DNA from: Anaerorhabdus furcosa | GTDB taxonomy: Bacteria > Bacillota_I > Bacilli_A > Erysipelotrichales > Erysipelotrichaceae | Direction: 5' to 3' | Assembly: GCF_900167375.1 (NCBI RefSeq) | Contig: NZ_FUWY01000002.1 | Span: forward strand, 186,001-250,000 | Length of the DNA: 64,000 nucleotides | Shown here: piece by piece, positions 1 to 64,000 of the stretch | How the letters are laid out: each line of letters opens with the position of its first letter | Position numbering within the stretch: position 1 is the first letter of the stretch | Notes under the pieces: model-generated | Databases searched by the model: none | Told to the model about the DNA's origin: nothing | What the model saw: only the letters and a program-made list of their open reading frames with translations | Program-made: the position numbers and the translations under genes

Positions 1-1712
1 TGAATCGCTTGAATACTATCTTCTTTAATAACATCAGCTACTGCAATTAATCCAAGGATTTCAGATTGATTTGCAAAACATAAAGTAGTTTTACCTTGCT
101 TTGCAAACTTTTCTACTGCAGGTCTAATCTTTGTTGTATCAATTCCATTTTCTTCGAGCAAGGCAAGGTTACCTGCAAAATATTGCGTATCATTTAATAC
201 AGCATTAATTCCTCGAGCAGAGATTGATTTAAAGTTATCAAAATCTATTTCTTTAAATTCAGTATCTTTTAGATATTGAATTACTGCTTGGGCTAATGGA
301 TGTTCTGATTTCTTTTCTAATGAATAAGCTATGTAGTAAAATTCACTTTCCTTGATATTCTCATTAACAATGACATCAGTAACTTTTGGTTTTCCTTCGG
401 TAATGGTTCCTGTTTTGTCAAGGACAATGGCTTGAATAGAACCAGCTGTTTCAAGAATTTCTGCAGACTTGATTAAGATGCCATTTTCAGCTCCTTTACC
501 CGTTCCTACCATAATTGCAGTTGGGGTTGCTAAACCTAGTGCACAAGGACAAGAAATCACGAGTACAGCAATGCCAATGCTGAGTGAAAATTCCAATGAT
601 TTTCCAAGTAATAGCCAAATAATTGTTGCTAGTAAAGCAATCACAATGACTGTAGGAACAAAGATACTACTTACTTTATCTGCCATCTTTGAAATAGGTG
701 CTTTTGAATTTGCGGCTTCTTCTACTAATTTAATGATTTGAGAAAGAGCAGTATCTTCACCAACTTTAGTAGCTTCGAATTCAAAGTAGCCTGATTTATT
801 AATTGTTGCACCTACAACTTTTGAATGAATTGATTTTTCTACTGGGATACTCTCGCCAGTGATCGCCGATTCATCAATGGTAGTGTAACCTTTTGTGATG
901 ACACCATCTACAGGGACTCGTTGTCCAGGTTTTACACAAACAATATCACCAAGTTGTACTTCTTCAACAGGGATGACAACTTCTTTGTGGTTTCTAAGGA
1001 CAGTAGCAGTCTTTGGTGCTAAATCCACCAACTTTGAGATTGCCTCAGATGTTTTACCTTTGGATTTTGTTTCCAGGTATTTACCAAGAGTAATCAGTGT
1101 TAAAATCATTGCACTGGTTTCAAAGTATAAATCCATGATGAATTCATGAACAAGAGCCATATCATGGTTTTGTACACCAATTGCAATCTTAAATATGGCG
1201 TAAATACCATATAAAACAGCAGCACTTGAGCCAATCGCTATGAGTGAATCCATGTTTGGATTACCCTTAAATAAAGCTTTAAATCCATGTGTGAAGAACT
1301 CACGATTAAGAACTAGAACGGGTATAGTTAGTATCAATTGAAGTGTTGCATTTAGAAGTGCATTCTCCATAAGGATACTAGGAAGTGGCCAATTCATCAT
1401 ATGACCCATAGCTATATAGAACAATGGGACTGTAAATAAAGCGGAATAGATGAATCGTTTTTTAATCTTTTGTGAAAGTTGGTCATAACTAGGTGTTGGC
1501 TTTGAGTCAGATGGAAGGGATGCCCCGTAACCGACATCTTCAACTGCTTGAATAATATCGTTTTCAGAGATATCTTTGTATTCCACAACCATATTATTCG
1601 CTAATAGATTCACTTGGCATGATTCTATGCCGTTAAGATTATTCAGTTTTTTCTCGATTGCACTACTACAAGCAGCACAAGTCATTCCTGTTATATTAAA
1701 TGTTTGCTTCAT
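1..1712 (-). CDS. copA: Copper-translocating P-type ATPase, C-terminal end outside the window
   Basis: P1B-type ATPase that exports Cu(I) across the membrane using ATP. Read on the minus strand from an ATG preceded by GAGGTGATAAA. The product opens with a heavy-metal-associated domain (GMTCAAC, residues about 9-15). Membrane helices follow, then the actuator motif TGES, the ion-binding SCPCALG in the sixth helix, and the phosphorylation motif DKTGT. The reading frame runs off the left edge after about 570 codons, inside the P domain, so the hinge GDG motif is not seen. The CPC motif and the single N-terminal CxxC domain fit copper rather than zinc or cadmium. It is divergent from the aminopeptidase gene. 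No CopY or CsoR regulator lies inside the window; the left neighbour is unknown. Confidence 0.93.
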   Translation of the reverse strand, partial: MKQTFNITGMTCAACSSAIEKKLNNLNGIESCQVNLLANNMVVEYKDISENDIIQAVEDVGYGASLPSDSKPTPSYDQLSQKIKKRFIYSALFTVPLFYIAMGHMMNWPLPSILMENALLNATLQLILTIPVLVLNREFFTHGFKALFKGNPNMDSLIAIGSSAAVLYGIYAIFKIAIGVQNHDMALVHEFIMDLYFETSAMILTLITLGKYLETKSKGKTSEAISKLVDLAPKTATVLRNHKEVVIPVEEVQLGDIVCVKPGQRVPVDGVITKGYTTIDESAITGESIPVEKSIHSKVVGATINKSGYFEFEATKVGEDTALSQIIKLVEEAANSKAPISKMADKVSSIFVPTVIVIALLATIIWLLLGKSLEFSLSIGIAVLVISCPCALGLATPTAIMVGTGKGAENGILIKSAEILETAGSIQAIVLDKTGTITEGKPKVTDVIVNENIKESEFYYIAYSLEKKSEHPLAQAVIQYLKDTEFKEIDFDNFKSISARGINAVLNDTQYFAGNLALLEENGIDTTKIRPAVEKFAKQGKTTLCFANQSEILGLIAVADVIKEDSIQAI

Positions 1713-1821
1713 TTTATCACCTCGACCTGTTAATACATTAATTATATTGTACAAGAAAGTCAATGTAATTGCTTTAAAAATGACTTGGAAACGAGTACAA
1801 TAATAGAATGAGGTGAAGAAT

Positions 1822-3615
1822 ATGACAGTAAAAGAAAATTTAGCAAAACTACGTAGTTTAATGAAACAAGAAGGAATTGACATCTATTACATTCCAACAG
1901 CAGATTATCATCAAAGTGAATACCTATCAGATTACTTTAAATCTAGAAAGTTTATGTCTGGTTTTACAGGCTCTGCAGGTACATTGGTAGTAACAATGAA
2001 AGAAGCAGGTTTGTGGACAGATGGGCGATATTTTGTTCAAGCTGCAAAGCAATTAAAAGGAAGTACGATTGATCTTTATAAAATGGGTCAAGAAGGAGTT
2101 CCTACTGTAAGTGAATTTATTGATAAGAAAATTCCAAATAAAGGTGTTTTAGGTTTTGATGGAAGAGTTGTTAATGCAAAGACAGCGGGAAATTTTGAGA
2201 AATTACTTGCAAGTAAAGCAGTTACTTTGAAAACCGATAAAGATTTAGTAGAACCAATTTGGACAGATAGACCTGCATTACCTGCAGAATCTTGTTTCCT
2301 TTTATCTGAAAAATATACAGGTGTAAAGATTGAGGATAAAATTAAACGTCTACAAAATGCAATGAAAGAAAAGAATGCAGATGTATGTGTTTTAGTTTCA
2401 TTGGAGGATGTAGCTTGGTTATTAAATCTTCGTGGATTTGATATCGAAGATACACCGGTAGCTTTAGCTTTTGCAACAGTTACAAAAAACAAAGTGAATT
2501 TATTCATTGATAAAAAGAAACTAAATGCAGAAATTTGTAAAAAATTCTCAAGTGCTAAAGTATCAATCCGTGGTTATTATGATTTAGGTGATGAATTAGC
2601 AACTTACAAAGATAAGACAATTTTATTAAGTACTTCTACAATTAGTGCTTATCATAGATCGCTTATTGATCCATCATGTACTATTCTTGATGAAGCAAAT
2701 CCAATTGTGATGTATCGTGCAATTAAGAATAAGACAGAAATCAAAAATATTCGTTTTTCACATGTTAAAGATGGTGCAGCTGTTACAAAATTCATTTATT
2801 GGTTGAAAAACAACATTGGTAAAATTGAAATTGATGAATTAACAGCAGGTGCAAAATTACATGAATTACGTGAAGCTCAAGATAACTTCATTGAAGATAG
2901 TTTTGGAGCAATTGTTGCTTATGGACCAAATGCTGCAATGATGCACTATTCAGCAACTGAAAAGAATCATGCAGTATTAAAGAATGAAGGATTCTTATTA
3001 GTTGATTCTGGTGGACAATACTTCGAAGGTACTACTGATATCACACGTACAATTGCATTAGGTAAATTAACTCAAGAAGAAAAGGTATACTTTACAACAG
3101 TATTGAGAAGTATGATTCGTTTAAGTAAAGTAAACTTCTTATATGGATGTACTGGAGCATCTCTTGATATTCTTGCAAGAGGACCAGTGTGGGATTTAGA
3201 TATTGATTATCAATGTGGAACAGGACATGGTATTGGATTTGTGCTAGGTGTACATGAAGGTCCTCATGGTTTCCGCTGGTCAAATACAGGTACAGGATTT
3301 GGTGTTGTTCCTTTAGAAGAAGGCATGATTGTTACAAATGAACCAGGTATCTATGTACCAAATAAACTTGGAATTCGTATTGAAAATGAATTGCTTACAC
3401 AAAAAGGTAAAAAGAATACATATGGTCAATTTATGCATTTTGATACAGTTACACTAGCACCAATCGATTTAGATGCTGTTTTACCTGAATTAATGACACA
3501 AGATGAAATTGATTACTTGAATGCATACCATGCTGAAGTATACAAGCAAATTAGCCCTTACTGCACACAAAAAGAAAAGACTTGGCTAAAAATCCAAACT
3601 AGAAAAATCAAATAA
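1822..3615 (+). CDS. Aminopeptidase P family (M24) Xaa-Pro peptidase
   Basis: Three-domain creatinase/aminopeptidase P protein of 597 residues that removes an N-terminal residue ahead of proline in cytosolic peptide turnover. Two creatinase-like N domains precede the M24 pita-bread domain. Metal-binding positions are visible as DSGGQYFEGTTDITRT (both Asp), GTGHGIGFVLGVHEGP (His), EPGIYVP (Glu) and RIENE (Glu). A GTG nine bases upstream is in frame, but it overlaps the AGGTGA ribosome binding site, so the ATG at 1822 is the better start. Exonuclease III follows after two bases, and the two are probably co-transcribed. The length matches the long eukaryote-like aminopeptidase P subgroup, not the roughly 350-residue PepQ type. 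Confidence 0.92.
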   Translation: MTVKENLAKLRSLMKQEGIDIYYIPTADYHQSEYLSDYFKSRKFMSGFTGSAGTLVVTMKEAGLWTDGRYFVQAAKQLKGSTIDLYKMGQEGVPTVSEFIDKKIPNKGVLGFDGRVVNAKTAGNFEKLLASKAVTLKTDKDLVEPIWTDRPALPAESCFLLSEKYTGVKIEDKIKRLQNAMKEKNADVCVLVSLEDVAWLLNLRGFDIEDTPVALAFATVTKNKVNLFIDKKKLNAEICKKFSSAKVSIRGYYDLGDELATYKDKTILLSTSTISAYHRSLIDPSCTILDEANPIVMYRAIKNKTEIKNIRFSHVKDGAAVTKFIYWLKNNIGKIEIDELTAGAKLHELREAQDNFIEDSFGAIVAYGPNAAMMHYSATEKNHAVLKNEGFLLVDSGGQYFEGTTDITRTIALGKLTQEEKVYFTTVLRSMIRLSKVNFLYGCTGASLDILARGPVWDLDIDYQCGTGHGIGFVLGVHEGPHGFRWSNTGTGFGVVPLEEGMIVTNEPGIYVPNKLGIRIENELLTQKGKKNTYGQFMHFDTVTLAPIDLDAVLPELMTQDEIDYLNAYHAEVYKQISPYCTQKEKTWLKIQTRKIK

Positions 3616-3617
3616 AT

Positions 3618-4370
3618 ATGAAATTGATTTCTTGGAATGTGAATGGATTAAGAGCTTGTATCACAAAGGGATTTCTTGATTTCTTTAACGAAGAGGATGC
3701 AGATATATTTTGTGTACAAGAAACAAAATTACAACCCCATCAAATTGAATTGGAATTGAAGGATTATTATCAATATTGGCATAGTGCTGAAAGAAAAGGA
3801 TACTCAGGTACAGCAGTATTCACAAAAAAAGAACCAATCTCGATTCAAACTGATTTTGGAAAAGATATTTTCAATGATGAGGGAAGAGTACTAACTTTAG
3901 AATTTGATAAATTCTACTTAGTGAATGCTTATGTTCCAAATTCAAAAGAAGAATTAGCACGTTTAGATTATCGTATGGAATGGGAAGATGAATTAAGAAA
4001 CCATTTAATCAATTTAGAAAAAAAGAAACCAGTAATTTATTGTGGTGACTTAAATGTAGCCCATCAAGAGATAGATTTAAAAAACCCAAAGACGAATCGC
4101 AGGAATCCTGGATTTTCTGATGAAGAGCGTGAAAAGATGACAACTTTACTTGGTGTTGGATTTATCGATACCTATCGAACATTATATCCAGAAGCAATTG
4201 AATATTCATGGTGGTCATATCGATTTAATTCAAGAGAAAAAAATACAGGGTGGAGAATTGATTATTTCATTACTTCAGCAACATTGAAAGATAAAGTAAT
4301 GAGTGCCAAAATATACACTTCAGTCCTTGGGTCCGATCATTGTCCAGTAGGATTAGAAATTAATATTTAG
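3618..4370 (+). CDS. xth: Exodeoxyribonuclease III (AP endonuclease)
   Basis: Class II AP endonuclease and 3'-5' exonuclease of base-excision repair, 250 residues, the normal family length. Visible motifs are the N-terminal WNVNGLRA, the metal ligand in VQETK, YCGDLNVAH with the catalytic Asp and Asn, WWSYR, and the C-terminal GSDHCPVGL with the catalytic Asp-His pair. All active-site residues are present. It starts two bases after the aminopeptidase stop with no clear Shine-Dalgarno sequence, so translation is probably coupled. Confidence 0.95.
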   Translation: MKLISWNVNGLRACITKGFLDFFNEEDADIFCVQETKLQPHQIELELKDYYQYWHSAERKGYSGTAVFTKKEPISIQTDFGKDIFNDEGRVLTLEFDKFYLVNAYVPNSKEELARLDYRMEWEDELRNHLINLEKKKPVIYCGDLNVAHQEIDLKNPKTNRRNPGFSDEEREKMTTLLGVGFIDTYRTLYPEAIEYSWWSYRFNSREKNTGWRIDYFITSATLKDKVMSAKIYTSVLGSDHCPVGLEINI

Positions 4371-4425
4371 TGAACCAAAAAGCGAAACGTGGTACACTTG
4401 ATAAAACTAAAGAGAGGTCAAAATT

Positions 4426-5781
4426 ATGGAAGTAAGAGAAAGAGTAGAAAAGCATTTAGATGAGATTCTGACTCATTTAAAAACATTAGTAAGCTATGAT
4501 TCAACTATGGGTCAAAGTGAAGAAGGATATCCTTTTGGAAAAGTACCAGCAGCTTGTCTAAATAAAGCACTTGAAATTGCATCGTCTTATGGCTTCAAAA
4601 CCGTGAATTTGGATAACTATATTGGTTATGCAGAAATGGGTGAAGGAAATCAAGTTATTGGAATACTAGGTCATCTAGATGTTGTTCCAGCTGGTGAAGG
4701 ATGGAATACAGATCCGTTTGATATGGTCATCAAAGATGGTAAAGCTTATGGTAGAGGTACAACTGACGATAAAGGTGCGGTAGTCGCATCCATGATTGCA
4801 ATGCAAATTGTTAAAGAAATGAGTGTACCATTAACAAAAAGAGTACGTTTAATTATGGGAACAAACGAAGAAAATGGTTCAAAATGTTTAGCACATTATG
4901 TTGAAAAAGAAGGCCATATTGATATGGGATTTACACCTGATGGATGTTTCCCAGGAGTACATGGTGAAAAAGGAATGGTTCGCGGACAATTCTATAGTAA
5001 AGCTACTAAAATTCATGACATTCAAGGTGGTGTAGCTTCTAATGTTGTATGCAATAAATGTACAGTTATCGTTGATAAAAATTCATTTAGCACAAAAATA
5101 TTAGAAGACTATTTCAATGATAATGGAATTGAATACACAATAACTGATGGTACTGATACAGTAACCATTGAAGCAAGAGGTATTGCTGCACATGCAAGTA
5201 TGCCAAGTCTTGGAAGAAATGCAATTAGTCATTTATTAGTTGGACTTAAAAAAGCAGGTTTTCAAGATCCATTCACTGATTTCTATAATGAAAGAATCGG
5301 TGTAACTACTGATGGTTCACTTTTAGGAGCAAACTGTGAAGATGAGTACGGTGATCTTACATTTAATGTAGGTGTGATTGCGAAGGAAGATGGTGTAATT
5401 AGTGGAACAATTGATATTCGATTCCCAGTTACAATGACGGTGAAACAAATTGTTGATAAAATGACACCAAATCTTGAAACAGATGGAGGATTTGTAAAAA
5501 TTCTACAAACACATGAACCTCTATACTTCCCAATTGATAGTCCATTAGTAACTAAGTTACTTGAAGCTTATCAAGAAGTAACTGGGGATATGGATTCTAA
5601 ACCACTAACAATGGGTGGAGGAACTTACGCAAAAGGAATTAATAACTGCATTGCGTTTGGATGTGAAATGCAAGATGTAGATAATCACATTCATGATGCA
5701 AATGAATTTATATCAATAGAAGCTTTAGTTGTACAAACTGAAATCTATGTGAATGCAATTATTAAATTATTAGAGAATTAG
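4426..5781 (+). CDS. pepV: Dipeptidase PepV (M20 family)
   Basis: Di-zinc M20 metallopeptidase of 451 residues that hydrolyses dipeptides in the cytosol. The zinc site reads as GHLDVVPAGEGW (His and following Asp), GRGTTDDKG (bridging Asp), GTNEENGS (general-base Glu) and a C-terminal His in the DNHIHDANEF stretch. The central lid domain is long, as in the PepV/Sapep subgroup. An AGAGAGGTCAAAATT ribosome binding site precedes the ATG, and a good intrinsic terminator follows, so this looks like a single-gene unit. A role in scavenging peptides for an amino-acid-fermenting lifestyle is inference. Confidence 0.93.
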   Translation: MEVRERVEKHLDEILTHLKTLVSYDSTMGQSEEGYPFGKVPAACLNKALEIASSYGFKTVNLDNYIGYAEMGEGNQVIGILGHLDVVPAGEGWNTDPFDMVIKDGKAYGRGTTDDKGAVVASMIAMQIVKEMSVPLTKRVRLIMGTNEENGSKCLAHYVEKEGHIDMGFTPDGCFPGVHGEKGMVRGQFYSKATKIHDIQGGVASNVVCNKCTVIVDKNSFSTKILEDYFNDNGIEYTITDGTDTVTIEARGIAAHASMPSLGRNAISHLLVGLKKAGFQDPFTDFYNERIGVTTDGSLLGANCEDEYGDLTFNVGVIAKEDGVISGTIDIRFPVTMTVKQIVDKMTPNLETDGGFVKILQTHEPLYFPIDSPLVTKLLEAYQEVTGDMDSKPLTMGGGTYAKGINNCIAFGCEMQDVDNHIHDANEFISIEALVVQTEIYVNAIIKLLEN

Positions 5782-5807
5782 CTATCACTTTTGATAGCTT
5801 TTCTTTT
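5780..5807 (+). terminator. Intrinsic terminator after pepV
   Basis: Stem AGCTATC / GATAGCT with a six-base loop, followed by TTTCTTTT. The 5' arm starts inside the pepV stop codon. Confidence 0.85.
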
Positions 5808-5834
5808 ATAATGAAAGAAAGAAAAGGTGATAAA

Positions 5835-6674
5835 ATGGCAAAAGTAAAAGTAGCTTTGATGTATGATTTTGATAAAACACTATCTCCAAGAGATATGCAA
5901 GAGTTTACGTTTATACCCTCACTAGGCTATAAAACAACAACAGACTTTTGGAAAGATGTATCTAAGATTGCTAAAGAAAATAAAATGGATGCAATCTTAG
6001 CCTACATGTATATGATGTTAAAGAAGTCTCAAGATAATAGTAAACCTATTCGAAAACAGGATTTTAAGAAACTAGGAAAAGGAATTGAGTTTTATCCTGG
6101 AGTTTTAACTTGGTTTGAACGCATAAATGCAATAGGCAAATCATTAGGGTTAGATGTAGAACACTATATTATCTCTTCGGGTTTAACAGAAGTAATTGAA
6201 GGTACATCTATTGCGAATAAATTCAAAAAGATTTATGCCTGTAAGTTTTATTATGATGAAAATGGAGTTGCTAAGTGGCCATCATTAGTGGTGAATTACA
6301 CAACAAAAACACAGTACATTTTTAGAATCAATAAACAAATTTTAGATGAAAATGAAGACCGAGCATTGAATCAGTATACAAAGGAAGAAGATCGCCCAAT
6401 ACCATTTAAACATATGATTTATGTTGGTGATGGCTTAACAGATGTACCCTGCATGAAATTGGTAAAAGAAAACGGTGGTAAATCAATTGTTGTATACAAT
6501 AGTAAAGTAAAAGAATCAAAAGAGATTGCAGAAACACTAATTGAACAAAATCGTGCTAATTACATGTGTGCTTCTGATTACTCAAGTCACAAAGAGATGG
6601 AAAAGCTAGTTCAAAAAATATTCGAGCAAATGAAAACTGAAATTGAATTGGCAAAAATGGAAGGAATACGCTGA
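5835..6674 (+). CDS. HAD-family phosphatase, phosphoserine-phosphatase-like
   Basis: Haloacid dehalogenase-type phosphohydrolase of 279 residues; substrate unknown. Motif I is DFDKT near the N terminus, motif II is the SSG of IISSGLTE, a motif III Lys is likely in TTKTQ, and motif IV is GDGLTDVP. This order with a helical cap resembles the PSP subfamily. An ATG eight codons upstream is in frame, but AAAGGTGAT sits just before the ATG at 5835, which is chosen here. The stop codon overlaps the ATG of the next gene (TGATG), implying coupled translation with the CBS protein. Confidence 0.85.
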   Translation: MAKVKVALMYDFDKTLSPRDMQEFTFIPSLGYKTTTDFWKDVSKIAKENKMDAILAYMYMMLKKSQDNSKPIRKQDFKKLGKGIEFYPGVLTWFERINAIGKSLGLDVEHYIISSGLTEVIEGTSIANKFKKIYACKFYYDENGVAKWPSLVVNYTTKTQYIFRINKQILDENEDRALNQYTKEEDRPIPFKHMIYVGDGLTDVPCMKLVKENGGKSIVVYNSKVKESKEIAETLIEQNRANYMCASDYSSHKEMEKLVQKIFEQMKTEIELAKMEGIR

Positions 6675-7372
6675 TGGATAATGCTCAACGATTTCTTTCT
6701 GCTTATGCATCCATTGAAAAAAGTTTGGAACAAATAACGGGCAGAACAAAATATGTAAAGTTTTATCAACTTTTGCAAGAAGCAACTATTAAAAATAAAT
6801 TTGCTCAAAAATATGAAATAGAATTACAAGAATATGCTGAACTTAGAAACGCAATAGTTCACCAAAGAGATGGTGTTGGTAAAATCATTGCACAACCTAC
6901 GCTTGAAACTGTAGAAGAAATTGAGAAAATAGCAGAGTTACTAGATGAATATCATCCAGTTTCAAAATATTTTTTAAAAAAAGTATTAGTTTGTCATCTT
7001 GATGAAAAGATTTTGGATGTACAGAAGAGGATGCAAGAGAATAATATTTCAAAAATTCCAGTTTATGATAAACAGGGAATTGTAGGAATTTTAACTGTAG
7101 AATCTATTGCGAAGTGGGCTTGTGCACAACTTATAAGTCCTACAAATATCAGTACAGTCAATGATATTTATGAAAGTATTAATGAAAATGAAAAAGTGTT
7201 TTTTCTATCAAAAAATGCAAGTGTATATGAAGTTATCCGTATCTACAATACAAGTATGAAAAAAGGGCAACTTGTTCTTGCGATTATTATTACTGAAGAG
7301 GGCATTAAAACACAAAAACCAATCGGTATAATTACGGTTAAAGATTTACCAGTTATATTGGAATATTTCTAA
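6674..7372 (+). CDS. CBS-pair protein with HEPN-like N-terminal helical domain
   Basis: Product of 232 residues. Residues about 1-95 are helical and contain RNAIVHQR, an Arg-x(4)-His arrangement like the HEPN signature. Residues about 105-150 (SKIPVYD then GILTVE) and about 175-232 (PIGIITVKDLP) form two CBS repeats, which usually bind adenine nucleotides. The HEPN assignment rests on one motif and could be chance. Translation is coupled to the HAD phosphatase upstream, so the pair may form a nucleotide-sensing phosphatase unit. That link is inference. Confidence 0.6.
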   Translation: MDNAQRFLSAYASIEKSLEQITGRTKYVKFYQLLQEATIKNKFAQKYEIELQEYAELRNAIVHQRDGVGKIIAQPTLETVEEIEKIAELLDEYHPVSKYFLKKVLVCHLDEKILDVQKRMQENNISKIPVYDKQGIVGILTVESIAKWACAQLISPTNISTVNDIYESINENEKVFFLSKNASVYEVIRIYNTSMKKGQLVLAIIITEEGIKTQKPIGIITVKDLPVILEYF

Positions 7373-7426
7373 CAATTTAAAGCATAATATGATAAAATAC
7401 TAAAGCAAATAGTTAGGTGGTTTAGT

Positions 7427-8359
7427 ATGTTAATAAATATATTGTTTTTGCTTATTGGATTTATTGCATTGATTAAAGGCGCAGATTTCTTTGTGGATGG
7501 TGCTGCATCAATTGCTTCATTATTGAAGATTCCAACAATTGTGGTTGGATTAACTATAGTGGCTTTCGGTACAAGTGCACCAGAGGCAGCGGTTTCAGTT
7601 ACAGCTGCATTAAATCATTCCAATGCTATTGCGATTAGTAATATCATTGGATCAAATATCTTTAATCTATTAGCAGTTTTAGGTATTACTGCAATTTTAG
7701 CAAAAGTACCAGTGCCTCATTCAATAATGAGAAAAGAATTTCCATTTTTACTGATTATTTCAGTTCTTATGGTTATATTTGTGGTAACAGGATTTTCACT
7801 AAATCGCATTGAAGGAATTATTTTTCTAGGTTTAATCATCTTCTATGTAGCTTGGCTAATTAAGGATGCTTTAAGTAATAGAGCGAAAATAGAAGTTGCA
7901 AAACCTGCTTTCAATCTGCCAGTTAGTTTGCTATTAATTGTTGGAGGTATTGCAGGGATCATCATAGGTGGGGATTTAGTTGTAAGCAATGCAAAAACAA
8001 TTGCCTTATCTATAGGTCTATCAGAGAAATTAGTAGGCTTAACGATTGTGTCCATTGGAACATCTCTTCCAGAACTTGTAACCTCTGTTGTTGCAGCTAA
8101 AAAAGGAAATGTTGATATTGCGATTGGGAATGTCGTAGGCTCAAATATTTTCAATATCTTATTTATCTTGGGGTTGAGTGCTACAATTACACCAATTCCT
8201 GTAGAAATGGCTTTAATTACTGATTTAGCTGTAATGTTATGTGCAACAGGATTATGTTTCTTTATTGCTAAACTAAATTACAAATTAGAGAAAAAAGAAG
8301 GATATATCTTTCTTGTTATCTTTATTACATATATGGCATACATCATTATTAGAAACTAG
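7427..8359 (+). CDS. Calcium/sodium antiporter, CaCA family (YrbG-like)
   Basis: Cation/Ca2+ exchanger of 310 residues and about ten membrane helices, built from two inverted alpha repeats. The first repeat reads GTSAPEAAVSV and GSNIFNLLAVLG; the second reads GTSLPELVTSV and GSNIFNILFILG. These carry the conserved acidic and polar ion-coordinating residues, and the length is typical of YrbG. Activity is expected as Ca2+ export driven by Na+ or H+. TTAGGTGG precedes the ATG. The PPC-domain gene follows after eight bases, likely in the same transcript. Confidence 0.92.
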   Translation: MLINILFLLIGFIALIKGADFFVDGAASIASLLKIPTIVVGLTIVAFGTSAPEAAVSVTAALNHSNAIAISNIIGSNIFNLLAVLGITAILAKVPVPHSIMRKEFPFLLIISVLMVIFVVTGFSLNRIEGIIFLGLIIFYVAWLIKDALSNRAKIEVAKPAFNLPVSLLLIVGGIAGIIIGGDLVVSNAKTIALSIGLSEKLVGLTIVSIGTSLPELVTSVVAAKKGNVDIAIGNVVGSNIFNILFILGLSATITPIPVEMALITDLAVMLCATGLCFFIAKLNYKLEKKEGYIFLVIFITYMAYIIIRN

Positions 8360-8367
8360 GTGAATTT

Positions 8368-8769
8368 ATGAAAGAACATGCATTACGATTAGTTTATGGG
8401 AATGATTTAAAAGAAGAATTACAAAATTATTGTAATGTGAATCAGATTGAATCTTGTGCAATTGTCACCTGTGTTGGTTGTGTCAATCAACTGCGGTTAA
8501 GACTTGCGGATGGCAAATCTATTCGTCAATGGAATAAGCAATTTGAAATAGTATCCCTAACTGGAACAATTGCAAAAGGAAAAGCTCATCTTCATTTTTC
8601 TGGAAGTGATATAGAGGGTAAATGTATTGGTGGACATTTACTTGAAGGAACATTAGTGAATACAACAGCGGAAATTGTTTTAATGGAATTGGATTCTATT
8701 CAATTTGATCGCGAATTTGATGAATCAACCGGGTACGATGAACTTATAATTAGTGCAAGGAATAATTGA
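8368..8769 (+). CDS. PPC (DUF296) domain protein
   Basis: Single PPC domain of 133 residues, the fold shared with plant AT-hook proteins and found alone in many bacteria. Typical features are the N-terminal RLVYGNDLKEEL, the middle TGTIAKGKAHLHFSGSD, and a GGHL turn whose His belongs to the conserved cluster. The bacterial role is unsettled; there is no AT-hook here, so DNA binding should not be assumed. AGGTGAATTT precedes the ATG. The stop codon overlaps the -35 box of the tRNA-Thr promoter. Confidence 0.8.
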   Translation: MKEHALRLVYGNDLKEELQNYCNVNQIESCAIVTCVGCVNQLRLRLADGKSIRQWNKQFEIVSLTGTIAKGKAHLHFSGSDIEGKCIGGHLLEGTLVNTTAEIVLMELDSIQFDREFDESTGYDELIISARNN

Positions 8770-8794
8770 AAACTTGGCAAAAAAGGCATACAAT
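8766..8794 (+). promoter_or_regulatory. Promoter of tRNA-Thr
   Basis: TTGAAA, 17-base spacer, TACAAT; the tRNA begins nine bases after the -10 box. Confidence 0.75.
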
Positions 8795-8802
8795 AAATTT
8801 AT

Positions 8803-8877
8803 GCCGATTTAGCACAGGGGCAGTGCAATTCATTCGTAATGAATAGGTCGTTGGTTCAAATCCGACAATCGGCACCA
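8803..8877 (+). tRNA. tRNA-Thr (anticodon CGU), CCA encoded
   Basis: Full cloverleaf: acceptor GCCGATT/AATCGGC, D stem GCAC/GTGC, anticodon stem ATTCA/TGAAT with loop TTCGTAA (anticodon CGT), five-base variable loop, T stem GTTGG/CCGAC, discriminator A and genomic CCA. It reads ACG codons. Confidence 0.96.
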
Positions 8878-8908
8878 TGCAAAGAGAATACGATAGATAT
8901 TCTATCGC

Positions 8909-8934
8909 AAAGCCTTTTAAATAGAGGCTTTTTT
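8909..8934 (+). terminator. Terminator after tRNA-Thr
   Basis: AAAGCCT / AGGCTTT stem with an eight-base loop, then a T run. A smaller hairpin, CGATAGA/TCTATCG, lies just upstream at 8891-8907. Confidence 0.8.
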
Positions 8935-9268
8935 AATGCTTTTGTTCAAGGGGATAACTAAAAATCACATTGTATATTTTGGATAACTGACACAATTTAT
9001 AAGTAGATGATGTTAATAATAGTTATTTCATTACTAATTTGCTTATGTAAGAGATAATTTTTATTTGAATCACTATTTTTAGTATTTAACTTAATGGATA
9101 ATACTAATAGTTATCAAGATTTTTAAAGGTTATAATGTCATAGTATTTTAAATAGATATTGTTTCTAAAATTACTTGATAATAGTATTTAGTTCGTTAAA
9201 AATAGTTAGAATTATTATTTTGCTAATATCACATTAAAATAAAATATTAAGAATTAAAGGAGAAAAGA
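8935..9268. other. AT-rich gene-free stretch before the recombinase
   Basis: No reading frame with a ribosome binding site and no RNA gene was seen. Base composition is clearly more AT-rich than the housekeeping genes to the left, in keeping with the neighbouring recombinase being acquired DNA. The recombinase ribosome binding site (AAAGGAGAAAAG) lies at the right end. Confidence 0.5.
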
Positions 9269-10105
9269 ATGAAATGGAACTGTATTGAGTATAGCCAATT
9301 TTTGACTGAAAATGAAAGAAGTGAATTAACAATAAAAAAGTACTGCGCAGATATTGAAAAATATATTAAGTTCATTACAGAAAGAAATGAATATATTACC
9401 AAAGAGAATGTAATTCTATTTAAACGAAGCTTACTTGGACTCTATGCAGTCAGTAGTGCAAATTCGATTATAATTGCAGTAAATGGCTATTTAAAATTTA
9501 TAGGATTATCAGACTATTGTGTTAGAGTTTATAAATTGCAGCGTTCAATATTCATGGATGATACAAAATCATTTGATAAGAACGATTATTACAAATTAAT
9601 AGAAAAATCGAAGAAAGATAAAAATGAAAAAATAACCGAAATCTTGTATACATTTGCATCAACTGGTATACGTGTGAGTGAACTAAGGTATATAACGGTT
9701 GAAAGTTTAAACCGAGGAAAAGTTCAAGTGAATTTAAAAGGGAAGATTAGAGTTATTATATTAACGAATAACTTAGTAAAACGTTTAAGAGTGTATTGTA
9801 AAAAATTTAATATATTAAAGGGCTCGATATTTGTAACGAGAAATGGAAGAAATATAGATAGAAGTAATTTATGGCGATCATTGAAAAAGCTTGCTAAAGA
9901 GGGTGGAGTTGCGTGTAGCAAGGTATTTCCGCATAACTTTCGACATCTTTTTGCTAAGATCTATTATGAAAAACAGAGAGATATCGTACGACTAGCTGAT
10001 TTTCTTGGACACAGTAGCTTAGAAACGACTCGTCTTTATACAAGTACTGGTAATATCAATGAATGTAGAGTAATGCTAGATGCAATATTTAAGTTTAGAG
10101 AATAA
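9269..10105 (+). CDS. Tyrosine recombinase / integrase
   Basis: Site-specific recombinase of 278 residues with an N-terminal SAM-like core-binding domain (about 1-90) and a catalytic domain. All catalytic residues are readable: Arg in TGIRVSEL, Lys in KGKIRV, His-x-x-Arg in PHNFRHLF, the second His in LGHSS and the nucleophile Tyr in TRLYTS. It is therefore probably active. The size suits a Xer/invertase-like recombinase rather than a large phage integrase with an AT-binding arm. It lies about 390 bases downstream of tRNA-Thr and just upstream of two inverted palindromes. Possible jobs are mobile-element integration or local DNA inversion; no excisionase or phage structural gene was found nearby. 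Confidence 0.9.
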   Translation: MKWNCIEYSQFLTENERSELTIKKYCADIEKYIKFITERNEYITKENVILFKRSLLGLYAVSSANSIIIAVNGYLKFIGLSDYCVRVYKLQRSIFMDDTKSFDKNDYYKLIEKSKKDKNEKITEILYTFASTGIRVSELRYITVESLNRGKVQVNLKGKIRVIILTNNLVKRLRVYCKKFNILKGSIFVTRNGRNIDRSNLWRSLKKLAKEGGVACSKVFPHNFRHLFAKIYYEKQRDIVRLADFLGHSSLETTRLYTSTGNINECRVMLDAIFKFRE

Positions 10106-10137
10106 AAATACAACATAATTATCATTATGTTGTATTT
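10106..10137. repeat. Palindrome IR-L, left member of an inverted pair
   Basis: Perfect 14-base arms AAATACAACATAAT / ATTATGTTGTATTT around a TATC centre, starting at the recombinase stop. The 26 bases at 10109-10134 match the reverse complement of 10326-10351 at 25 positions. It could serve as a recombination site, an operator, or a weak terminator for the recombinase. Confidence 0.85.
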
Positions 10138-10325
10138 ATAATAAATTCTTTGCTATGACATCTTAACTATTTATATTTTATCATATAAAATTGTAAAAAA
10201 ATAGTTTTCCAATTACAATTTAGATTGATTTAGTCACAAACTTAATAAAAAATGCAAATAAAAAATATCAGTGTTTAGAGAAATACTGATTTTAATCTTG
10301 ATTTTCTATATGTAGTTAATATTTG
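10138..10325. other. Intervening AT-rich segment between the inverted palindromes
   Basis: 188 bases without a coding frame. A possible promoter points left on the minus strand (TTGGAA, 17 bases, TTTATA, around 10180-10212). A hairpin ATCAGT/ACTGAT lies at about 10267-10290. If the segment inverted, the leftward promoter would face the small gene to the right. The promoter reading is weak. Confidence 0.4.
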
Positions 10326-10351
10326 TACAACATAATGATAATTATGTTGTT
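10326..10351. repeat. Palindrome IR-R, right member of the inverted pair
   Basis: Arms ACAACATAAT / ATTATGTTGT around GATA, the reverse complement of the TATC centre of IR-L. It ends immediately before the AAAGGAG ribosome binding site of the next gene, so any protein bound here, or the RNA hairpin, would affect that gene. Confidence 0.85.
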
Positions 10352-10367
10352 AAAGGAGTGATTGAAT

Positions 10368-10583
10368 ATGGGCGATGATTTACTAAATGAAATTAGGAGA
10401 ATTACTAATGTTTCTGTTATCTCTGATTTAAGAATTGTGAAGAATGAAATTAGCTTCAAAAAATGCAAGTCATTACTTTTAGATTATAATCCCAGTCAAT
10501 GGTCGTATGCAGTATCTTATATTGAAGAAAAGAAAATTGAATTTAAAAATATTGAAGAAGTAGATAAATGGCTTAATAAGTAG
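10368..10583 (+). CDS. Small protein of unknown function, 71 residues
   Basis: Not recognised. The product is hydrophilic, with Lys/Glu-rich helices at the C terminus and no signal peptide, membrane helix or cysteine cluster beyond a single Cys. The ATG is preceded by AAAGGAG at good spacing; a TTG two codons upstream is in frame but less likely. Its 5' region holds palindrome IR-R, and the recombinase is the next gene on the left. It ends in a bidirectional terminator shared with the XRE regulator. Confidence 0.6.
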   Translation: MGDDLLNEIRRITNVSVISDLRIVKNEISFKKCKSLLLDYNPSQWSYAVSYIEEKKIEFKNIEEVDKWLNK

Positions 10584-10600
10584 GGAATATGCAACATGAG

Positions 10601-10627
10601 AAAAGAAGTTTAAATTAAACTTCTTTT
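10601..10627. terminator. Bidirectional terminator between the small gene and the XRE gene
   Basis: AAAAGAAGTTTAA / TTAAACTTCTTTT, a near-perfect palindrome with A and T tails on both sides. The stop codon of the minus-strand XRE gene lies in the right arm. Confidence 0.85.
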
Positions 10628-10977
10628 TTAATGAATCCTTTGAGAAGTGAATCGGCGGATACATTGTATAATTTTGATAATGCAATTAAGTTGGTTGTGC
10701 TTGGATCTGAAGTTCCATTTTCCCATTTAGAAACAGCTTGTCGTGATACATTTAGTGATGAAGCAACATATTCTTGAGTCATATTATTTTGAACTCTAGC
10801 ATTTTTAAGAGCTTCGCCTAATGATTTATAGAAGTCAATGTCTTCTTTTTTTATCGATTTAGATTGTAAATACTTAATTAATGCACGGATAGTTAGAATT
10901 AGTATCGAGAATATCAATGCCCAAAATAAAATAAATAAAATAGTAAGTACTATTAAAATTGGAATACTAGCGTTCAT
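10615..10977 (-). CDS. Membrane-anchored XRE-family regulator (TM helix first, HTH last)
   Basis: Product of 120 residues. One strongly hydrophobic segment (residues about 6-34, ILIVLTILFILFWALIF core) is followed by a basic linker and a Cro/C1-type HTH (about 52-112: LKNARVQNNMTQEYVASSL, then VSRQAVSKWENG). The order is unusual, since membrane-linked XRE proteins commonly carry the HTH at the N terminus. GGAGGAATCGCTC precedes the chosen ATG; an in-frame start eight codons upstream has no better signal. It is divergent from the M56 protease gene across 172 bases. This is the arrangement of a protease and its regulator, with the XRE protein in the place usually held by BlaI. Confidence 0.8.
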   Translation of the reverse strand: MNASIPILIVLTILFILFWALIFSILILTIRALIKYLQSKSIKKEDIDFYKSLGEALKNARVQNNMTQEYVASSLNVSRQAVSKWENGTSDPSTTNLIALSKLYNVSADSLLKGFIKKEV

Positions 10978-11050
10978 GAGCGATTCCTCCTTTACAATCA
11001 AATTCTAACATACCTGGTAGGTTGCTTCTAGAAACTATTGCGCAATTATT

Positions 11051-11060
11051 TGTTGCAACA
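11051..11060. promoter_or_regulatory. Possible operator TGTTGCAACA
   Basis: Perfect ten-base palindrome in the divergent promoter region of the XRE and M56 genes. It is a candidate binding site for the XRE regulator, though a palindrome this short can occur by chance. Confidence 0.35.
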
Positions 11061-11088
11061 TGAACATAGAATAAATTCAAAGTAGCTA

Positions 11089-11117
11089 TTGACAAGTACA
11101 ATCTACACAAATAGACT
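11089..11117 (+). promoter_or_regulatory. Promoter of the M56 protease gene
   Basis: TTGACA, 17-base spacer, TAGACT, about 33 bases before the ATG. Confidence 0.6.
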
Positions 11118-11149
11118 TATTATAAGAGTTACTATAGGGAGAGAGAAAG

Positions 11150-13768
11150 ATGGACATCTTATTTACTGATTTATTAAATATGAGTATTTCAGCATCTGTC
11201 ATAGCGATTGTGATTATCATTTTGCGATTAGCTTTGAAAAAATCACCGCGAATCTTTTCCTATGCATTGTGGGTCTTCGTATTGATAAGACTTCTTTTAC
11301 CTGTTTCATTTGAAAGTTCATTTAGTATTTTTAATAATTTAAATTCGATGACAAATCATGTTGGGGCTCCACAATTTGTCAATTATCCAACAAATCGAAA
11401 TATTCCTCTCGAATCAACGATAAGTGGGGAAAATTCATTAGCGAATTCAAAAAATGAAAATATAGTTGATAATAAGAACTTTGAAAATAATGAGCAGAAT
11501 CCAAAGCCTGTAGAATTAAATAAAAAAGAATTTAACTGGAAAATACTTATACCAGTTTTTTGGATGATAGGATCCCTGGTATACTACATAGTATTAGTAC
11601 TTCAAGATATTAAGTTGAGAAATAAATTGAAATTCGCAATTCATTTGGGTGGGAATGTTTATGAGTGTGATGAAATTGATATTCCTTTCTTATATGGGAT
11701 TGTTAAACCTAAGATTTATGTTCCACCTAATTTAGATGAAACTCAATTAATAAATATAGTTACTCATGAATCCATACACATGAAACGATATGATTATATA
11801 GTAAAATTCATATCAACTCTAGTTTTAGGTATTCATTGGTTTAATCCAATACTTTGGTTAAGTTACTACTATATGTGTGAAGACATGGAGATGTCTTGTG
11901 ATGAAGCAGCATTAAGAATACTGGGCATGAAAAGAAAGAAATCATACGGTAAGACATTAATTGATTTATCAGCAAAACCTTTTACGACAACACTCGCATT
12001 TAGTGAAAACAAAACAGAGTCACGAATTAAAAATTTATTGAATTACAGGAAACCAAAAGTTTGGTTTACCATACTCGCTTTTCTAATTATCTTTCTATTC
12101 ATGATTCCGTTAGTAAGTAATCCAATTGCCTATGGGCAAGATTACAATAGAATTAAGGAAACAGTTGCCTATGAAACAGTGGAAGATGTAAAACATTATT
12201 CGTTTGAAACGAATAAAAAAGCAATAGATAATCGATATAGTCTTTCATTTACTGAACAACCGAATTATCAATTACTAATAACTGCAATTTCAAAGAGTAA
12301 TGATTCTAGAAGTTATTTCCTCTATGATACAGTTGTGGATAAAGTAGTTAGTACATATTTTGATGTAGATAGCGATGTATTGGGGAAAAAAACGGTTGAT
12401 ACAATATGTTCAACGGCAAACAATTCCTATGTGGACTTAGTAGTTTTCTCAAAACTTTATGAAGAAGGTATCAATTACAGCAATAGCAATGACAATGTTA
12501 TTAATACTATTACAAGTATTCCTGAGTTTGCGGGGAGTGATTTGCACTACATTAATGTAGATCGTGAAAGAATACTAATACAATATTCAAGTAACGGACA
12601 AAATGGATATATTTTGTATAATGAAAAAACAAGATTAATAGAAAAGACATCAACAACGTTAACAATTGATAAAGAGCGATTATTAGAAATTTGTGAAATG
12701 ATTGTAGAATACAATCGACAAGATGTAGCTTTTACAAAAAAATGCGCAGTACTAGAGAATAATAAAATTAGTTGCCCAAATAAGGAATATACGATTCCAG
12801 AAAACATAAAAACGATTTTTCCTTTGATTGAAGGTAAAATAGAGACTAAGAAAAATGATATTTATATGATATCGACTAGTTTAGAAGGAAAACAAGCAGT
12901 AATGGCGATAGGTCCTGGAAAAGTAATTGATAGTGGACAAGATGAAAGAGGCTATTATTTTGTCATTAATCATGAGGGTAATGAAGTATATTATGGAGGA
13001 TTAACCAGTGATGTTTGGAATCAAGTAGGAGATTCTATTTCATCTGGTAGTCAATTAATTGGATATATTGATACAGGATTATTGTATTTTGGAGGTCCAA
13101 GTATTGATGAAGAAATGACGATGTACTTTGTGAATCAAGAGAAAAAAATAAATGTTATCGAAAAAAGTGAAGTAAGTTACTTTATAACTGATGAACAATT
13201 TGCTGCAATTGAAACATTATTTAAAGAGAATAATCCGTATACAGAATACAACAAAAGTGAAATAAAAGTAGAATCAATGATGGCAAGACCTGGGGAAAGA
13301 AAAGATATTATGGTCACTGCTCAAGTTAATGATTTTCCAACGTTGGCGATTAATCAAAGTACAAGCGAAGATTATTTTCTAATTGATAAAGCTTATCTTT
13401 TTAAGAACATTGAAAATAATGTTGCAGGCAATCACAAGGTGGATTATTTAATTAGTATAAGCGAAGGGCAATATTGGCCAACTTCAGATCCAATAATGGT
13501 TTCATTTCGAGTAGATGATGACAAGTTCTTTGATGGATACTATAATTTTGGGTCTAAAACGTTTTATGAAGGTGAAAATACTTCAACTTTATCAACATTT
13601 GATGAAAATATACTTGCGGCAATTGGGAAACTTATTGATAATGAATGTCAAAAAATAGTGAAAATCGATAAGAAAGTTAATGAACTTGTAGTAGAAGCGA
13701 TACGTATTATTACAGAAAATGAGAATTATACAAATTATAATCTACAAACATTAGAAGATTTATTTTAA
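11150..13768 (+). CDS. M56 (BlaR1/MecR1-type) membrane protease with large extra C-terminal region
   Basis: Product of 872 residues. The N-terminal part (about 1-330) is the M56 peptidase unit: two membrane helices, a linker, a helix near 130-150, then THESIHMKRYD with the HExxH zinc motif near residue 205, and EDMEMSCDEAAL with the downstream Glu. A membrane helix at about 305-325 leads to a region of over 500 residues predicted outside the cell. Residues about 583-665 look like a decayed LytM/M23 fold (GPGKVIDSG, VINHEGNEVYYGGL, VGDSISSGSQLIGYI) without the zinc-binding His pair. BlaR1 normally carries a penicillin-binding sensor there; no SxxK-SxN-KTG set was seen. The ligand is unknown; cell-wall material is a guess from the LytM-like stretch. 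Confidence 0.8.
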   Translation: MDILFTDLLNMSISASVIAIVIIILRLALKKSPRIFSYALWVFVLIRLLLPVSFESSFSIFNNLNSMTNHVGAPQFVNYPTNRNIPLESTISGENSLANSKNENIVDNKNFENNEQNPKPVELNKKEFNWKILIPVFWMIGSLVYYIVLVLQDIKLRNKLKFAIHLGGNVYECDEIDIPFLYGIVKPKIYVPPNLDETQLINIVTHESIHMKRYDYIVKFISTLVLGIHWFNPILWLSYYYMCEDMEMSCDEAALRILGMKRKKSYGKTLIDLSAKPFTTTLAFSENKTESRIKNLLNYRKPKVWFTILAFLIIFLFMIPLVSNPIAYGQDYNRIKETVAYETVEDVKHYSFETNKKAIDNRYSLSFTEQPNYQLLITAISKSNDSRSYFLYDTVVDKVVSTYFDVDSDVLGKKTVDTICSTANNSYVDLVVFSKLYEEGINYSNSNDNVINTITSIPEFAGSDLHYINVDRERILIQYSSNGQNGYILYNEKTRLIEKTSTTLTIDKERLLEICEMIVEYNRQDVAFTKKCAVLENNKISCPNKEYTIPENIKTIFPLIEGKIETKKNDIYMISTSLEGKQAVMAIGPGKVIDSGQDERGYYFVINHEGNEVYYGGLTSDVWNQVGDSISSGSQLIGYIDTGLLYFGGPSIDEEMTMYFVNQEKKINVIEKSEVSYFITDEQFAAIETLFKENNPYTEYNKSEIKVESMMARPGERKDIMVTAQVNDFPTLAINQSTSEDYFLIDKAYLFKNIENNVAGNHKVDYLISISEGQYWPTSDPIMVSFRVDDDKFFDGYYNFGSKTFYEGENTSTLSTFDENILAAIGKLIDNECQKIVKIDKKVNELVVEAIRIITENENYTNYNLQTLEDLF

Positions 13769-13792
13769 ACAACTTGAAAAAGTTGTTTTTTT
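13767..13792 (+). terminator. Terminator after the M56 gene
   Basis: AAACAACTT / AAGTTGTTT with a GAAA loop, followed by T residues. The stem begins at the stop codon. Confidence 0.85.
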
Positions 13793-13943
13793 AGTGCATT
13801 TGGTAAATAGATTTTATTTGTGAATTAATTAATTTTATAGTTAATAAGTGTTTTAATAAGACAAAGTAGATGTTAAAATATATTTACGAACAATAAACCA
13901 GTAATATGCCAAATAATCTAAACAGTTATGGGGGCAGTATAAG

Positions 13944-16163
13944 ATGAAAAACAAAAAAGTAGTAATTATCACTTTGACAACAATATTACTTTCATTTCTC
14001 GTGATTGCTTTTTTATCATTTAATCATAATTTTACAGTTTATATAGAGGATCATATTGTTTCTCATCTTGAAGAATTATTAGCACCAAATGTGAAGTCGT
14101 TTGAACTTCAAATTAATGAGCAAGTAAAGAAAGTAAACACAATAGCTGATGTATTTTCGAAAAACGAAGAAATGGCAAGTGAAGAAAATCTGGCTTTACT
14201 AAAATCTGTCGTAGATAATAATCATTTGGAAAATTGCATGATTGTTTATCCTGATGGAACTGCTGTGAATCAAGATGGTGTTCAATATACTGATATGCAG
14301 TCAGAAGAATTTTTTAAGGCAACAATGAATGGAAAATTTTATATTTCAAATCCACTTCAATCTTTGGCTGATCCAAATAAGAAAGTGATTACCTTTGCAG
14401 CTCCAATTATTAAAGATAATAAAGTAGAAGGAGCATTATTATATTCTTATTGGTCTGATACAATTGATACTATATTTAATTTATCCTTTCTTAATGGTCA
14501 AGGAAGAATTGTTATTGTAAATCAAAAAGGAGATCTTCTAATTGGAGACTTGTCATCAGTTCCAAATGGCGAACATGTTTTGGAGTATTTTAATACGCTA
14601 TATGTTGGGGAAGGGTTTAGTCCCAAGGAACATACTACACAATTAGATCAAGGTGGGGTATTTACAGTTGAAAATATTGATCATGTTGAATCAAGTTTAA
14701 TTGTCGATTATGTTAAGTTAAGTACACGAGATTGGTATATGCTATCCATTGCACCAGAATCAGCGGTTATGGAGGCGTTTGCAGGAGTCTTTGAAGAACA
14801 AAATAAAATGATTGTAATCCTTGTGGGTTGTCTTATTGTCTATGGTATGGTATTGCTTGGTGTTGCACTAAGTGATAAAAAGAATAGAGATAAGATGACT
14901 GGAGCTTTGACAAGAAATACATTTATTAGAGGTGCTCGAAAAATTCTTAGAAGAAATCCTTCAGTATCCTATGTGTTTATAAAATTGGATGTAAGAAACT
15001 TTAAAATAATAAATCGAGTTCATGATTTTGAAACAGGTAATCGAGTTATTATTAATATTGCAAAAGCGTTGGACCATATAGTTAAAGAGAATAATGGAAT
15101 TTTCTGTCGATTAGGAGTAGATGATTTCGTCTTATTATTACCATTTGATACTAAAGAATTACTCGCAGTTAAGAGAATGAAATTCATTAAGAAATTTAGA
15201 GAACTAATGGGTAAAGATTTTACAACAATCGTAGAGTTTCCAACGGGTCAATATGTTGTTACACCATATGATGCAGGTAGAAATAATGTCTTTGAAATTA
15301 TGGAAAAGATTAACTTTGCTCATGCGAAAGCGAAGGTAAGAAGTGGTGGTGTTGCAACTGACTATTATGAAGATTTAGAAAGAGAAGCATTACAAAGAAG
15401 TAGTATTGAAAATAAAATGAATGATGCTTTAAAGAATAGAGAATTTAAGATGTATCTTCAACCAAAAGTGTGCTTAAAGACCAATAAAGTTTGTGGTGCT
15501 GAAGCATTAGTACGTTGGAAAGATGGAGATAGAATAATTAGTCCAACTGAATTTATACCTATTTTTGAAGCAAATGGTTTTATATCAAAAGTTGATTTCT
15601 ATATATTTGAACAAGCCGCTATTTTCTTGCGTAAAATGATGGATGAAGAAATTGAACCGATTACAATATCGATAAATTTCTCGAGAGTACATTTGTATAA
15701 TGAAAAGTTTGTATTGCAGTTAAAAGGAATAGCGGATAAATACAAAGTTCCATATAAATACCTAGAAGTAGAATTAACAGAAACAGTTGTCTTTGAAAAT
15801 ATCAGTCGAATTATTGATTTAATTAAGGATCTACATTCAACGGGATTTACGATGTCAATGGATGACTTTGGAAGTGGATACTCTAGTTTATCATTACTAA
15901 AAGATATTGAAGTTGATGTGTTAAAAATTGACCGTGCTTTCTTTGTAGATACAATGAATTCAGATAGAGCTAGAATTGTTATTTCAAATATTATTGATAT
16001 GGCAAAAGAACTTCAAGTTAAGGTTGTTGCTGAAGGAATCGAAACTAGTGAACAAGTTTCAATGCTCAAAGAATTGAAATGTGATATGATTCAAGGATTT
16101 TATTATTTTAAACCAATTTCAGTTGATGCGTTTGATTTTGATATTGTGCGAAAAGAATATTAG
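13944..16163 (+). CDS. Cache-GGDEF(degenerate)-EAL membrane protein, probable c-di-GMP phosphodiesterase
   Basis: Product of 739 residues: membrane helix (about 7-27), extracellular double-Cache sensor (about 30-285), second helix (about 287-307), GGDEF-like domain (about 318-470) and EAL domain (about 495-735). The GGDEF signature is replaced by GVDDF near residue 390, so cyclase activity is unlikely. The EAL site is intact: AEALVRW, SINFS, ELTET, DDFGSGYSS, LKIDR, AEGIE and QGF. Hydrolysis of c-di-GMP controlled by an extracellular ligand is expected. A TTG-start vanW-like gene follows after 17 bases and is probably in the same transcript. Confidence 0.9.
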   Translation: MKNKKVVIITLTTILLSFLVIAFLSFNHNFTVYIEDHIVSHLEELLAPNVKSFELQINEQVKKVNTIADVFSKNEEMASEENLALLKSVVDNNHLENCMIVYPDGTAVNQDGVQYTDMQSEEFFKATMNGKFYISNPLQSLADPNKKVITFAAPIIKDNKVEGALLYSYWSDTIDTIFNLSFLNGQGRIVIVNQKGDLLIGDLSSVPNGEHVLEYFNTLYVGEGFSPKEHTTQLDQGGVFTVENIDHVESSLIVDYVKLSTRDWYMLSIAPESAVMEAFAGVFEEQNKMIVILVGCLIVYGMVLLGVALSDKKNRDKMTGALTRNTFIRGARKILRRNPSVSYVFIKLDVRNFKIINRVHDFETGNRVIINIAKALDHIVKENNGIFCRLGVDDFVLLLPFDTKELLAVKRMKFIKKFRELMGKDFTTIVEFPTGQYVVTPYDAGRNNVFEIMEKINFAHAKAKVRSGGVATDYYEDLEREALQRSSIENKMNDALKNREFKMYLQPKVCLKTNKVCGAEALVRWKDGDRIISPTEFIPIFEANGFISKVDFYIFEQAAIFLRKMMDEEIEPITISINFSRVHLYNEKFVLQLKGIADKYKVPYKYLEVELTETVVFENISRIIDLIKDLHSTGFTMSMDDFGSGYSSLSLLKDIEVDVLKIDRAFFVDTMNSDRARIVISNIIDMAKELQVKVVAEGIETSEQVSMLKELKCDMIQGFYYFKPISVDAFDFDIVRKEY

Positions 16164-16180
16164 AAAATTGAGGTAGTAAG

Positions 16181-16999
16181 TTGAGAAAGTTATTTTGTGA
16201 GATTTCACCGGTAACATACAAAATATCTATTACAAAAGAAAGAACATTGAGAAGTATGAAAGATCATATCCACAATGTTCTTTTTGCTCAGCAGAAATCC
16301 GAAGATCTTTTGCCAATTGTACTGAATAAACATAACTCATTAATTCGAAGAAGATTGGGCAATGTGAATATGGAACTGCAGGAAAATAAGTTTATTAATT
16401 TAAGTTTATCTACACCTAAAATAAATAAAATATGCATTAGACCAAATGAAGTGTTTTCATTTTGGAAACTAGTAGGCAATCCTGTAAAAAGAAAAGGGTA
16501 TAAAGAGGGATTAACAATTTCAAGTGGGAAAGCAACAAGTGGAATTGGGGGAGGAATGTGTCAATTTACAAATTTGATTCATTGGATGGTATTACATACA
16601 TCACTTACAATCATCGAACATCATCACCATGATGCATATGATTTGTTTCCTGATTTCAATCGTCAAATTCCTTTTGGAACAGGAACCTCAATTATGTATA
16701 ATTATCTTGATTATCGCTTTAAAAATGAAACAGATAAAACTTATCAAATTGTTGTTTATATGACTGATGAGTATCTATGTGGAGAAATGCGATGTGATAA
16801 GAAAGAGGATGTAAAGTATCATATTGTAATCGAAGATGAGTATTTTTCCAAAGAGAATGGTAATGTATATCGAAACGGAAAAGTGTATCGAAAGACTATC
16901 GATGTCTGTACAGGGAATTGCATAAAAAAAGAATGTATTCGAGTAAATCATGCAAAAGTGCTTTATGATACATCCAATCTTAAAATAAAAGAGAGCTGA
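16181..16999 (+). CDS. VanW family protein
   Basis: Product of 272 residues, recognised from the VanW core: RPNEVFSFWKLVGNP, then the glycine-rich SGIGGGMCQFTNLIHW, then the His-rich EHHHHDAYDLFP. The start is a TTG with GAGGTAGTAAG in front. VanW accompanies some vancomycin-resistance clusters, but its reaction is not established, and no ligase or dehydrogenase of such a cluster is nearby. There is no signal peptide, so cytoplasmic location is likely. The gene lies just behind a c-di-GMP phosphodiesterase gene. Its stop codon sits in a shared terminator hairpin. Confidence 0.85.
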   Translation: MRKLFCEISPVTYKISITKERTLRSMKDHIHNVLFAQQKSEDLLPIVLNKHNSLIRRRLGNVNMELQENKFINLSLSTPKINKICIRPNEVFSFWKLVGNPVKRKGYKEGLTISSGKATSGIGGGMCQFTNLIHWMVLHTSLTIIEHHHHDAYDLFPDFNRQIPFGTGTSIMYNYLDYRFKNETDKTYQIVVYMTDEYLCGEMRCDKKEDVKYHIVIEDEYFSKENGNVYRNGKVYRKTIDVCTGNCIKKECIRVNHAKVLYDTSNLKIKES

Positions 17000-17012
17000 T
17001 TAGCTCTCTTTT
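16987..17012. terminator. Bidirectional terminator containing both stop codons
   Basis: AAAAGAGAGCT / AGCTCTCTTTT, an 11-base perfect stem with a GATT loop. The vanW-like stop and the opposing yczE-like stop meet in the loop, so the two genes abut with no spacer. Confidence 0.9.
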
Positions 17013-17605
17013 GCAAAGAATAATTTTTGAAAATTAGTTTTAAAGAAATGAATACCAGGGCCTAAGAAGAAGGCGAAGATAATCGATGCGATACCCAAGG
17101 TTGCACCCATAAGATATCCTAGGAATAATGCAATTATATCTTGAACCATTCTACCAGTTGAATATTTAATTTTTGGGAAATTTATATTGATTAAGTGGGC
17201 TACTGAATCCCAAGGAGCTTGGCCCATTTCACAGGATAAGTATAAACCACAGCCAATACATACTGTTAAAATTGCGCAACAAGTAACAAGTAAACGTATT
17301 GGGAACGATAGAACAGGAAGTGTTTGAATAAAAAATGCGGATGAGTATTGAACAATATATCCAATCGCAAACATATTTACAAATGTTCCTAGATGGATCG
17401 TTTTTCTTTCTACGATAAACATTGGAATAAATAGGAATGCATTACCAAGTGTAATACAGTTTCCAAGACCAAGATTTAGCTGATTGTTTACCCCAGTAAA
17501 GAAGGTAGTGCTAGGGTCAATTCCTAAATTACAATAGACTGAAAGTCCTACTCCTAATCCAATGATCACATTCCCTAGGATAACTAATATTATTTTTTTT
17601 GCCAT
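17000..17605 (-). CDS. YczE/YyaS-type integral membrane protein
   Basis: Product of 201 residues with five hydrophobic segments. Family marks are the N-terminal GLGVGLSVYCNLGIDP and the mid-protein GLYLSCEMGQAPWDS, a repeated half resembling YitT proteins. B. subtilis YczE is linked to surfactin production; a general transport or membrane role is unproven. GAGGTAAATTT precedes the ATG. It is monocistronic, with its 3' end inside a shared terminator. Confidence 0.8.
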   Translation of the reverse strand: MAKKIILVILGNVIIGLGVGLSVYCNLGIDPSTTFFTGVNNQLNLGLGNCITLGNAFLFIPMFIVERKTIHLGTFVNMFAIGYIVQYSSAFFIQTLPVLSFPIRLLVTCCAILTVCIGCGLYLSCEMGQAPWDSVAHLININFPKIKYSTGRMVQDIIALFLGYLMGATLGIASIIFAFFLGPGIHFFKTNFQKLFFAKES

Positions 17606-17665
17606 AAATTTACCTCGATTCTCATTATATCATAGCAATTAAAGAATAAACATAGCCCAAAGAAA

Positions 17666-17737
17666 AACTCCTTTAAATGTACTAAACTAAATATCGAATA
17701 GTTATTCGAAAATCAAAGTTAAGTACTAAAAGGAGTT
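17666..17737 (-). terminator. Long hairpin terminator after degV-like gene
   Basis: On the minus strand AACTCCTTT (starting in the stop codon) pairs with AAAGGAGTT about 55 bases later, followed by TTTTTC. Inside lie partly pairing AGTAC segments and a second hairpin, TTCGAAT/ATTCGA. The loop is large for a simple terminator. Confidence 0.6.
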
Positions 17738-18608
17738 ATCTTGCAGTTCCTAGAAAGAATAAGGCAATTGTCCCAGGTCCTGAATGTGAGCCAATTACTG
17801 GACCGATGTCACTTAGAATAACTTTGTCTACGGGTGTATCTGATTGAATCTTGTCAGCTAGATATTGAGCGTCTTCTAATGAGTTTGCATGAGAAATAAA
17901 GATAGTTTGTTTCTCAGGTTCGGTGATGGTTTCATGCAATTTATCAGCTAAAGCAGTAAGTGAAGCTTTTCTACCATGTGATTTAGAAACATTGACCAGG
18001 TGGCCCTCATTGTCAACGTGAAGTACTGGTTTTATTTTTAATGCAGTTCCAACTAATGCAACAGTACCTGATACTCTACCACCACGTTTAAGAAATTGTA
18101 AATCATCAACAGTAAACCAGTGGCATACTTTCAGTACATGATCGTTTAACCACTCTCCGTTTTCTTCTAAGGTTAAACCACTTTGTTGATTTAATAAACT
18201 ATAATATACAAGTAGTCCTTGCCCAGCACTTGCAGCTAGTGAATCTACTATAAATATTTTTCTATCAGGATATTGTTCTAATAATTCATTTCGTGCAACA
18301 ATACTGGATTGTAGCGTGCCGCTTAATCCGGAAGAAAATCCAATATAGAGAATATCATTTCCTTCTTTTAGAACTTTCTCAAATTCTTTTTTAAATGTTT
18401 CTGGATTGATTTGAGATGTTGTAGAAATTCCCCCGTTTTTTAGTTTTTCATAAAAAGTAACTGCACTCATATTTTTAAAATCTTTTGTATGGGAAAAAAT
18501 ATTCGAATCTAAATTTACGTCCATAGGTAAGATAATTAATGGAAATTTATCATAAATTTCTTTAGATAAATCACAAGTGCAGTCAGTAATTATTTGATAA
18601 TTAGTCAT
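17736..18608 (-). CDS. DegV family fatty-acid-binding protein
   Basis: Product of 290 residues with DegV hallmarks: ITDCTCDL at the N terminus, TSQINPETF, GFSSGLSGTLQSS with the Ser that contacts the fatty acid carboxylate, LKRGGRVSG, and a C-terminal GPVIGSHSGPGT. By analogy with FakB it could present fatty acids to a FakA kinase, but fakA is not in the window. AAGGAGGATTT precedes the ATG. It appears to be transcribed alone. Confidence 0.92.
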   Translation of the reverse strand: MTNYQIITDCTCDLSKEIYDKFPLIILPMDVNLDSNIFSHTKDFKNMSAVTFYEKLKNGGISTTSQINPETFKKEFEKVLKEGNDILYIGFSSGLSGTLQSSIVARNELLEQYPDRKIFIVDSLAASAGQGLLVYYSLLNQQSGLTLEENGEWLNDHVLKVCHWFTVDDLQFLKRGGRVSGTVALVGTALKIKPVLHVDNEGHLVNVSKSHGRKASLTALADKLHETITEPEKQTIFISHANSLEDAQYLADKIQSDTPVDKVILSDIGPVIGSHSGPGTIALFFLGTAR

Positions 18609-18676
18609 AAATCCTCCTTGTTATATATAATAATGATGCACTATAAATAAGTTTTTTTCAACTAATGTGGTTTTGA

Positions 18677-18705
18677 TTGTTTATGATGTTCAGTTGTTTT
18701 ATAAT
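18677..18705 (+). promoter_or_regulatory. Promoter of tRNA-Arg(CCU)
   Basis: TTGTTT, 17-base spacer, TATAAT, ending ten bases before the tRNA. Confidence 0.65.
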
Positions 18706-18715
18706 ATTAAAAGAT

Positions 18716-18790
18716 GCCCCTTTAGTTAAATGGATATAACAGTCCCCTCCTAAGGGACAATTGTGAGTTCGATTCTCGCAGGGGGCGCCA
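18716..18790 (+). tRNA. tRNA-Arg (anticodon CCU), CCA encoded
   Basis: Acceptor GCCCCTT/AGGGGGC with one U-G pair, anticodon stem GTCCC/GGGAC with loop CTCCTAA (anticodon CCT), T arm GTGAG/CTCGC, discriminator G and genomic CCA. It reads AGG codons. Confidence 0.94.
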
Positions 18791-18830
18791 AATTAAATGA
18801 AAAGAAAGCATAATATTATATAAAAGATTT

Positions 18831-18861
18831 AAAAAGAATAGTTCGTGAACTATTCTTTTTT
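18831..18861. terminator. Bidirectional terminator, tRNA-Arg and the lipoprotein operon
   Basis: AAAGAATAGTTC / GAACTATTCTTT with a GT centre, A run on the left and T run on the right. Confidence 0.85.
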
Positions 18862-18874
18862 CTATTTTTAATTT

Positions 18875-20755
18875 CTATTCATAAATAAATCGGTTATCAG
18901 TGCTAGGTTCAATTACTTTACTATTTCGAATACTTTCTTCAAGTAAGTCCCCAAGTAATAAATCAAGATTTTTAGAAGATATAATATACTCTGAAGGTAC
19001 AGAGTCCTTAATAATAGTAATTGTATATTCTGCGGTTAAATCTAAATCAGTACCATCAGCAAGTTTAATTTCTTCGATTCGACTACCTGGTTCATTAGTT
19101 GGATCATATTTCATTTTTAGTCCTGAGAAGTAATAAAACCAACCTGTTTGATCATTATCAACTGGAATTGAATACTCTAATGTATTTATTAGGTTTTCAC
19201 CAGTCATTGTAATCTCTTGTAATTCTCCTTTTTCTCCATATTTGAAATCTGGAAGAATTCGTTTGATATCATTTGTGGTAATATCACCTTCATACATTTT
19301 AGCGGTAACACCTTTACTGTTATATCGTCCATCTTTACCACCATCTAGAAATAAAGCGATATCACTTGAAGTATAATTTTTCATTGTGTCAGTAATAAAG
19401 TTTCCAGTTTCAAGTAATGAGAAATTCCTTGTTGCTGTCCCAAGTATTTCTAAGTTTGGTGCAGCAGAAGTTTGGTTTCTATTTGCCTCATCAATTAATG
19501 CACCTACTTGCTCAACAGTTAATTCGCCAGTAAGCATCTTTGCTAATCCTTGTCTTAATGTGCCCTGGATATTTGGGAGTTCTTTAAATATGCCATATCG
19601 TCCATGAGCTAATGCATCAACAATATCTCGTGTTTCAGCAACATCAATAGGTGGAACATCTTTAAGGCTTGAGTACATGGCTCCTGTATCTGCTGCAAGT
19701 GCTTCTTGTCCTTCAGGTGTACTTATGTAATCCATTATTTCTAGTACTGCATTCAATTTATTTTTATTTTGAGTGTCTGCTAAATGCTTATTAAGCCCTA
19801 TGTAGCAAACCATATAGAGACGAGCCCAATCATTACCAGCACCACCTGGATTAAAGAAAGGCATTAGTGCAAATTCATCGGTGCTTCCTGAAATCTTAAA
19901 TCCACTGCGAGCTATCAAAACAGAATCTTCAATCATAGCACTTTGGCGTGAGAAGAAGATGTTTTCTCTTTGTGAGTAATCAATATCAAGATCTTCTTTT
20001 TTCCATATACCTAAATCAATCATATCTTGGAATGTAGTTAATGCTGTTTCAAAATGATCTAGAAAGTTTCCATTACCTTGACTATAGTTTTGTATCCATT
20101 GTGTATCTTTTGGTGTTGCAAATGAGCTACCATAACTAAAACCAACAAAAGCAGTATCTAATACTTCAGGGTTCTTAAATCCTAATTGAATGGCACGAAT
20201 TCCTGTGCTTTCAATTGTTGTACATAGTTCAATAAACTCATCATAATTCTTAGGAACTTCCCAACCATTTTCTTCGAAAAGAGTTTTATTATAGACAAGA
20301 CCACGTATTTGAGCGGGACCTGGTAAATAATATAACTTTCCATCTTTCTGAATTGTATCTAACATCGAAACATTGTATTTTGTTGTGAATGAGTAAGAAG
20401 ATAAATCAAGCAATCTGTCTTTGAAATATTCTTCGCCAAAGTCCAAAGGCCAAGTCATAACAATATCGGTCAAGTCATCATGCTTCATTCTTGCAACATA
20501 TTCATCAGGATTTAGCGCGGATGTATAATTGCCTACTTGTACAATATCAATATCTGGGAATTTTTCTTCAACAGCTTTTTCGAAAGAATTGATAGAAAAA
20601 GCATGTTTAACAAGAACTGTAATCTGTAATTTTCCTTCACTCTTTTTCTGTGTAAGAATATCTTTTTGATGGCTAATTTGTTGAGAATTGGAGGAACAAC
20701 CGATAGTTGATATGAGTAGAAGTGATGCAAGAATTAAACTTAATCTTCTTTTCAT
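18875..20755 (-). CDS. Lipoprotein: family 1 solute-binding domain fused to 5'-nucleotidase C-terminal-like domain
   Basis: Product of 626 residues with a lipoprotein signal (ISTIGC, Cys at 20). Residues about 40-430 resemble extracellular solute-binding proteins of carbohydrate ABC transporters: YARMKHDDLTDIVM-type region, PGPAQIRGLVYNKTLF, and a typical STPEGQEAL. Residues about 445-610 resemble the substrate-recognition domain of 5'-nucleotidases (ALFLDGGKDGRY, GDITTNDIKRILP, TMTGENLINTLEYS). The metallophosphatase domain that should accompany it is absent. No permease or ATPase gene is nearby. Its ATG overlaps the stop of the Cache-GGDEF-EAL gene (ATGA), so a role as ligand-binding partner of that sensor is more likely than transport. 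That role is inference. Confidence 0.75.
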   Translation of the reverse strand: MKRRLSLILASLLLISTIGCSSNSQQISHQKDILTQKKSEGKLQITVLVKHAFSINSFEKAVEEKFPDIDIVQVGNYTSALNPDEYVARMKHDDLTDIVMTWPLDFGEEYFKDRLLDLSSYSFTTKYNVSMLDTIQKDGKLYYLPGPAQIRGLVYNKTLFEENGWEVPKNYDEFIELCTTIESTGIRAIQLGFKNPEVLDTAFVGFSYGSSFATPKDTQWIQNYSQGNGNFLDHFETALTTFQDMIDLGIWKKEDLDIDYSQRENIFFSRQSAMIEDSVLIARSGFKISGSTDEFALMPFFNPGGAGNDWARLYMVCYIGLNKHLADTQNKNKLNAVLEIMDYISTPEGQEALAADTGAMYSSLKDVPPIDVAETRDIVDALAHGRYGIFKELPNIQGTLRQGLAKMLTGELTVEQVGALIDEANRNQTSAAPNLEILGTATRNFSLLETGNFITDTMKNYTSSDIALFLDGGKDGRYNSKGVTAKMYEGDITTNDIKRILPDFKYGEKGELQEITMTGENLINTLEYSIPVDNDQTGWFYYFSGLKMKYDPTNEPGSRIEEIKLADGTDLDLTAEYTITIIKDSVPSEYIISSKNLDLLLGDLLEESIRNSKVIEPSTDNRFIYE

Positions 20756-23064
20756 TGTTTTTCTCCCCTAGGATTATTATTTAATAATTCTTCGAATTCA
20801 TGAATAGGCATAGGTTTTGCATAAACATAACCTTGAATATAATCGCATCCTATTTTTCTTAACATTTTTACTTGTTCAAAGTGCTCGATACCCTCAGCTA
20901 CTGTTTTCATTGATAATGCATTAGCAAGACCAATCACACTTTTTACAACAGCTTCAGTACGAACTGGATTTCGACGCTCATTGTCAAAGAAAATTTTATC
21001 TAATTTCAATGTATCAACTGGTATTTCCTGAATGATATTAAGTGAAGAGTAACCACTACCGAAATCATCCATAGAACATCCAAATCCTGCTTGATGAATT
21101 TGATCAACAACAGATTTAAATTTTTCGATATCTTCTAAAACAATGCTTTCTGTTAATTCGATTTCGATAATGTTATCTGGAATTTGATACATATTCTTGA
21201 AATAAATATATGGTTTTAAAAATTCTTCATTGCGAAGGTGGATACGGGAACAGTTAATGGATATTTTAATTAATTCTTTTCCTTCGTCTATCCAATTACG
21301 AAGTAATATACAAAGATGTTCAAACATCCATATATCCAACTGAACAATAAATCCATTTCGTTCAAACAAAGGTATGAATTCACTAGGATAAATCATACCT
21401 TCTGATTTACTAGACCAACGAGCAAGAGCTTCTGCTCCTATGATATTCTCGCTAAGTACATCGTACTTTGGTTGTAAATACATTTGGAATTCTTGATTCT
21501 CCAATGCGCTTTCCATCATATCTTCTAGTTGTTTCTCACGAAGTAATAATTTTCTTACTCTTTCATTGTAGAATCCACAATGAACCTTAGAGTTTATAAT
21601 AATGAAATTTTCTTTTAATGAAAGTTTTGCTCGGTCAATCATTTGTGGGAATGATAATGATTCATCATCGATGATATATACTCCGAATTGAGCAGTAGGT
21701 AATGACCAAATTGTTTTGTGTTTCTCAATGTATTCAGAAGCAGAAATTTGCCATTGTGTTATTCGATTAATTGTAATATCCTTATTTTCATATTGTAAGA
21801 GAATACAGAAGTTATCAGCACTTATTCTACACATACATTCACTTGCGGATAATGTATTATTCACAATACCATAAAGAGTTTTTAATATTTCATCTCCTAC
21901 TTCTCTACCAAACTTATCATTCAAAATTTTAAATTTTTCTAAATTGACATAAATAAATGCGTATTTTGATTCATTCTTCTTCGAAAGAATAGATGATGCA
22001 TTGACGTAAAATCGATCAACTGTATTTCCACCTGTAACACTATCGATAAAGGCAATATTTTCAAGTTGTTTTTGATAACGAGTAAATGTAACAATAAGAG
22101 CAACAATTAAAAATGCAAATGCTATAATAATGAAAACAGAAATGAAAATCGTTACCGAAAGCAGTAAAGTAGATTTTTCACTTACTACTGCTGAAGGGAT
22201 AAATGTCAATAATGTCCAGTTTGTATCACCAATTGGGTAATATACCATGTATTCTGTTTGATTATTATGGGTGAATTTAATTTGTCCACTGACTCCATTT
22301 TGAATATTGCTTCTTAAGGTGGTCATAGTAGTATCACTTACGGAATTTGAACTTTCAATTGAATTTAGAATGTTATAGCCAAAGTTTCTATCGTTGGCTT
22401 CATCTGTTGAAATGATTGTGGTGCCATCTTTACTTACAATCTGAGAATAGGCTTGATTGTTGAATGATTCCATTGATAATAATTCGGCTAAATCTTGAGT
22501 ATCAAATGTTGCCGCTAAAGCAGTCATTTCTATTCCGTTTATAATTTTTTCTTTTATAGGAACAACAAAAATAGAAACCTCTTTACCATCAACGACTTGC
22601 AATGGTGACATTGCTTGCTTGTTGCTAAGAATTGCATCTTGTAAATATGCACCACCGGAAAGGAAGATAGAATTACCCTCGTTGTCATAAGCGTTCCCGT
22701 TCTCGTCAATTAGAAGTAAGCTTTCAAAGTTCCAGTTATCTTTTTGATATTCATAAATTTGAGCTAAGTCATCAAAACTGATTGCATTTGTTTTCTCTAA
22801 TACCATGTCGGTAGTATGGAGCATTAGATAGGTATTATTTATAGATCTATCTATGTTGTTTTGAATACGATTTGATATTTCAAGAAGGTAGTTTTTACTT
22901 TCTGTTTGGATGGTATCGTTGATACGACCATAAAACCAATAACATACTGAGCCAACGACAACACATAAAGCACAGCAAAAAAGCGCAAAATAACGGAAGA
23001 TGGTTTGTTCTCGATTATCCACGTGTTTAAGAGCTGAATTCTTTTTGTTTTGCTGGTGTCTCAA
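20752..23064 (-). CDS. Cache-GGDEF(degenerate)-EAL membrane protein, probable c-di-GMP phosphodiesterase
   Basis: Product of 770 residues starting at TTG with AGGGTGACAAT before it. A membrane helix (about 26-48), extracellular Cache-type region (about 50-295), second helix (about 300-328), GGDEF-like domain (about 340-495) and EAL domain (about 520-760) follow. The GGDEF signature is SADNF, so cyclase activity is not expected. The EAL residues are present: AEALARW, SINCS, ELTES, DDFGSGYSS, LKLDK, AEGIE and QGY. It is the first gene of an operon with the solute-binding lipoprotein and begins at the edge of a 0.9 kb gene-free stretch. Confidence 0.9.
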   Translation of the reverse strand: MRHQQNKKNSALKHVDNREQTIFRYFALFCCALCVVVGSVCYWFYGRINDTIQTESKNYLLEISNRIQNNIDRSINNTYLMLHTTDMVLEKTNAISFDDLAQIYEYQKDNWNFESLLLIDENGNAYDNEGNSIFLSGGAYLQDAILSNKQAMSPLQVVDGKEVSIFVVPIKEKIINGIEMTALAATFDTQDLAELLSMESFNNQAYSQIVSKDGTTIISTDEANDRNFGYNILNSIESSNSVSDTTMTTLRSNIQNGVSGQIKFTHNNQTEYMVYYPIGDTNWTLLTFIPSAVVSEKSTLLLSVTIFISVFIIIAFAFLIVALIVTFTRYQKQLENIAFIDSVTGGNTVDRFYVNASSILSKKNESKYAFIYVNLEKFKILNDKFGREVGDEILKTLYGIVNNTLSASECMCRISADNFCILLQYENKDITINRITQWQISASEYIEKHKTIWSLPTAQFGVYIIDDESLSFPQMIDRAKLSLKENFIIINSKVHCGFYNERVRKLLLREKQLEDMMESALENQEFQMYLQPKYDVLSENIIGAEALARWSSKSEGMIYPSEFIPLFERNGFIVQLDIWMFEHLCILLRNWIDEGKELIKISINCSRIHLRNEEFLKPYIYFKNMYQIPDNIIEIELTESIVLEDIEKFKSVVDQIHQAGFGCSMDDFGSGYSSLNIIQEIPVDTLKLDKIFFDNERRNPVRTEAVVKSVIGLANALSMKTVAEGIEHFEQVKMLRKIGCDYIQGYVYAKPMPIHEFEELLNNNPRGEKQ

Positions 23065-23839
23065 ATTGTCACCCTACTCTCTATCATATTTTTGAAATCA
23101 GGGTAATATTGTTGGAGTAATACGGGTATAACTATATAGTATTATTTTAGGCATTTTTTCTCTTAAATGCAAGAAAACAAAGGAAATCTAAAAAGAAATA
23201 GGCGAAATTATGACTTTATTATTAAAAAACTATGCAATTATTGATAATAAGCATCTTGATAGTTAGATTATCTTTAATTGATAGGTATTTTCTAAATGGA
23301 GTTGGGGAAAAATATAAGTTATATAATTAAGTGTCAAATGATTCTTAAATTGATTGATAATGATATTTTTCGCTGTGGTTTTGATTGAATTATAGGCAGA
23401 AAAGTAATAAAATATAAAGGAGGTTATTGCTTTATTTTAAAGTGCATAATGCATATTGCGATGCTTATTAGAAAATAAAGGTTAACTCTATATTTTTATT
23501 AGTTAAAGATGAATTATATTCGTTATATTTCTTTATGTATAACAACAAGAATAAGAATAACTTAAATTTTACTTTATTTTGTAATGTGAGGTAAATTGTA
23601 AGTTGAATGAGTTATGAAGAAGGTAGGTAGTTATCTATCTTATTATCCATGTAATTGGGTAATTTAAAAGTAGTTATACTAGTGCAATGAGATTATCCAC
23701 ATGGATTATGAATTGCTTAATAAAATGTGGTACACAATCGTTAAGTATGCAGAGATTTCAATGAGATTTTAATTTATTTGTAGAAGACGAAAGTGCGTAG
23801 TGTCAATGTTTTCTATTCAATATATTCTTATGAATATAT
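23065..23839. other. Large intergenic region with no convincing gene
   Basis: About 0.8 kb of AT-rich DNA. Visible items are a hairpin with outer stem CTTTATTTT (23430-23438) / AAAATAAAG (23472-23480) preceded by AAAGGAGG at 23416, an inverted repeat ATCCATGT (23645-23652) / ACATGGAT (23699-23706), and one DnaA-box-like TTATCCACA at 23693. None was assigned a function. The promoter of the leftward EAL operon should lie near its left end. Confidence 0.5.
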
Positions 23840-23867
23840 TTGTAATAGACTAGCATTTGTATATTAT
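23840..23867 (+). promoter_or_regulatory. Promoter of the hydrolase leader
   Basis: TTGTAA, 16-base spacer, TATTAT. Predicted transcription start about 23874, giving a leader of about 90 bases. Confidence 0.6.
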
Positions 23868-23889
23868 TCGCCCTCTCCCTAAAGGAACA

Positions 23890-23922
23890 ATGATATCAGC
23901 AAGTGCTAGCAGGAGTATGTGA
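23890..23922 (+). CDS. Possible ten-residue leader peptide (MISASASRSM)
   Basis: ATG with AAAGGA three bases upstream, followed by ten codons ending in TGA. It lies within the predicted 5' leader of the hydrolase gene. Its last codons form the left arm of the hairpin AGGAGTATGT / ACATACTCCT. Its first bases resemble those of the hydrolase itself: both read CAGCAA-N-TGCTAG shortly after the ATG. The ribosome binding site spacing is short, so translation is uncertain. Confidence 0.35.
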   Translation: MISASASRSM

Positions 23923-23935
23923 ACAACATACTCCT
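23911..23935 (+). promoter_or_regulatory. Leader hairpin upstream of hydrolase gene
   Basis: Perfect ten-base stem AGGAGTATGT / ACATACTCCT with a GAACA loop. There is no T run, so it is not a good terminator. The right arm (CTCCTT) is also complementary to the AAGGAG ribosome binding site of the hydrolase at about 23954, giving two exclusive pairings. Confidence 0.55.
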
Positions 23936-23964
23936 TTCTGAATTCTAAACTCAAGGAGGATTTT

Positions 23965-24630
23965 ATGAAACCAGCAAATGCTAGAGAAAGAGGAAACACT
24001 TTTGTGTGTTTTCATGGCTTTTTTAATGTTAAAGAGGAATTTAAGTTTATAGAAGATGCATTTAATGGATATAACTTTATCTATCCTAATTTATATGAAT
24101 TGTTTGACAACGATTCAGAAGATATGAATATCTGGATTAAAAATATTAAAGAACAATTATATAAAATATATGAAGAGGTGGGTAAGTTTACATTGGTAGG
24201 CTATTCATTGGGAGGGTTAATCGCATCCATTTGTGCTGATCTTCCATTTGTTGAACGTATTGTACTTGTTGCACCAGCATATCACTATATAAGTAGAAAC
24301 GAAAAGAAATATCCAAATATTTCTTCTTTAGAAGAGTTTGAGCTAAAGAAAAATAATATATCGTTAAATAAATTTACTTCAGTTTATACAATTTTATTGA
24401 ATCTCTTTGAAGATGGATTAAAGAATTCAAATGCAAGAATGCTTTTCTTTCAAGGTGTTGCTGAAGTGTCTGTAGATTATTATCATTGTCAAAAACTTTA
24501 TCAAAACTTGCATAATCCGAATAAACAGATGATATGTATTGGTACTGCAGGGATTAATATGTTAGAGGATGAAGAATCCAAAGAAATCATTGCATCAGTA
24601 ATGAGTTTATTTGTTGCTAAATCAAATTAA
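23965..24630 (+). CDS. Small alpha/beta hydrolase
   Basis: Product of 221 residues with the hydrolase-fold marks VCFHGFF (oxyanion loop), LVGYSLGGL (nucleophile Ser in GxSxG) and a strand VERIVLVAPAY. An Asp and a His that could finish the triad are not obvious near the C terminus, where GTAGINMLEDEES sits in place of the usual GxxDxxV...H, so activity is uncertain. No signal peptide. AAGGAGGATTTT precedes the ATG. The 3' end overlaps the opposing CdaR-like gene by nine bases. The substrate is unknown. Confidence 0.7.
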   Translation: MKPANARERGNTFVCFHGFFNVKEEFKFIEDAFNGYNFIYPNLYELFDNDSEDMNIWIKNIKEQLYKIYEEVGKFTLVGYSLGGLIASICADLPFVERIVLVAPAYHYISRNEKKYPNISSLEEFELKKNNISLNKFTSVYTILLNLFEDGLKNSNARMLFFQGVAEVSVDYYHCQKLYQNLHNPNKQMICIGTAGINMLEDEESKEIIASVMSLFVAKSN

Positions 24631-25842
24631 GTGATTGCGTTTAGCATGGATAATTTGAAGAATATAACAAGAAAACAAAAGTTCATTCGCAAGTAGTGCT
24701 TGAGAATTATCTATTCCTAATAACTCTTTTATTTTAAGCATTCTGTAGTTTACCGTGTTTCGATGAATAAAGAGCAAGTCAGCAGTTTCTTTTACACTAT
24801 TGTTTGTTTCTAGATAGGTTCGTAATGTTTTTATATAATCATTACTTTCATTTGACTCTTCTAAATAGATTTGGAAGAGTTTTTGATTGCAATAATATGT
24901 TAATTGATTTTCGTCAAATTTCATAATTAAGTCATAGTGTTTTACTTGATTGTAAAAAATAAATGATTCTTCTTTAAGTAAAAGGGAACGTAGTTGAATT
25001 GACTTAGTTGCCTCTATTTCAAATCGCTTAAATTCAAATAAATCGTGAAAGGTATCACTTATACCCATAACCAAATTTTTCTTTTTAAGATAGGTTTCTA
25101 ATCGAATGTTAAAATTATTTTTCTTGTTCTTTGATAAGTCACATAAAATAATTAATAATTGATTGTTAATTATAATACTTCCATTTGAAAAGAATGAAAA
25201 AATCTCGTTTTTAAAGGTATCTTCTCTAGCGTTATAAGAAGTAAAGTTTTTTAAATCAATACAAGCGATTTGATATTCTTTGTGGATGTTAATTTTACTA
25301 CTAGAAATGCGATCTAAGAAATGAAGTTTATTGATGAAGTTTTCGTTTGATAACTCAAGAAGTATTTCTTCGAAGGAGGTCGTACGATTTAAATTATCAG
25401 TATGTGTAAATGCTATTTCTTTAGCAATTATATTTGCAACTAACTGATATGTTTCATCATCAATTTTATTAAGATAATTATTCACATCAGTAACATTTAA
25501 ATAACCCATGAGTTTATTTTTGTAAATGAGTTTAAAAAATCTCCGGGTGTATTTACTGATTGTAGAGACTGTGACGCAATCAATCGTTTGCGAGGTATCA
25601 ACGTGATTATTCCAATTATTTAATGTTGCACCAAATTCAAGAGTGATGTAACCACGTTTTGTTGCATTAACCCATGCAGTATCATCAACAGGGAATGTTG
25701 TGGAGTAAGAAATAATATTGTAAGAATTACTAATAATAACTAAAGGATTATTTAGGACAAGTGATGCTTTATTCACGATATCTGTAAATTCTTCACCATG
25801 AAAAGAGGCTTCAGTAAGTAAGTTTAGTTTTGATTTTTTCAT
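24622..25842 (-). CDS. PucR/CdaR-type transcriptional regulator
   Basis: Product of 406 residues. The C terminus (about 345-400) is the PucR-type HTH: LRTYLETNNSVKETADLLFI, then HRNTVNYRMLKIKELLGI. The middle is a GGDEF-fold-like region typical of this family, and the N terminus is a likely ligand-sensing domain. GGAGAAATT precedes the chosen ATG; an ATG eight codons upstream lacks a better signal. It diverges from a KduD-like/KdgT pair, so it probably responds to a sugar acid, as CdaR does for sugar diacids. The ligand is inference. Confidence 0.85.
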   Translation of the reverse strand: MKKSKLNLLTEASFHGEEFTDIVNKASLVLNNPLVIISNSYNIISYSTTFPVDDTAWVNATKRGYITLEFGATLNNWNNHVDTSQTIDCVTVSTISKYTRRFFKLIYKNKLMGYLNVTDVNNYLNKIDDETYQLVANIIAKEIAFTHTDNLNRTTSFEEILLELSNENFINKLHFLDRISSSKINIHKEYQIACIDLKNFTSYNAREDTFKNEIFSFFSNGSIIINNQLLIILCDLSKNKKNNFNIRLETYLKKKNLVMGISDTFHDLFEFKRFEIEATKSIQLRSLLLKEESFIFYNQVKHYDLIMKFDENQLTYYCNQKLFQIYLEESNESNDYIKTLRTYLETNNSVKETADLLFIHRNTVNYRMLKIKELLGIDNSQALLANELLFSCYILQIIHAKRNHLI

Positions 25843-25979
25843 AATTTCTCCTTGTGCTAATAGCACAAATTATACACCTATTCTTATGCTTGTGAAACAT
25901 TTGATTAATTATCTTTGTATTCTATAATTCACTTGTGATTTAAATATCAATCTCAACTATTGAGAAGAGGAGGAAGAAT

Positions 25980-26729
25980 ATGTTTGATTTTAGTAACAAA
26001 GTAGCCATTATAACAGGGGCTGCGCAAGGTATTGGTAAAGAGACAGCAAAAGGTGTAATTCAAGGCGGAGGTAAAGTTGTTATTTGTGATATCAATGAGG
26101 AAATTGGTTTAGCAACGAAGAATGAGTTTGGTGATTCAGCCTACTTTTATAAGATAGATTTAGGTGATTCAAAGAATATTAGACAAGTAATTGATCAAAT
26201 TTTAAAAGATATGGATCATGTTGATGTTTTGATTAATGTAGGTGGAATTATCAGCAAAAGTTCTTTTGAAAATATAAGTGATGAAGAATGGGAAAGAACA
26301 CTTCGTATTAACTTAACTGGAACTTTTACAACATGTAGTGAAATATTCCCTTACTTTAAAGAAAAAGGTAAAGGAAGAATCGTGAATATCTCATCAGTAG
26401 CGGGTAAAATTGGTGGAGGATTACTAGGTACTGCTGCTTATGCAAGTAGTAAAGCTGGTGTTAATGGGTTAACAAAAGCGATTGCGAAAGAAGGCGGAAA
26501 ATATGGTATTAGCTGTAATGCAGTATGTCCATCATTCACACGTACAAGTATGACAACAAGTTTACAAGAGGATGCTGAAAAGAATGCAAAAGTTATCAGT
26601 ATGATTCCACTTGGACGTGCGGCAGAACCAGTAGAAATTGCACAAATGATTCTATTCTTTGCATCGGATGCTGCTAGTTTCGTTAATGGCGAAATTGGTG
26701 ACTGTGATGGCGGAATTGTTCTTGATTAG
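25980..26729 (+). CDS. SDR-family dehydrogenase, KduD-like
   Basis: Classical short-chain dehydrogenase of 249 residues with the NAD(P) motif TGAAQGIG, the NVGG structural motif, Ser in NISSVAG, and the catalytic YASSKAG (Tyr-x3-Lys). An Asp at the end of the second strand (VICDINEE) favours NAD over NADP. The next gene, eight bases on, is a 2-keto-3-deoxygluconate permease, which suggests a hexuronate or gluconate step such as KduD or gluconate 5-dehydrogenase. The family alone would also allow 3-oxoacyl-ACP reductase. GAGGAGGAAGAAT precedes the ATG. Confidence 0.8.
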   Translation: MFDFSNKVAIITGAAQGIGKETAKGVIQGGGKVVICDINEEIGLATKNEFGDSAYFYKIDLGDSKNIRQVIDQILKDMDHVDVLINVGGIISKSSFENISDEEWERTLRINLTGTFTTCSEIFPYFKEKGKGRIVNISSVAGKIGGGLLGTAAYASSKAGVNGLTKAIAKEGGKYGISCNAVCPSFTRTSMTTSLQEDAEKNAKVISMIPLGRAAEPVEIAQMILFFASDAASFVNGEIGDCDGGIVLD

Positions 26730-26737
26730 GTGAATCT

Positions 26738-27697
26738 ATGAAAAAATTTAAAATTCCAAGAATTCCTGGAGATACAATTGTATACCCAATGATTATCGGT
26801 GTATTATTGAATTCTTTTGTTCCACAATTATTGAATATAGGTGGATTCTTTACAAGTGTTAAAAATGGTACAGGTGCTTTAGTAGGGGTATTCTTATTTT
26901 TCTTGGGTGCAAGTTTAGATATAAAGAGCACACCTAAAGCAATCAAGAAAGGTGCAGTAATTATTATAACGAAGATTGCAATGGCAGTAGCAATTGGTTT
27001 AGCGATTGCCTTTATATTCAATGATAATTTACTTGGATTATCATCACTAGCAGTAATTGGTGGTATTTCTGTAGCAAACAATGCTTTGTATTCAGGGATT
27101 ACTGCCCAATTTGGTGATGATAGTGATAAAGGTGCTGTGGCAATTACATCATTAAGTGTTGGTCCAACAGTAACGATGATTGTATTGAGTAGTGCAGGTT
27201 TAGCAAGTATTTCAATTGGACCTATTATTGGGTCAATTCTTCCATTGATTTTAGGGCTAGTGTTAGGAAGTTGCTTTCCTTTCCTTAAAAAGAATCTAAC
27301 AAGTTGTGTGACAGGATCGATTATTGTTGTTGGGTTTGCTTTAGGTGCAAATATGAGTGTTGTGCAATTATTCCAAGGTGGATTATCAGGAATCTTATTG
27401 GGTGTGATTACATCGGTTGTAGTAGGTATTATTACAATTGTTATGGATAAAATCACAGGTGGAAGTGGTGTTGCAGGTGCTGCAATATCAAGTACAGCTG
27501 CAAGTGCTATTGCAAATCCAGCAGCACTAGCAGAAGTTGATGCAGCATATTTAGCAATAGCTCCTATTGCAACATCTCAAATTGCCGCATCCGTAATCAT
27601 TACATCTTTCTTAACACCTGCAATTACAGGGTTTATCTATAAACGAAATCAAAAGAAAAAAGAACGACAAGCAATAGCTAAAGACGTAGTAGCATAA
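26738..27697 (+). CDS. kdgT: 2-keto-3-deoxygluconate permease
   Basis: Integral membrane transporter of 319 residues and about ten helices. It matches the KdgT family in the start IPGDTIVYPMIIGVLLNSF, in FFLGASLDIKSTPKA and in GGISVANNALYSG. It imports 2-keto-3-deoxygluconate, probably with protons. It is in operon with the SDR gene and divergent from a CdaR-like regulator. The kdgK kinase and kdgA aldolase needed to use the substrate are not in the window. Confidence 0.88.
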   Translation: MKKFKIPRIPGDTIVYPMIIGVLLNSFVPQLLNIGGFFTSVKNGTGALVGVFLFFLGASLDIKSTPKAIKKGAVIIITKIAMAVAIGLAIAFIFNDNLLGLSSLAVIGGISVANNALYSGITAQFGDDSDKGAVAITSLSVGPTVTMIVLSSAGLASISIGPIIGSILPLILGLVLGSCFPFLKKNLTSCVTGSIIVVGFALGANMSVVQLFQGGLSGILLGVITSVVVGIITIVMDKITGGSGVAGAAISSTAASAIANPAALAEVDAAYLAIAPIATSQIAASVIITSFLTPAITGFIYKRNQKKKERQAIAKDVVA

Positions 27698-27704
27698 AAT
27701 AAGA

Positions 27705-27737
27705 AAAATAGAGATGAATTGAATTCGTCTCTATTTT
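27705..27737. terminator. Bidirectional terminator, kdgT and sirtuin gene
   Basis: AAAATAGAGA(T)GAATT / AATTC(G)TCTCTATTTT. The sirtuin stop codon lies in the right arm. Confidence 0.85.
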
Positions 27738-28453
27738 GTGTTTATTTGTTTAAAAATGTTTCCCAGAGAATCTTGAATTATTAAGTCAGCTTGATTATCG
27801 TATGGAGTTGAAGTTTTATTAAGTAAAACAAGGTGATTACCCCTAAAATAGCGAAGAAATCCAGCGGCAGGATATACAGAAAGGGAAGTACCACAAACGA
27901 TTAATAAATCAGCACTTAGAATCATCTTTAATGCCTCATCAATGACACTTTCATCAAGAGCTTCTTCGTATAGAATGACATCTGGTTTTATAACTCCACC
28001 ACAATCACAGCAAGGAACTAGATCTTTACTAATAATTTCATCTAAAGAATAATACTTATTGCATTTTGTACAATGATTGCGATACACTGAACCATGAAGT
28101 TCTACGACATGAGTTGATCCTGCAAGTTGATGTAAATTGTCAATGTTCTGTGTTATAACACCAAGGCATTTTCCATTTCTTTCAAGATTAGCAATTGCTT
28201 CATGAGCAAGATTAGGCTTGGCATCTCTATAAATCATTTTGTTGCGATAGAAACGATAAAACTCATTGGGGTTATCCATGAAAAAGTGATGACTTAAAAT
28301 TGTTTCTGGTGGATAAGGATACTCTTGGTTATATAAACCAGAGGTACTTCTAAAGTCTGGAATGTTGCTTTCTGTAGAAATTCCTGCACCAGTAAAGAAT
28401 ACAATGTTGCTACTTTTATCAATTAAGTTTTGTAATTGTTCAATTTGATTCAT
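27731..28453 (-). CDS. cobB: NAD-dependent protein deacylase (sirtuin)
   Basis: Sir2 family, 240 residues: GAGIS near the N terminus, IPDFRS, TQNIDNLH, the catalytic His in ELHGS, a zinc site from CTKC and CCDC, and GTSLSVYPAAG. It removes acyl groups from lysine using NAD. GAGGTGGACT precedes the chosen ATG; a start four codons upstream is possible. It is divergent from mutY with about 40 bases between starts. The short insert and KPDVILYEE place it near the U-type bacterial sirtuins. Confidence 0.92.
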   Translation of the reverse strand: MNQIEQLQNLIDKSSNIVFFTGAGISTESNIPDFRSTSGLYNQEYPYPPETILSHHFFMDNPNEFYRFYRNKMIYRDAKPNLAHEAIANLERNGKCLGVITQNIDNLHQLAGSTHVVELHGSVYRNHCTKCNKYYSLDEIISKDLVPCCDCGGVIKPDVILYEEALDESVIDEALKMILSADLLIVCGTSLSVYPAAGFLRYFRGNHLVLLNKTSTPYDNQADLIIQDSLGNIFKQINTK

Positions 28454-28494
28454 AGTCCACCTCATATTACTATTATAGTACGGGAGATATATTA

Positions 28495-29490
28495 ATGAAA
28501 GTTAGTGAAAAAATTGAATCATGGTATGATTTGAATCATCGTGATTTGCCATTTCGTAAAAACAATGATCCTTATCAAGTATGGGTAAGTGAAATTATGG
28601 CACAACAAACGCGAATTGATTCCATGATACCTTATTATATTAAATGGATGAATAAATGGCCTACAGTAGCATCCTTAGCAAAAGCTGATATTCAAGATGT
28701 TTTACATTTGTGGCAAGGATTAGGATATTATAATCGTGCTCGTAAATTGCATCAAGGTGCAATAACAATCATGGATAAATTTGATGGAGTATTTCCAGAT
28801 AATTTAGAGGATATATTAACAATTGATGGTATTGGTGATTATACTGCAGGTGCTATTCTAAGTATTTGTTTTAATAAAGAACAGCCAGCAGTAGATGGAA
28901 ATGTATTTCGTGTTGTTACAAGAGTTAAAGCAATGGATGATGATATCACTAAATTATCTACAAGAAAAAAAGTAACGGAGATTTGTGCTTTATGGATGAA
29001 AGGGTCCAATCCTTCGAAAGTTACCCAAGGTTTGATGGAGATTGGTGCCATTGTTTGTACTCCTAAGAATCCGATGTGTATGCTTTGTCCTTTGGTAGAA
29101 GAATGCGAAGCATATAAAAATGGAAACCAGTGCGACTATCCAGTGAAAAAGAAATCCAAGGCACCACAAGAAATTGAAGTTTATACTTATGTACTTATTC
29201 ATCAAGATGAAATTTGCTTAAGTAAAGATGATTCAGATGGGCTGATGAAGGATTTCTATCGATTACCTCAGTTCTTAGAGACACTAAATATTGAATGTAC
29301 TAAACTTAAAAAGAGAAAACATGTGTTTTCTCATCGAATATGGCATATGAATTGTTTCTATAATGATCATATGCAAAAGATAGAACTGAATCAATGTGTA
29401 TGGATTAAGATTGATCAGTTAAAAGAGTACGCAATTGTAACAGCGCATAGAAAATTAATTGCAAGTGTAATAGGAAAGCATGTCTTTTAA
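28495..29490 (+). CDS. mutY: A/G-specific adenine glycosylase MutY
   Basis: Removes adenine mispaired with 8-oxoguanine. The product has 331 residues: LPFRKNNDPYQVWVSEIMAQQT at the N terminus, helix-hairpin-helix with IDGIGDYTAGAI and the catalytic Asp in PAVDGNVFRV, the iron-sulfur loop C-x6-C-x2-C-x5-C in CTPKNPMCMLCPLVEEC, and a C-terminal NUDIX-like 8-oxoG recognition domain. The last 36 bases overlap the opposing WYL gene. Confidence 0.94.
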   Translation: MKVSEKIESWYDLNHRDLPFRKNNDPYQVWVSEIMAQQTRIDSMIPYYIKWMNKWPTVASLAKADIQDVLHLWQGLGYYNRARKLHQGAITIMDKFDGVFPDNLEDILTIDGIGDYTAGAILSICFNKEQPAVDGNVFRVVTRVKAMDDDITKLSTRKKVTEICALWMKGSNPSKVTQGLMEIGAIVCTPKNPMCMLCPLVEECEAYKNGNQCDYPVKKKSKAPQEIEVYTYVLIHQDEICLSKDDSDGLMKDFYRLPQFLETLNIECTKLKKRKHVFSHRIWHMNCFYNDHMQKIELNQCVWIKIDQLKEYAIVTAHRKLIASVIGKHVF

Positions 29491-30420
29491 TAACAAAGTA
29501 ATTTCATCGACAAGTGATTGAGGTGAGATTACTTTTATTTTAGTTTTAAATTGCAACAACCAACTTATAAAGGGTAATGATGAAGTAGTTTGCAAACTAA
29601 TTGTATAAATACCATTTGCAAACTTTTGAATAATAATATCTTGTCCAAAGGAATCATAAACTGTACTAATCAAAGATTCATCAACTTCTAAAGTAATGGT
29701 CTCAACTTGACCAATAGACATGTTAAAATTAGTAGCTTGATATTGTTGAAGATTAAATCGTAGCTTTTCAGTTTTATCAATTAATTCAATGGCATCCATT
29801 TTGTCGATACGATAATGAGAAAAAGAATCGTGCTTGCATGAATAACCAATACAATAATATCGCTCATTCTCATAGAGAAGAGCATAAGGAATTAGTGAAT
29901 AGAACTCAGCATTCCTTCGATACTTTCTTTCTTGGTTTTGAATGAGATCAAAATATTTAAAGCGAATGGACATGTTAGTAGAGATTGCTTTTTGAAGTAT
30001 ATCCAAGGTGTAATAAACTTGCTCATTTTTAAATTTCTTAGAACTAAGAAGAATTTGTTTGGATACTTCTTCTTGGTCATATTTATTCAATAAGGTAAGT
30101 AGTCGTTGATTTAATGAGGTTGTTTTCTTCTTTGTTAAAAATTCTGAAGAGGAGATTGCGTCAATTAATATTTTGATTTCAATCATCTCAAAATCAGAAG
30201 ATGATAAAAAATATCCGATAGGAGAACTAGTAGAATAAAGGATATCTAAACCCCAAGATTTAAGTGCTTCAATATCAGAGTATATAGATTTACGTTCTGC
30301 TTGAATATTTAAATCTCCAAGATAGTCGATTATCTCTGGCATTTTAATTGGATGTTCTTCACTTGTATACAATTTAAATAAATCATATAAGTAAAGCAAT
30401 CTAAGTTTTGAGTTATTCAT
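29455..30420 (-). CDS. WYL-domain transcriptional regulator
   Basis: Product of 321 residues: N-terminal winged HTH (about 1-75, with RKSIYSDIEALKSWGLDI) and a WYL domain (about 150-230, with IPYALLYENERYYCIGY), followed by a C-terminal extension. WYL regulators bind small ligands or nucleic acid. The gene reads away from a membrane-protein/CDF pair, and an ACACCTA-N7-TAGGTGT dyad lies between them, so local control is plausible. Confidence 0.88.
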   Translation of the reverse strand: MNNSKLRLLYLYDLFKLYTSEEHPIKMPEIIDYLGDLNIQAERKSIYSDIEALKSWGLDILYSTSSPIGYFLSSSDFEMIEIKILIDAISSSEFLTKKKTTSLNQRLLTLLNKYDQEEVSKQILLSSKKFKNEQVYYTLDILQKAISTNMSIRFKYFDLIQNQERKYRRNAEFYSLIPYALLYENERYYCIGYSCKHDSFSHYRIDKMDAIELIDKTEKLRFNLQQYQATNFNMSIGQVETITLEVDESLISTVYDSFGQDIIIQKFANGIYTISLQTTSSLPFISWLLQFKTKIKVISPQSLVDEITLLLKDMLSYYTCN

Positions 30421-30462
30421 GTTATCACCATTTTTATTTTAACACAGTGTACGAAAAATAGG

Positions 30463-30483
30463 ACACCTAATATTTATAGGTGT
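30463..30483. promoter_or_regulatory. Dyad ACACCTA-N7-TAGGTGT, possible WYL operator
   Basis: Perfect seven-base half sites in the gap between the WYL regulator and the membrane-protein gene. No T run follows, so it is unlikely to be a terminator. Confidence 0.45.
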
Positions 30484-30517
30484 GTTAAATTATAGTCACT
30501 TGATGGAGGTAAGGACA

Positions 30518-31054
30518 ATGAAATTGAAGAACTCATTTTATTTTACAGTTGCATGTTTGGTATTAGCTTATGATTACGCTTGGAATAACTATCTACTGCC
30601 ATCTATAGTTATGACACTGGTTGCGTTAGTATTAGCTTACTTAATTGCAAGACCATCAAGAAATGAATGTGTACAACTAGTTGTACAAAGCATAAGCATC
30701 TATTGTATTGAGGTAATTGTACTTATTTTAATTAACCAAGGAACTAGCACTTGGATGAATCCTATCTTAGCATTAAGTACAATTGCCTTTTACGGATGCT
30801 GGATTATTGTTTATGAGAAATCAAAACAATGTAGACGTGTTATGTTTGAAAAATTTCTTTCAATCTCATTAATTGGTTTTGCGATTTGTCTTGTTATTCC
30901 AATGATTTTATTTAGTCATATCTATATAGTGAAATATAACATAACCTTGTTTCTAATCTTCATGTTGATGCCAATTTTGTTCACTGTAGGAATCACTTAC
31001 GTAAAATCGAAGTTAACCATGACTTACTCATATCACAATAAAATGAATATATAA
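30518..31054 (+). CDS. Integral membrane protein of unknown function
   Basis: Product of 178 residues with five to six hydrophobic helices (about 5-20, 25-50, 60-85, 88-105, 115-140, 145-165). Not assigned to a family. An upstream in-frame ATG lacks a ribosome binding site, whereas GGAGGTAAGGACA precedes the ATG chosen here. It lies between a WYL regulator and a CDF transporter. Confidence 0.6.
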   Translation: MKLKNSFYFTVACLVLAYDYAWNNYLLPSIVMTLVALVLAYLIARPSRNECVQLVVQSISIYCIEVIVLILINQGTSTWMNPILALSTIAFYGCWIIVYEKSKQCRRVMFEKFLSISLIGFAICLVIPMILFSHIYIVKYNITLFLIFMLMPILFTVGITYVKSKLTMTYSYHNKMNI

Positions 31055-31110
31055 AAATCATTTTGACTTCGTGGTAAGATGAATTATAATAATAAGACTG
31101 AGGTGAGCTT

Positions 31111-32277
31111 ATGATTAACTTTCTAGTAAGAAAATTCGTTAAAAATTATGAAAACACTACGGATGAAGTTGTGCGTTCTAATTATGGAACATTGAGTAGC
31201 ATTGTTGGTATTTGTTGTAATGTGGTACTCTTTGCCTTGAAATTTTTGTTGGGGGTTGTTTCAAATTCGATAGCGATTATGTCAGATGCATTTAATAACT
31301 TATCTGATTCTGCAAGTTGTATTGTTACCTTATTTGGCTATAAGTTAGCTGCTAAGCCTGCAGATAAAGATCATCCATTTGGACATGGTCGTATCGAATA
31401 TATTGTTAGTTTCATCATCGCTGTAATTATTTTGTTGGTAGGTGTTGAATTGTTTAAATCATCTTTTGATAAAGTAATGAATCCATCTCCAGTCCATTTT
31501 AGTTGGATTGTACTGTTTTCACTTATTCTATCAATTCTTATAAAATTTTGGATGAGCTTCTTTAACAAAACACTAGGAACCAAAATAAATAACAGTGCAA
31601 TGATTGCGACGAGTAAAGATAGTCAAAATGATGTAATTGCTACAAGCGCAACATTAGTTGCACTTGTTGGATCATTATTCACAGATCTACCTCTTGATGG
31701 AGCCATGGGAATTTTAGTTTCCATCTTTGTTTTATTTTCAGGATTTGGCATTATTAAATCAACGATTGATGATTTAATTGGACAACCTGCTGATAAGGAA
31801 GTTGTGGATAGTATCAAAAGTTTAATTATGAATCATAAAGAGATTTTGGGCATTCATGATTTGATTATTCATAACTATGGACCAGGTAAGATGATTGGTA
31901 GTGTTCATGTGGAAATTAATTCTAAAAATGATATCTTGGCGATTCATGATATCGTTGATGATATAGAAAGAAAAATCGAGAATGAATTGCATATTATGAT
32001 GACGATTCATATGGATCCAATTGAACAAGACAATCAAGTGGTTAATGAGTATAGAGAAATTGTGCTTGGTATTCTTGATAAACTAGATTCTAGTTTATCA
32101 ATGCATGATTTTAGAGTTGTAAGTGGACCTACACATACTAATTTAATCTTTGATGTGTTGATTCCTTATGAATCAGAATTAAAAGAAGAAGAATTAAAAA
32201 AAGAAATTGATGCTTCAATTTCTAATCTAATGTCAAATGTGTATACCGTTATTACCTTTGATAGGGGATATTATTGA
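31111..32277 (+). CDS. Cation diffusion facilitator family transporter
   Basis: Metal/proton antiporter of 388 residues that exports divalent cations such as Zn2+, Mn2+ or Fe2+. Marks are SNSIAIMSDAFNNLSDSASC with the transport-site Asp pair, the HPFGHGRIEY loop, and DSQNDVIATSA in helix 5. A cytoplasmic C-terminal dimerisation domain (about 210-300) carries GIHDLIIHNYGPG and HVEIN, and an extra region of about 90 residues follows. The Asn-Asp pair at both transport helices hints at Mn2+ rather than the Zn2+ HD pattern; this is tentative. GAGGTGAGCTT precedes the ATG. Confidence 0.9.
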   Translation: MINFLVRKFVKNYENTTDEVVRSNYGTLSSIVGICCNVVLFALKFLLGVVSNSIAIMSDAFNNLSDSASCIVTLFGYKLAAKPADKDHPFGHGRIEYIVSFIIAVIILLVGVELFKSSFDKVMNPSPVHFSWIVLFSLILSILIKFWMSFFNKTLGTKINNSAMIATSKDSQNDVIATSATLVALVGSLFTDLPLDGAMGILVSIFVLFSGFGIIKSTIDDLIGQPADKEVVDSIKSLIMNHKEILGIHDLIIHNYGPGKMIGSVHVEINSKNDILAIHDIVDDIERKIENELHIMMTIHMDPIEQDNQVVNEYREIVLGILDKLDSSLSMHDFRVVSGPTHTNLIFDVLIPYESELKEEELKKEIDASISNLMSNVYTVITFDRGYY

Positions 32278-32306
32278 AAATAGTTCGGCAAATTGCCGAA
32301 CTATTT
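32278..32306. terminator. Bidirectional terminator, CDF gene and htpG
   Basis: AAATAGTTCGGCAA / TTGCCGAACTATTT. The htpG stop codon is in the right arm, and the CDF stop directly abuts the left arm. Confidence 0.9.
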
Positions 32307-34196
32307 ATTTGCTTCAATCATGAATTCACAAACTTTATTTGCATATTCAATTGGATCTTCAATTGGTAATCCTTCTATTAGTAAAGCTTGATTGTAAAGA
32401 ACATCTGCGTAGTTTTTAACAGCATCAGGATTTTTCTCATACAACTTTTGAAGAGTTTTAAATATATCGTGATTTGGATTGATTTCAAGAATCTTACTTG
32501 CTTTGATACCTTGATTCATAGGTGCTTGTGCAAGTACTTTTTCCATTTCCAATGATATACCTTCATCCGATACTAAACATACAGGGTGAGATTTTAAACG
32601 TGAAGAGATTCTAACTTCTTTTACTTTTGTTGATAATGCATCTTTCATCGAGTTAAGTAAAGATTCGTTTTCCTTTGCTTTCTCTTCTTTTTCTTTCTTT
32701 TCTTCCTCACTGTCTAAACCTAAATCACCTTGGTTTACTGATTTGAACTTCTTATCATTATAAGTTTGAAGAATATTAATTGCGAATTCATCAACATCAT
32801 CTAAGAAGAATAATACTTCATACTTCTTCTCTTGGAGTCTTTCCATTTGAGGAAGTTTCTTGATTGCATCAATTGAATCACCACATGCATAGTAGATAAA
32901 TTCTTGACCCTCTTGCATACATTCAACATATTCTTGAAGTGTTACATATTTATCTTCTTTGCTGGATTTAAAGAGAATTAAATCTTGAAGTTGATCTTTG
33001 TGCATACCATAATCTTGGTAAATACCATATTTCAATGTTAAACCAAAATTAGTGAAGAACTTTTCGTATTCTTCTCGCTCTTTCTTAAGCATCTCTTCTA
33101 AGTTAGATTTGATTTTCTTTTCGATACTCGATGCCAATGTTTTCATTTGACGGTCTTGTTGAAGAATTTCACGAGAAATATTTAAATTAAGATCATCACT
33201 ATCAACTAATCCTTTTACAAAGCGGAAGTAATCAGGTAGTAAATCTTTTGCCTTATCCATGATGAATACACCTTTACTATAAAGTTGTAATCCGGGTTCA
33301 TAATCAGCGTTATAGAAATTGTAAGGTGTTTTTGATGGGATGAACAATAAAGCGTTATATGAGATATTTCCCTCAACATTGTAATGGATTACTTTTTGAG
33401 GATCTTCCCAATCCATGAATTTGCTCTTGTAGAAATCATTGTATTCTTCTGCTTTCACTTTTTTCTTATTCTTCTTCCATAAAGGAATCATAGAATTCAA
33501 TGTTTTTTCTTCGATAATTGTTTCGCTTTCTTCTGGATTATCTTTTTTAGGTTGCGTAGATTCGATCATCATTGTGATAGGATAGCGAACATAGTCAGAA
33601 TATTTTGTTACAAGTTGTTGAATTGTAAATGAATCCAAATATTCACTATAGTTATCTTCATCTGTATCATCTTTTAGTTCAAGAATAATTTTTGTACCAA
33701 TATCTTCTTTTGTAATTGGGCTGATTGTATAGCCATCTTCACCTGAACTAATCCAAGCGTAAGATTCACCAGTTGTTGCAGATTTAGTTTCTACAATAAT
33801 TTTTTTAGCAATCATAAATGCTGAATAGAATCCAACACCGAATTGGCCAATAATATCAATGTCTTTCTCTGCTTTATCAAGTTCTTTTTTAAACTCTAAA
33901 GAACCACTTTTTGCGATTGTTCCTAGGTTATTTTCAAGTTCACTACTTGTCATACCAATTCCAGTATCTACTAATGTAATCGTACGTAAATCCTTATCAA
34001 CCTCAAGTTGAATTTTTAATTTATCCTTATCAACTCGTTGGTTGTCATCTGTAAGTGATAGATAATACCGTTTATCCAAAGCATCCGATGCATTTGAGAT
34101 AAGTTCTCTTAAGAAAATTTCACGATTTGTGTAAATTGAATGAATCATTAAATCAAGTAGTCGCTTAGATTCTGCTTTAAATTGTTTCTTTGCCAT
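32301..34196 (-). CDS. htpG: Molecular chaperone HtpG (Hsp90)
   Basis: ATP-dependent chaperone of 631 residues. The GHKL ATPase motifs are ELISNASDALDK, DTGIGM and GQFGVGFYSAFM; the middle domain includes the catalytic Arg in LNISREILQQ; the C-terminal domain dimerises. The charged middle linker is short, as in other bacteria. The gene has its own promoter with a CIRCE operator, so heat-shock control by HrcA is expected. Confidence 0.96.
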   Translation of the reverse strand: MAKKQFKAESKRLLDLMIHSIYTNREIFLRELISNASDALDKRYYLSLTDDNQRVDKDKLKIQLEVDKDLRTITLVDTGIGMTSSELENNLGTIAKSGSLEFKKELDKAEKDIDIIGQFGVGFYSAFMIAKKIIVETKSATTGESYAWISSGEDGYTISPITKEDIGTKIILELKDDTDEDNYSEYLDSFTIQQLVTKYSDYVRYPITMMIESTQPKKDNPEESETIIEEKTLNSMIPLWKKNKKKVKAEEYNDFYKSKFMDWEDPQKVIHYNVEGNISYNALLFIPSKTPYNFYNADYEPGLQLYSKGVFIMDKAKDLLPDYFRFVKGLVDSDDLNLNISREILQQDRQMKTLASSIEKKIKSNLEEMLKKEREEYEKFFTNFGLTLKYGIYQDYGMHKDQLQDLILFKSSKEDKYVTLQEYVECMQEGQEFIYYACGDSIDAIKKLPQMERLQEKKYEVLFFLDDVDEFAINILQTYNDKKFKSVNQGDLGLDSEEEKKEKEEKAKENESLLNSMKDALSTKVKEVRISSRLKSHPVCLVSDEGISLEMEKVLAQAPMNQGIKASKILEINPNHDIFKTLQKLYEKNPDAVKNYADVLYNQALLIEGLPIEDPIEYANKVCEFMIEANK

Positions 34197-34208
34197 AATA
34201 TTCCTCCT

Positions 34209-34235
34209 TTAGCACTCTTTAACAATGATTGCTAA
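34209..34235. promoter_or_regulatory. CIRCE element (HrcA operator) of htpG
   Basis: TTAGCACTC, nine bases, GATTGCTAA. This is the consensus TTAGCACTC-N9-GAGTGCTAA with a single mismatch, lying between the htpG -10 box and the ribosome binding site. Confidence 0.85.
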
Positions 34236-34238
34236 ATA

Positions 34239-34267
34239 AATATAACACCATTTTTAAGATTATTCAA
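34239..34267 (-). promoter_or_regulatory. Promoter of htpG
   Basis: On the minus strand TTGAAT, 17 bases, TATATT, directly upstream of the CIRCE element. Confidence 0.75.
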
Positions 34268-34435
34268 GTCTTATCCCTACAAAAAAAACAAGGACTGAAT
34301 TAACTGTACTTAGGTACATGAAAAAGTACACAAAAAGGGACAGTATAAAGAGAAAAATTGTATTCCTACAATAATAAGAAAAATGTTTTTTTTGCTCATA
34401 AAAAGATTTATGATAAAGAAACACAGGAGGTTTTT

Positions 34436-34822
34436 ATGATTTCATTTGGAGCAAAAATTAGATATTTTCGTAAAAGAAAAAAGATTACACAACAAGAACT
34501 AGGAGAACTAGTAGGAGTGAGTGGTAAGGCAATATCACGTTACGAAAATGAAACATCCCAACCCGATTTTGAAGTTTTAAAAAAGATTGCTGAAGTTTAT
34601 GGTACCGATGTAAATAATCTTTTGAGTTATCAATATCAAGGCGAAGAAAATTATGATTTATCATTAACAGGAAACGAAGTAGAACTTATTCAATGCTATC
34701 GAAGTATTCCAAGACGACTACAAACATCAACAAGACGATTTGTTAAAGAAATATCACAAAACTCTGATACTTACTTGTATGATGATATTTTAGATGGAGA
34801 GAATCAACTTATTATTGAATAG
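34436..34822 (+). CDS. XRE-family transcriptional regulator
   Basis: Product of 129 residues with an N-terminal Cro/C1 HTH (about 4-60: IRYFRKRKKITQQELGELVG, then VSGKAISRYENETSQPD) and a helical C-terminal tail of unknown role. CAGGAGGTTTTT supports the ATG at 34436 over an ATG 26 codons upstream. It stands alone between htpG and the DUF523 gene. The target is unknown. Confidence 0.85.
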   Translation: MISFGAKIRYFRKRKKITQQELGELVGVSGKAISRYENETSQPDFEVLKKIAEVYGTDVNNLLSYQYQGEENYDLSLTGNEVELIQCYRSIPRRLQTSTRRFVKEISQNSDTYLYDDILDGENQLIIE

Positions 34823-34867
34823 TGGTTCAGATAGGCTATGTTATAATAATTTCAATGAGGTGATTGG

Positions 34868-35293
34868 ATGAAAGTAGTAAGTGCTTGTTTAGCAGGATGT
34901 AATTGTAAATACAATGGAGATAACTGTTTAATAGCAGAAATAAAAGAATTGGTAGATCGACACGAAGCCATTACAGTTTGTCCAGAAGTTTTAGGTGGTT
35001 TACCTATACCAAGAGAGCCTGCTGAAAGAGTGGGTGAACAAGTTCTTTCTATTAGTGGGAATGATGTAACGGAGGCATATCGATTAGGTGCTAAAAAAAC
35101 ATTAGAACTATGTGAAGAAGTAAAAGCTACTGAAGTAATCTTTAAATCAAAAAGTCCATCATGTGGAAAATCATGGATCTATGATGGTAACTTTAATCAT
35201 ACTGTGGTTCATGGTCATGGAGTCACAGTTGAGCTATTATTGAAACATGGATATCGTGTATTAACTGAAGATGAATATAAAAAAGAAGGATAA
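34868..35293 (+). CDS. DUF523 family protein
   Basis: Product of 141 residues, recognised from VSACLAGCNCKYNG at the N terminus, VCPEVLGGLPIPREPAE, and KSKSPSCG. The conserved cysteines suggest metal or thiol chemistry, but the function is unknown. It ends in a terminator hairpin shared with the opposing rlmA gene. Confidence 0.85.
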   Translation: MKVVSACLAGCNCKYNGDNCLIAEIKELVDRHEAITVCPEVLGGLPIPREPAERVGEQVLSISGNDVTEAYRLGAKKTLELCEEVKATEVIFKSKSPSCGKSWIYDGNFNHTVVHGHGVTVELLLKHGYRVLTEDEYKKEG

Positions 35294-35305
35294 TTAATCC
35301 TTCTT
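35283..35305. terminator. Bidirectional terminator containing both stop codons
   Basis: AAGAAGGAT / ATCCTTCTT with a five-base loop. The DUF523 stop and the rlmA stop are back to back around the loop. Confidence 0.85.
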
Positions 35306-36073
35306 ATAATGAAGAAGATAAAAGTCAATTGTCACATCCAATGAGTTGAGATGATTGATTTTTTCTTTGTCATTCAACGATGTCTTATAGTAATAAGGTG
35401 TCATCATAAAGAGAGATTCGATATCCTTGTTATTATCTAAATGGATGGATTGAGTAATTCTAATTTCGTCAATGAATGATAAAGTAGTTAAGGAAGTGGG
35501 ACGATCATTTTTATAAGGGTTATTATAAATAGTTTCCTTCAATTCATAAAGATGGTTTTCAGCAGGGAATACGCAAAAGAAGTGGCCACCTTGTTTCAAA
35601 CATCGATTAACCTCACTTTCAGCTATGGGCGCAAATAATGTTGTTATGCAATCCACAGAGGAGGACTCAATAGGACAATCGAAAATAGAGGCAACACAAT
35701 ATTGTGTTATTTTGTCATGTTTACTTGCATAGAGAACGGCATCCTTTGATAGGTCTAAACCAATCTTATTTTTGCAAGGGAAATCTTTTGTATAATATCC
35801 TTCACCACAAGCTAAATCAAGAAGTGAAGAAGGTGCAATCTTACTAATTTGTCTATTTATCGTTTCTTTTAAACAAGCATAATATTCTTTCTCCAAGAAG
35901 GATGTACGTGCTTGTACCATTTCTTTATTATCTCCATGAATCTTGGAATTATTGGATATAAACAAATTTAAATAACCACTTTTTGAAAGATCAAAGTGAT
36001 GATTATGAATACAAGAAAAACTAGAATTTTCTTTGTACAGTTCACTTTTACAAATAGGACAACATAATTTCAT
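35294..36073 (-). CDS. rlmA: 23S rRNA guanine-N1 methyltransferase, RlmA type
   Basis: SAM-dependent methyltransferase of 259 residues. An N-terminal zinc finger (CPIC, then C and HNHH) recognises rRNA. GYLNLF and a following MVQARTSFLEKEYY are typical of RrmA/TlrB. The SAM site is LLDLACGEGYYT. In Gram-positive bacteria this family modifies helix 35 of 23S rRNA (G748, RlmAII), which can affect macrolide binding; which of G745 and G748 is the target cannot be read here. Confidence 0.85.
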   Translation of the reverse strand: MKLCCPICKSELYKENSSFSCIHNHHFDLSKSGYLNLFISNNSKIHGDNKEMVQARTSFLEKEYYACLKETINRQISKIAPSSLLDLACGEGYYTKDFPCKNKIGLDLSKDAVLYASKHDKITQYCVASIFDCPIESSSVDCITTLFAPIAESEVNRCLKQGGHFFCVFPAENHLYELKETIYNNPYKNDRPTSLTTLSFIDEIRITQSIHLDNNKDIESLFMMTPYYYKTSLNDKEKINHLNSLDVTIDFYLLHYKKD

Positions 36074-36179
36074 AAAATACCTCTGTGTCTAATTGTAACA
36101 TGGCTTCTTTTAATAAAATAGCGTACTTTCTTAATTTTTTTTAGCCTATGCTATAATAAAAAATGAAAGGGTGGGTAGG

Positions 36180-36845
36180 ATGACAATTCAAAGGAAAAAA
36201 TTTGCGGAGGGATATTGCTTCGAGAAAATATTCGCATTCTTTATGGTAGGTTGCATTATTGGTGTAGTTTATGAAACAATACTCGCTTTCGTAACACAAC
36301 ATGGTTTACTACAACCACATGTTGGCTTAATTTATGGACCATTTAATCCAGTATATGGAATTGGATTTTCATTGTTTTATATTTTATTGGGAAAAAATAC
36401 TGAGTCTCGAAATGGATGGGTAACTTATATTTATTGTTGCTTAATTGGAGGAGCTACTGAATACTTAATTAGTTATTTGGAACAAGTTTTCCTTCATACA
36501 CAAGCATGGAATTATTCTCATTTGTTTCTTAATATTCAAGGTAGAACAACAGTTCCATTTATGCTATTTTGGGGGCTAGGTGGTTATGTCTTATTGCGTT
36601 GGGTTTATCCAGCATTATCAAAATTCATTGAGCAATTTCCTTACCAGTTGGGTAAGAAAATAACGACTTTTTTGGTTGTCTTCATCTTGTTTGATAGCAT
36701 TGTGACTTTCTTAGCAGTTTATCGTCAATCTCAACGTGAACTAGGAGTACCTGCAACTAACTTAGTTGCGGAGTTATGTGATTATTATTTTCCCAATGAT
36801 GTGATGGATAAAATTTTTCAAAATGTGCATGAGGTGAAAAAATAA
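36180..36845 (+). CDS. CmpB-like (putative ABC transporter type IV) membrane protein
   Basis: Product of 221 residues with about five membrane helices, recognised from GCIIGVVYETIL, GLIYGPFNPVYGIG and TEYLISYLEQVFLHTQAWNY. The family is named for ABC transporters but usually stands alone, and its function is unknown. An in-frame GTG three codons upstream overlaps the ribosome binding site; the ATG is preferred. The next membrane-protein gene starts one base after its stop. Confidence 0.75.
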   Translation: MTIQRKKFAEGYCFEKIFAFFMVGCIIGVVYETILAFVTQHGLLQPHVGLIYGPFNPVYGIGFSLFYILLGKNTESRNGWVTYIYCCLIGGATEYLISYLEQVFLHTQAWNYSHLFLNIQGRTTVPFMLFWGLGGYVLLRWVYPALSKFIEQFPYQLGKKITTFLVVFILFDSIVTFLAVYRQSQRELGVPATNLVAELCDYYFPNDVMDKIFQNVHEVKK

Positions 36846-36846
36846 G

Positions 36847-37233
36847 ATGAAGAAATTATTTAAAATATGTAGTGCTATTATGTTAGTAGAAGGTAGTTTG
36901 GGAATAATAATTAGTTTAGGTATTCTTTTATTTACACAACTTTCTTCATTATACGTCGCTGTAACAATCATTAGTATTTTGATTCCAGGAGTTTTGTCTT
37001 TCTTAACAGGATTATTTGGTTGGATGAAAAAATCATATCATCTATTAATTACCTTGGGCACGTTATCATTAATGATCAAAGGGATGCTTTCTTTCCAAGG
37101 TTATAATGGGATTATACCTATTTTGCAATATAGTGATTTAATCATTCCTGGTGCTTATTTGGTTTTGGTATTGTTGATTAATCATGACAAAATAAATGAG
37201 GAGATTGTTGAAGAAACTAATGAGAATGTCTGA
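36847..37233 (+). CDS. Small integral membrane protein of unknown function
   Basis: Product of 128 residues with four hydrophobic segments and an acidic C-terminal tail (NEEIVEETNENV). No family recognised. The GAGGTGAAAAAATAAG that ends the previous gene serves as ribosome binding site, so translation is coupled to the CmpB-like gene. Confidence 0.6.
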   Translation: MKKLFKICSAIMLVEGSLGIIISLGILLFTQLSSLYVAVTIISILIPGVLSFLTGLFGWMKKSYHLLITLGTLSLMIKGMLSFQGYNGIIPILQYSDLIIPGAYLVLVLLINHDKINEEIVEETNENV

Positions 37234-37286
37234 AACGTATAGAATTCATTTTGCAAAACAAGTATAATGTTTACGAGGTGGAAATT

Positions 37287-37721
37287 ATGACAAAAATATT
37301 AGGTAAAATCACATTACAAAATGGGGCAGAGCTACCATTTGAACTTTATCCAGATGAAGCTCCAAAAACAGTAGAAAATTTTGTTAAATTAATTAAAGAA
37401 GGGTATTATAACGGAAAAACATTTCATCGTGTCATTCCAGGATTTGTTTCTCAAGGTGGATGTCCTTATGGAACAGGTTCAGGGGATTTAGGGTATACAA
37501 TACCTTGTGAAACACAAAAAAACCCACATAAACATATACCAGGAGCATTGTCTATGGCACATCGTGGTAAAGATACAGGGTGTTGTCAATTTTTTATCGT
37601 TCATGAAGCACAACCGCATTTGGATGGTGTTCATACAGTATTTGGCTTAGTTACTGATAACTTAGGTGCTGTTCGAAACATGAAAAATGGCGATGTCATG
37701 GAAAAAGTAGAAATTCTTTAG
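37287..37721 (+). CDS. Cyclophilin-type peptidyl-prolyl isomerase
   Basis: Cytosolic cyclophilin of 144 residues, compact bacterial type. FHRVIPGFVSQGG carries the catalytic Arg, followed by GTGSG, LSMAHRGKDTGCCQFFI and LDGVHTVFG. No signal peptide. CGAGGTGGAAATT supports the ATG at 37287; an in-frame start 12 codons upstream has none. Confidence 0.93.
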   Translation: MTKILGKITLQNGAELPFELYPDEAPKTVENFVKLIKEGYYNGKTFHRVIPGFVSQGGCPYGTGSGDLGYTIPCETQKNPHKHIPGALSMAHRGKDTGCCQFFIVHEAQPHLDGVHTVFGLVTDNLGAVRNMKNGDVMEKVEIL

Positions 37722-37730
37722 ACGACAAAT

Positions 37731-38600
37731 ATGAATTCAGTAACGATTAAGAAATATTTCATGGTTCTTTTGGGATGTACCATGTTTTCGCTTGCGACAA
37801 ACTTGTTTATTATTCCTCATGGACTTTATAATGGTGGCTTTGTTGGGGTAGCTCAACTTGTTATCGAGGTATTAAACCGTTTTACTCCTGTTAATTTATC
37901 AAATAACTTAACAGGGATGATTAACTTTATTATCAACATTCCAATCTTCTTATTTACATATCGTGTTTTAAGTAAGAAATTCTTCTTTGCATCTTTAATT
38001 GGTATGTTGACAATTACTGTTACATTATCTATTATTCCTATTTCTACTGTTCCAATATTAACAGATACATTAGCATCTTGTTTAATTGGTGCGATATTAG
38101 GTGGATTAGGAATTGGATTAACACTCCAAAATGGAGGAAGTGGTGGTGGTATGGATATTTTAGGTGTCTATGCTGCTTTGAAATGGAAGGGTTTCAGTGT
38201 TGGTAAACTTCAACTATTCATCAATGTTTTTATCTATTTGATGTGTGCTATTCTATTCTCTCTTCCAACTGCAATTTATTCAATCATCTTCCAATTCTTG
38301 TTTTCGATGGTTATCGATAAGATTCATTATCAAAATATAGAAATTAATGCCATGGTTTTTTCTAAGAATAAAGAAATCAAACACAGAATTAACAGTGAAA
38401 TGGGACGTGGTGTAACATTTTGGAAGGGTTTTGGAGCTTATACAAACGATGAAACAGAAGTTTTTGTTGTTGTAGTAAGTAAACTGGAAATTCATCATTT
38501 AGAAAAATTAATTCGTGAAATGGATAATAAAGCATTTATTATTTTCTCAGAAAGCTATCGTGTTTCAGGTGGTTTTGAGAAGCGATTGGTTGAAAAATAG
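37731..38600 (+). CDS. YitT family membrane protein (with C-terminal DUF2179)
   Basis: Product of 289 residues: five to six N-terminal helices with IPHGLYNGGFVGVAQL and TLQNGGSGGGMDILGVY, followed by a soluble domain (about 205-285) ending in SESYRVSGGF. The family is widespread in Bacillota and its function is unknown. It starts nine bases after the cyclophilin stop, with only a weak ribosome binding site. Confidence 0.88.
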   Translation: MNSVTIKKYFMVLLGCTMFSLATNLFIIPHGLYNGGFVGVAQLVIEVLNRFTPVNLSNNLTGMINFIINIPIFLFTYRVLSKKFFFASLIGMLTITVTLSIIPISTVPILTDTLASCLIGAILGGLGIGLTLQNGGSGGGMDILGVYAALKWKGFSVGKLQLFINVFIYLMCAILFSLPTAIYSIIFQFLFSMVIDKIHYQNIEINAMVFSKNKEIKHRINSEMGRGVTFWKGFGAYTNDETEVFVVVVSKLEIHHLEKLIREMDNKAFIIFSESYRVSGGFEKRLVEK

Positions 38601-38606
38601 AACTTG

Positions 38607-38642
38607 AACTAGTATGAATGTAATTCAAACTAGTTTTTTTTC
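38607..38642 (+). terminator. Terminator after yitT-like gene
   Basis: AACTAGT / ACTAGTT stem with a 15-base loop, followed by eight T residues. Confidence 0.8.
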
Positions 38643-38752
38643 TGGTTAATGTGGAAATAAAAATAGAGAATTTTACAATGAAACATGCATGTAAGAGGTT
38701 ACAATGCTTTGAAGGCTATGATAAACTAAAGTCAGATACTAGGAGGAAAGTT

Positions 38753-40384
38753 ATGCGTGATACAATTTATGTGACAGGACATAGAAATCCTGACACTGAT
38801 TCTATTTGTTCAGCAATTGCTTATGCAAATCTAAAAGAGCAAATGGGAATACCTGCAGTAGCGTGCCGAATTGGCGAGCTAAATACCGAAACGTCCTATG
38901 TTTTAAAGAAATTTGATGTGCAAGCACCTTTGCTTATTGAAAATGCAAAATGCCGTCTTGAAGATATCGATATTGATACAGCTTCATTAATCCATCCAGA
39001 GCTAACGATTAAGCGAGCTTGGGAAAAGATAACTCTTGGAAAGAATAAGAGTTTATTTGTAGTGGATGCTGAAAACAATCTATTAGGAGTTGTTTCAATG
39101 TCCAATATTTCAGATGTTCAAATGAAAGATATTGATGAAGTTAGGGAGTTAATGAAAACAGTTCCACTTTCAAATATTACGGAAACAATTGAAGGTGAAT
39201 TACTAGTTACACCTGAAAATTATCATTGTGATGGTGAAGTAAAAATTATGATTTCTAGAAATAATAATTTCTTGGATGAGGAATTTGAAGATAGCATCAT
39301 TATTATGAGTGATAATGAAGAACTACAAGAAAAAGCAATTGATAAAAATGTTGCGTGTCTTATTATTACAGAAGATAAAATAGTTTCTGATAAGATATTG
39401 AATAAGGCTAGAGAAAACAATGTTGCAATCATTACGACTGAATATGATGCAATGAAAGTAGCTCGTACAATTTATCAAACACCGCCAGTTTCGATGATTA
39501 TGACAAAAGAAATTGTTACATTTAAAATCACTGATTATGTTGATGATGTATCAAAAAGAATGAGTAAAACTCGTTATCGTTCATATCCTGTTGTCGATCG
39601 TAAGGGGTGTGTTATTGGAGCTGTTTCTCGTTTCCATTTATTTTCATATAATAGAAAGAAATTCATCTTACTTGATCATAATGAAGCATCACAAAGTGTT
39701 GAATCATTGGAAGTAGCAGATGTATTAGAAATTATTGATCATCATCGTATAGGTGATATTGAAACAAACAATCCAATTAACTTTAGAAACCAAAATCTTG
39801 GAAGTACATCAAGCATTATTGCATTAATGTACAAAGAACATGGAGTTAAGCCAACCAAAACTATTGCTAGTCTATTGTGTTGTGCAATTATATCAGATAC
39901 CATGAACTTCAATAGTCCAACAACAACTTCAGTTGATAAAGAAATTGCGGGTGAACTTGCAATCATTGCAGAATTGGACTTAGAACAATTATCAATTGAA
40001 ATGTTTGAAGCGGTTGCAACATTAAGAGGATTATCATTCAGTGAGATTCTCTATAATGACTTCAAAGAATATTCAATGGAAGGATTTAGAATTGCAATTG
40101 GACAAATTAATATTCTAGATATTAAAGAGCTAGAGATTATACGTAGAGAATTTGTATCATATATGGATAAAATCAATGCAATCAATAAATATGATTTACT
40201 TGTCATGACATTTACTAATGTTGAAGGAAAAGGATCAAACTTCATTTATATGGGTAAATTGGCATGGGTTGTTGAAGAAATATTTGATGGTAAAAAGGAG
40301 AATGAAGTTTTATTTGCGAAAGATATTGTATCACGCAAGAAACAAATTATTCCAAGACTCGCAGCTGCACTTAAATTAGCGTAA
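38753..40384 (+). CDS. ppaC: Manganese-dependent inorganic pyrophosphatase with CBS and DRTGG domains
   Basis: Family II pyrophosphatase of 543 residues, the regulated long form. The N-terminal DHH portion has GHRNPDTDSICSAIAY. A CBS repeat (about 65-115) is followed by a DRTGG-like domain (about 125-225) and a second CBS repeat with YRSYPVVDRKGCVIGAVS (about 250-300). The DHH motif itself, IDHHRIGD, comes next, then the DHHA2 domain. CBS pairs in this family bind AMP or ADP (inhibitory) and ATP or diadenosine polyphosphates (activating). AGGAGGAAAGTT fixes the ATG; an in-frame ATG 34 codons upstream has no ribosome binding site. Confidence 0.93.
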   Translation: MRDTIYVTGHRNPDTDSICSAIAYANLKEQMGIPAVACRIGELNTETSYVLKKFDVQAPLLIENAKCRLEDIDIDTASLIHPELTIKRAWEKITLGKNKSLFVVDAENNLLGVVSMSNISDVQMKDIDEVRELMKTVPLSNITETIEGELLVTPENYHCDGEVKIMISRNNNFLDEEFEDSIIIMSDNEELQEKAIDKNVACLIITEDKIVSDKILNKARENNVAIITTEYDAMKVARTIYQTPPVSMIMTKEIVTFKITDYVDDVSKRMSKTRYRSYPVVDRKGCVIGAVSRFHLFSYNRKKFILLDHNEASQSVESLEVADVLEIIDHHRIGDIETNNPINFRNQNLGSTSSIIALMYKEHGVKPTKTIASLLCCAIISDTMNFNSPTTTSVDKEIAGELAIIAELDLEQLSIEMFEAVATLRGLSFSEILYNDFKEYSMEGFRIAIGQINILDIKELEIIRREFVSYMDKINAINKYDLLVMTFTNVEGKGSNFIYMGKLAWVVEEIFDGKKENEVLFAKDIVSRKKQIIPRLAAALKLA

Positions 40385-40385
40385 A

Positions 40386-40424
40386 AAAATACTCTATAGG
40401 ACTAATTATCCTGTAGAGTATTTT
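40386..40424. terminator. Bidirectional terminator, pyrophosphatase and mgtE
   Basis: AAAATACTCTA / TAGAGTATTTT plus an inner AGGA/TCCT pair. The mgtE stop codon overlaps the right arm. Confidence 0.85.
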
Positions 40425-41766
40425 ATATTAGATAAGGTAATAATAAGGTTGCTAGACCTAAGAATACAAAGAAGCCAAGCACATCCGTGGCAGTAGTAAC
40501 AAATACACTGGATGCAAGTGCGGGATCAACATTGCATTTCTTTAAAAATAATGGAACTGTGTAGCCAGATACAGTAGCGATAACTAAATTCGATACCATT
40601 GCAGCACCTGCAACAAATCCCAAATATGGATTACCATAGAACAAGTAACATCCTAAGGCAACAACACTACCTAGTGCTAAACCAGTGGTTAAACCAACGC
40701 CAAATTCCTTTAGGAATACTTTTCTAGCATTTTCACCAGTTAATTCACCAAGTGCAATACCACGTACGATGATAGTTAATGACTGAGTACCGGCATTACC
40801 ACCCATACCTGCAATGATTGGGTTAATTGCAGCTAGTGCAACAACTGCTTCAATTGTAGGAGAGAATAGTGCGACAACACTTGCGGCTAGAACTGCAGTT
40901 ACCAAGTTAACAGTTAGCCAAGGTAGTCGCGAACGTATGGATTCAAGCAAAGTACCATCTACTTTTTCTTCTGCGTCTAATCCTGCCATACGGTGGATAT
41001 CTTCAGTAGCTTCTTCTTTGATGATATCGATGATGTCATCAATTGTAATAACTCCTTTAATAACTTCATTATGGTCAATTACAGGAATCATGACATAGTC
41101 ATATTTATCTAACATACGTGCAACTTCTTCTTGGTCATCATCCACATGTACAGAGTGAACATTGGGATTTGTAATCTCTGATATAAGGATATTAAAGGGC
41201 GAAGAGACTAAGTCACGTAAAGAAACTACACCTTTTAAAACTTCATCTTTATCTGTTACATAAAGGTAATATGCCATTTCTGCACTGTGTGCTACTTGTT
41301 GAAGATATTCCAATGTTTTTTGTACTGTCTTGTTGTCATGAATACTAATAAATTCAGTAGCCATAATACCACCGGCAGTATCTGGTGCATAGGACATTAA
41401 TTCTTGAACTTCTTTTACATCTTCTTTTGACATCTTACTCAAGACATCTTTACTTTCCTCTTCATCCAATGTTTGGACAAAGTCTGCAATTTCATCAGAA
41501 GACATTTCTTCAAGAATTTCTTTTTGACGGTTTGCGGAGAATTGTATCAATAATTCATAAATATCTTCATCATCTTCTTCATCTAAAAGGTGAGCGATAT
41601 CTTCGTCAGATAATCGATTTAATATCTTGATTGCGTCATCATCATATTCGTGAATAACACTTAAAAGATCCACGGGGTGGATAAATTCAATCATTTCTTC
41701 AAAATCATGATTATTTGCATTTAATAAAAAATTCTTTAATTCGTCTTTTGTGATTTCTAAATTCAT
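40423..41766 (-). CDS. mgtE: Magnesium transporter MgtE
   Basis: Mg2+ channel of 447 residues. The N domain (about 20-125) is acidic and repeat-like, and a CBS pair (about 130-250, with TAGGIMATEF and YDYVMIPVID) follows. A membrane domain of five helices has NPIIAGMGGNAGTQ and a C-terminal TDVLGFF. Mg2+ bound between the N and CBS domains closes the pore in known MgtE. The 5' leader of about 110 bases contains competing hairpins. GAGGAGGAATTT precedes the ATG. Confidence 0.94.
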   Translation of the reverse strand: MNLEITKDELKNFLLNANNHDFEEMIEFIHPVDLLSVIHEYDDDAIKILNRLSDEDIAHLLDEEDDEDIYELLIQFSANRQKEILEEMSSDEIADFVQTLDEEESKDVLSKMSKEDVKEVQELMSYAPDTAGGIMATEFISIHDNKTVQKTLEYLQQVAHSAEMAYYLYVTDKDEVLKGVVSLRDLVSSPFNILISEITNPNVHSVHVDDDQEEVARMLDKYDYVMIPVIDHNEVIKGVITIDDIIDIIKEEATEDIHRMAGLDAEEKVDGTLLESIRSRLPWLTVNLVTAVLAASVVALFSPTIEAVVALAAINPIIAGMGGNAGTQSLTIIVRGIALGELTGENARKVFLKEFGVGLTTGLALGSVVALGCYLFYGNPYLGFVAGAAMVSNLVIATVSGYTVPLFLKKCNVDPALASSVFVTTATDVLGFFVFLGLATLLLPYLI

Positions 41767-41795
41767 TAAATTCCTCCTCTTTTCAAGAAAGAACT

Positions 41796-41862
41796 TTACC
41801 TAATTGGTAAGAACTTTCGGGTAAAATACTCTGTTTACTATTATCGCCTTCCACTTCTTACC
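41796..41862 (-). promoter_or_regulatory. Structured mgtE leader with mutually exclusive hairpins
   Basis: On the minus strand the leader has GGTAAGAA (near 41855-41862), TTCTTACC (near 41806-41813) and GGTAA (41796-41800). The middle element can pair with either the first (eight pairs) or the last (TTACC/GGTAA, five-base loop). The last pairing forms shortly before the ribosome binding site. No M-box core was recognised. Confidence 0.45.
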
Positions 41863-41881
41863 ACCTCACTTGTGCTACTTA

Positions 41882-41887
41882 ATTATA
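41882..41887 (-). promoter_or_regulatory. Likely -10 box (TATAAT) of mgtE
   Basis: Perfect TATAAT on the minus strand. The -35 region is poor. The implied leader is about 110 bases. Confidence 0.5.
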
Positions 41888-41913
41888 GACTTTATAACCT
41901 ATAAAATATATAG

Positions 41914-41937
41914 AAAAAGTGTAAATTTACACTTTTC
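41914..41937. terminator. Terminator after queH
   Basis: AAAAGTGTAAA / TTTACACTTTT, a perfect 22-base palindrome that includes the queH stop codon, followed on the minus strand by a T run. Confidence 0.75.
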
Positions 41938-42595
41938 TTTTTAAATATTCTTGATATGAGAAAATGCATCCACAATACTGTTGTCGATATAAATTATATT
42001 GCATGGATAGTTCTCTTCCTCGATCGATTCCTTGCTTCTTTTTGAAATCAGAATAGAAGTACTTAACAGTAGGAAACTGTGCTTGTAATTTTGATCCAAT
42101 CTCATTTAGTTTCTGACTATCTTTTTGTCGTGAAATTGTCATCACGGTGGTAAAGTAATCAAATTGATGATTGGCTGCATATTGATAAGCTTCATGCATT
42201 CGAAGTGTATAACAAGTGATACAACGCATGCTACCTTCTGGATAATCCTTGAGTGGTTCTAGCTTCTTCGTGTATTCTTCGTTATTGTAAGGTACCTCTA
42301 CTAATTGTATAGGATGTGAATTAGTTGAATTGATTTTCTCCAAATAATTCTTTAGTTCATTTAACCGGCGATGATATTCATCACTGGGATAGATGTTTGA
42401 ATTGTTATAGAGTATCGTGCAATCAAATACTTCACTTAGAAATTCCAATGGAAATGTTGCGCAAGGCGCACAACAAGCATGGAGTAATAATTTTGGACGA
42501 TATCCTTTTCTTTTTATTTCATCAATTTCATCAAGACTTTGTTGGTAGTAATTCACTTTGTTATTGCTTTTTTGAATTGCTGGGAATTTACTCAT
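41927..42595 (-). CDS. queH: Epoxyqueuosine reductase QueH
   Basis: Non-cobalamin epoxyqueuosine reductase of 222 residues (former DUF208) that catalyses the last step of queuosine synthesis on tRNA. The cysteine pattern is visible in [27 protein letters not shown] and QYCGCIFS, which hold an iron-sulfur cluster and a second metal. Its start overlaps the end of queA by eight bases. With queA and tgt it completes the tRNA-level steps. Confidence 0.93.
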
Positions 42596-43616
42596 TTGTA
42601 ATCATCATGCAATCACCAAAGGAGAAGAAACGATACTCTTTGTCAATTGCTTCTTTGTAAGCTTTGAAGATTAAGTCTTTTGATGCAAAAGATGAAATCA
42701 TCATAATAAGAGTTGATTTTGGTAAATGAAAATTTGTGATGATACAATCAACTGCTTCCCATTTATAACCTGGGAAAATAAAAATATCGGTTTCACCATG
42801 GCATTCCTTGAAAGTACCATAAGTTTTATAGATTGCTTCAAGTGTCCTGGTACTTGTGGTACCTACTGAAATGATACGACGTCCTTCTTGTTTTGCAAGA
42901 TTGCATAAATCAGCTGTTTCTTGTGACATCCAATATAATTCAGAATGCATAATGTGATCTTCAATTGTTTCAGTATCCATTGGTCTAAATGTTCCTAGTC
43001 CTACATGTAGAGTTACATCGGTTATTATTACACCTTTCTCACGAAGTTGATCAAAGATTTCATCTGTGAAATGAAGACCAGCAGTTGGTGCAGCAGCACT
43101 TCCTTTTATTTTTGCATAAACAGTTTGATAGCGTTCAGCATCATCAAGTTTTTCTGTAATATAGGGAGGAAGAGGTACTTGGCCTAAATTTTCAAGAATT
43201 TCCATGAAAATGCCATCATAAATCATTCTCATTTTTCGAATCCCTTTATCACCAATGCCAATGCATTCTGCTTTGAGTTCACCTTCATTGAAAGAAATTA
43301 CAGTTCCAAGTTTAACAACTCGTGCATTACCAACAAGACATTCCCATAGATCACCTTCTTGTTTAAGCAACAATAACTCAACATGGGCACCTGTTTCTTC
43401 TTTTGTACCAAATAATCTAGCTGGAATTACGCGTGTGTTATTTCGAACAAGGACATCGCCTTTTTTAAAGTAATTCACAATATCATAAAAATGTTTATGT
43501 TCAAGTTCTCCAGTATTTTTATGGACAACTAGTAAACGACTTGTAGTTCTATCATCTAAAGGATGTTGAGCAATTAAACTCTCAGGTAATTCAAAATCAA
43601 ATTCACTCGTTTTCAA
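42588..43616 (-). CDS. queA: S-adenosylmethionine:tRNA ribosyltransferase-isomerase QueA
   Basis: Product of 342 residues that transfers the ribosyl group of SAM to preQ1-modified tRNA to form epoxyqueuosine. Marks are the start [47 protein letters not shown] and [11 protein letters not shown]. It lies two bases after tgt in the same operon, followed by queH. Confidence 0.95.
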
Positions 43617-43618
43617 AA

Positions 43619-44824
<1,206 letters not shown>

Positions 44825-44840
44825 CTATGTAGGTGATTGT

Positions 44841-45305
44841 ATGAAATCGAAGACATTAAAAATTAGAAATATTCCTAATGAACCACCAATTATTGCAACA
44901 GTAAGTGTAAAACCAACACCAGCTTTAACCGCAATGATGTTTATTAGTTTTATCATGATTATTTTTAATCAAATCTTTTCCTATATGGGAGTATTGTTAT
45001 TTGGATTATCATCCTTCTGTTTGTTTGTTTTACCAGATAGAAAATTAATTGAATTTACTCATGATTATATCATTCTTTATAATTGTAAAGAACGAGGAGA
45101 TTGTACATTAATTTATTGGGAAGATATTCTAACTTGGCAATATATCTGGCGAGCTGATCGTGATGAATTGAGAATTGAGCTAGTGGATCATACAATCGAA
45201 TCAATCGAGTGCTATTCGAAGAAAACAGTTGTACCCTTGCTTCGAGCATTTGTTAGAGAAAAAGAAAAAATTATTCAAAAAGGAAAGCGAGTTAAGGTGG
45301 CATGA
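44841..45305 (+). CDS. Conserved small membrane protein of unknown function
   Basis: Product of 154 residues with two hydrophobic segments (about 28-48 and 50-65) and a soluble C-terminal half containing LIYWEDILTWQYIWRADRDE, a PH-like pattern. No family assigned. GTAGGTGATTGT precedes the ATG. Its end overlaps the start of the ArsR-type regulator by four bases (ATGA). Confidence 0.6.
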   Translation: MKSKTLKIRNIPNEPPIIATVSVKPTPALTAMMFISFIMIIFNQIFSYMGVLLFGLSSFCLFVLPDRKLIEFTHDYIILYNCKERGDCTLIYWEDILTWQYIWRADRDELRIELVDHTIESIECYSKKTVVPLLRAFVREKEKIIQKGKRVKVA

Positions 45306-45595
45306 AATCAATGGATGTAGAGTTTCAATATGAAGAAATGTCTTTGTTGTTTAAAATGTTCTCAGATAGCACACGTTTGAAAATTCTTCATTTGTTATTT
45401 GAACAAGAACGTTGTGTCAGTGATTTTATTGAAGAACTTCAAATGAGTCAATCGGCAGTATCTCATCAGCTTGCAACACTTAAAAAAACCCATCTTATTA
45501 AATCTCGTAAGGCAGGGAAGAATGTTTATTACTCTTTAGCAGATGAGCATATTGTCAGTATTTTTAAAATGGCTTTAGACCATGTCAATGAATAG
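45302..45595 (+). CDS. ArsR/SmtB-type regulator with an alpha-5 zinc site
   Basis: Winged-helix repressor of 97 residues. The HTH is at about 40-65 (SDFIEELQMSQSAVSHQLAT) and the wing at KSRKAGKNVYYSL. The C-terminal helix reads DEHIVSIFKMALDHVNE, matching the D-x-H-x10-H-x2-E/H metal site of SmtB and CzrA, which sense Zn2+ or Co2+. The alpha-3 cysteine pair ELCVCD of CadC-like sensors is not conserved (ERCVSD). It is in an apparent operon between a membrane protein and an FMN enzyme. The natural target is not evident. Confidence 0.88.
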   Translation: MKSMDVEFQYEEMSLLFKMFSDSTRLKILHLLFEQERCVSDFIEELQMSQSAVSHQLATLKKTHLIKSRKAGKNVYYSLADEHIVSIFKMALDHVNE

Positions 45596-45604
45596 GAGAG
45601 AAAA

Positions 45605-46606
45605 ATGAAAAGAGAAGCAAATTTATGTAAACAATGTCCAGTGTGCAATGGACTAGCATGTAAGGGGCAAATACCTGGAGTAGGTGGTATTGGTCAAGGA
45701 AATTCATTTATCAACAATGTTAAAGAACTTCAAAAAGTGAAATTATTAATGGATGTAGTCAATGATATTCAAGAAGTTAATCCAGAAACAACACTATTTA
45801 ATAAGAAATATGCATTTCCTTTGCTTGTAGCACCTATTGCAGGAATCAAGAATAACTATGGCACTGATATTCCAGATTATGTATATAACTCTGAATTAGC
45901 AAAAGCATGTGATGAACAAGGTATTAGTTGTTTTGTGGGCGATGGTATTGATATGGAAAATTTTTTCCATCTTCCAGCACGTGCAATTCATGAACAAGGT
46001 GGTCAAGGATTTGTAACAATTAAACCTTGGGCTATGGAGAAAGTAATTGAGCGAATCAATTTAGTTAAAGAATTTGATGTATTGGGTATTGCGATGGATG
46101 TTGATGCTGCAGGGTTACCATTATTAAGAAATTCGGTTACTCCTGTTGAAAATAAGGATGAAAAAGCATTACGTGAAATTAAGAAGCTATGTGATGGAAA
46201 ACCCTTTATTGTAAAGGGAATAATGACGACAGAGGCGGCAATTGCAGCAGTTAATGCTGGAGCTGATGGTATTGTAATAAGCAATCATGGTGGAAGAGTT
46301 CTTGATGATTGTTGTGCAACAATCGATGTTTTAGAAGAAATCGTAGCTGCTGTTAAAGGAAAAACTACAATTCTTATTGATGGTGGATTTAGAACGGGTA
46401 CAGATATTTATAAGGCGATTGCATTGGGTGCTGATGGTGTTCTAATTGGAAGACCAATTGCTCTAGCTTGCGCAACAGAAGGTGTTGAAGGAGCAAATAA
46501 GATAATAAGTAAACTAAAATCTGAATTTCAACATGCAATGCGAATGACAGGTTGTGCAACAATTTCTGATATTACAAAAAGAAAAATAAAGAAACAAACT
46601 ATGTAA
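45605..46606 (+). CDS. FMN-dependent alpha-hydroxy-acid oxidoreductase
   Basis: Product of 333 residues with a TIM barrel of the lactate oxidase/glycolate oxidase group: LLVAPIAG, the FMN Lys in FIVKGIMT, SNHGGRVLDD with the catalytic His and Arg, LIDGGFRTGTDIYKA and GADGVLIGRP. An N-terminal cysteine cluster (CKQCPVCNGLAC) is unlike classic lactate oxidase and may bind a metal or an iron-sulfur cluster. Oxidation of lactate or another 2-hydroxy acid is expected; the substrate and electron acceptor are unknown. It is preceded within nine bases by the zinc-type ArsR gene. Confidence 0.85.
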   Translation: MKREANLCKQCPVCNGLACKGQIPGVGGIGQGNSFINNVKELQKVKLLMDVVNDIQEVNPETTLFNKKYAFPLLVAPIAGIKNNYGTDIPDYVYNSELAKACDEQGISCFVGDGIDMENFFHLPARAIHEQGGQGFVTIKPWAMEKVIERINLVKEFDVLGIAMDVDAAGLPLLRNSVTPVENKDEKALREIKKLCDGKPFIVKGIMTTEAAIAAVNAGADGIVISNHGGRVLDDCCATIDVLEEIVAAVKGKTTILIDGGFRTGTDIYKAIALGADGVLIGRPIALACATEGVEGANKIISKLKSEFQHAMRMTGCATISDITKRKIKKQTM

Positions 46607-46624
46607 AAATTTACATAGTTTTTT
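46596..46624 (+). terminator. Terminator after the FMN enzyme gene
   Basis: AAACTATGTAAA / TTTACATAGTTT with an AA loop and a T run. The stop codon lies within the left arm. Confidence 0.88.
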
Positions 46625-46682
46625 AATTTGTTTACATTTTTTCATTTTTGTTATAATAAGAAAAGAGATTGAGGTAACGACT

Positions 46683-47072
46683 ATGACAGATTTCGAAAAT
46701 AATGCGTTTTTTTGGCAAAAAATAGATACACTATATCTATCTAATAAATTAGAAATATTACGTGAGAAAGGTGCAAAACATCCGGATTATAGTAATTTAA
46801 TTTATCCAGTAGATTATGGACGTCTAAAAGATACACAGGCGGCTACTTCTGAGGGAATTACCGTATTTAAAGGATCACAAAAATCTTCTACTGTTTCTGC
46901 ATTAATCATTGCAGCCGATATCCTAAAAAAGGATTTACAAACTAAATTGATTTTAGGATGTACACCAGAAGAAGAGGAAAAAGTTTTACGTTTCTTAAAT
47001 CATACAGATTTTCAAAAAACGGTGTTAATTCGCCGTGGTCAAGAAATTCCAAACTGGGGACTTACTGATTAA
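46683..47072 (+). CDS. Small protein with an inorganic-pyrophosphatase-like motif
   Basis: Product of 129 residues. Residues about 33-48 read KHPDYSNLIYPVDYG, like the substrate loop of soluble family I pyrophosphatases (HP-x-YP-x-x-YG), and a GITVFKG strand follows. The rest is too short and lacks the Asp cluster expected for an active family I enzyme. It may be one of the small InPase-like proteins of Bacillota; function unproven. GAGGTAACGACT precedes the ATG. It is bounded by terminators on both sides, so it is transcribed alone. Confidence 0.5.
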   Translation: MTDFENNAFFWQKIDTLYLSNKLEILREKGAKHPDYSNLIYPVDYGRLKDTQAATSEGITVFKGSQKSSTVSALIIAADILKKDLQTKLILGCTPEEEEKVLRFLNHTDFQKTVLIRRGQEIPNWGLTD

Positions 47073-47099
47073 TCTGCAATAGTTGCAGATTTTTATTTT
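47071..47099 (+). terminator. Terminator after the pyrophosphatase-like gene
   Basis: AATCTGCA / TGCAGATT with a five-base loop, followed by TTTATTTT. Confidence 0.85.
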
Positions 47100-47142
47100 G
47101 TCAAAGAAAGTATTTGTTCACATAAAATTCAGAGTACATTCC

Positions 47143-47170
47143 TAGACATTCGAGCATGGTTTGATATAAT
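47143..47170 (+). promoter_or_regulatory. Promoter of the DUF4358-MBOAT-DHHW operon
   Basis: TAGACA, 16-base spacer, TATAAT, about 39 bases before the lipoprotein ATG. Confidence 0.7.
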
Positions 47171-47208
47171 CAAATTGCATTCCATTAAAGGTGTGCAGGA
47201 GGAAGTTT

Positions 47209-47745
47209 ATGAAGAAATTATTAGCGTTAATGTCTTTGGCATTAGTACTTGCAGGTTGTTCAACAGCACCAAAAGATGAACCTGTAAAGACTCCTGAGAT
47301 GACTCCAGGAGAAGTAGTTGATGGTGAAGGTGTTACTGGCGGTGAGTCAGCAGAAATGACAAAACTTCAAAAAGCAGTTGATTCCGTTGTCAATGGAGGA
47401 ACATATGAATTCCCTAGTTTCATGACCGTAGATGAACCAACATTAGAAACAATTTATTATTTAGTAAGTGATGATGTACAAGATTATGCAATTTACTTAC
47501 CAATGATGAATGTACAAGCTACAGAAATTATTGTAATTGAAGCTAAAGAAGGAAAAGTAGATGTTGTTAAAGAAGCAGTTGCAAAAAGACTTGCTGATAT
47601 TGAAACAACTTGGGCACAATATTTACCAGATCAAAATGAATTAGTACTTAATCGTGTTGAATTCACAGATGGTAACATTGTAGGTGTCGTTATTTCTGAA
47701 AATGCAGAAGCTGTCGCAAAAGATATTCAAGCAGCTTTAAAGTAA
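47209..47745 (+). CDS. DUF4358 lipoprotein
   Basis: Product of 178 residues with a lipoprotein signal (LALVLAGC, Cys at 17), a Pro/Glu/Thr-rich spacer (about 20-50) and a compact domain (about 55-178) with AVAKRLADIETTWAQYLPDQ. DUF4358 genes are commonly found with MBOAT and DHHW genes, as here. An accessory role in envelope acylation is inference. GGAGGAAGTTT selects the ATG at 47209 over an in-frame GTG six codons upstream. Confidence 0.82.
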   Translation: MKKLLALMSLALVLAGCSTAPKDEPVKTPEMTPGEVVDGEGVTGGESAEMTKLQKAVDSVVNGGTYEFPSFMTVDEPTLETIYYLVSDDVQDYAIYLPMMNVQATEIIVIEAKEGKVDVVKEAVAKRLADIETTWAQYLPDQNELVLNRVEFTDGNIVGVVISENAEAVAKDIQAALK

Positions 47746-47749
47746 GCGT

Positions 47750-49150
47750 ATGGTATTCAGTAGTATAATTTTTCTATTTGTCTACTTACCGATAGTCTTA
47801 GTGGTGATGAAAACATCACCACTAAAACTTCGCAATTTGTTTTTGTTTCTTCTTAGCTTAGTGTTTTATGGCTGGGGAGAACCTTTTTATATTGTACTTT
47901 TATTAATTTCAACCGTAGTGGATTACATTAACGGCTATTTTGTTTACAAATATCGTGATCAAAAGAAAATAGCAAAGCGATTTGTACTATTTTCAATTGT
48001 CTTTAATTTAGGACTACTTGGATTCTTTAAGTACTATGATTTTATCATTTCAAGTTTAAATGGTATTGGTTTTGAGTTATTACAACCTCTTGGATTAGCA
48101 CTTCCAATTGGGATATCATTTTATACTTTTCAAACAATGTCTTATCCAATTGATATTTATCGAGGACAAGCAGAGGCTCAAAAGAGTATGGTTTCATTTG
48201 GAGCCTATGTTGCAATGTTTCCGCAATTAATCGCTGGACCTATTGTTCGTTACAGAGATATAGCAGAGCAGCTTGTAAAACGGGATGAAACAATGGATAA
48301 ATTTACACAAGGTATCCAAAGATTCATGATTGGGTTATCAAAGAAAGTATTACTAGCCAATAATATAGGGCTAGTATTTGAAACGATAAAATCAGCTTCT
48401 TCATCACAAATGTCGATTCTAACAATGTGGTTAGGAATTATTGCCTATGGCTTTCAAATTTATTTCGATTTTAGTGGATACAGTGATATGGCGATAGGTT
48501 TAGGTAAAATGTTTGGTTTTGAATTGCTTGAGAATTTCAATTATCCATATATTTCTAAATCAATTACAGAGTTTTGGCGACGTTGGCATATCTCATTGGG
48601 ATCTTGGTTTAGAGACTATGTCTATATACCATTGGGTGGAAATCGTTGTAGCCAACTAGTAAACATGCGTAATATTCTTGTAGTTTGGTTACTCACAGGA
48701 TTGTGGCATGGGGCAAGTTGGAACTTTATTCTATGGGGACTTTATTTTGGGATTTTATTGATGATTGAAAAATTATTCTTATTGAGAAGATTACAAAAAG
48801 CTCCAGCAATTGTACAACACACTTATACAATTATTCTTGTTTTAATTAGTTGGGTAATCTTTGCATTTGAAGATTTGGGTGTTTTAAAAGAATCTTTTAG
48901 AATTCTTTTTGGGTTTGCGAATGTTCCATTTATAAATGATTATTTTATTTACTTAATTCGAAATAATTTTGTCTTGTTGATCGTACTAATTATTTCAGCG
49001 ACACCATTATTCAAAATGATTTATCAAAAATACATTGAAGGGAAAAAGTTGGAATGGATAACACCTATCTTGATTTTAGGTGGTTTGATACTTTGTACGG
49101 CATTTATTGTAGATGCAAGTTATAATCCGTTCTTATACTTTAGATTTTAG
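47750..49150 (+). CDS. MBOAT family O-acyltransferase (AlgI/DltB-like)
   Basis: Membrane acyltransferase of 466 residues and about ten helices. Marks are FYGWGEPFY near the N terminus, GISFYTFQTMSYPIDIYRG, FPQLIAGPIVRY, FDFSGYSDMAIGLGKMFG, ITEFWRRWHISLGSWFRDYVYI and the catalytic His in LTGLWHGASWNF. It is expected to pass acyl groups, often acetyl, across the membrane to an envelope polymer. It is paired with the DHHW protein that follows. The target polymer is unknown. Confidence 0.93.
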   Translation: MVFSSIIFLFVYLPIVLVVMKTSPLKLRNLFLFLLSLVFYGWGEPFYIVLLLISTVVDYINGYFVYKYRDQKKIAKRFVLFSIVFNLGLLGFFKYYDFIISSLNGIGFELLQPLGLALPIGISFYTFQTMSYPIDIYRGQAEAQKSMVSFGAYVAMFPQLIAGPIVRYRDIAEQLVKRDETMDKFTQGIQRFMIGLSKKVLLANNIGLVFETIKSASSSQMSILTMWLGIIAYGFQIYFDFSGYSDMAIGLGKMFGFELLENFNYPYISKSITEFWRRWHISLGSWFRDYVYIPLGGNRCSQLVNMRNILVVWLLTGLWHGASWNFILWGLYFGILLMIEKLFLLRRLQKAPAIVQHTYTIILVLISWVIFAFEDLGVLKESFRILFGFANVPFINDYFIYLIRNNFVLLIVLIISATPLFKMIYQKYIEGKKLEWITPILILGGLILCTAFIVDASYNPFLYFRF

Positions 49151-49159
49151 GAGGTAAAT

Positions 49160-50266
49160 ATGAAACGAAACATTCAAATTTTGAGTTGTATTTGCTTTTG
49201 TGGTTTCATTGGATTTTTGTCAATTGCAAACATCATACAGCCCAATAAACAATTTTCTGAGAATGAAAATAGATACTTAGCAAAAGTACCTACATTTAGC
49301 CTGAAAACACTATTTAACGATAATTATACTGGAAAATTAGAAACTTATTTTACAGACCAATTTATTTTTCGTGATCAATGGATTAGTGTAAAGTCATTGT
49401 CTAAGAAACTAACAGGGAGTATTGAGAATAACGGTGTTTATTTTGGTAAGAATAATCAATTGCTTCAAATGTTTGCTACAACGGATATGGAAACTGTGAA
49501 TAACTCGATTAATTATATCAATCAATTCATCCATAAGGTTGATGTTCCAGTTGATATGATGATTATTCCCACGGCAAGTGAAATAGAATCTAGTGCTTTG
49601 CCTGTATTTGCTTATAATGAAAATCAAGAAGCCATCCTTCAAATGATTGAAAGCAAGATTGATGCAAATTGGATTGATATTTATTCAGTTCTTTCTGGAA
49701 CAGATCAAGTATTTTTCAATTTAGATCACCATTGGAATGAAAAAGGTGCTTACTTGGCATATTTAGCTTATTTGAACTTCTTAGGTGTAGAACCTACTGA
49801 ATTTACTTATGAGAAGGTTACGGATGACTTTAAAGGGACACTTTATTCTAAAGCGGGGACTTTTTGGTTGCAAGGTGAACCATTATATAAAATAAACCCA
49901 GTTAATCAAGTGAAATCAACGATTACTTTTGAAGATGGTACCTCAATGAATTCTTTGTATAGTGATAAATATTTAAGTCAAAAAGATAAATATTCCTATT
50001 ATTTAGATGGAAATCACGCATTAGTGAAAATAAAAAATGAAGGAGTACAAGACAGTTTAGGCACCTTATTAGTGGTAAAAGACTCATATAGTCATATTCT
50101 AACACCCTATTTAGCATCGCATTTTGATGAAATTATCTTGGTGGATTTAAGGTATTATAGATTACCAATTTCAAAATTAATTCAAGAAGAGGAGGTAACA
50201 AACGTATTATTAGTATATAATATAGAAAACTTCTTACTTGATAAGAATTTTTCGTTTTTGAAGTAG
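49160..50266 (+). CDS. DHHW family (AlgJ/AlgX-like) protein
   Basis: Product of 368 residues with an N-terminal membrane anchor (about 5-25), the early motif SENENRYLAKVPTFSL, and LDHHWNEKGAYLAY, which gives the DHHW family its name. VVKDSYSHILTPYLASHF near the C terminus resembles the SGNH-like Ser motif. These proteins work outside the membrane with MBOAT partners in polysaccharide O-acetylation. AGGAGGTAAAT precedes the ATG. Confidence 0.9.
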   Translation: MKRNIQILSCICFCGFIGFLSIANIIQPNKQFSENENRYLAKVPTFSLKTLFNDNYTGKLETYFTDQFIFRDQWISVKSLSKKLTGSIENNGVYFGKNNQLLQMFATTDMETVNNSINYINQFIHKVDVPVDMMIIPTASEIESSALPVFAYNENQEAILQMIESKIDANWIDIYSVLSGTDQVFFNLDHHWNEKGAYLAYLAYLNFLGVEPTEFTYEKVTDDFKGTLYSKAGTFWLQGEPLYKINPVNQVKSTITFEDGTSMNSLYSDKYLSQKDKYSYYLDGNHALVKIKNEGVQDSLGTLLVVKDSYSHILTPYLASHFDEIILVDLRYYRLPISKLIQEEEVTNVLLVYNIENFLLDKNFSFLK

Positions 50267-50276
50267 AAGGAGATTT

Positions 50277-51596
50277 ATGGGAAAAACAAATGTTAGAATT
50301 GTAAAAGTGGGTATTAATGGTGAGGGAATAGGATATATAAATAAAACACCAGTTTTTGTTGATGGGGCTCTTTTAAATGAGCAAGTTGAGATTGAGGTTA
50401 CAGAAAAACAACCGAGTTATGCAAAAGCTATCACAACGAAGATATTACAAAAAAGTGATAGTAGAATAAAACCAAGTTGTCCATTTCAATCAAGATGTGG
50501 TGGTTGTAGTTTGATGATTACAAATTATCCAAGTCAATTAGAAATAAAAAAAGAACTTATTCGAGAAAGTCTTGTAAAGTATGCTGGAATAAAAAATATT
50601 GATATTGAAGATGTTGTAGCGAATCCAAATCCACTGCATTATAGAAATCAATGTAAATTACCAGTGAAATGGTTAAAAGGAACTTTATTTAGTGGACTTT
50701 ATGAAGCGAATTCTAGTAGATTATTGTACATGGATGAATGTAAGGTTCATGAAAAAGGATTAGACCAAGTCCGGATGAAGATTATGAATCTATTGAATCA
50801 AGCTGGTATAAGAGATTATAACGATCGAATCGAAAGAGGTTTGCGCTATATTGTATTACGTGGCTTTCATGGTGTTTATCAATGTACTTTGGTTACAGGT
50901 AAAATGACTTTGGAAAAAGATTTAGTAGAAAAGATTTTAGGGTTAGATGAAGTTGGTTCACTCTTCCAAAGCATTAATACATCAAAGAAAACACATGAAG
51001 TATTTGGTAAAGAATTTATTCATCTAGGTGGAAGTAAGACATTGGAGTTAAGAATAGAAGGTGTTGTAGCACGACTTTCACCAGCATCGTTTTTTCAATT
51101 GAATGTAGAACAAGCAAGCAATTTATATCAAAAGGTAGTTTCACTAATACAACCTTGTGATTTGATTGTTGAAGCATATAGTGGGATTGGAATTATGTCA
51201 CTATTATTGAAAGAAAAAGCAAACAAGATTATAGGAATTGAATACATTAAAGATGCAGTTAAGAATGCAAACAATAACGCTCGCATTAATCATTGTGAAG
51301 ATAGAGTCAATTTTATTTGTGGAGATGCAGCAGAAGAAATGAAAACGATTGCCATGAGAGAAACAATTGATACATTGGTTGTTGATCCACCAAGAGCAGG
51401 ATTGGATGATGCGATGCTAGATTGTATTTTGAAAGCTAGACCAAAACAGTTGATTTATGTCTCTTGTAATCCAGCAACATTAGCGAAAAATCTAAATGTA
51501 TTACAAGAACGTTATCGCATTGAGAAGATTATTCCGTATGATATGTTTTCTCAAACGCCTCATGTTGAAACAATTGTGTCATTAAAACTATTTTAA
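50277..51596 (+). CDS. rlmD: 23S rRNA (uracil-5-)-methyltransferase, RlmD/RumA family
   Basis: SAM-dependent RNA uracil methyltransferase of 439 residues: N-terminal TRAM domain (about 1-58), iron-sulfur Cys cluster in CPFQSRCGGCSL with a further Cys in MDECKVH, SAM motif VEAYSGIGIMSLLL, VVDPPRAGLDD, and the catalytic SCNPATLAKNL. Bacillota have RlmCD-type paralogues that modify U747 and U1939, so the exact site is open. AAGGAGATTT precedes the ATG. Confidence 0.9.
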   Translation: MGKTNVRIVKVGINGEGIGYINKTPVFVDGALLNEQVEIEVTEKQPSYAKAITTKILQKSDSRIKPSCPFQSRCGGCSLMITNYPSQLEIKKELIRESLVKYAGIKNIDIEDVVANPNPLHYRNQCKLPVKWLKGTLFSGLYEANSSRLLYMDECKVHEKGLDQVRMKIMNLLNQAGIRDYNDRIERGLRYIVLRGFHGVYQCTLVTGKMTLEKDLVEKILGLDEVGSLFQSINTSKKTHEVFGKEFIHLGGSKTLELRIEGVVARLSPASFFQLNVEQASNLYQKVVSLIQPCDLIVEAYSGIGIMSLLLKEKANKIIGIEYIKDAVKNANNNARINHCEDRVNFICGDAAEEMKTIAMRETIDTLVVDPPRAGLDDAMLDCILKARPKQLIYVSCNPATLAKNLNVLQERYRIEKIIPYDMFSQTPHVETIVSLKLF

Positions 51597-51632
51597 GTGT
51601 TGTTTACGAAAGTAAATAGCACTTTTTACTTT
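51595..51632 (+). terminator. Terminator after rlmD-like gene
   Basis: A 13-base stem with two G-U pairs (AAGTGTTGTTTAC / GTAAATAGCACTT), loop GAAA, followed by a T-rich tail. Confidence 0.8.
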
Positions 51633-51711
51633 TAGAAGTACTATAATTGACAGGCTTAAGAAATAGATGTACGTATAATATAGAGCATTAAATGTGAAAT
51701 GAGGAAAAAAT

Positions 51712-52272
51712 ATGCCTAGTAAAAAACTAACTAAGAGTCAAAAGGAAGAACTGTTGTTCATATTAGAAGAAAGATTTAATCACAATATGAAATATCACGA
51801 AACATTGAAATGGAAAGATATATTGATTAAACTTCAAGAAAATCCATCAAAACTAGAATCATTATTTATGATGAATGAAACAGGTGGTGAACCAGATGTC
51901 ATTGGTTTTGATTCCAAAACAAAAGAGTATCTTTATGTGGATTGTTCAAAGGAAAGTCCTAAGGGGAGATATAATCTTTGTTATGATAGAGAAGCATTGA
52001 ATGCAAGAAAGAAATTCAAACCTGAAAATAGTGCAGTTGATTTAGCAAATGAGATGGGTATTGAACTCTTAGACGAAGAACAATACAAGTCTTTACAATC
52101 ACTAGCTCCATTTGATACAAAGACATCAAGTTGGATTAAAACACCTAACTCAATTCGTAAATTAGGAGGTGCCTTATTTTGTGATCGAAGATTTGATACT
52201 GTATTTGTTTATCACAATGGCGCTGAATCATATTATGGAGGTAGAGGTTTTCGAGGTATTTTAAAAATTTAG
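51712..52272 (+). CDS. DUF4256 family protein
   Basis: Product of 186 residues, recognised from LEERFNHNMKYHETLKW, the MNETGGEPDVIGFD region, DREALNARKKF, and the C-terminal YHNGAESYYGGRGFRG. The family is widespread and of unknown function; it is soluble with no signal peptide. The gene has its own strong terminator downstream. Confidence 0.85.
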   Translation: MPSKKLTKSQKEELLFILEERFNHNMKYHETLKWKDILIKLQENPSKLESLFMMNETGGEPDVIGFDSKTKEYLYVDCSKESPKGRYNLCYDREALNARKKFKPENSAVDLANEMGIELLDEEQYKSLQSLAPFDTKTSSWIKTPNSIRKLGGALFCDRRFDTVFVYHNGAESYYGGRGFRGILKI

Positions 52273-52281
52273 TAAACCGAT

Positions 52282-52323
52282 ATGCAAGATGCATAATTCT
52301 TTATGTGTCTTGCATTTTTTTTC
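52282..52323 (+). terminator. Terminator after the DUF4256 gene
   Basis: ATGCAAGA / TCTTGCAT outer stem with GCATAA/TTATGTG inner pairing and a long T run. Confidence 0.88.
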
Positions 52324-52374
52324 TTTTTAATGATTTATAATGAAATCATGAAGTAATTCATTTTAGGAGGATGT

Positions 52375-53247
52375 ATGGTAGCGATTATTGAAACAAACAA
52401 ACTGACAAAGTATTATGGAAAATCAAGGGGCATACTTGATGTGGATTTAACGATTCAAGAAGGAGAAATATTTGGGTTTATTGGTCCAAATGGTGCAGGA
52501 AAATCAACAACTATACGAACACTACTTTCACTTATAAAAAAAACAAGCGGCGATGCAAAAATATTTGGTTTAGATTGTCATGATCATAGAGTAGAAATAT
52601 TAGATCAAATAGGATATTTACCAAGTGAAGTATTCTATTATGACAATATGAAAGCGATTGATTTACTTAAATACTCTGCTAGCTTTTACAAGAAAGACTG
52701 TACGCAAAAGATTGAAGATCTAGCACAAAAATTAGAACTAGATTTAAATAAGAAAATTGAAGATATGAGTCTGGGGAATAAGAAAAAGGTAGGTATTATC
52801 CAAGGATTATTACATTCACCAAAACTTATTATTTTGGATGAACCAACATCAGGATTAGATCCACTAATTCAAAAGAAATTCTTTGATATTATTCAAGAAG
52901 AAAATAAAAATGGTGCTACTGTTTTATTCTCATCACATATATTAAGTGAGGTACAAAAAATCTGTGATCGTGTAGCAATTATTAAAGAGGGTAAGATTAT
53001 TAGCACTCAAAAAATAAGCGATTTAAAAGATCATGCTTATAAAAGAGTAAACTTAGTTTTTACAAATCAAATTGTAGATATAGAAATTGAAGGAATGAGT
53101 GATGTACAAGTTCAGGGTAATTCGATTTCATTCTTGTATAAAGGTGATTGCAATTTACTTCTAAAGAAATTGGTTCAATATAGATTACAAAATATTGAAA
53201 TCAATGAACCTACACTTGAAGAAATATTCCTTCACTATTATATTTAG
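52375..53247 (+). CDS. ABC transporter ATP-binding protein (system A)
   Basis: ATPase of 290 residues: Walker A GPNGAGKST, signature MSLGNKKK (a weak form of LSGGQ), Walker B LIILDEP and switch His in SSHILSE. The C-terminal extension of about 75 residues ends in PTLEEIFLHYY, as in drug or lantibiotic ABC-2 exporters. It is the first gene of a five-gene operon. TTAGGAGG lies four bases before the ATG. The substrate is unknown. Confidence 0.92.
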   Translation: MVAIIETNKLTKYYGKSRGILDVDLTIQEGEIFGFIGPNGAGKSTTIRTLLSLIKKTSGDAKIFGLDCHDHRVEILDQIGYLPSEVFYYDNMKAIDLLKYSASFYKKDCTQKIEDLAQKLELDLNKKIEDMSLGNKKKVGIIQGLLHSPKLIILDEPTSGLDPLIQKKFFDIIQEENKNGATVLFSSHILSEVQKICDRVAIIKEGKIISTQKISDLKDHAYKRVNLVFTNQIVDIEIEGMSDVQVQGNSISFLYKGDCNLLLKKLVQYRLQNIEINEPTLEEIFLHYYI

Positions 53248-53255
53248 GTGATCCT

Positions 53256-54047
53256 ATGAATATTTATTTATTTGAACTCAAGAATCAATGGAAGAATACT
53301 ACAGGTTGGATCATAATATTCAGTGTTCTAATGTTTGTTTTATGTATGGGAGTTTATCCAATTTTTAATAATAGCCTACAAGATATTGTTGCAGTCATAA
53401 GCAAAATGCCAGCAGAATTCACCAAAGCATTTAGCTTTGATTTGAATTCAATGGTTGATTTTGGTGGGTATTATGAGTTTATCTTTGCATACTTTTCATT
53501 GATGGGTGCAGTCATGGCATCCTCAATTTCTTTATCCATTTTCGCAAGAGAGAAGAAAGTGAAATGTACAGATTTTCTATTAACGAAACCTATAAGTCGT
53601 CAATGGATATTTACTTCTAAATTTCTTTCGGGTCTAACACTAATTGCGATTTTTAATATTATTTATATGGTACTAAGTTGTATTTTTGGAATTTATTTTG
53701 GGAAAAGCTTAGAAGAAATGATTCTTGCATCGAGTATGATGTTCTTGACTCAATTCTTTTATTACAATCTAGGTATTTTGGTAGCTATATTTTCTAAAAA
53801 GATACGCTCAGTATCCAATACAGCCTCAGTTTTAGGATTTATTGGATTTATACTTTCTGCTTTATATAATATTTTAGAAATTAAAGGAATGCGATTTCTT
53901 GCACCCCTAAAATACTTTGATCCAATTCAATTTTTCACAACAACTTCAAATGAATACATGTACATGTTAACAGGGATTTTTCTTCTTATTCTTTTTCTCT
54001 TTGTATCCTATGCAAAGTTTAATCAAGAAGATGTGAAAGCAGTTTAG
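53256..54047 (+). CDS. ABC-2 type permease (system A, first)
   Basis: Product of 263 residues with six membrane helices. It shares with the other two permeases of this operon an N-terminal helix, a MP-x-EFTKAF stretch, a GGYYEFIFAYFSLMG helix and a TKPISRQWIFTSKF loop. It pairs with the ATPase eight bases upstream. Confidence 0.88.
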   Translation: MNIYLFELKNQWKNTTGWIIIFSVLMFVLCMGVYPIFNNSLQDIVAVISKMPAEFTKAFSFDLNSMVDFGGYYEFIFAYFSLMGAVMASSISLSIFAREKKVKCTDFLLTKPISRQWIFTSKFLSGLTLIAIFNIIYMVLSCIFGIYFGKSLEEMILASSMMFLTQFFYYNLGILVAIFSKKIRSVSNTASVLGFIGFILSALYNILEIKGMRFLAPLKYFDPIQFFTTTSNEYMYMLTGIFLLILFLFVSYAKFNQEDVKAV

Positions 54048-54054
54048 GTGGGTT

Positions 54055-54855
54055 ATGAATATACTAAGAAAAGAATTACGACTAGGATTTAAGCCATTTA
54101 TGTTATGGATTATTGGCTTATTTATATTGGATGTTGCAGGATTAATTAAATTTACTGGTGTAAGTGAAGGTGGGGCTTCAATGAGTGCAATTGTTGATCA
54201 GATTCCGCGCGTTGTTCAAGCGCTAATTGGTATCGTTGGAATCAATATTGAATCTTTATCGGGTTATTATTCAATCCTTGGCTACTTTGTTATGTTGTGT
54301 GCTTGTATTTATGCTATGTTCTTAGCTTCCAATGCAGTTAATCGAGAGATAGTTGATAAAACATATGAATTTATTTTTACAAAACCAAGAAGTCGTGGCT
54401 ATATACTATCGATGAAGCTTATTGCAGGGATGATTTATTTAACTTTGTTTGCAGTACTTAATATTTTATTCTCCTATGCTGGATTATCATTATTAAACAT
54501 AAAAGAAGCAATAACCAATGAAATACTTTATTATAGCTTGGCTATTTACTTGGTAAGTAGTCTGTATTATGCAATAACGACTCTGATATTAACGATACTT
54601 AATCGTCCAGAAAAAGGAACTCTCTATAGCAATATATTCTTTTTTACAACATTTGTCATTGGAGTTGGCGTGGATATGTTAGAAAAGCCAGGGTTACTTC
54701 GTGTATTTGCGCCATTAAAATACTTTACACCTGCAGAAATAATTAATGGAAACTTCAATGTAGCATATGCTATGGTGTCTATAGTTTGTATTAGTTTATG
54801 TGCGATTTTTGCTTATCAATACTTCAGTAAAAAAGATTTTAAGGCAGTTAACTAA
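54055..54855 (+). CDS. ABC-2 type permease (system A, second)
   Basis: Product of 266 residues with six helices: SGYYSILGYFVMLCACIYAM and FTKPRSRGYILSMKLIAG mark it as a paralogue of the preceding permease. It lies seven bases after it, so system A probably uses a heterodimeric channel. Confidence 0.88.
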   Translation: MNILRKELRLGFKPFMLWIIGLFILDVAGLIKFTGVSEGGASMSAIVDQIPRVVQALIGIVGINIESLSGYYSILGYFVMLCACIYAMFLASNAVNREIVDKTYEFIFTKPRSRGYILSMKLIAGMIYLTLFAVLNILFSYAGLSLLNIKEAITNEILYYSLAIYLVSSLYYAITTLILTILNRPEKGTLYSNIFFFTTFVIGVGVDMLEKPGLLRVFAPLKYFTPAEIINGNFNVAYAMVSIVCISLCAIFAYQYFSKKDFKAVN

Positions 54856-54867
54856 GGAGGATAAAAA

Positions 54868-55755
54868 ATGATTAAAGTTACAGATTTGACATTAAAGTAT
54901 CGTAGTGGAAAAGGTGTCTTTGATTTGAATTTTGAAATAAAAAAGGGAGAGGTTGTAGGTTATCTTGGACCCAATGGTGCTGGAAAGACAACTACAATTA
55001 GAGCTCTTATGGGATTTATAAAACAAGATGATGGAAGTGCAAGTATTAATGGTCTTGATACATTTGCAGATGCTCCTGAAATTATGAAGAATCTTGGTTA
55101 TTTACCTGGAGAGATTACATTTTTAGAGGGAATGACGGGTGAAGAATACTTAAATTACTTAGCGGAAGTTAGAGGAATGAAAGATTTAAAACGTCAAAGA
55201 GAATTAATCAAGATGTTTGAATTTTCACCAAAAGGCAATATAAAAAAATATTCAAAAGGGATGAAACAAAAATTAGGAATTGTTGCTGCTTTCATGCATG
55301 ATCCAGATGTACTTATTTTAGATGAGCCAACAAGTGGATTGGATCCATTGATGCAAAATCGTTTTGTCGAGTTGATTCAAGAGGAAAAAAGAAGAGGAAA
55401 AACAATTCTTATGTCGAGTCATATGTTTGAAGAAATCGAAAGAACATGTGACCATGTGTTGATTATCAAAGAAGGTCATTTGGTAGCTTCAGCAGATATT
55501 GAAACCTTAAAGAATTCACAAAGAAAAGGATATGAAATCAAAACAAAAGATAATGCGCAAGCTGTCACATTACTTACAAAATTAGGGTTTGATGCAAAGC
55601 TTGTTAATGATATCGTAGAAGTTTACATTACAGGTGAATCAACAGATCAATTTATCAAATCGTGTTCAATGCTTCATATTGATTCATTTGATGTAAAATC
55701 ACAATCATTAGAGGATGTATTTATGCATTATTATGCTAAGGGGGCTAACGTATGA
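54868..55755 (+). CDS. ABC transporter ATP-binding protein (system B)
   Basis: ATPase of 295 residues: Walker A GPNGAGKTT, signature YSKGMKQK, Walker B VLILDEP, switch His in SSHMFEE, and a C-terminal QSLEDVFMHYY tail. It is related to the system A ATPase. AGGAGGATAAAA precedes the ATG, and its stop overlaps the next permease start by four bases. Confidence 0.92.
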   Translation: MIKVTDLTLKYRSGKGVFDLNFEIKKGEVVGYLGPNGAGKTTTIRALMGFIKQDDGSASINGLDTFADAPEIMKNLGYLPGEITFLEGMTGEEYLNYLAEVRGMKDLKRQRELIKMFEFSPKGNIKKYSKGMKQKLGIVAAFMHDPDVLILDEPTSGLDPLMQNRFVELIQEEKRRGKTILMSSHMFEEIERTCDHVLIIKEGHLVASADIETLKNSQRKGYEIKTKDNAQAVTLLTKLGFDAKLVNDIVEVYITGESTDQFIKSCSMLHIDSFDVKSQSLEDVFMHYYAKGANV

Positions 55756-56549
55756 GTTTTGCATTATTTAAACTTTCAATAAAAAAGAACTGGTTACTCT
55801 TTGTAATATTTACACTTGTTTTGATGATGTATTCAGGGGTAATGATTTCTATGTATAGTCCAGAGAATGTACAAAACTTAATGCAGATGTTTGAATTATT
55901 TCCACCAGAAATGATGAAAGCATTTGGGTTTGCAAGTGCTTTTACTGATATGACAGGGTATTTAGCAAGTTGGTTATATGGATTACTCATGGTTGGATTT
56001 CCAATGGTTTATAGTATTCTACTTGCGAATAAATTAGTTGCGAAATCAGTTGATACGGGCTCTATTGCTTGTTTATTATCAACACCAACATCAAGAGTAA
56101 AAATCATTATTACAAAGGCAGTATATGCTTTGTTATCATTAACTGTGATGTTAGCTATATTATTTGCGTTTAATGTATTAATTGGTAAAGCGATGTTTCC
56201 TAATGATTTAAATGTTGAAGCATTTTTAAATTTAAATATTACTGTGCTTTTAGTGAATTTAGTTGTTATGTGTATCTCGTTTTTCTTCTCCTGTGTCTTC
56301 TCTGATTCAAAACTTTCTATTGGCTTTGGCGCAGGAATACCGATTGCATTTCTTTTATTAAAAATGTTAGGTGATGTTTCTGATAAAGTTGAAATTCTAA
56401 AGAAGATATCCATCTTTGGTTGGTATGATCCAATGAGTATTGCAGCAGGGAATACAGTTTGGGTGGTAAATGGTGTTTACTTAATCATTATCGTTATTTT
56501 GTTATCATTAAGCGTAATTATCTTTAAACAAAAAAGATTAGCGATTTAA
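55752..56549 (+). CDS. ABC-2 type permease (system B)
   Basis: Product of 265 residues with six helices: PPEMMKAFGF, TGYLASWLYGLLMVGFPM and STPTSRVKIIITKA match the plan of the system A permeases. It is the only system B permease, so a homodimer is expected. Confidence 0.88.
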   Translation: MSFALFKLSIKKNWLLFVIFTLVLMMYSGVMISMYSPENVQNLMQMFELFPPEMMKAFGFASAFTDMTGYLASWLYGLLMVGFPMVYSILLANKLVAKSVDTGSIACLLSTPTSRVKIIITKAVYALLSLTVMLAILFAFNVLIGKAMFPNDLNVEAFLNLNITVLLVNLVVMCISFFFSCVFSDSKLSIGFGAGIPIAFLLLKMLGDVSDKVEILKKISIFGWYDPMSIAAGNTVWVVNGVYLIIIVILLSLSVIIFKQKRLAI

Positions 56550-56585
56550 AAGTATCTTGCGAATCACGAAAATGCGTAATATGAT

Positions 56586-57473
56586 ATGGTTATGAAATAT
56601 ACAATAAATCTCAATATATTACAAATAAATAGTCTAAGTGAGGTTGAAGGAAAAACGGTGTTAGAATTCCTTCAACTTTTTAAAGTATCTAAAAAAAACA
56701 TGCATCAATTATTTCAAAATAAATACATAAAGATAAATAATCAAGTTGTAAATCAAAATTATATATTATCAAAGGATGATAGAATTTCGATTAAACTTCA
56801 AGAATACGATATAGATTATACACCTGATGATCAAAGTGCAACCGTGGTTTATGAGGATGATTTAATATGTGTAGTACATAAAGACCCAGGAATCATTGTT
56901 CATGATGATCAAAAGGATAAAAAAGGGACGTTAGCAAACCAAGTTGCGCGATACTATCAAGATTCAGGGTATAGCATTCCAGTACGTTACATTCATCGAT
57001 TGGATGAAGAAACACAGGGGTTGGTACTTTTTTGCAAAGTTCCATTATTCCAACCATGGTTTGATGAAGAGCTTGCGGAGAAAAGAATCGAGCGAACATA
57101 TCATGCGATTACTTTTAATAAACCAAGTAAAAATAAAATGGTGATTAATAAACCATTAGGAAGAGATCGTCATAATGCTAAAAAAATGAGAGTGTCCATG
57201 TCAGGTAAAGAAGCAGTGACAAATATTAATCTATTAAATACAAATGCCAATTACTCACTTATTGAATGCAAATTAGAGACAGGTAGAACTCATCAAATAC
57301 GAGTTCATCTATCATCAATCAATTGTCCAATTGTAAATGATGAATTATATGGATATAAAACAAACGATTATTCATGTATGGGTTTATTTGCGGTATCACT
57401 CTCTTGGATAGATCCATTTACAAAAGAAAAGAGAATCGTAGAAGATCCTCTTTGTAAAAATATTAATCTATAA
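56586..57473 (+). CDS. RluA-family pseudouridine synthase
   Basis: Product of 295 residues: N-terminal S4-like RNA-binding portion (about 20-75), then the catalytic YIHRLDEETQGLVLF with its Asp, a GRDRHNAKKM segment, and ETGRTHQIRVHLSSI. It isomerises uridine in rRNA or tRNA; the RluA, RluC and RluD groups cannot be told apart here. Two in-frame ATGs lie two codons apart without a clear ribosome binding site. The 3' end overlaps the opposing Cof gene by 11 bases. Confidence 0.9.
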   Translation: MVMKYTINLNILQINSLSEVEGKTVLEFLQLFKVSKKNMHQLFQNKYIKINNQVVNQNYILSKDDRISIKLQEYDIDYTPDDQSATVVYEDDLICVVHKDPGIIVHDDQKDKKGTLANQVARYYQDSGYSIPVRYIHRLDEETQGLVLFCKVPLFQPWFDEELAEKRIERTYHAITFNKPSKNKMVINKPLGRDRHNAKKMRVSMSGKEAVTNINLLNTNANYSLIECKLETGRTHQIRVHLSSINCPIVNDELYGYKTNDYSCMGLFAVSLSWIDPFTKEKRIVEDPLCKNINL

Positions 57474-58263
57474 TGTTGAAATGCTTTAATGCAAATACAA
57501 TTCCATCTTCATCAACAGAGGTTGTCACAAAGTCAGCCTCTTTTTGTACGATAGGTTTTGCATTTCCCATAGCAACTCCAACCTTGGCACAATGTAACAT
57601 TTCTATATCATTCTCAGCATCTCCAAAAGACATGACATTATCCCAAGTAAGATGGTTCATTTTTAATACTGTTTCTATTGCCATTGCTTTACTAAAACCT
57701 AAGGGATATACATCATAGCCATCTTTATATGACCATGCAAAGAATAAATCAGGTACTAATTCTTTGAATGTTTCAATTATGGTTTCATCACCAATCAAGA
57801 AGATACCTAATGGTAATCCATGTTGAATATGGAAGTCCTCCTCTTTAGGATTCTCAGATACTGCATCTCCATAATCATGATCTCCAACGTAACCTTTATA
57901 GAATTTATCGTAATTGTGGTAACCAACAACACCTTCTTTAAATTTAAAACCCAAACCAATATCATGCTTTTTACATAAGTCCCATATTTTATAAAGATCT
58001 TCTTCTGATATAGGGTGAGACTCTAAAACATGTCCATGTTTATCGACAAGACAAGCGCCATTGATTGTTACTAAATAATCAGGGTTAATGTCTTCAAAGA
58101 GACTCTTATGGATAAAGGAATAGTGTCTACCTGTAGCAATAAGAATTTCAATTCCTTTTGCTTTTGCTTGATCAAAAGCTTCTTTAAGTGTAGGTGTGAT
58201 TCGATCACGGGTATAAGGTATTAGTGTTCCATCAATATCGCAAACAAGTAATTTTATATTCAT
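57463..58263 (-). CDS. Cof-type HAD-family phosphatase
   Basis: Sugar-phosphatase-like HAD protein of 266 residues (type IIB cap): DIDGTLIPY with the nucleophile, IATGRHYSF, the motif III Lys in FSKAMAIETVL, and SFGDAENDIEML. Substrates in this family include sugar phosphates and flavin or pyridoxal precursors; none can be chosen here. AAAGGAGATTTCACT precedes the ATG. Confidence 0.93.
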   Translation of the reverse strand: MNIKLLVCDIDGTLIPYTRDRITPTLKEAFDQAKAKGIEILIATGRHYSFIHKSLFEDINPDYLVTINGACLVDKHGHVLESHPISEEDLYKIWDLCKKHDIGLGFKFKEGVVGYHNYDKFYKGYVGDHDYGDAVSENPKEEDFHIQHGLPLGIFLIGDETIIETFKELVPDLFFAWSYKDGYDVYPLGFSKAMAIETVLKMNHLTWDNVMSFGDAENDIEMLHCAKVGVAMGNAKPIVQKEADFVTTSVDEDGIVFALKHFNIID

Positions 58264-58295
58264 AGTGAAATCTCCTTTGATAATTCATTATAGCA

Positions 58296-58823
58296 TTATT
58301 CCTTGATGTTTTTAAATATTCCTGACAGGTTTTTCCTCGATAATAAAATGTTGATAAATAGTGATATAACAACCCCAACTCCAGTATCAATCATACGATT
58401 AATAGCGTAACTAACTGTTTGATCAGCAGGAGTGTTTAGCATAACAATATAAAAGACAACGGCTCCACCTTGAATTGCACCTGGATATCCTAAGAATTGA
58501 CTGATGAAAATAAGTAATATAATTCCAATTAGTAGAAAAATAATTTGGACTATTTTGTTAGTGGATTGATTTTGTAAGTAGAATAATCCCATTCCCAAAA
58601 ATCCACCAATAATGGTCCCAATTAGTCGATTTCCTCCACTTTTAAATGGATGTTCGGTTGAAGTTTCCATTCCAAAAACTGCACCAATACAAGCGAACGT
58701 AGGATTTCGATTAATCAAGATATAAACGATAGCACATAATGTAGTACTTATAGCGGTTTTAATACTTCTTAAACCAAGTTTAGGAACCCGTTTTTCATTT
58801 GTATTAATATTTTCTGTCATCAT
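58296..58823 (-). CDS. Aromatic acid exporter (FUSC/ArAE)-like membrane protein
   Basis: Product of 175 residues with about five helices: LGLRSIKTAISTTLCAIVYI, RNPTFACIGAVFGMETS, GGNRLIGTIIGGFLGMGLF and RMIDTGVGVVISL are typical of the N-terminal half of ArAE/FUSC proteins. The cytoplasmic C-terminal domain of full-length members is absent, as in short Bacillota homologues. AAGGGGATTTAT precedes the chosen ATG; upstream in-frame codons have no signal. Confidence 0.8.
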   Translation of the reverse strand: MMTENINTNEKRVPKLGLRSIKTAISTTLCAIVYILINRNPTFACIGAVFGMETSTEHPFKSGGNRLIGTIIGGFLGMGLFYLQNQSTNKIVQIIFLLIGIILLIFISQFLGYPGAIQGGAVVFYIVMLNTPADQTVSYAINRMIDTGVGVVISLFINILLSRKNLSGIFKNIKE

Positions 58824-58987
58824 ATAAATCCCCTTATAATAAACATTACAATAGTAGCTAGAATTCAAGGAAAAGACAAGAGGAAAAAAGCAGGTATTTG
58901 TGTTTTTAAGTGATTTAAGAACAGCGATATCTCAAAAAATGCCAGTTTATAAAATTCTTTGTTTGTGATAAACTTACAAAGATAAGT

Positions 58988-59064
58988 GCGCCCATAGCAT
59001 AGCTGGATAATGCATTCGATTCCGATTCGAAAGACCGCAGGTTCGAATCCTGTTGGGCGCGCCA
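58988..59064 (+). tRNA. tRNA-Arg (anticodon CCG), CCA encoded
   Basis: Acceptor GCGCCCA/TGGGCGC, anticodon stem TTCGA/TCGAA with loop TTCCGAT (anticodon CCG), T arm GCAGG/CCTGT, discriminator G and genomic CCA. It reads CGG. The 3' end marks the start of a direct repeat that recurs after the next gene. Confidence 0.95.
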
Positions 59065-59187
59065 TGCTAATTGAACGAACCTGTGTCAAATACACAGGTT
59101 TTTTTGTGCTTATCTATAATAGTTTTAGGAAATTATGCCTCTTTTACTAATAAATAAGTAGGAGGAAGTATGAATGGAAGAAAATAA
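59062..59187 (+). repeat. Direct repeat, copy 1 (tRNA 3' end to rhuM start)
   Basis: Runs from the tRNA CCA through the terminator and rhuM ribosome binding site into the first rhuM codons. It aligns along its whole length with 60174-60300 at about 85-90% identity by eye, with one single-base indel. Confidence 0.85.
59078..59105 (+). terminator. Terminator after tRNA-Arg(CCG)
   Basis: AACCTGTGT / ACACAGGTT with a CAAAT loop and T run. Confidence 0.88.
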
Positions 59188-60130
59188 TATTACTATCTTT
59201 GAAGATGGAGAATTATTCGTAAAAGTAAAATTAGATAAAAGTAATGAAACCATTTGGTTAGCAAAAAGAGATATTGCTTGTTTATTTGATTGTACAATAG
59301 ACAACATAAGTTTACATTTGAAAAATATATTTGATGATAATGAATTGAGTGAAGAGGCAACTGCCGAGTATTTCTCGATAGTTCAAATTGAAGGGAATCG
59401 CAATGTTAAACGAAATATTCAATTTTATAATTTAGATGCGATTATCGCTGTTGGGTATAGGGTAAACTCTAAAAAAGCTACAAAATTTAGGCAATGGGCA
59501 ACTAAAATTATTAAAGAATATACTTTAAATGGTGTTGTATATAATGAACAACGATTGAAGCAATTAGAGCGTATACAAGAAATTCAAGTAGATATGATAG
59601 AAGGTGTTAAAGGGTTTGATGCCTCTGAAGTTTTGAGTATCTTGAATCTATATTCCCAAGGTTTACAATTATTAGATGATTATGATCATCTAATACTTTT
59701 AGAAAAGAAAAATACAGATAATAAATGCATATATGTTTTGAGTTATGAAGAATGTATGGAAGTCATTGAACAATCGCCTTTTGATGGAAGAGGTGATTTA
59801 TTTGGTAAGGAAAGAGATGAATCATTCAAATCAAGTATACATCAAATCTATCAAAGCTATGGTGGAATAGAACTATATCCTACATTAGAAGATAAAGCGG
59901 TTAATTTGCTGTATTTTATTACTAAAAATCATAGTTTTTATGATGGAAATAAGAGAATAGCTGCAACTATCTTCATTTATTTTTTGATGAAAAATAGACA
60001 ATTGATTGTGAATAATAGACAACGAATTAGTAATACAACACTTGCAACCTTAACGGTATTAATCGCTTCATCAAAGCCAGAGGAAAGAGAAAATGTAATC
60101 GCTTTTTCAAAAGAACTAATTAAGTTATAA
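59174..60130 (+). CDS. RhuM family protein fused to a Fic/Doc domain
   Basis: Product of 318 residues. The N-terminal half (about 1-115) is RhuM-like, with VKLDKSNETIWLAKRDIACLF, FDDNEL and FYNLDAIIAVGYRVNS. The C-terminal half (about 190-318) carries HSFYDGNKRIAATIFIYFL, the Fic/Doc signature H-x-F-x-DGNKR with the catalytic His and Asn-Lys-Arg anchor. Such proteins may AMPylate or phosphorylate targets. No separate antitoxin (Phd-like) gene is adjacent, and an inhibitory helix motif was not identified. GGAGGAAGTATGA precedes the ATG. A decayed copy follows, and both sit in direct repeats derived from the tRNA region. Confidence 0.85.
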   Translation: MEENNITIFEDGELFVKVKLDKSNETIWLAKRDIACLFDCTIDNISLHLKNIFDDNELSEEATAEYFSIVQIEGNRNVKRNIQFYNLDAIIAVGYRVNSKKATKFRQWATKIIKEYTLNGVVYNEQRLKQLERIQEIQVDMIEGVKGFDASEVLSILNLYSQGLQLLDDYDHLILLEKKNTDNKCIYVLSYEECMEVIEQSPFDGRGDLFGKERDESFKSSIHQIYQSYGGIELYPTLEDKAVNLLYFITKNHSFYDGNKRIAATIFIYFLMKNRQLIVNNRQRISNTTLATLTVLIASSKPEERENVIAFSKELIKL

Positions 60131-60173
60131 AGGGATGAGTCTAAATATGGGAGTTCACTCTCCGTTGGATGTT

Positions 60174-60300
60174 CCATGATGATTGAACGAACCTGTGGCA
60201 AATACACAGGTTTTTATGTGCTTGTCTATAAGTAGTTTTAGGAGATTATGCCTCTCTTACTAATAAATTAGAAGGTGAAAGTATAAATGGAAGAAAATAA
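60174..60300 (+). repeat. Direct repeat, copy 2
   Basis: Second copy of the tRNA-flank/terminator/rhuM-start segment. The hairpin AACCTGTG / CACAGGTT is kept, and ATGGAAGAAAATAA at the end is identical in both copies. Confidence 0.85.
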
Positions 60301-60422
60301 CTTAGCATTATTTGACGAGGTTTAGTTAGATAAAAATTCAGTTTGAGTAAATTTTACCTAAACTGCTGTAGATGATAAAAGTTACAATATAGATGCTTCG
60401 ATTAGTGTGAAAAATATATAAA
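60287..60422 (+). pseudogene. Decayed rhuM copy
   Basis: In frame from ATG it reads MEENNLALFDEV, stop, LDKNSV, stop, then later SYNIDASISV, aligning with MEENNITIFEDGE, LDKSNETI and FYNLDAIIAV of the intact gene. At least three in-frame stops and large internal deletions are present, and no Fic part remains. A GAAGGTGAAAG ribosome binding site is still recognisable. Confidence 0.75.
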
Positions 60423-60744
60423 AATTCTTTTGGTTACAATGATGAAAGTTCCATATATTAATAAGTAGTCGTATCGATGAAGTACAGGAAAAAGTAAATG
60501 CAAAATTGTATTTACTTTTTTCTTACCAAAGAAGATGTAATAAAAGATGTAATGTCTAGAGATGTTTGGTAGAGGGATATAGTGAAAGATCTTATTCAAA
60601 TTTGTAATTATTTTTTTTAATTAATAATAAAAATAAATTTTGCTAATTGTAAGCAGACAATGATACAATGATATCGTGGGCTTATAAGCTATATTCGAAA
60701 GCTAAATTAAAGGTGTATAGTTAATAGAATAGGAGGAGAATCTT

Positions 60745-63267
60745 ATGTTGAACTTACAATTATTATTTGAATCAAAACAACAATTTCAAATCGAATTAGA
60801 CAAAATAAATATAAATACTGATTCACCTTGTCTCGTTAGGGTTTATGCTTGCAATAAGGAAGAAAACGAGATAGCTGATGTAGTCAATGATATAGAAAGT
60901 ATTTTATCAAAAAGCAAAATAATTGGATGCAGTACAAGTGGTGTTATTTATAAAGGGAAGCAATACGAGGATCATATTTTAGTTATAATAGAACAATTTA
61001 GAGAAACAGATGTTATTACTGGATTAGTCGAGTATACAAACAAAACACCAAGAGAAGTTGTGTTGGAAATGAAAGAAATTCTAGGTAGTGTTAAAGGTAA
61101 AGCAATGCATATCTTTAGTGGTGCACAATGGATTGAAATTACTGAGTGTGTAGAATTGATCAATCAAATCTTACCAGACTTAAAACTAACAGGTGGTATT
61201 GCTGGTGGGGAAATTGGTCATGATAAAATTCCATTTGTCTTTGAGTCATCAAAGATAAGAAAAGAAGGAATTGTTTTTGCGGCATATATAAATGACGATA
61301 TGAATATCTTCTGTGATGCGAACATATCACATGAACCAATAAGTAGTGTTTATTCAATCGATAGTGTAGATGGATGTTATTTGAAGTCAATTGAGAAGAC
61401 ACCGGCTACAGATTGGTGCTTCGAACAGTTTGGGATTGAAAAGTTAGAAGAATATCGTTTTTGGCAACAAATCGTTGAAAATGATGAACTTACGAAATTC
61501 CCACTAATTCTCGAAGGACATCATGGTGTAAGTCGATTTTTACATTATGATAGTACAAAGGGTAAGATGTCACTATATCAAATGAAATTGCCAGAGAATA
61601 CAAAATTTAGAATAGGATATGTTAGTCCTACTCGATGTGTAAAAGAATGTCATGATATCTGTGTTCGTATTGCAAAAGAACCTATTGAAAGTTTATTCTG
61701 CTATACATGTGTATTTAGAAAGCTATACTTAGAGAATTGTGCTGAATGGGAGTTAAAGCCTTTTGCTAGTGCAAATATAAGTGGAGCATTTATGCTTGGC
61801 GAAATAGGCTGGAATGTTGATCGAAATGAAGTGTTTAATGGATCTTGCGTTTATTTTGGAATTAGTGAAGAAGAAAGTTATATAACTCCAGATTTTTCAG
61901 TATTCAATGATTTATATAGAGTTCATACAGATGATGATAAGTTAGTTAACTTTGTTTTAAAGAAACAAAGTTTAGCAATGACACATGAAAATCAATTATT
62001 AATGGACAAACTATTAGATCAACAAGAGAAATCGAAACAGCAATTATTTCAAGATTCGATAACTGGATTAGGAAATACATTGAAGTATACTAATGATAAG
62101 AAAGAAATGCATTTTAATAAGATGTGTTTAATTCAAATTGAAAATTTCAACTTGCTCGTATCACGTTTAGGTCAAGAAGGTTACCATGAACTTTTAAAAG
62201 ATGCAACACGAAAATTACATCATTACCTAGTATGTCTTGAAGATGCAGAAAAATTTAATTACTATATTTTGAATGATTCAACATTATTTATTGCCGCAGG
62301 ATCAATGGTAACTAAAGAATTGTTTATAAAACATATCGATTATATTTATGATCATTTTCAAACAATGCATTTTGATGCAGTGAATGAAGTCTTAATCAAT
62401 CGTTTTATCATTGTTAATGCTGATAAGAATCTTTTAGAAACTGGAATACTTGCACTAAAAGAATGTCAAAGTCTTCAAACTCACTATGTAGATTACAATG
62501 AGATTGATGAGAATAGAGGAAATTCTCTTGAGAAAGAAGAAGAGATTCTAAATGTATTGAATTATGCAATTGATACGGATAATATAATTCCATATTTCCA
62601 AGGAATTCATGATAATAAACATCAATGTATAAATAAGTTTGAAGCACTAATGAGAATCGTAGATGAAGATGGAAATGTGTATGTACCAAGTCAATTTATG
62701 GACATTGCAAAGAAGTATCATTTGTATTCAAAACTAAGTATTAGTATGATTGAAAAAGTACTAACACTGTTTGATGGTTCGAATTTTGAAGTTTCAATTA
62801 ATCTATCTGCTTATGATATTTCATATCGTTCTGTAAATGAATTCATCCTTCAAAAATTATCAAAAATGAAAGATTGTAAAAATTTTGTGTTTGAAATTCT
62901 TGAAGATGAAAGTTTTAAGGATATGGAAGTTTTAAGAAAATTCTTAAAAGAAGTACGAAAATTTGGAGTTAAAATTGCAATAGATGATTTTGGTATTGGT
63001 TACTCTAACTTCATGGCGATTGCACAAATGGCACCAGACTATATAAAAATAGATGGCAGTATTGTAAAGAATATACAACGTGATGAATTATGCAAGAAGG
63101 TGCTCGAAAACATTGTATTCTTGGGTAAGCAACTCAATGTAGAGATTATTGCTGAATTTGTGGAAGATCTTATAATACAAGAAGAAGTCATAAAACACAA
63201 AATTCAATATTCTCAAGGTTATTGCTTCAGCAAACCAGTTCCTTTTGCACATTTAACTTTATCTTAA
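60745..63267 (+). CDS. FIST-GGDEF(degenerate)-EAL cytoplasmic sensor protein
   Basis: Product of 840 residues with no signal peptide or membrane helix. FIST-N (about 25-200: IIGCSTSGVIY and TGGIAGGEIG) and FIST-C (about 220-385: EGHHGVSRF and PFASANISGAFMLGEIG) form a sensor thought to bind small molecules such as amino acids. A GGDEF-like domain (about 440-590) has DSITGLGNTLKY but no GGDEF signature (LNDSTLFIAAG instead). The EAL domain (about 610-835) keeps FEALMR, SINLS, EILEDES in place of ELTES, DDFGIGYSN, IKIDG and QGY. Activity is possible but less sure than in the other two EAL proteins. GGAGGAGAATCTT precedes the ATG. Confidence 0.88.
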   Translation: MLNLQLLFESKQQFQIELDKININTDSPCLVRVYACNKEENEIADVVNDIESILSKSKIIGCSTSGVIYKGKQYEDHILVIIEQFRETDVITGLVEYTNKTPREVVLEMKEILGSVKGKAMHIFSGAQWIEITECVELINQILPDLKLTGGIAGGEIGHDKIPFVFESSKIRKEGIVFAAYINDDMNIFCDANISHEPISSVYSIDSVDGCYLKSIEKTPATDWCFEQFGIEKLEEYRFWQQIVENDELTKFPLILEGHHGVSRFLHYDSTKGKMSLYQMKLPENTKFRIGYVSPTRCVKECHDICVRIAKEPIESLFCYTCVFRKLYLENCAEWELKPFASANISGAFMLGEIGWNVDRNEVFNGSCVYFGISEEESYITPDFSVFNDLYRVHTDDDKLVNFVLKKQSLAMTHENQLLMDKLLDQQEKSKQQLFQDSITGLGNTLKYTNDKKEMHFNKMCLIQIENFNLLVSRLGQEGYHELLKDATRKLHHYLVCLEDAEKFNYYILNDSTLFIAAGSMVTKELFIKHIDYIYDHFQTMHFDAVNEVLINRFIIVNADKNLLETGILALKECQSLQTHYVDYNEIDENRGNSLEKEEEILNVLNYAIDTDNIIPYFQGIHDNKHQCINKFEALMRIVDEDGNVYVPSQFMDIAKKYHLYSKLSISMIEKVLTLFDGSNFEVSINLSAYDISYRSVNEFILQKLSKMKDCKNFVFEILEDESFKDMEVLRKFLKEVRKFGVKIAIDDFGIGYSNFMAIAQMAPDYIKIDGSIVKNIQRDELCKKVLENIVFLGKQLNVEIIAEFVEDLIIQEEVIKHKIQYSQGYCFSKPVPFAHLTLS

Positions 63268-63350
63268 GGCTTATTTATGTAAAGACATATTGAAACAGAT
63301 GATAAGCGTTTGTTTTAATAAGTGCTTTGCTATAAGCCTTTTCTTTTTTT
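63265..63350 (+). terminator. Long-loop terminator after the FIST-EAL gene
   Basis: AAGGCTTAT (starting in the stop codon) pairs with ATAAGCCTT about 60 bases later, followed by TTCTTTTTTT. The inner region contains a partly pairing AAGCG/TGCTT segment. Confidence 0.65.
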
Positions 63351-63520
63351 ACAAATATTTTTAAAGGAATACTAGCTATTTTAAGTATGTAATCACAAAA
63401 ATAGTTATTAATACAAATAGAAGTATGAAAAAAATAATTGTATGATTTATTACATTTATCTTACTGAGGGGTAGTAAAAAATGCATATATTAATTACTAT
63501 AGTAGTAAGGAGTGATTAAA

Positions 63521-64000
63521 ATGGGTAAAATCTTTGATGATTTATTGAATGAAGATTTTAATCGAATACTATCCAAATCCATCGTTAGAGAATTTGACAA
63601 GCATGAGATTATCTTTTCAAAAGGAAGTAAACCAACTTATTTGTTTATTTTATTAGAAGGAAGCGTATATATTTGTGATGATTCAATTGATGGAAAAAGA
63701 AATATATTGACTATCGTGAATGAAAAGAATGATTGCTTTGGGGAAGTGTATTTATTTATGAATTTGGATTATCCATATTACTCAATCGCAACAACAAAAG
63801 TAAAAGTCATACAAATACCAAAAGATGTTTTCTTAAGTGAAAAAGTTTTAACTGAGCGTATGAATCAATTTCTTGCGGAGAAAGCTTATATTCTTTCAAG
63901 AAAACTTCAAGTGCTTATGAAAAATAGTTTGCGAGAGAAAATCCTTGAAGTTATTAAAATAAAGGATATTGTTTACTTAAAGAGATATGAATTGGCTGAA
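63521..64000 (+). CDS. Crp/Fnr-family transcriptional regulator, 3' end outside the window
   Basis: First 160 codons of a Crp/Fnr-type regulator. A cyclic-nucleotide-binding-like beta barrel (about 20-115) has FSKGSKPTYLFILLEGSVYI and FGEVYLFMNLDYPYYSIAT, followed by the dimer helix (FLAEKAYILSRKLQVLMKNS) and the start of the winged HTH. No N-terminal Cys cluster of the Fnr type is present. AAGGAGTGATTAAA precedes the ATG. The right edge cuts it before the recognition helix. Confidence 0.85.
   Translation, partial: MGKIFDDLLNEDFNRILSKSIVREFDKHEIIFSKGSKPTYLFILLEGSVYICDDSIDGKRNILTIVNEKNDCFGEVYLFMNLDYPYYSIATTKVKVIQIPKDVFLSEKVLTERMNQFLAEKAYILSRKLQVLMKNSLREKILEVIKIKDIVYLKRYELAE

Follow-up and report, generated by a model that had tools for sequence, protein, structure and literature searches.

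A probable self-contained invertible-promoter switch next to a tyrosine recombinase gene of Anaerorhabdus furcosa

Analysis of a 64,000-nucleotide stretch of Anaerorhabdus furcosa DNA, here called the window, pointed to a tyrosine recombinase gene followed by a short segment between two palindromic sites in inverted orientation and by a small gene behind the second site. As judged from the sequence and its relatives, this locus is very probably a self-contained invertible-promoter phase-variation switch, a kind of system that is already known. The recombinase-controlled invertible segment proposed by an earlier note on this DNA was supported by inverted site centres in 29 of 29 loci, by the restriction of the sites to a single recombinase clade, and by the opposite orientations of the segment in two orthologous loci (L122 and L152). 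New here are the exact anatomy of the sites, the rule that their centres follow, the layout of the ON and OFF states, the extension to the lineage of the window and a small protein as the target. The features of the locus, numbered from the first letter of the window, are as follows.

9256 to 9262, plus strand: ribosome-binding site AAAGGAG of the recombinase gene, read from the sequence.
9269 to 10105, plus strand: complete gene for a tyrosine recombinase of 278 aa, the presumed invertase of the switch (Pfam and alignment A1).
10110 to 10133, no strand: recombination site IR-L, ACAACATAA-TTATCA-TTATGTTGT, 4 bp past the recombinase stop codon.
10134 to 10326, no strand: putative invertible segment of 193 bp, counted from one site core to the other, deduced from the site layout and the inverted orthologous segments of L122 and L152.
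10170 to 10218, minus strand: candidate outward promoter region, at present leftward to IR-L (sequence reading and a weak scan match).
10266 to 10299, plus strand: A+T-rich terminator-like hairpin, TATCAGTGTTTAGAGAAATACTGATT and TTAATCTT, rightward at present and before IR-R, -9.0 kcal/mol.
10327 to 10350, no strand: recombination site IR-R, ACAACATAA-TGATAA-TTATGTTGT.
10352 to 10358, plus strand: ribosome-binding site AAAGGAG of the switched gene, read likewise.
10368 to 10583, plus strand: putative switched gene, 71 aa (73 aa from TTG at 10362), of an unnamed ISDL...W...Y family.
10595 to 10633, plus strand: inverted repeat (I7) with a T-rich right end, a likely terminator of the small gene, taken from the inverted-repeat listing.

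The placement of one palindrome right after the recombinase gene and of the other immediately 5' of the ribosome-binding site of the small gene, as described in the earlier note, was confirmed by these coordinates. The 26-mers compared there, TACAACATAATTATCATTATGTTGTA (10109-10134) and TACAACATAATGATAATTATGTTGTT (10326-10351), indeed matched at 25 of 26 positions in inverted and 23 of 26 in direct orientation, and their spacing, given as 188 bases, had to be corrected to 191 bp between the 26-mers and 193 bp between the 24-bp cores. The most informative split of both sites was 9-6-9, with identical and perfectly palindromic arms (ACAACATAA and TTATGTTGT) around 6-bp centres that are exact reverse complements of each other (TTATCA in IR-L and TGATAA in IR-R). 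Seven perfect 9-6-9 palindromes were observed in the window against 0.77 expected under a first-order Markov model; IR-L and IR-R were the sole matching 9-6-9 pair within 600 bp, and a matching palindrome pair was found in none of 60 Markov-1 random windows of equal composition. The five other perfect palindromes (at 16988, 18834, 46597, 47800 and 59671) were unpaired and are probably terminators. When up to three mismatches were allowed, the site occurred four times in the whole genome (2.4 Mb in 11 contigs), as the window pair and one paralogous inverted pair. The window locus has, like an inverton, a short segment between inverted repeats.

The recombinase of the window matched the Pfam Phage_integrase family (9.3e-23) plus a SAM-like N-terminal domain, and it contained the residues of those invariant columns of alignment A1 that fit the catalytic ones (R135, H222xxR225, H248 and Y257). 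The profile of A1 gave its best matches with the XerA/XerC-like entries 4a8e and 5hxy and with XerD (1a0p). The window protein fell below the curated equivalog cut-offs for XerA (128 against 220), XerD (95 against 330), XerC (90 against 335) and XerS (55 against 267), and it missed those of the FimB/FimE-type tyrosine DNA invertase subfamily (27 and 17 bits against cut-offs of 222 and 221 bits, respectively). By these membership tests it is classed neither as XerC, XerD, XerA or XerS nor as FimB or FimE.

Relatives were searched for in overlapping sets of 60, 273, 395, 316 and 392 genomes and also in GTDB contigs, IMG/VR, plasmids and phages. The recombinases retrieved split sharply on the A1 profile, with clade members scoring at least 344 bits and other homologues at most 286 bits; the exceptions were L115, truncated at the start of its contig, and L150, a shortened record. 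The upper-scoring recombinases formed one clade of 42 rows (tree support 99/95), of which 34 had enough downstream sequence: 29 showed the standard pair, two (L131 and L246) a non-palindromic inverted pair of 16-20 bp, and three (L021, L170 and L250) none. The eight other rows ended at contig or record ends, and the first site was still visible in four of them. A common layout was found in the 29 loci, namely the recombinase stop, a site, 123-387 bp, a second site and a gene. Outside the clade no convincing site pair was found, the weak matches there being without matching centres. The missing second site was looked for in G274, G068, G104 and G376 and not found. Clostridia members of the clade were known only from L030, L031 and plasmid records. 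A scan of IMG/VR with CAACATAA-N6-TTATGTTG returned 51 contigs, and these matches were considered mostly due to chance because only two of the contigs hold a recombinase, and a distant one (91 bits); a single-protein scan of viral contigs gave no match.

Some loci departed from the common layout. Three sites were present in L172 (G217) and L248 (Subdoligranulum, OY725846.1), one behind the recombinase and two, sharing a centre, before the gene; such loci could conceivably undergo either of two inversions, or a deletion of the DNA between the tandem sites. In L246, on the Pusillibacter plasmid pMM59_01, a second copy of the left repeat was observed, with an S-layer-domain gene downstream.

The paralogous pair in the same genome lies on contig C9, directly behind a recombinase 54% identical to that of the window; its sites have the same arms, are 215 bp apart and carry the centres TTCGCA and TGCGAA, which differ from those of the window and are still inverted. 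On comparison of the two sequences, the centre is changed in both sites in concert and the inversion is kept. A third paralogue of the switch clade, on contig C7 (L021, G000:C7:125853-126683; 43% identical), was without an inverted site pair and had an ATP-binding regulator-like gene directly 3', and it may be a switch whose segment has been lost, or a recombinase acting elsewhere.

Because the C9 sites share the arms of the window sites, the segment of the window might be flipped by another recombinase, either the C9 paralogue or XerC/XerD, the neighbouring gene having some other role. The arm motif TTATGTT, which we take to resemble the XerD half of dif, would be in agreement with this explanation. 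A recombinase that flips several loci is indeed found in C. difficile, where RecV does so (PMC5386303). However, the window recombinase is intact and has the invariant residues of its clade, and the first site of each of the 29 loci is found at the stop codon of the recombinase of that locus or no more than 35 bp from it. We therefore regard the action of another enzyme as unlikely, and we infer that the window recombinase itself acts on these sites.

The orientation of the sites, for which the evidence had so far been thin (two centre bases), was settled by the homologous loci, a comparison that the same note had suggested as a check. Within the 29 locus pairs, all confined to one recombinase clade, the 6-bp centres were exactly inverted in all 29; no pair had centres that were palindromic or identical in direct orientation. 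As many as 28 different centres were counted among the 29 pairs, and the centre of IR-L of one locus matched that of IR-R of another in 0 of 812 combinations. Conservation amounted to 0.07-0.13 bit at centre positions 2-5 and to 0.7-2 bits at most arm positions. Identity of the centres is needed for strand exchange by tyrosine recombinases such as XerCD, Cre and Flp. Centres that are free between loci and forced to match within a pair are therefore the mark of tyrosine-recombinase strand exchange between inverted sites, and the repeats of the window fit strand exchange in the inverted orientation only, as those of an inverton do.

These centres also bear on the explanation that IR-L and IR-R are two operators for a regulator, such as the neighbouring HTH protein or the recombinase itself in the role of a repressor, and that the segment does not invert. 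Perfect palindromes around a promoter region look operator-like, and an XRE-type HTH gene is located on the opposite strand at 10615-11001. Nevertheless, operators have no need for non-conserved centres to be reverse complements, yet all 29 pairs of centres are; moreover, the sites accompany a single recombinase clade, and the orthologous segments were found inverted. Operators, like hairpins, are disfavoured because neither predicts variable centres that are exact reverse complements in each pair, and we consider the operator explanation highly improbable.

Genome G138 harbours two closely related switches (L057 and L059) with identical arms, each before a different surface-type protein, and their centres TGTGAA and TGTGTA are one base apart. 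The centre may insulate same-arm switches in one genome, such as those of contigs C4 and C9 here and those of G138, where a one-base difference is maybe too little. The concerted change of paired centres may result from an exchange between unlike centres, the heteroduplex being made uniform by repair.

Two orientations of the segment were observed in the orthologous loci L122 and L152. Their flanks were collinear, with alignment scores of 205 on the recombinase side and 223 downstream, whereas the segment aligned, over nearly its full length, only when inverted (90 versus 23, the shuffled maximum being 25). L122 is identical to L123, the two coming from two metagenomes, and L152 comes from another metagenome. 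By these alignments, L122 and L152 are a natural pair of segment orientations over evolutionary time. When opposite orientations were sought in L128/L150 and L122/L123, the sequences were identical; the apparent inverted match of L062 and L173 (41 versus 30 shuffled) was A+T-rich and was not counted. The contigs of three metagenome-assembled genomes (G274, G068 and G104) end 56-136 bp past the recombinase stop, and the number of contig ends in the first 140 bp behind the recombinase was higher than expected (three versus 0.10, P = 1.4e-4, with contig counts rounded). Mixed orientations in a sample would break assemblies there, and other causes are possible. The contig ends from IMG/VR (L125, L129, L132 and L133) did not count as evidence, since a provirus may have been cut back to gene boundaries.

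The collinear flanks argue as well against the locus being the place where a small mobile element integrates or excises, with the recombinase as its integrase. A tRNA-Thr (CGT) gene is present at 8803-8877, 391 bp upstream of the recombinase gene, and no repeat resembling an att site was noticed in connection with it; in addition, a provirus collection includes many members of the clade. A phage integrase would be expected to have direct-repeat att sites around cargo, but here the sites are inverted, they enclose 193 bp without any gene, and they lie 3' of the recombinase rather than in the tRNA gene, so that with both orientations occurring between collinear flanks such an element is scarcely probable. 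That the palindromes are two transcription hairpins alike by chance, either terminators or 5'-UTR elements, is hardly credible, since, even if each can be folded as RNA and T-rich sequence stands behind a few sites, RNA needs no loops that are reverse complements locus by locus, and separate terminator-like hairpins lie inside many segments.

The activity of an invertible-promoter switch depends on a promoter that reaches the gene in one orientation, and promoters were called by a simple sigma-A scan with shuffled controls. Significant outward promoters near an IR were found at 23 of 56 segment ends, compared with 4 of 56 for the inward controls. As a rule, a segment had a single outward promoter. 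The outward promoter faced the recombinase (OFF) in 15 loci, including weakly the window, and the gene (ON) in six (L030, L065, L120, L127, L130 and L248); L067 had promoters at both ends, the stronger one toward the gene, and six further loci were ambiguous. A promoter reaching the gene in one orientation was clear in many relatives, and the promoter directions, together with L122 and L152, indicated that both orientations of an inverton occur among them.

In the window, the call of the left-pointing promoter of the earlier note was weak. The best leftward match of the scan in the window, TTGTAA-17-TACAAT (10218-10190), was weak (p = 0.05), and a competing match that points rightward and inward within the segment scored similarly (p = 0.03). 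Other readings of the minus strand were an extended -10 element, TATGATAAAAT (10185-10175), and TTTACA-16-TATAAA (10197-10170). The weak leftward promoter has the position and direction of the strong promoters in OFF-state relatives and, with this promoter leftward and the terminator ahead of the 71-aa gene, the window switch appears to be OFF. Terminator-like hairpins were also detected inside a number of other segments, their direction being too inconsistent across loci to serve as a test.

In the mechanism that we propose for the invertible-promoter switch, the recombinase would bind both palindromic sites, presumably as two monomers per site, cut where the 6-bp centre meets the arms and then swap strands. 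Since the centres match in no other than the inverted orientation, the exchange would turn the 193-bp segment around. One outward promoter would lie close to one end of the segment, and a terminator nearer to the opposite end. In the OFF form seen at present, the promoter would point away from the small gene, which would be preceded by the terminator; in the ON form produced by inversion, transcription from the promoter would cross IR-R and enter the ribosome-binding site and the small gene, whose transcription would be the output of the switch.

The start of the small gene is most likely the ATG at 10368. Its product had no match in Pfam, PHROGs, NCBIfam or PADLOC, and its AlphaFold model was poor (mean pLDDT 54, all helical) and was set aside. 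The family gathered in alignment A3 comprises proteins of about 75-90 aa with an ISDL motif and a conserved W and Y, and several copies per genome are present in some relatives. The small-protein profile matched in 20 of the 195 genomes searched, mostly not behind a switch; tblastn searches of plasmids with one relative and of phages with another gave no match. Relatives of the small protein are nevertheless located behind a switch in L169 and L120, whose recombinases are not sisters of that of the window. As to their state, L120 belongs to the ON class, L169 is possibly ON (p = 0.12), and the window is in the putative OFF state. The switch marks this family of small proteins as one worth switching on and off.

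The genes located 3' of IR-R were unrelated between loci. They encode vWA and pilin-like surface proteins, a BspA-type LRR protein, signal peptidase-like, ResIII/helicase-associated and DNA methyltransferase-like proteins, and regulators (a GGDEF response regulator, LytTR, TetR and BTAD). SPFH/Band 7 proteins carrying double zinc ribbons were observed behind the switch in L060 and L124, whose recombinases are not close relatives. We tentatively propose, giving it slightly less than even weight, that the recombinase and its segment constitute a portable bistable promoter placed before unrelated genes, with the 6-bp centre as a locus-specific address that blocks cross-recombination between same-arm switches. 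As part of the same tentative proposal, the module would have spread over the lineage of the window and Clostridia, and concerted evolution would keep the paired centres identical. The work also suggests a rule based on sequence only, i.e., a clade recombinase, a palindrome at its stop codon and an inverted partner with a reverse-complementary centre, which would detect phase-variable genes without reads and predict the switched gene and, at many loci, its present state. The centre rule, in turn, offers a testable explanation of the coexistence of several of these switches within a single cell.

The fim switch of E. coli (FimB/FimE) resembles the window switch in that an invertible promoter segment lies beside tyrosine recombinase genes and one orientation is ON. 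It differs in its recombinases, as the window protein reached 27 bits with the tyrosine-type DNA invertase model PRK09871, whose cut-off is 222, and in its repeats, which are of 9 bp and not 9-6-9 palindromes. XerA and XerD provide the closest solved structures and profiles and an 11-6-11-like site geometry; dif, in contrast, is one chromosomal site, whereas the window sites are a local inverted pair with a variable 6-bp centre.

Invertible promoters flipped by tyrosine recombinases are already known, as reported in the parts of the literature considered here, from RecV (PMC5386303) and from genome surveys (PMC5903667, PMC11892184). RecV, which acts on cwpV and flgB of C. difficile, likewise flips a short segment before a gene, the flg segment having 154 bp between inverted repeats of about 21 bp (PMC5386303, PMC5903667). 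However, RecV acts in trans, its several target loci differing in their repeats, and the flg switch works after transcription start, whereas the family of the window has one recombinase beside each segment and symmetric sites. Cdi7, the single switch of strain R20291 that has a neighbouring recombinase and is RecV-independent, may be nearer to the window switch than the RecV switches are.

Systems that are probably the closest come from the survey PMC11892184, in which the median number of invertons for the Bacillus-like phylum is zero. Its inverton group 139 comprises 33 invertons, 32 of them from Clostridia, and is most strongly linked to the tyrosine-type invertase group 35, a member of which is near nearly all of them; flipping was seen in reads. 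The examples given are from Clostridium sp. D5 (IR of 26 bp, 205 bp between) and Intestinimonas (IR of 14 bp, 227 bp between). These systems were found by read mapping and proximity, and the main text of PMC11892184 presents them without a palindromic 9-6-9 site, a matching centre or an ON/OFF promoter layout. They resemble the window switch in geometry, with a short segment beside a tyrosine recombinase and, as compared by geometry and description only, the group 139/group 35 systems in the parts of that survey considered here probably belong to the same family as the window switch.
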